A program made the translations under genes and the position numbers. 7,860 bases of DNA from Deltaproteobacteria bacterium. GTDB lineage: Bacteria; Bdellovibrionota_B; Oligoflexia; Oligoflexales; Bog-1112. The notes beneath the pieces are model-generated. The model did no database searches. It saw nothing but the letters and a program-made list of their open reading frames with translations, and had not been told where the DNA came from. The stretch is from the NCBI GenBank assembly GCA_016186945.1, contig JACPKR010000059.1, positions 1-7,860 on the forward strand. The letters are read 5' to 3'. Below, piece after piece: positions 1 to 7,860 of this stretch (position 1 is its first letter; each line of letters opens with the position of its first letter).

Positions 1-57
1 TTGTTTGTGAACATCAATTCCCACGTTGACAGTTTTTCCTTGATAAGAGACTCTCAT
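1..57 (-). CDS. IS110-family transposase, N-terminal fragment (runs off window)
   Basis: The minus strand opens with ATG at 57 and reads 19 codons to the window edge: MRVSYQGKTVNVGIDVHKQ. The phrase GIDVHK is the signature of the N-terminal RuvC-like (DEDD) domain of IS110-family transposases, and its Asp is the first catalytic acidic residue of the family. These enzymes move IS110/IS1111 elements by a recombinase-like mechanism, guided in several members by a bridge RNA encoded beside the gene. A good ribosome binding site, AGGAG at 67-63, lies 5 nt before the ATG and fixes the start. The rest of the element lies beyond position 1. Its end must fall between 58 and the PBP start at 240, but I cannot place the exact terminus. 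The family call rests on a short stretch but a characteristic motif. Confidence 0.75.
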   Translation of the reverse strand, partial: MRVSYQGKTVNVGIDVHKQ

Positions 58-59
58 AC

Positions 60-90
60 AAACTCCTATGATGTGTTGATCTAGGAGTTT
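60..90 (-). promoter_or_regulatory. Hairpin sequestering the transposase ribosome binding site; also terminator-like on the plus strand
   Basis: AAACTCCTA (60-68) and TAGGAGTTT (82-90) form a perfect 9-bp stem with a 13-nt loop. Read on the minus strand, the 3' arm contains the whole AGGAG ribosome binding site of the transposase, so any transcript entering from the PBP side would fold with the site closed. Read on the plus strand, the same hairpin is followed by CCTTTTTT (91-98), a weak intrinsic-terminator shape that could stop antisense transcription leaving the element. Several insertion sequences (IS10, IS50) are known to use such fold-back protection; applying it here is inference. Confidence 0.6.
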
Positions 91-239
91 CCTTTTTTGT
101 GGGCCAGGTCGCTACTACTATTCAACATAGTAACTCGCCCCCCCAAACCCCCCTCTCCCTTTTTAGTTGTCATCAAGCAGTGGTCATTTATTCCGATAGC
201 AATTTAAGCAGACGCATGCAAACGCGTCCAGGAGCAGGG

Positions 240-2294
240 ATGCCTCCCTCATCGTTTCGAAAATTTCTCCGAGCTGTAATCCTTCCCCAAGGAGGAGTTT
301 TTTCATTTTTTGCCAAAGTCATCGCTTTGACCCTCTGGGCAAGTGTTGTGATCGGTCTGGTCGCAGGCGGGTTTCTCTTTAACGAATTTGCGCAACTCGA
401 AGGTGACGGGCTGGAAACCATCATCAACTGGAAAGGTTTCGACAATACGATCATCTTTGACAGAAAGGGAGGCAAACTGGCTGAAGGTTACAGTCGGCAT
501 CATGTTTACTACCCGCTCTCGAAGATTCCTGAAGATCTTCAGAAAGCTGTCGTTGCCGTGGAAGACAGGAACTTTTGGAAGCATGACGGGTGGGATCTTG
601 AGGGAATTGCTCGTGCGGCCTACATCTACTTACAAGACCCACAGGCACCCTTCAAACAAGGGGCATCGACGATTACTCAGCAACTTGTCCGTCATTTTCT
701 TCTGCACCGAGACAAAACCATTACGAGGAAGGCACAAGAGATCCTCCTCGCTCGCCAACTTGAAAAACGATTGCCCAAGCGGCGCATTCTTGAAATTTAC
801 CTCAATGCCCTTTTCCTAGGTGACGGTGCCTATGGAGTCGGCGCGGCAGCCGAAAGGTTCTTTGGAAAGTCCTTGGAAAACTGCCAGACCCACGAGCTGG
901 CACTCATAGCAGGGTTATTCCAGGCTCCCAGCGCTCTTAACCCGCACCTCTATCCCGAAAAGGCTAAAGCACGACAAGCACAGGTACTTAGAGCCATGAC
1001 TGCGATTGGCGCTCTCGCTCCTTCCCAAGCACGAACCTGGTTAGGGAAAAACCTTGAATACCAGACTTACGAACCCCTTTACGGTCAGCGTGCTCCGTAT
1101 TTCGTAGATTTTGCAATGGAGGAAGCGCGAAACATTCTCGATAAGGGGACTTTGAAAAACCAGGGATTGCGCATTATCACATCTCTTGACCCCGACTTAC
1201 AGAAGCTTGCCGAACAGGCTTCCCTGGAGCAAAACGCAAGCTTGGAAGACGCCGAAAAGCAATCTTCCCACAGACTGGAAAGCGCACTGCTTGCTCTGGA
1301 TCCTCGCACTGGTGAGATACTGGCAATGGTCGGGGGGAGAGATTATAGCGCATCGCAATTCAACCGCACTTCCCAGGCCAAACGCCAGGCAGGTTCAGCA
1401 TTCAAGCCCATCGTCTATTCGCTGGCGCTAAGCAAAGGTCATCGCTGGAGCGACCTTTTCTTCGTCTCTCCCTTGACTCTGGGACAGAGCTACCGTCCTC
1501 GCAGTAAGGTTAACGATTATATTTCGGAAACAACCCTGCTACGGGCGCTCTACCGTTCCATGAACAGCCCGACTTTGCAGCTTAGCGAGACATTAGGGAT
1601 GGGAGCGATCATCGAACACGCGAAACTTCTAGGGATCGAGTCTCCCATACGGCACGAATTCGGCTCTGTCCTCGGTGCTTCAGAAGTTTCACTGCTGGAG
1701 ATAACAAGCGTCTACGGAGTCTTTGCCAACAAAGGACTGAAGGTACCTAGCTCCTCCATTCTGGAAATCAGAGATCGAAACGACAAAATCATCTTCCATC
1801 GCTCAAAACCGAAAGCGGAGAACGTTCTCAGCCCACAGGTCGCTTTCATGATGAGCCAAGGACTGCGCCAAGTCCTGGAGCGAGGGACAGGTTCCGCAGC
1901 TAAGGAACTCGCCCCCTGGATGGCAGGAAAAACAGGGACGACCAACGACAACAAAGACAACTGGTTTATAGGCTTCAGCAGCAACCTCGTCACCGGTGTC
2001 TGGGTGGGAAACGACGACTCGCAACCCATAATAGGAAAAGCAAGTGGCGCAGACCTGGCGCTTCCCCTTTGGCAATCGTTCATGACCGAGGTTCTCCCCA
2101 TGCGTCCCTCCTCACCTTTCCGCTCACCAGGCGGATTGAAGGCTTACACCGTGGATGAACGCTTCGGTTTTCAAAATAAGGATGGCATTACGATGTGGTT
2201 TTTCGAAAACGATGAGCCTCCCAAGACATCTCCCTACGAATACGTTACGGGGACGAAGAACTTCCGGAATCCTTTCGTGGGAGTCCGAAAATGA
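240..2294 (+). CDS. Class A penicillin-binding protein (bifunctional peptidoglycan glycosyltransferase/transpeptidase, PBP1A type)
   Basis: This inner-membrane enzyme polymerises lipid II into glycan strands and cross-links their peptides in the periplasm. From the ATG at 240 it is 684 residues. A short cytoplasmic tail precedes one membrane anchor (about 22-46). The GT51 domain follows: EDRNFWKHDG with catalytic Glu108, GASTITQQ at 141-148, RKAQE at 163-167, and the KRRILEIYLNALFLG block at 180-194. The transpeptidase domain has all three motifs: SAFK with the acylated Ser386, SMN at 440-442, and KTG at 564-566. Nothing catalytic is missing. I chose ATG 240 because AGGAG at 230-234 sits 5 nt before it. 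The frame is open back to a GTG at 99, but that would add an unlikely 47-residue head encoded partly by a C-rich tract and lies by the IS110 end. The stop overlaps the first tandem repeat unit. The downstream lipoprotein is its likely activator. The choice among PBP1A/1B/1C subfamilies is less certain than the class. Confidence 0.95.
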   Translation: MPPSSFRKFLRAVILPQGGVFSFFAKVIALTLWASVVIGLVAGGFLFNEFAQLEGDGLETIINWKGFDNTIIFDRKGGKLAEGYSRHHVYYPLSKIPEDLQKAVVAVEDRNFWKHDGWDLEGIARAAYIYLQDPQAPFKQGASTITQQLVRHFLLHRDKTITRKAQEILLARQLEKRLPKRRILEIYLNALFLGDGAYGVGAAAERFFGKSLENCQTHELALIAGLFQAPSALNPHLYPEKAKARQAQVLRAMTAIGALAPSQARTWLGKNLEYQTYEPLYGQRAPYFVDFAMEEARNILDKGTLKNQGLRIITSLDPDLQKLAEQASLEQNASLEDAEKQSSHRLESALLALDPRTGEILAMVGGRDYSASQFNRTSQAKRQAGSAFKPIVYSLALSKGHRWSDLFFVSPLTLGQSYRPRSKVNDYISETTLLRALYRSMNSPTLQLSETLGMGAIIEHAKLLGIESPIRHEFGSVLGASEVSLLEITSVYGVFANKGLKVPSSSILEIRDRNDKIIFHRSKPKAENVLSPQVAFMMSQGLRQVLERGTGSAAKELAPWMAGKTGTTNDNKDNWFIGFSSNLVTGVWVGNDDSQPIIGKASGADLALPLWQSFMTEVLPMRPSSPFRSPGGLKAYTVDERFGFQNKDGITMWFFENDEPPKTSPYEYVTGTKNFRNPFVGVRK

Positions 2295-2440
2295 CTATAG
2301 TGCTCAAAACAATCAATTGGGGGACAAACTTTTACAAGTCTGTCATCCCGCGGCTTGACCGCGGGATCCAACTTATTCGAGGAAGGCTGCCGTTGGATCC
2401 CGCGGTCAAGCCGCGGGATGACAGGGGAGGGGAACTTTAA
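2291..2440 (+). repeat. Repeat unit copy 1 (complete, 150 bp)
   Basis: It begins with ATGACTATAG, whose ATGA overlaps the PBP stop codon TGA (2292-2294). The perfect inverted repeat has 33-bp arms at 2340-2372 and 2392-2424 around a 19-nt loop. Each arm contains its own smaller palindrome, CCCGCGG-cttga-CCGCGGG, so a cruciform with sub-hairpins is possible. The unit is an open frame of 49 codons from the ATG at 2291 to TAA at 2438-2440. I do not annotate this as a gene because the encoded peptide is simply the palindrome read through. Confidence 0.9.
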
Positions 2441-2560
2441 ATGACTATAGTTTTCAAAACAATCAATTGGGGGACAAACTTTTACAAGTCTGTCATCCCG
2501 CGGCTTGACCGCGGGATCCAACTTATTCGAGGAAGGCTGCCGTTGGATCCCGCGGTCAAG
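2441..2560 (+). repeat. Repeat unit copy 2 (truncated: right palindrome arm cut)
   Basis: It repeats copy 1 from ATGACTATAG onward, differing at GTTTTC instead of GTGCTC near its start. The left arm (2491-2522) is complete, but only 19 nt of the right arm (2542-2560) remain. The sequence then jumps to TTGGGGGAC, internal to the next unit. A TCAA microhomology near the join (with one extra G) suggests replication slippage or recombination between units. Its ATG at 2441 reads to TGA at 2600-2602. Confidence 0.9.
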
Positions 2561-2686
2561 TTGGGGGACAAACTTTTACAAGTCTGTCATCCCGCGGCTT
2601 GACCGCGGGATCCAACTTATTCGAGGAAGGCTGCCGTTGGATCCCGCGGTCAAGCCGCGGGATGACAGTGGAGGGGAACTTTTTTT
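2561..2686 (+). repeat. Repeat unit copy 3 (lacks first 26 bp; palindrome complete)
   Basis: Offset by 244 bp from copy 1, it carries the full palindrome with arms at 2584-2616 and 2636-2668. The frame used by the open units in copies 1 and 2 runs here without a stop straight into the lipoprotein coding sequence at 2694 (…DDSGGELFFKK-MSSPQ). The unit ends in GGAACTTTTTTTC, giving a U-run about 13 nt after the stem. That is too distant for a standard terminator. Confidence 0.9.
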
Positions 2687-2693
2687 CAAAAAA

Positions 2694-4211
2694 ATGTCCT
2701 CTCCACAAATTCTTTTTCCCAAATACTATAGATGTCTCGCGATTAGCTTTTTAATAGTGCTGCTCTTCTCGTGTACCACTCCGAAACACTCGGTTACGTG
2801 GAAAGAACTCGACAGATTCACCGAACTCTCCGAGAACCAAAAAGCCCGACAAGAGAAAGCCAAGCATCAAAGCGAACTCTGCCAGCAGATCGTCGAGACG
2901 CTATCCCCCGCTTATGCGAAACTTAGCAAGTTCATAGTTGGTCCCGTGAACGCCCGAGATCCCCTGATCCAACTGAGCAAACTTAAAAAGAACGACTGCG
3001 TAGGAAACGATCGATGGGATGTCTTTCGACTCATCTCTCGCGGTATTAACGAACACAACACAAAAATAGGCGTCATCCTGCCATTATCGTCTACAGGAGA
3101 GATTGGGAAAACGTTGTTGCGCGGCATCAAGTCGGGGATGGAAGGAAGCGGAAGCGAGCAAGTTTTTGTTTTCAAAGATCGAGACACGACCCCCTCACTG
3201 GATTCCCTTCTAGCCCAGTTAGTATTTCGAGATAAGGTAGGACTCATCATAGGGGGGGTGAATGCTGAGGACGCCAGCCGACTTGCGGCTTGGTCGGAGG
3301 ACCTTTTATTACCTTCGCTTCTCATCGTGGAAAAAAGATCGGTGCTCTATTCCACACCTGAGCGAAGTTCACACCCCTATGTTTTTCCTATAACACTCGC
3401 TGAGTCGTCTACGGCGCGCGCGCTTGCTATGACATCGCATCAGAAACAATTGCGCCGGGTCAGTTTCCTTCGCCCACTCAGTGGAAAAGCAGACGAACTT
3501 TGCACAAAGTTCCGAAAGGAGTTGCAGAAGTTCGGGATCGAGGTCACGCATGATATTCAATATGAGGCCGGAGATTACCGTTCAATGGATAGCGCCGTCA
3601 TGACGGTGACAGGAACAGGAACGGCGGAACGAATGGCTGAATACAGGGACCTTTACGAGAAAAAATTCGAAGAGGCGAAAAAGCAGGGTTTACGCTTTTC
3701 CCCCCACTCGGTAGTTCTTCCTCCCCTCATGGACGCAGACGCTGTTTTTATCCCCGATGATTTTCGGATCGTCCGCCACTTCGTCAACCTTTTCAAATAT
3801 CACGGGATCGACAAAGTAACCATGATCGGAAACAACGAATGGCGTTCGTCCGCCCTTATTCAACCCTGGGATCCTTTTTTACACGGGTCTTTTTTCGCCG
3901 ACCATGTGGGGAGCTACGCAAAGTTGCCGGGCGGGATGCAGTACGAATTCGATAGTTCGGAGTACTTTGTGCTTCCTTCCGTTGCGGGACAAATTGATCT
4001 GCAAATGATGGGCTATCACGCAGCAAAAATAGCGTTAAGCGCGTCGCAAAACCCTCTTACCACGAAACGAGAAATCGTTAAAAAATTGAGACTCCTGCCG
4101 CAATTCTCGAAAGACAACGTCTTCGAGTGGCCCATCTATCTTTTCACCATCAAAGACCGTCGGCTGGAGTTTGCCTGGAAACTCGAACCCAAAACGGAGC
4201 CTGAGGAATGA
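2694..4211 (+). CDS. Penicillin-binding protein activator-like lipoprotein (type 1 periplasmic-binding fold, LpoA/LppC-like)
   Basis: It encodes 505 residues from ATG 2694. The N-terminus is a lipoprotein signal: basic/aromatic start, hydrophobic run 14-25, then LLFSC with Cys27 as the lipidation site, so the protein should be anchored in an outer or inner membrane facing the periplasm. A helical linker (about 33-120) precedes a type 1 periplasmic-binding (Peripla_BP_6-like) domain starting at KIGVILPLSSTGEIGKTLLR (124-143) and running to the C-terminus. Proteins of this layout activate class A PBPs, as E. coli LpoA does for PBP1A. The PBP gene directly upstream supports that role, though no partner contact can be read from sequence. 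No good ribosome binding site sits at the usual distance; GGAGGGG at 2670-2676 is 17 nt away. The frame is open upstream through repeat copy 3, so the true start is uncertain (see findings). The main alternative is an amino-acid ABC-transporter binding protein, but no permease genes are nearby. Confidence 0.8.
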   Translation: MSSPQILFPKYYRCLAISFLIVLLFSCTTPKHSVTWKELDRFTELSENQKARQEKAKHQSELCQQIVETLSPAYAKLSKFIVGPVNARDPLIQLSKLKKNDCVGNDRWDVFRLISRGINEHNTKIGVILPLSSTGEIGKTLLRGIKSGMEGSGSEQVFVFKDRDTTPSLDSLLAQLVFRDKVGLIIGGVNAEDASRLAAWSEDLLLPSLLIVEKRSVLYSTPERSSHPYVFPITLAESSTARALAMTSHQKQLRRVSFLRPLSGKADELCTKFRKELQKFGIEVTHDIQYEAGDYRSMDSAVMTVTGTGTAERMAEYRDLYEKKFEEAKKQGLRFSPHSVVLPPLMDADAVFIPDDFRIVRHFVNLFKYHGIDKVTMIGNNEWRSSALIQPWDPFLHGSFFADHVGSYAKLPGGMQYEFDSSEYFVLPSVAGQIDLQMMGYHAAKIALSASQNPLTTKREIVKKLRLLPQFSKDNVFEWPIYLFTIKDRRLEFAWKLEPKTEPEE

Positions 4212-4216
4212 ACTTC

Positions 4217-4247
4217 TTGGAGGAAACAACTGCGCAGTTTCCTCCAA
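4217..4247 (+). terminator. Hairpin at the end of the PBP-activator unit (terminator-like, no U-tract)
   Basis: Six bases after the lipoprotein stop, TTGGAGGAAAC (4217-4227) and GTTTCCTCCAA (4237-4247) pair perfectly over 11 bp with a 9-nt loop. The loop and the inner stem also form a 12-nt self-complementary word, AACTGCGCAGTT (4228-4239), an alternative fold. No T-run follows on either strand, so it may be an mRNA 3'-end stabiliser or a Rho-assisted end rather than a classic intrinsic terminator. The remaining 4248-4337 shows no gene. Confidence 0.5.
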
Positions 4248-4337
4248 ACCACCTCCTTGCCCTAGACACCACCTCAGGCCGGCCTTGCGACATGGCTATG
4301 ACAAAAGCCATTTCTTATGTATTTTGAGCTATTACTT

Positions 4338-4529
4338 TTAACTCACAAACTCATCAGCAAATTTGAGCAAATCCTCACGATAGAACCAGATATTTTCTAC
4401 TTCAGCGGTAAATCCATGGGAATTAATCCTACAAGTAAAACAATAAGTTTTACTACCATTCTCATCTAAGAAGTCTGTCTGTCTGAGCTCAAAGCTAGTG
4501 CTTCCGTCTGAACTCTTATAAATAGTCAT
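4338..4529 (-). CDS. Short WapI-like immunity protein (probably truncated)
   Basis: This 63-residue protein starts at ATG 4529, with AGGA in TAGGAAAAT just upstream. The pattern FELRQTDFLDENG, CFTCRINSHGFTAEVEN and YREDLLKFADEF resembles the first half of WapI-type immunity proteins: paired beta strands, a 'GFxA' turn, then an acidic helix ending in a 'DLxxF' motif. Those proteins neutralise a cognate toxin domain encoded immediately upstream and are usually about twice this length. Here a stop follows the helix, and I see no continuation in any frame of 4212-4337, so it is either a minimal relative or 3'-truncated. It lies 6 nt downstream of the stop of a toxin-like remnant, the classic toxin-then-immunity order. 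The family call is from pattern memory and is moderate. Confidence 0.5.
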   Translation of the reverse strand: MTIYKSSDGSTSFELRQTDFLDENGSKTYCFTCRINSHGFTAEVENIWFYREDLLKFADEFVS

Positions 4530-4535
4530 ATTTTC

Positions 4536-4763
4536 CTACTTTTTCATGAGAGCATGTTTGACTACAACCAATTCATCAGTGGGCCTCCTCGTAAAGATTA
4601 GTTCCCAGCCATCAGAAACGATTGGTTTTCCCGTATCTAGAGAGGTTTTCCATGCTCCAGATTTAACAGCTCCCTTAACACTACTCTCAAAGCTAGCTAA
4701 AATAGCGCAGGCTTCTTATAGGTCGATGATGGAGTGAGGGTTGAATGGATAAGGCTTATTTTT
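4536..4763 (-). pseudogene. Toxin-like C-terminal domain remnant
   Basis: On the minus strand one frame reads KNKPYPFNPHSIIDL from 4763, meets an in-frame TAA (4718-4716), then continues for 59 codons (4715 to the TAG at 4538-4536) as coherent protein. Recognisable parts are EACAILASFESSVKGAVKSG, then AWKTSLDTGKPIVSDGWEL, then a basic end with VVVKHALMKK. There is no start codon or ribosome binding site after the internal stop, so this is a decayed or partial gene. A compact basic C-terminal domain followed 6 nt later by a small acidic immunity-like protein is the layout of polymorphic or contact-dependent toxins. I do not recognise the toxin family. It may once have been joined to the membrane/coiled-coil frame upstream: dropping one A from the A5 run at 4763-4759 would turn SEK-stop into SENKPYPFNPHS. 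Confidence 0.45.
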
Positions 4764-5250
4764 CTGATGGGACCTCGGAGGAGTGTTGAGAACTAGGAAA
4801 GCCTAAGTACAGTGAGCTTGGCGACTGTTTGATCGCTTTTTCTATGCTTTCGGTGTCTTCAATGGGCATTGTCGCAGTTGTCGAGCTGCCTGTCCCAGAG
4901 TCAAAAAGCTCCAATATTGCTTTTCCATTTAGCTTTTGAAAAATTAAAGTATCTCCTACGGCTTTTTTTCCAAATAGATCTTTGCTGATAGCTTGTTTTA
5001 CATCTTGATAGCTTGCTACTGACCCATTTAAGGTCTTGAGTGTGGGAAGCAACACTGTCTTCCCAGCTTCTTTCTGCTGAGATAGGCTTGCTGCAAGCCT
5101 ACGCTCCTCAATGACAAGCTTCTTCTGAGCATCTACGAGTAAATCCTGCGTAGCATTGTACTCATTTTGTAACTGAGCCAGGTTTAGTTTCCACTCGCCA
5201 AATTCGACGACGAGTTTGTGAAATTTGGGTTGTTGGTAAGTATTAAAATG
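4756..5250 (-). pseudogene. Coiled-coil half of a split membrane protein gene
   Basis: An open minus-strand frame runs from just after a TAG (5253-5251) to TAA at 4758-4756, 164 codons. It reads KFHKLVVEFGEWKLNLAQLQ then NEYNATQDLLVDAQKKLVIE and ERRLAASLSQQ, a strongly heptad-like amphipathic helix (probable coiled coil). An alpha/beta-looking segment, KDLFGKKAVGDTLIFQKLNG, follows, then a Ser/Thr/Pro-rich tail ending EVPSEK. There is no ATG near the frame's beginning; the first candidate start is a GTG at 5055, which would discard the coiled coil. The frame is the -1 frame of the upstream membrane segment, and the two appear to be parts of one protein. The product is unrecognised. The Ser-rich tail could be a linker to the toxin-like remnant that follows. 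Confidence 0.5.
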
Positions 5251-5498
5251 CTAGCCCATGAAAATGCGTGAAATACCTTCCACGATGACCGGTTCTCTTT
5301 GATGGCGAAATAGCCACACCACGCTAGGAACGCCGCAATGGATAATCCTGCTAAAACGATAACAACGATTACCCAATCACCCTTCGAGCCAAAGCTTCGC
5401 AATGGCTGCGTCGCTATTCCGGCATAAATAAGTGAAATAAAGCCCGTTACACTTGGTGCTGCCAGCCCTGTTGCTTTACAAGAGTCCATTTTTTTCAA
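5184..5498 (-). CDS. Small membrane protein, N-terminal half of a split gene
   Basis: The frame encodes about 104 residues. Hydrophobic stretches include SVTGFISLIYAGIA, then DWVIVVIVLAGLSIAAFLAW and VFHAFSWASILIL, so two or three membrane segments are likely. I place the start at TTG 5498, which has AGGA six nt upstream; ATG 5489 lies three codons further in. The frame is open upstream to 5561, but that part overlaps the dehydrogenase fragment and reads as its shadow. The last residues (NFTNSSSNLASGN) lose the hydrophobic/helical character exactly after the heptamer CCCAAAT, where the -1 frame takes over as coiled coil. The protein is unrecognised; no enzymatic motif is visible. Confidence 0.45.
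   Translation of the reverse strand: MKKMDSCKATGLAAPSVTGFISLIYAGIATQPLRSFGSKGDWVIVVIVLAGLSIAAFLAWCGYFAIKENRSSWKVFHAFSWASILILTNNPNFTNSSSNLASGN
5223..5229 (-). other. Candidate -1 frameshift heptamer CCCAAAT
   Basis: On the minus strand, CCCAAAT (5229-5223) lies in the zero frame as C CCA AAT, matching the X XXY YYZ layout of -1 slippery sites. A slip moves reading from ILTNNP-NFTN into NNP-KFHKLVVEF, which opens the 150-codon coiled-coil frame. It may equally be a simple 1-nt mutation; I see no obvious stimulatory stem or internal Shine-Dalgarno. Confidence 0.3.
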
Positions 5499-5601
5499 GG
5501 AAAGTCCTAAGATGTCGCGGGGGCCGCGGAAAAGCTTCTTGCGCTCCCATACCTGAGCCACTGCCAGTTATGATTGCTACTTTACCTTTTAGTTTTTCCA
5601 T
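5476..5601 (-). pseudogene. Short-chain dehydrogenase/reductase, truncated N-terminus
   Basis: ATG at 5601 has a strong ribosome binding site (GGAGAGGAG) and lies 11 nt after the methyltransferase stop. It begins MEKLKGKVAIITGSGSGMGA, the unmistakable first beta strand and TGxxxGxG dinucleotide-binding loop of an SDR. After QEA (residue 23, about 5533) the family resemblance stops abruptly, and the frame ends at residue 41 (TAA 5478-5476) instead of about 250. The catalytic Tyr-x-x-x-Lys region is absent from the window. The gene was evidently the fourth of the XRE-cupin operon, an NAD(P)H oxidoreductase of unknown substrate, and was cut when the foreign, more A+T-rich patch at 4338-5532 arrived or when the intervening DNA was deleted. 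An alternative, assembly error, cannot be excluded. Confidence 0.75.
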
Positions 5602-5612
5602 GGCTCCTCTCC

Positions 5613-6377
5613 TTAAGTTTTTATCGCTCGTATCAAGTAGGATAATTGAGCACCAGAACTTATGGACTCAATAAGTTTTGTGTTTGATGTGATCACAGTA
5701 TTCCGAAGTTCTTTTGAAAAGATGTCAGAAAATTGTGAGATGTGTTCTGGAGATTGAAGCTTATGGCCCAAGTCTTTCGCGTAGCCAAGATAAGCACTGC
5801 TTTCATCTCGAAAAGTAATGTCCTTAAAGCCGCAAGACTCCAAAATTTCGCAATATGATTTTTTGTTTTCCTTGTAGGAAAGTTCTCCCGTGTGCAATTT
5901 TTCTGTACGTGGAGCAGATGGATTAAGCCAGTCGATAAGGCAAATCTGACCATGAATTTTTAAAACGCGTGATATTTCTAGAAAGAGAGATTTCTTATCC
6001 TGAACGTTGGTTAAAACACCTTTGCTGTATGCTAAGTCAATACTTTCGGAGGCAAGTGGGATGGTATTATCTTCGTTATATACGACAAATTTAACCCTAT
6101 CTTTGATGCTGAAGGGGGCCGTTTTAGTAGCATGTTGAGTCATCCATGGGTGGACTTCGAGACCAGTCACATAAGCATTCTTTGTCTCTGCAAGATAATG
6201 AGCCATTCCTCCTAAACCAAACCCAATATCGAGTAGATACTTGCCATTGAGATCAGATTCTTCAAACATTTTGTCAACTGCGACAAGCCCACCCAACGAT
6301 ATAAGCCCGTTGCCATAGATGGCCTCGAAAATCTCTATATTTTCTGGCTGATAAAATGAATCTTCGTTATTTGCCAT
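5613..6377 (-). CDS. SAM-dependent methyltransferase, phosphoethanolamine N-methyltransferase-like
   Basis: This 254-residue class I methyltransferase starts at ATG 6377, with GAAGG 10 nt upstream; ATG 6422 in the same frame lacks a usable site. The N-terminal FYQPENIEIFEAIYGNG and ISLGGL resemble the substrate latch of phosphoethanolamine methyltransferases such as PfPMT, with Tyr9 matching its Tyr19. Motif I is LLDIGFGLGG (48-57) with SAM-binding Asp50; an acidic residue, Glu74, ends strand 2; IDLAYSKGVLTNV (113-125) and VLKIHGQICLIDW (138-150) follow. By my alignment the family's catalytic Asp and His in the 'YSRDAILH' segment are Gly120 and Asn124 here, so a different amine or other small-molecule acceptor is likely. 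It should be cytosolic. It sits between a DUF2000 gene (stop 61 nt upstream) and an SDR (11 nt downstream), suggesting stepwise modification of one substrate. Ordinary small-molecule methyltransferase is the safe annotation. Confidence 0.8.
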   Translation of the reverse strand: MANNEDSFYQPENIEIFEAIYGNGLISLGGLVAVDKMFEESDLNGKYLLDIGFGLGGMAHYLAETKNAYVTGLEVHPWMTQHATKTAPFSIKDRVKFVVYNEDNTIPLASESIDLAYSKGVLTNVQDKKSLFLEISRVLKIHGQICLIDWLNPSAPRTEKLHTGELSYKENKKSYCEILESCGFKDITFRDESSAYLGYAKDLGHKLQSPEHISQFSDIFSKELRNTVITSNTKLIESISSGAQLSYLIRAIKT

Positions 6378-6438
6378 GCATTGAGTACCTTCTAAAAGCA
6401 TCTTGAATGTACACGCCGTCATTCCATCAATGAAGGCT

Positions 6439-6810
6439 CTATTTCCACAATGAAAATTTGCGAGTTAGTTCGGTTACAACGTCTTTGTCCCCAATAAGCA
6501 TGACTCCGTAATAGACCAGGGCTTCCGATTTTGTTTGTAAAGTTCTTTCCTTCTGCTCACTCCAGGAACCAACCGTCATAGTATCTGTGAAGTCGGTAAA
6601 AGAAATACCTTGAGAAAGTGCTTGCTCTCGAAGTTTGCCAATTTTATTGGAGTTAGCTTTCAGAACCACAAGAGGCATTTTTGAAATGTTCTGATCCTTC
6701 CCCACAGCAGCACCAAGCCCCATACACATGTGAGCTAGAGCATTCAACGCTTTTCCAGGTTCCAATTTTTCATTCATCACAGCGACCATGCGCATTTGAA
6801 ATTCAGACAT
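6439..6810 (-). CDS. DUF2000 family protein (PTH2-like fold)
   Basis: It is 123 residues from ATG 6810, which has AAGG six nt upstream. An in-frame ATG at 6828, three nt after the regulator's stop, has no such site, so I prefer the later start. The pattern is that of DUF2000: strand MVAVMNEKLEPG (8-19), helix ALNALAHMCMGLGAAVG (21-37), strand MPLVVLKAN (45-53), a helix with REQALSQGI (61-69), and a C-terminal strand YYGVMLIGDKDVV (100-112) followed by an amphipathic helix. The family has the fold of type 2 peptidyl-tRNA hydrolases, but no biochemical role is established that I know of. Placed second in the operon behind the XRE-cupin regulator, it is probably co-transcribed and translated almost directly after it. 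Confidence 0.75.
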   Translation of the reverse strand: MSEFQMRMVAVMNEKLEPGKALNALAHMCMGLGAAVGKDQNISKMPLVVLKANSNKIGKLREQALSQGISFTDFTDTMTVGSWSEQKERTLQTKSEALVYYGVMLIGDKDVVTELTRKFSLWK

Positions 6811-6831
6811 AAGACACCTTGCTCCCATTTT

Positions 6832-7413
6832 CTATTTTTTAAGTATTTTCTGTTGACGATCTGGATAATGAATGATGTCGTGAAAGGTCCCTATTTCAGA
6901 AGCTGGATTGCGGTACCCATGAGGCTTATGAGCATCGAAGTGAAGACCTTCGCCACACTTTAAGCTCTTCCATATGCCATCCATCAAGACCTCTATCTCT
7001 CCTGCCACAACGACAACGTGTTCAACCACTCCTTTTTCATGAGGGGGCGATAGGTGCTCATAGTGGGGAAGAAGTTGAATGACAAACATTTCAAAGCGCA
7101 ACTTCTGATCAAATGGAAAAATTGGATCAACGCGCATTTTTCCATCTGCGGAATGAAAAAGTTGTGTATCTTTATTTTCACTGTCAGGCGTCTTACCTAT
7201 ACGAGGTTTTTCAAGAAACGATGAAAATGGGACCTTAAACCCCGTTGCAATCTTCCATAGAGTGGCGACCGTTGGGCTAGATTCCTCTCTTTCGATTTGG
7301 CCAAGCATGGCTTTACTAACCCCGGTTTCATGAGCAGCCTTATCCAGACTCCAAGCTCGTTCCTTGCGTAATAACCTTAAATTGAAGGCAATATTTTTGC
7401 TTATTTGCTTCAC
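6832..7413 (-). CDS. XRE-family regulator with C-terminal cupin domain
   Basis: It is 193 residues from GTG 7413 (a GTGAG-like weak ribosome binding site upstream). Residues 8-62 form an XRE helix-turn-helix: LRLLRKERAWSLDKAAHETG, then recognition-helix region VSKAMLGQIEREESSPTVAT. Residues 108-175 form a small cupin barrel with HEKGVVEHVVVVAGEIEV (125-142) and HKPHGYRN (162-169). Such proteins (for example PuuR, SutR) bind short palindromes and use the cupin to sense a small molecule. The two GCGTTATA-type palindromes just upstream are the obvious operator candidates, implying autoregulation and control of the divergent YbaK-like gene. It leads the minus-strand operon; the next ORF begins within about 20 nt of its stop. 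The effector is unknown. Confidence 0.88.
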   Translation of the reverse strand: MKQISKNIAFNLRLLRKERAWSLDKAAHETGVSKAMLGQIEREESSPTVATLWKIATGFKVPFSSFLEKPRIGKTPDSENKDTQLFHSADGKMRVDPIFPFDQKLRFEMFVIQLLPHYEHLSPPHEKGVVEHVVVVAGEIEVLMDGIWKSLKCGEGLHFDAHKPHGYRNPASEIGTFHDIIHYPDRQQKILKK

Positions 7414-7436
7414 GATTGGCTCACTTTAAAAAGCTT

Positions 7437-7452
7437 GTGCGTTATAGCGCAC
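7437..7452. promoter_or_regulatory. Candidate operator 1 for the XRE-cupin regulator
   Basis: GTGCGTTATAGCGCAC is an interrupted palindrome, matching its own reverse complement at 14 of 16 positions. It lies 24 bp upstream of the regulator start and resembles operator 2 at 14 of 16 bases (in the register 7438-7453), 35 bp away. It would lie in the spacer of a possible minus-strand promoter (TTGTGC at 7454-7449, TTTAAA at 7430-7425, 18-bp spacer), although that promoter would leave an almost leaderless mRNA. Confidence 0.6.
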
Positions 7453-7472
7453 AATGCTAGTGCGGCCCATTA

Positions 7473-7488
7473 TGCGTTATAACGGACA
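7473..7488. promoter_or_regulatory. Candidate operator 2 in the divergent regulator/deacylase region
   Basis: TGCGTTATAACGGACA contains a perfect 10-bp palindrome, CGTTATAACG (7475-7484). It repeats operator 1 with two changes and lies 14 bp before the YbaK-like start at 7502, so bound repressor would block that gene. A start at ATG 7472 would put the operator inside the coding region, one reason to prefer 7502. Confidence 0.6.
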
Positions 7489-7501
7489 TTCTGCAAGAGT
7501 T

Positions 7502-7719
7502 ATGTCTTTAAGCCGGAGCGCGCAAAAAATTCAAGGAATCTTAGCCAAAAACGGGGCTAACTTTAAAGTGATGGAGCTTAGTGCATCTACACGTACGGCA
7601 AATGATGCTGCATCTGCTATAGGTTGCGAGGTAGCGCAGATCATAAAATCTCTAGTGTTCATGGTGAAAGGCGTGGAAAAGCCAATTCTTGTTTTAGCCA
7701 GAGGAACCAATCGAGTGAA
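7502..7719 (+). pseudogene. YbaK/ProX-family aminoacyl-tRNA deacylase, interrupted by a group II intron
   Basis: From ATG 7502 the frame reads 72 codons of an editing-domain protein: SAQKIQGILAKNGANF, then STRTANDAASAIGCEVAQ, IIKSLVFMVKG (with Lys49 at the conserved catalytic-site Lys) and PILVLARGTNRV. Family members of about 155-160 residues hydrolyse mischarged aminoacyl-tRNA such as Cys-tRNA(Pro). The second half is missing: resemblance ends at RGTNRV, and from 7720 the sequence is the 3' end of a group II intron on the opposite strand. The frame stays open through the intron to the window edge, so a chimeric product is possible, but the active site would be incomplete. An in-frame ATG at 7472 would add ten residues. 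The gene is divergent from the XRE-cupin operon and shares its operators. Confidence 0.8.
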
Positions 7720-7722
7720 GTC

Positions 7723-7757
7723 GGGTAACCTCTGGGGATTGCTCCCCAGAAGTCCCC
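7723..7757 (-). ncRNA. Group II intron domain VI with branch-point adenosine
   Basis: On the minus strand ACTTCTGGGG pairs with CCCCAGAGGT around the loop AGCAAT, and GGGG closes on TACCC. The A at 7726 is left bulged, seven nucleotides from the intron end at 7720, the usual place of the lariat branch point. Confidence 0.8.
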
Positions 7758-7760
7758 TAA

Positions 7761-7794
7761 GAACCGTGCGTGCGAGTTTCCCCGCACACGGCTC
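7761..7794 (-). ncRNA. Group II intron domain V
   Basis: This 34-nt hairpin begins GAGCCG and ends CGGTTC on the minus strand. The catalytic AGC triad is at nt 2-4, there is a GAAA tetraloop (GGGGAAACTC), and the distal stem pairs GTGCG with CGCAC. Length and landmarks match the canonical domain V exactly. Confidence 0.9.
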
Positions 7795-7860
7795 AAGCCT
7801 TTCTAAGACATCTCGGTTGAGATTTCCGGTGACAACGTCACTCGTTTCGCGGCCAATAGT

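Follow-up and report, generated by a model that had tools for sequence, protein, structure and literature searches.

An open-frame MITE probably displaced the start of a lipoprotein gene at a PBP stop/start junction in an Oligoflexales genome

Introduction

Rickettsia palindromic elements (RPE) are dispersed palindromic sequences of 100-200 bp with an open frame, found joined in frame to unrelated genes (Ogata 2000/2002, as reviewed in PMC10969869 and PMC2229807). The enterobacterial MITEs RU-1/ERIC and RU-2/YPAL are small mobile units that also carry open frames (Delihas 2007, PMC2759123; PMC2229807): part of the predicted signal peptide of YPO1552 consists of RU-2, a native stop codon was lost to RU-1, and ERIC has TA at its termini (PMC2759123; PMC2229807). 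In the passages of PMC5896051 cited here, Coxiella QMITE1/2 added or removed codons at gene ends, in some cases in frame.

The locus described here, on a window of 7,860 nucleotides (the whole stretch of DNA analysed), carries a palindromic element which, like RPE, has one frame open throughout; the initial annotation had drawn the same likeness, and the element does behave alike. Compared by form, it differs in being a TA-flanked MITE concentrated at gene ends and starts rather than in interiors, and in its host, a member of Bdellovibrionota whose named relatives are Oligoflexales, not Rickettsiales. Sequence and phylum set it apart from RU-1/ERIC and RU-2/YPAL, and here a stop/start overlap appears to have been split, with a displaced start that can be deduced from the flanks and from relatives. 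Where the cited passages on Coxiella QMITE1/2 describe C-terminal (enhC) and mid-ORF in-frame cases, N-termini and start codons are affected here. The locus points to an RPE-like, protein-coding mobile element in another lineage, unrelated to the first, for which the tolerated place would be gene starts: stop/start junctions, signal peptides and even the start codon. It also allows a test of how coding sequences take up a transposon, whether by an open-frame element, a tolerant n-region or a new start supplied by the element.

Results and Discussion

The PBP and lipoprotein genes

The array lies at the junction of a PBP gene, whose product scored 530.6 bits against TIGR02074 (above cut-off) and matched the Transgly and Transpeptidase domains, and the lipoprotein gene that follows it.

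99-2294, + strand: class A penicillin-binding protein gene (PBP1A family; TIGR02074, Transgly and Transpeptidase domains), stop TGA at 2292-2294
2278-2283, + strand: Shine-Dalgarno TGGGAG for the putative original lipoprotein start, 7 nt 5' of ATG 2291
2291-2294, + strand: ATGA, PBP stop and putative ancestral lipoprotein start; host DNA, other element copies differ here
2694-4211, + strand: lipoprotein gene, Peripla_BP_6-like (sub-cut-off)
2694-2696, + strand: annotated lipoprotein start ATG, within the MITE; other copies read AGG
2730-2774, + strand: host-coded remainder of the lipoprotein signal peptide, RCLAISFLIVLLFS, aligned to relatives' signal peptides; lipobox Cys at 2772-2774

LpoA-type PBP activators are outer-membrane lipoproteins with an LpoA domain encoded beside a class A PBP. 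The domain search of the lipoprotein gave a sub-threshold Peripla_BP_6 hit and no match to the LpoA model; a lipobox is present, and the PBP gene sits directly upstream of the lipoprotein gene in 27 of 29 relatives' loci, a conserved synteny that suggests a possible role as PBP activator.

An array of partial MITE copies

The initial annotation's observation of a repeat was confirmed: at 2291-2690 three partial copies of a MITE that is dispersed in the genome form an array, in the following arrangement.

2289-2438, + strand: copy 1 of the 150-bp tandem unit, host AAATGA followed by MITE sequence up to GAACTTT
2296-2297, + strand: left TA (C-TA) of a putative target-site duplication, placed from left-end base frequencies
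2298-2728, + strand: MITE array, palindrome-bearing form grown by tandem duplication of 150 bp and of 94 bp; limits set from 91 complete copies
2340-2424, no strand: 33-bp perfect inverted repeat CTGTCATCCCGCGGCTTGACCGCGGGATCCAAC with a 19-nt loop in copy 1; second intact occurrence at 2584-2668
2439-2560, + strand: tandem copy 2, starting AAATGACTATAG, cut by the 94-bp duplication
2561-2654, + strand: duplicate of 2467-2560, identical at 94/94 positions
2668-2706, + strand: right-end hairpin of the MITE, in which GGAGGGG pairs with CCTCTCC, enclosing ATG 2694
2729-2731, + strand: right TA then G (TA-G) of the putative target-site duplication, as at element right ends

The tandem copies begin at 2289 and 2439, a spacing of 150 bp and hence exactly the 50 codons first reported, with 118 of 120 bases identical ahead of the third copy. 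Copy 1 opens over the PBP stop with ATGACTATAG (ATGA at 2291-2294), and the unit frame of copy 3, which opens at 2451, runs without a stop into the lipoprotein, which lies within an ORF at 2505-4211; both points had been read correctly. The claim that the ATGs of the units are in frame with the lipoprotein did not survive, because the third copy is offset by 94 bp, which leaves the ATGs at 2291 and 2441 out of that frame. Nor does the repeat end near 2690: the element continues to about 2728-2730, past the annotated start. Since it spans 2298 to 2728, ATG 2694 and the residues SSPQILFPKYY are MITE sequence. An ATG at this position, usually AGG, occurred in 1 of 125 right ends and 1 of 19 aligned copies, and annotated N-termini such as MSSPQILFPKYY may be transposon. 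The copy number of the array may be misassembled, as the window is one contig of a 76-contig assembly and the array is palindromic.

Properties of the MITE family

A search of the genome with copy 1 returned 108 matches, far beyond chance. The genome has some 136 left ends and 152 right ends (TATAGTGTTCAAGATAATCAATTT), and 91 complete copies of 84-437 bp have C-TA...TA-G ends and terminal inverted repeats matching at 22 of 30 positions; these many short copies, with inverted termini and no encoded transposase, have the features of a MITE. MITEs derived from IS630/Tc1-mariner elements target TA with a preference for CTAG and have inverted termini. The present family, with its putative TA target, is alike in all three respects, but no transposase was found with IS630 or DDE_3 models (NF033545, PF13358) in this genome, whose assembly is fragmented and 91% complete. 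The left-end bases (C 64%, T 96%, A 92%) suggest insertion at TA, preferably within CTAG. The C-TA...TA-G ends, compared among element copies of one genome with no allelic empty site, are consistent with duplication of the TA; applying this rule to another locus (L220) restored its native TAG stop. A 4-bp YTAR duplication was rejected, as the ends read TATAGT and YTAR is not repeated.

One of the six frames is open in 38 of 44 full-length copies of 169 bp and the other five in none (0/44). MITE copies were absent from 55 relatives by DNA search and from 57 by end pattern. The repeat had no match in Rfam, whose sole hit, at the end of the contig, was a group II intron; the palindrome had none among plasmids, and the peptide PRLDRGIQ none in the literature.

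Reconstruction of the ancestral junction

Elsewhere in the genome the element begins (C)TATAG and is preceded by unrelated bases, and the ATGA at this locus is therefore host DNA caught in the duplication. The initial annotation had the repeat begin with ATGA, which holds for the tandem unit only. It proposed that a palindromic unit including ATGA had split an ancestral MTIVFKK-MSSPQ... N-terminus and was then duplicated; ATGACTATAG at the head of both tandem copies and the 50-codon unit speak for it. This would imply an ancestral MTIVFKKMSSPQ without the element. The genomic copies speak against it, as the bases before CTATAG differ among them and both IVFK and SSPQILFPKYY recur elsewhere as element ends, making this version very improbable; the MITE boundaries in those copies also ruled out the palindrome alone as the element. 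What stood was insertion a few codons into the gene and displacement of its start, though by a TA-flanked MITE carrying the palindrome.

Joining the flanks at TA instead gives ATG ACT AGA TGT..., MTRCLAISFLIVLLFSC, which reads into the lipoprotein signal peptide in frame with the predicted N-terminus MTRCLAISF... The start so restored overlaps the PBP stop by 4 bp (ATGA), with the TGGGAG Shine-Dalgarno 7 nt upstream. An alternative cut, ATGA|GATG, likewise yields an in-frame start (MRCLAIS). No same-species empty site was found. In relatives' loci where a start could be judged, the lipoprotein start falls within about -20 to +25 nt of the PBP stop; no repeat or long spacer separates the genes in any relatives' locus. 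The ATGA overlap occurs in two (L068 and L074) and GTGA in a third (L076), as the initial annotation had anticipated for relatives lacking the repeat, but same-family and nearest relatives have spacers of 10-25 nt, not ATGA. Together, the flank join and the adjacent genes of relatives make it very probable that the lipoprotein once began at the ATGA.

We consider it highly likely that insertion of the MITE at this junction, followed by two duplications, displaced the lipoprotein start. A non-autonomous MITE, readable as protein, would have entered the lipoprotein gene five bases from its beginning, at the TA of a CTAG, where the stop of the PBP gene and the lipoprotein ATG overlapped (ATGA); the empty site would have had a ATGACTAGATGTC-like junction, with AAAATGACTAGATGTCTCGCG as the full allele. 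As the base MITE brings in 165 nt (55 codons) and only one of its frames is free of stops, insertion in the open frame would add residues and not destroy the gene. The palindrome-bearing copy at this locus, taken once and with the bases it has today, would separate MT from RCLAISF by 189 nt (63 codons), ahead of the hydrophobic core of the signal peptide. Its in-frame fit depends on its extra A; the palindrome-bearing consensus (192 bp), which also has one open frame, would be out of frame at this junction. The 150-bp tandem duplication would have come next, copying the ATGA region with the element and creating a TAA-ATG joint with a strong Shine-Dalgarno, and the later 94-bp duplication, whose copies are still identical, would have shifted the TAA-ATG start out of frame.

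The present-day start

After these events the lipoprotein would start inside the MITE, at ATG 2694 and/or TTG 2637, downstream of two mini-ORFs.

2291-2440, + strand: mini-ORF 1 from the putative ancestral start, 49 aa; its TAA was created at the duplication junction
2441-2602, + strand: mini-ORF 2, 53 aa, its ATG abutting the TAA, with Shine-Dalgarno GGAGGGG (2426-2432) 8 nt upstream; ends TGA, thrown out of the lipoprotein frame by the 94-bp duplication
2623-2639, + strand: candidate present start, Shine-Dalgarno GAGGAAGG (2623-2630) in the loop of the hairpin, followed by TTG (2637-2639) in the lipoprotein frame

Loss of function is an alternative: the gene could be a decaying pseudogene silenced by the insertion and the frame-breaking duplications, with an accidental ATG. 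ATG 2291 and ATG 2441 are indeed out of frame, and ATG 2694 is buried in a hairpin, its Shine-Dalgarno buried too and 17 nt away. Against this, the lipoprotein has 505 codons without a stop and aligns over its whole length to relatives at about 27-34% identity, and the frame break is recent because the 94-bp duplicate is 100% identical. We regard decay as unlikely, and continued translation from a start within the MITE as the better reading.

Compatible with the MITE insertion, translational coupling might be kept by a relay, in which ribosomes would pass from mini-ORF 1 through the TAA-ATG at 2441 to 2602 and on to TTG 2637 or ATG 2694, opening the hairpins. The two mini-ORFs are contiguous, with GGAGGGG ahead of 2441 and GAGGAAGG in the loop ahead of TTG 2637; yet the open unit frame needs no local selection, since most copies (38/44) have it, and judged from sequence features the relay is a possibility, though less likely than not.

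The MITE at other gene starts

The open frame of the MITE is the frame that enters the lipoprotein gene, and a MITE enters five other genes at the 5' end in that same frame: guaA (L119), an ABC transporter, a PMT_2 protein, an M28-peptidase lipoprotein and a secreted protein. For all six the probability by chance, at 1/3 each, is 0.0014, from a count made after looking. In-frame MITE N-termini were seen at L027, L143 and L192, and none in gene interiors. The only open frame begins with a GTG that lies a few nt from the target, and has at its end a basic stretch (KRSSPQILFPKYY) suited to stand before a signal-peptide core. We tentatively suggest from this that the MITE may be adapted to outlast its insertion at the starts of genes, acting as a mobile substitute for the start and N-terminus of several of them, guaA included.

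A dispersed mobile element at the PBP–lipoprotein junction

The junction comprised the following features:
99–2294 (+), class A penicillin-binding protein (PBP) gene
2298–2728 (+), array of three partial copies of a dispersed MITE
2694–4211 (+), lipoprotein gene

Copy 1 of the array matched 108 places in the genome, and aligning the copies with their flanks revealed a mobile element with the left end (C)TATAGTGTTCAAGATAATCAATTTGGGGA (136 in the genome) and the right end GGTCCTCTCCACAAATTCTTTTTCCCAAATACTATA(G) (152 in the genome). The most frequent complete form was 169 bp long (44 copies); internally deleted forms measured 84-86 bp, and palindrome-bearing forms, among them the window's copy, mostly 177-224 bp. 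The 91 complete copies shared the terminal pattern C-TA-TAGT...ACTA-TA-G, the outer C being present in 64% and the outer G in 48% with random bases beyond; the terminal inverted repeats matched at 22 of 30 bases. Such termini are as expected if the element uses a TA target with a CTAG preference. Forty of these 91 copies lay ≤20 nt from a stop codon, compared to 8.2% of nearby TA sites (p ~6e-20), and in nine the target was the TA of a TAG-type stop codon, probably because CTAG/TTAG contains TAG. The genome was placed in or near Oligoflexales by its named relatives. The element was absent from 55 relatives by DNA search and from 57 by end-pattern search, and searches of the genome for a DDE_3 or IS630 transposase gave no match.

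The element behaves like Rickettsia palindromic elements and like enterobacterial MITEs with open frames, among which one contributes part of a signal peptide (PMC10969869, PMC2229807, PMC2759123), and also like Coxiella QMITEs (PMC5896051). We would not file it with the Rickettsia elements, as it comes from a different lineage. This MITE family was described nowhere in the literature searched; it is a new variant in that a split stop/start overlap and donated start codons are visible in it.

Probable displacement of the lipoprotein start

Joining the flanks on one TA gave AAA ATG ACT AGA TGT CTC GCG ATT AGC, MTRCLAISFLIVLLFSC, an in-frame lipoprotein signal peptide whose reconstructed start overlaps the PBP stop by 4 bp and is preceded by TGGGAG at a distance of 7 nt. 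An alternative cut, with ATGA joined to GATGTC, was likewise in frame (MRCLAISF), which leaves the first two or three ancestral residues uncertain. PBP lay directly upstream of the lipoprotein gene at 27 of 29 loci in relatives, the contigs of the other two ending before it could appear. Wherever the lipoprotein start could be judged (thus excluding L057 and L071), it fell ~−20 to +25 nt from the PBP stop. Among these junctions were ATGA (L068, L074), GTGA (L076) and TGATG (L067), and same-family spacers were 10 nt (L077), 15 nt (L054) and 25 nt (L049). None of these loci carried the element. The initial annotation had proposed that the lipoprotein once began at the ATGA and had suggested orthologous pairs in relatives lacking the repeat as the check; the close starts in these pairs favour a start displaced by the inserted element.

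The sequence also bore out three copies, spaced by 150 and 94 bp, with ATGACTATAG overlapping the PBP stop. The ATGA previously taken as the head of the repeat proved to be host DNA, the bases preceding CTATAG being unrelated in other copies. Since the duplication unit was AAATGACTATAG...GAACTTT (2289-2438), six host bases were carried along in the tandem duplication, giving the repeat its apparent stop/start beginning. In copy 3 the unit frame ran open into the lipoprotein, as claimed, but ATG 2291 and ATG 2441, owing to the 94-bp offset of the third copy, open only mini-ORFs terminating at 2440 and 2602. The array's right limit lay past 2690, with host sequence again from ~2729; both the annotated ATG 2694 and the SSPQILFPKYY codons belong to the right end of the element.

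The 94-bp duplication was still 100% identical. It therefore either happened recently or reflects misassembly, as palindromic arrays assemble poorly and this contig measures 7,860 bp. Internal tandem duplications recurred in the palindrome-bearing form (L015, L027, L034), a feature that the window's array thus shares with other copies. Several contigs of the source assembly (C7, C27, C46, C54, C56, C63, C75) ended in or beside palindrome copies, and the assembly was thus probably broken by the repeat.

At the position of ATG 2694, only 1 of 125 right ends had ATG and nearly all others AGG, a ~1% coincidence for this copy that is suggestive only. Its Shine-Dalgarno-like GGAGGGG was 17 nt off and hairpin-paired with CCTCTCC. 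TTG 2637 had GAGGAAGG 6 nt upstream within the palindrome loop. The best site (GGAGGGG, 8 nt) was at ATG 2441, which the 94-bp duplication put out of frame. We favour ATG 2694 as the start used today, at roughly even odds, with TTG 2637 a tentative second candidate.

An open frame entering other genes

One frame was stop-free in 38 of the 44 169-bp copies, and the other five in none. This form inserts 165 nt (55 codons), with the consensus translation IVFKIINLGTNFLKKVISPSPFSKTSIFKVFWGEAWRGTFFQKRSSPQILFPKYY. For the palindrome-bearing copy in the window, taken as a single unit, the insert would be 189 nt (63 codons). The 192-bp consensus of such copies would break the frame, which this copy would keep thanks to its extra A. 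Reconstructing empty sites revealed a similar arrangement at other loci of the genome: in six further genes the 5' end has been joined to the element or displaced by it.

Genes with the element at their 5' ends
L192, secreted protein: native MPLYS-IIFLFILAGSASA, element in between
L143, PMT_2 protein: GTG ARSKSAF, element next
L027, M28-peptidase lipoprotein: GTG VKILDTRKP, element, then SIFLLSLLIAC
L119, guaA (TIGR00888): host part without a start before ILIIDYGSQY
L220, ABC transporter: entered by the element
L214, uvrC (TIGR00194): unlike the others, start ATG created at the element's right boundary

The sole open frame entered the window's lipoprotein gene and those at L192, L143, L027, L119 and L220 (6/6; chance 1/3 to the sixth power = 0.0014, for a set picked after looking). 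Internal deletions at L119 (18 nt) and L220 (54 nt) were both multiples of three. In guaA the sequence read AGGAG-CTATA-GTG, placing the element's first GTG 5 nt past the Shine-Dalgarno; relatives' guaA frames had possible starts no more than ~ten to twenty residues from ILIIDYGSQY, directly after the upstream gene.

Remainder of the window

Two further features were recognised:
within 4338–7413 (−), methyltransferase, DUF2000 protein and HTH-cupin regulator genes, downstream of the lipoprotein gene
7720–7796 (−), Group II intron domain (RF00029, 63.9 bits), at the contig end

Little else was recognisable between 4338 and 7413. The intron domain seems to interrupt a short ORF beginning near 7500.
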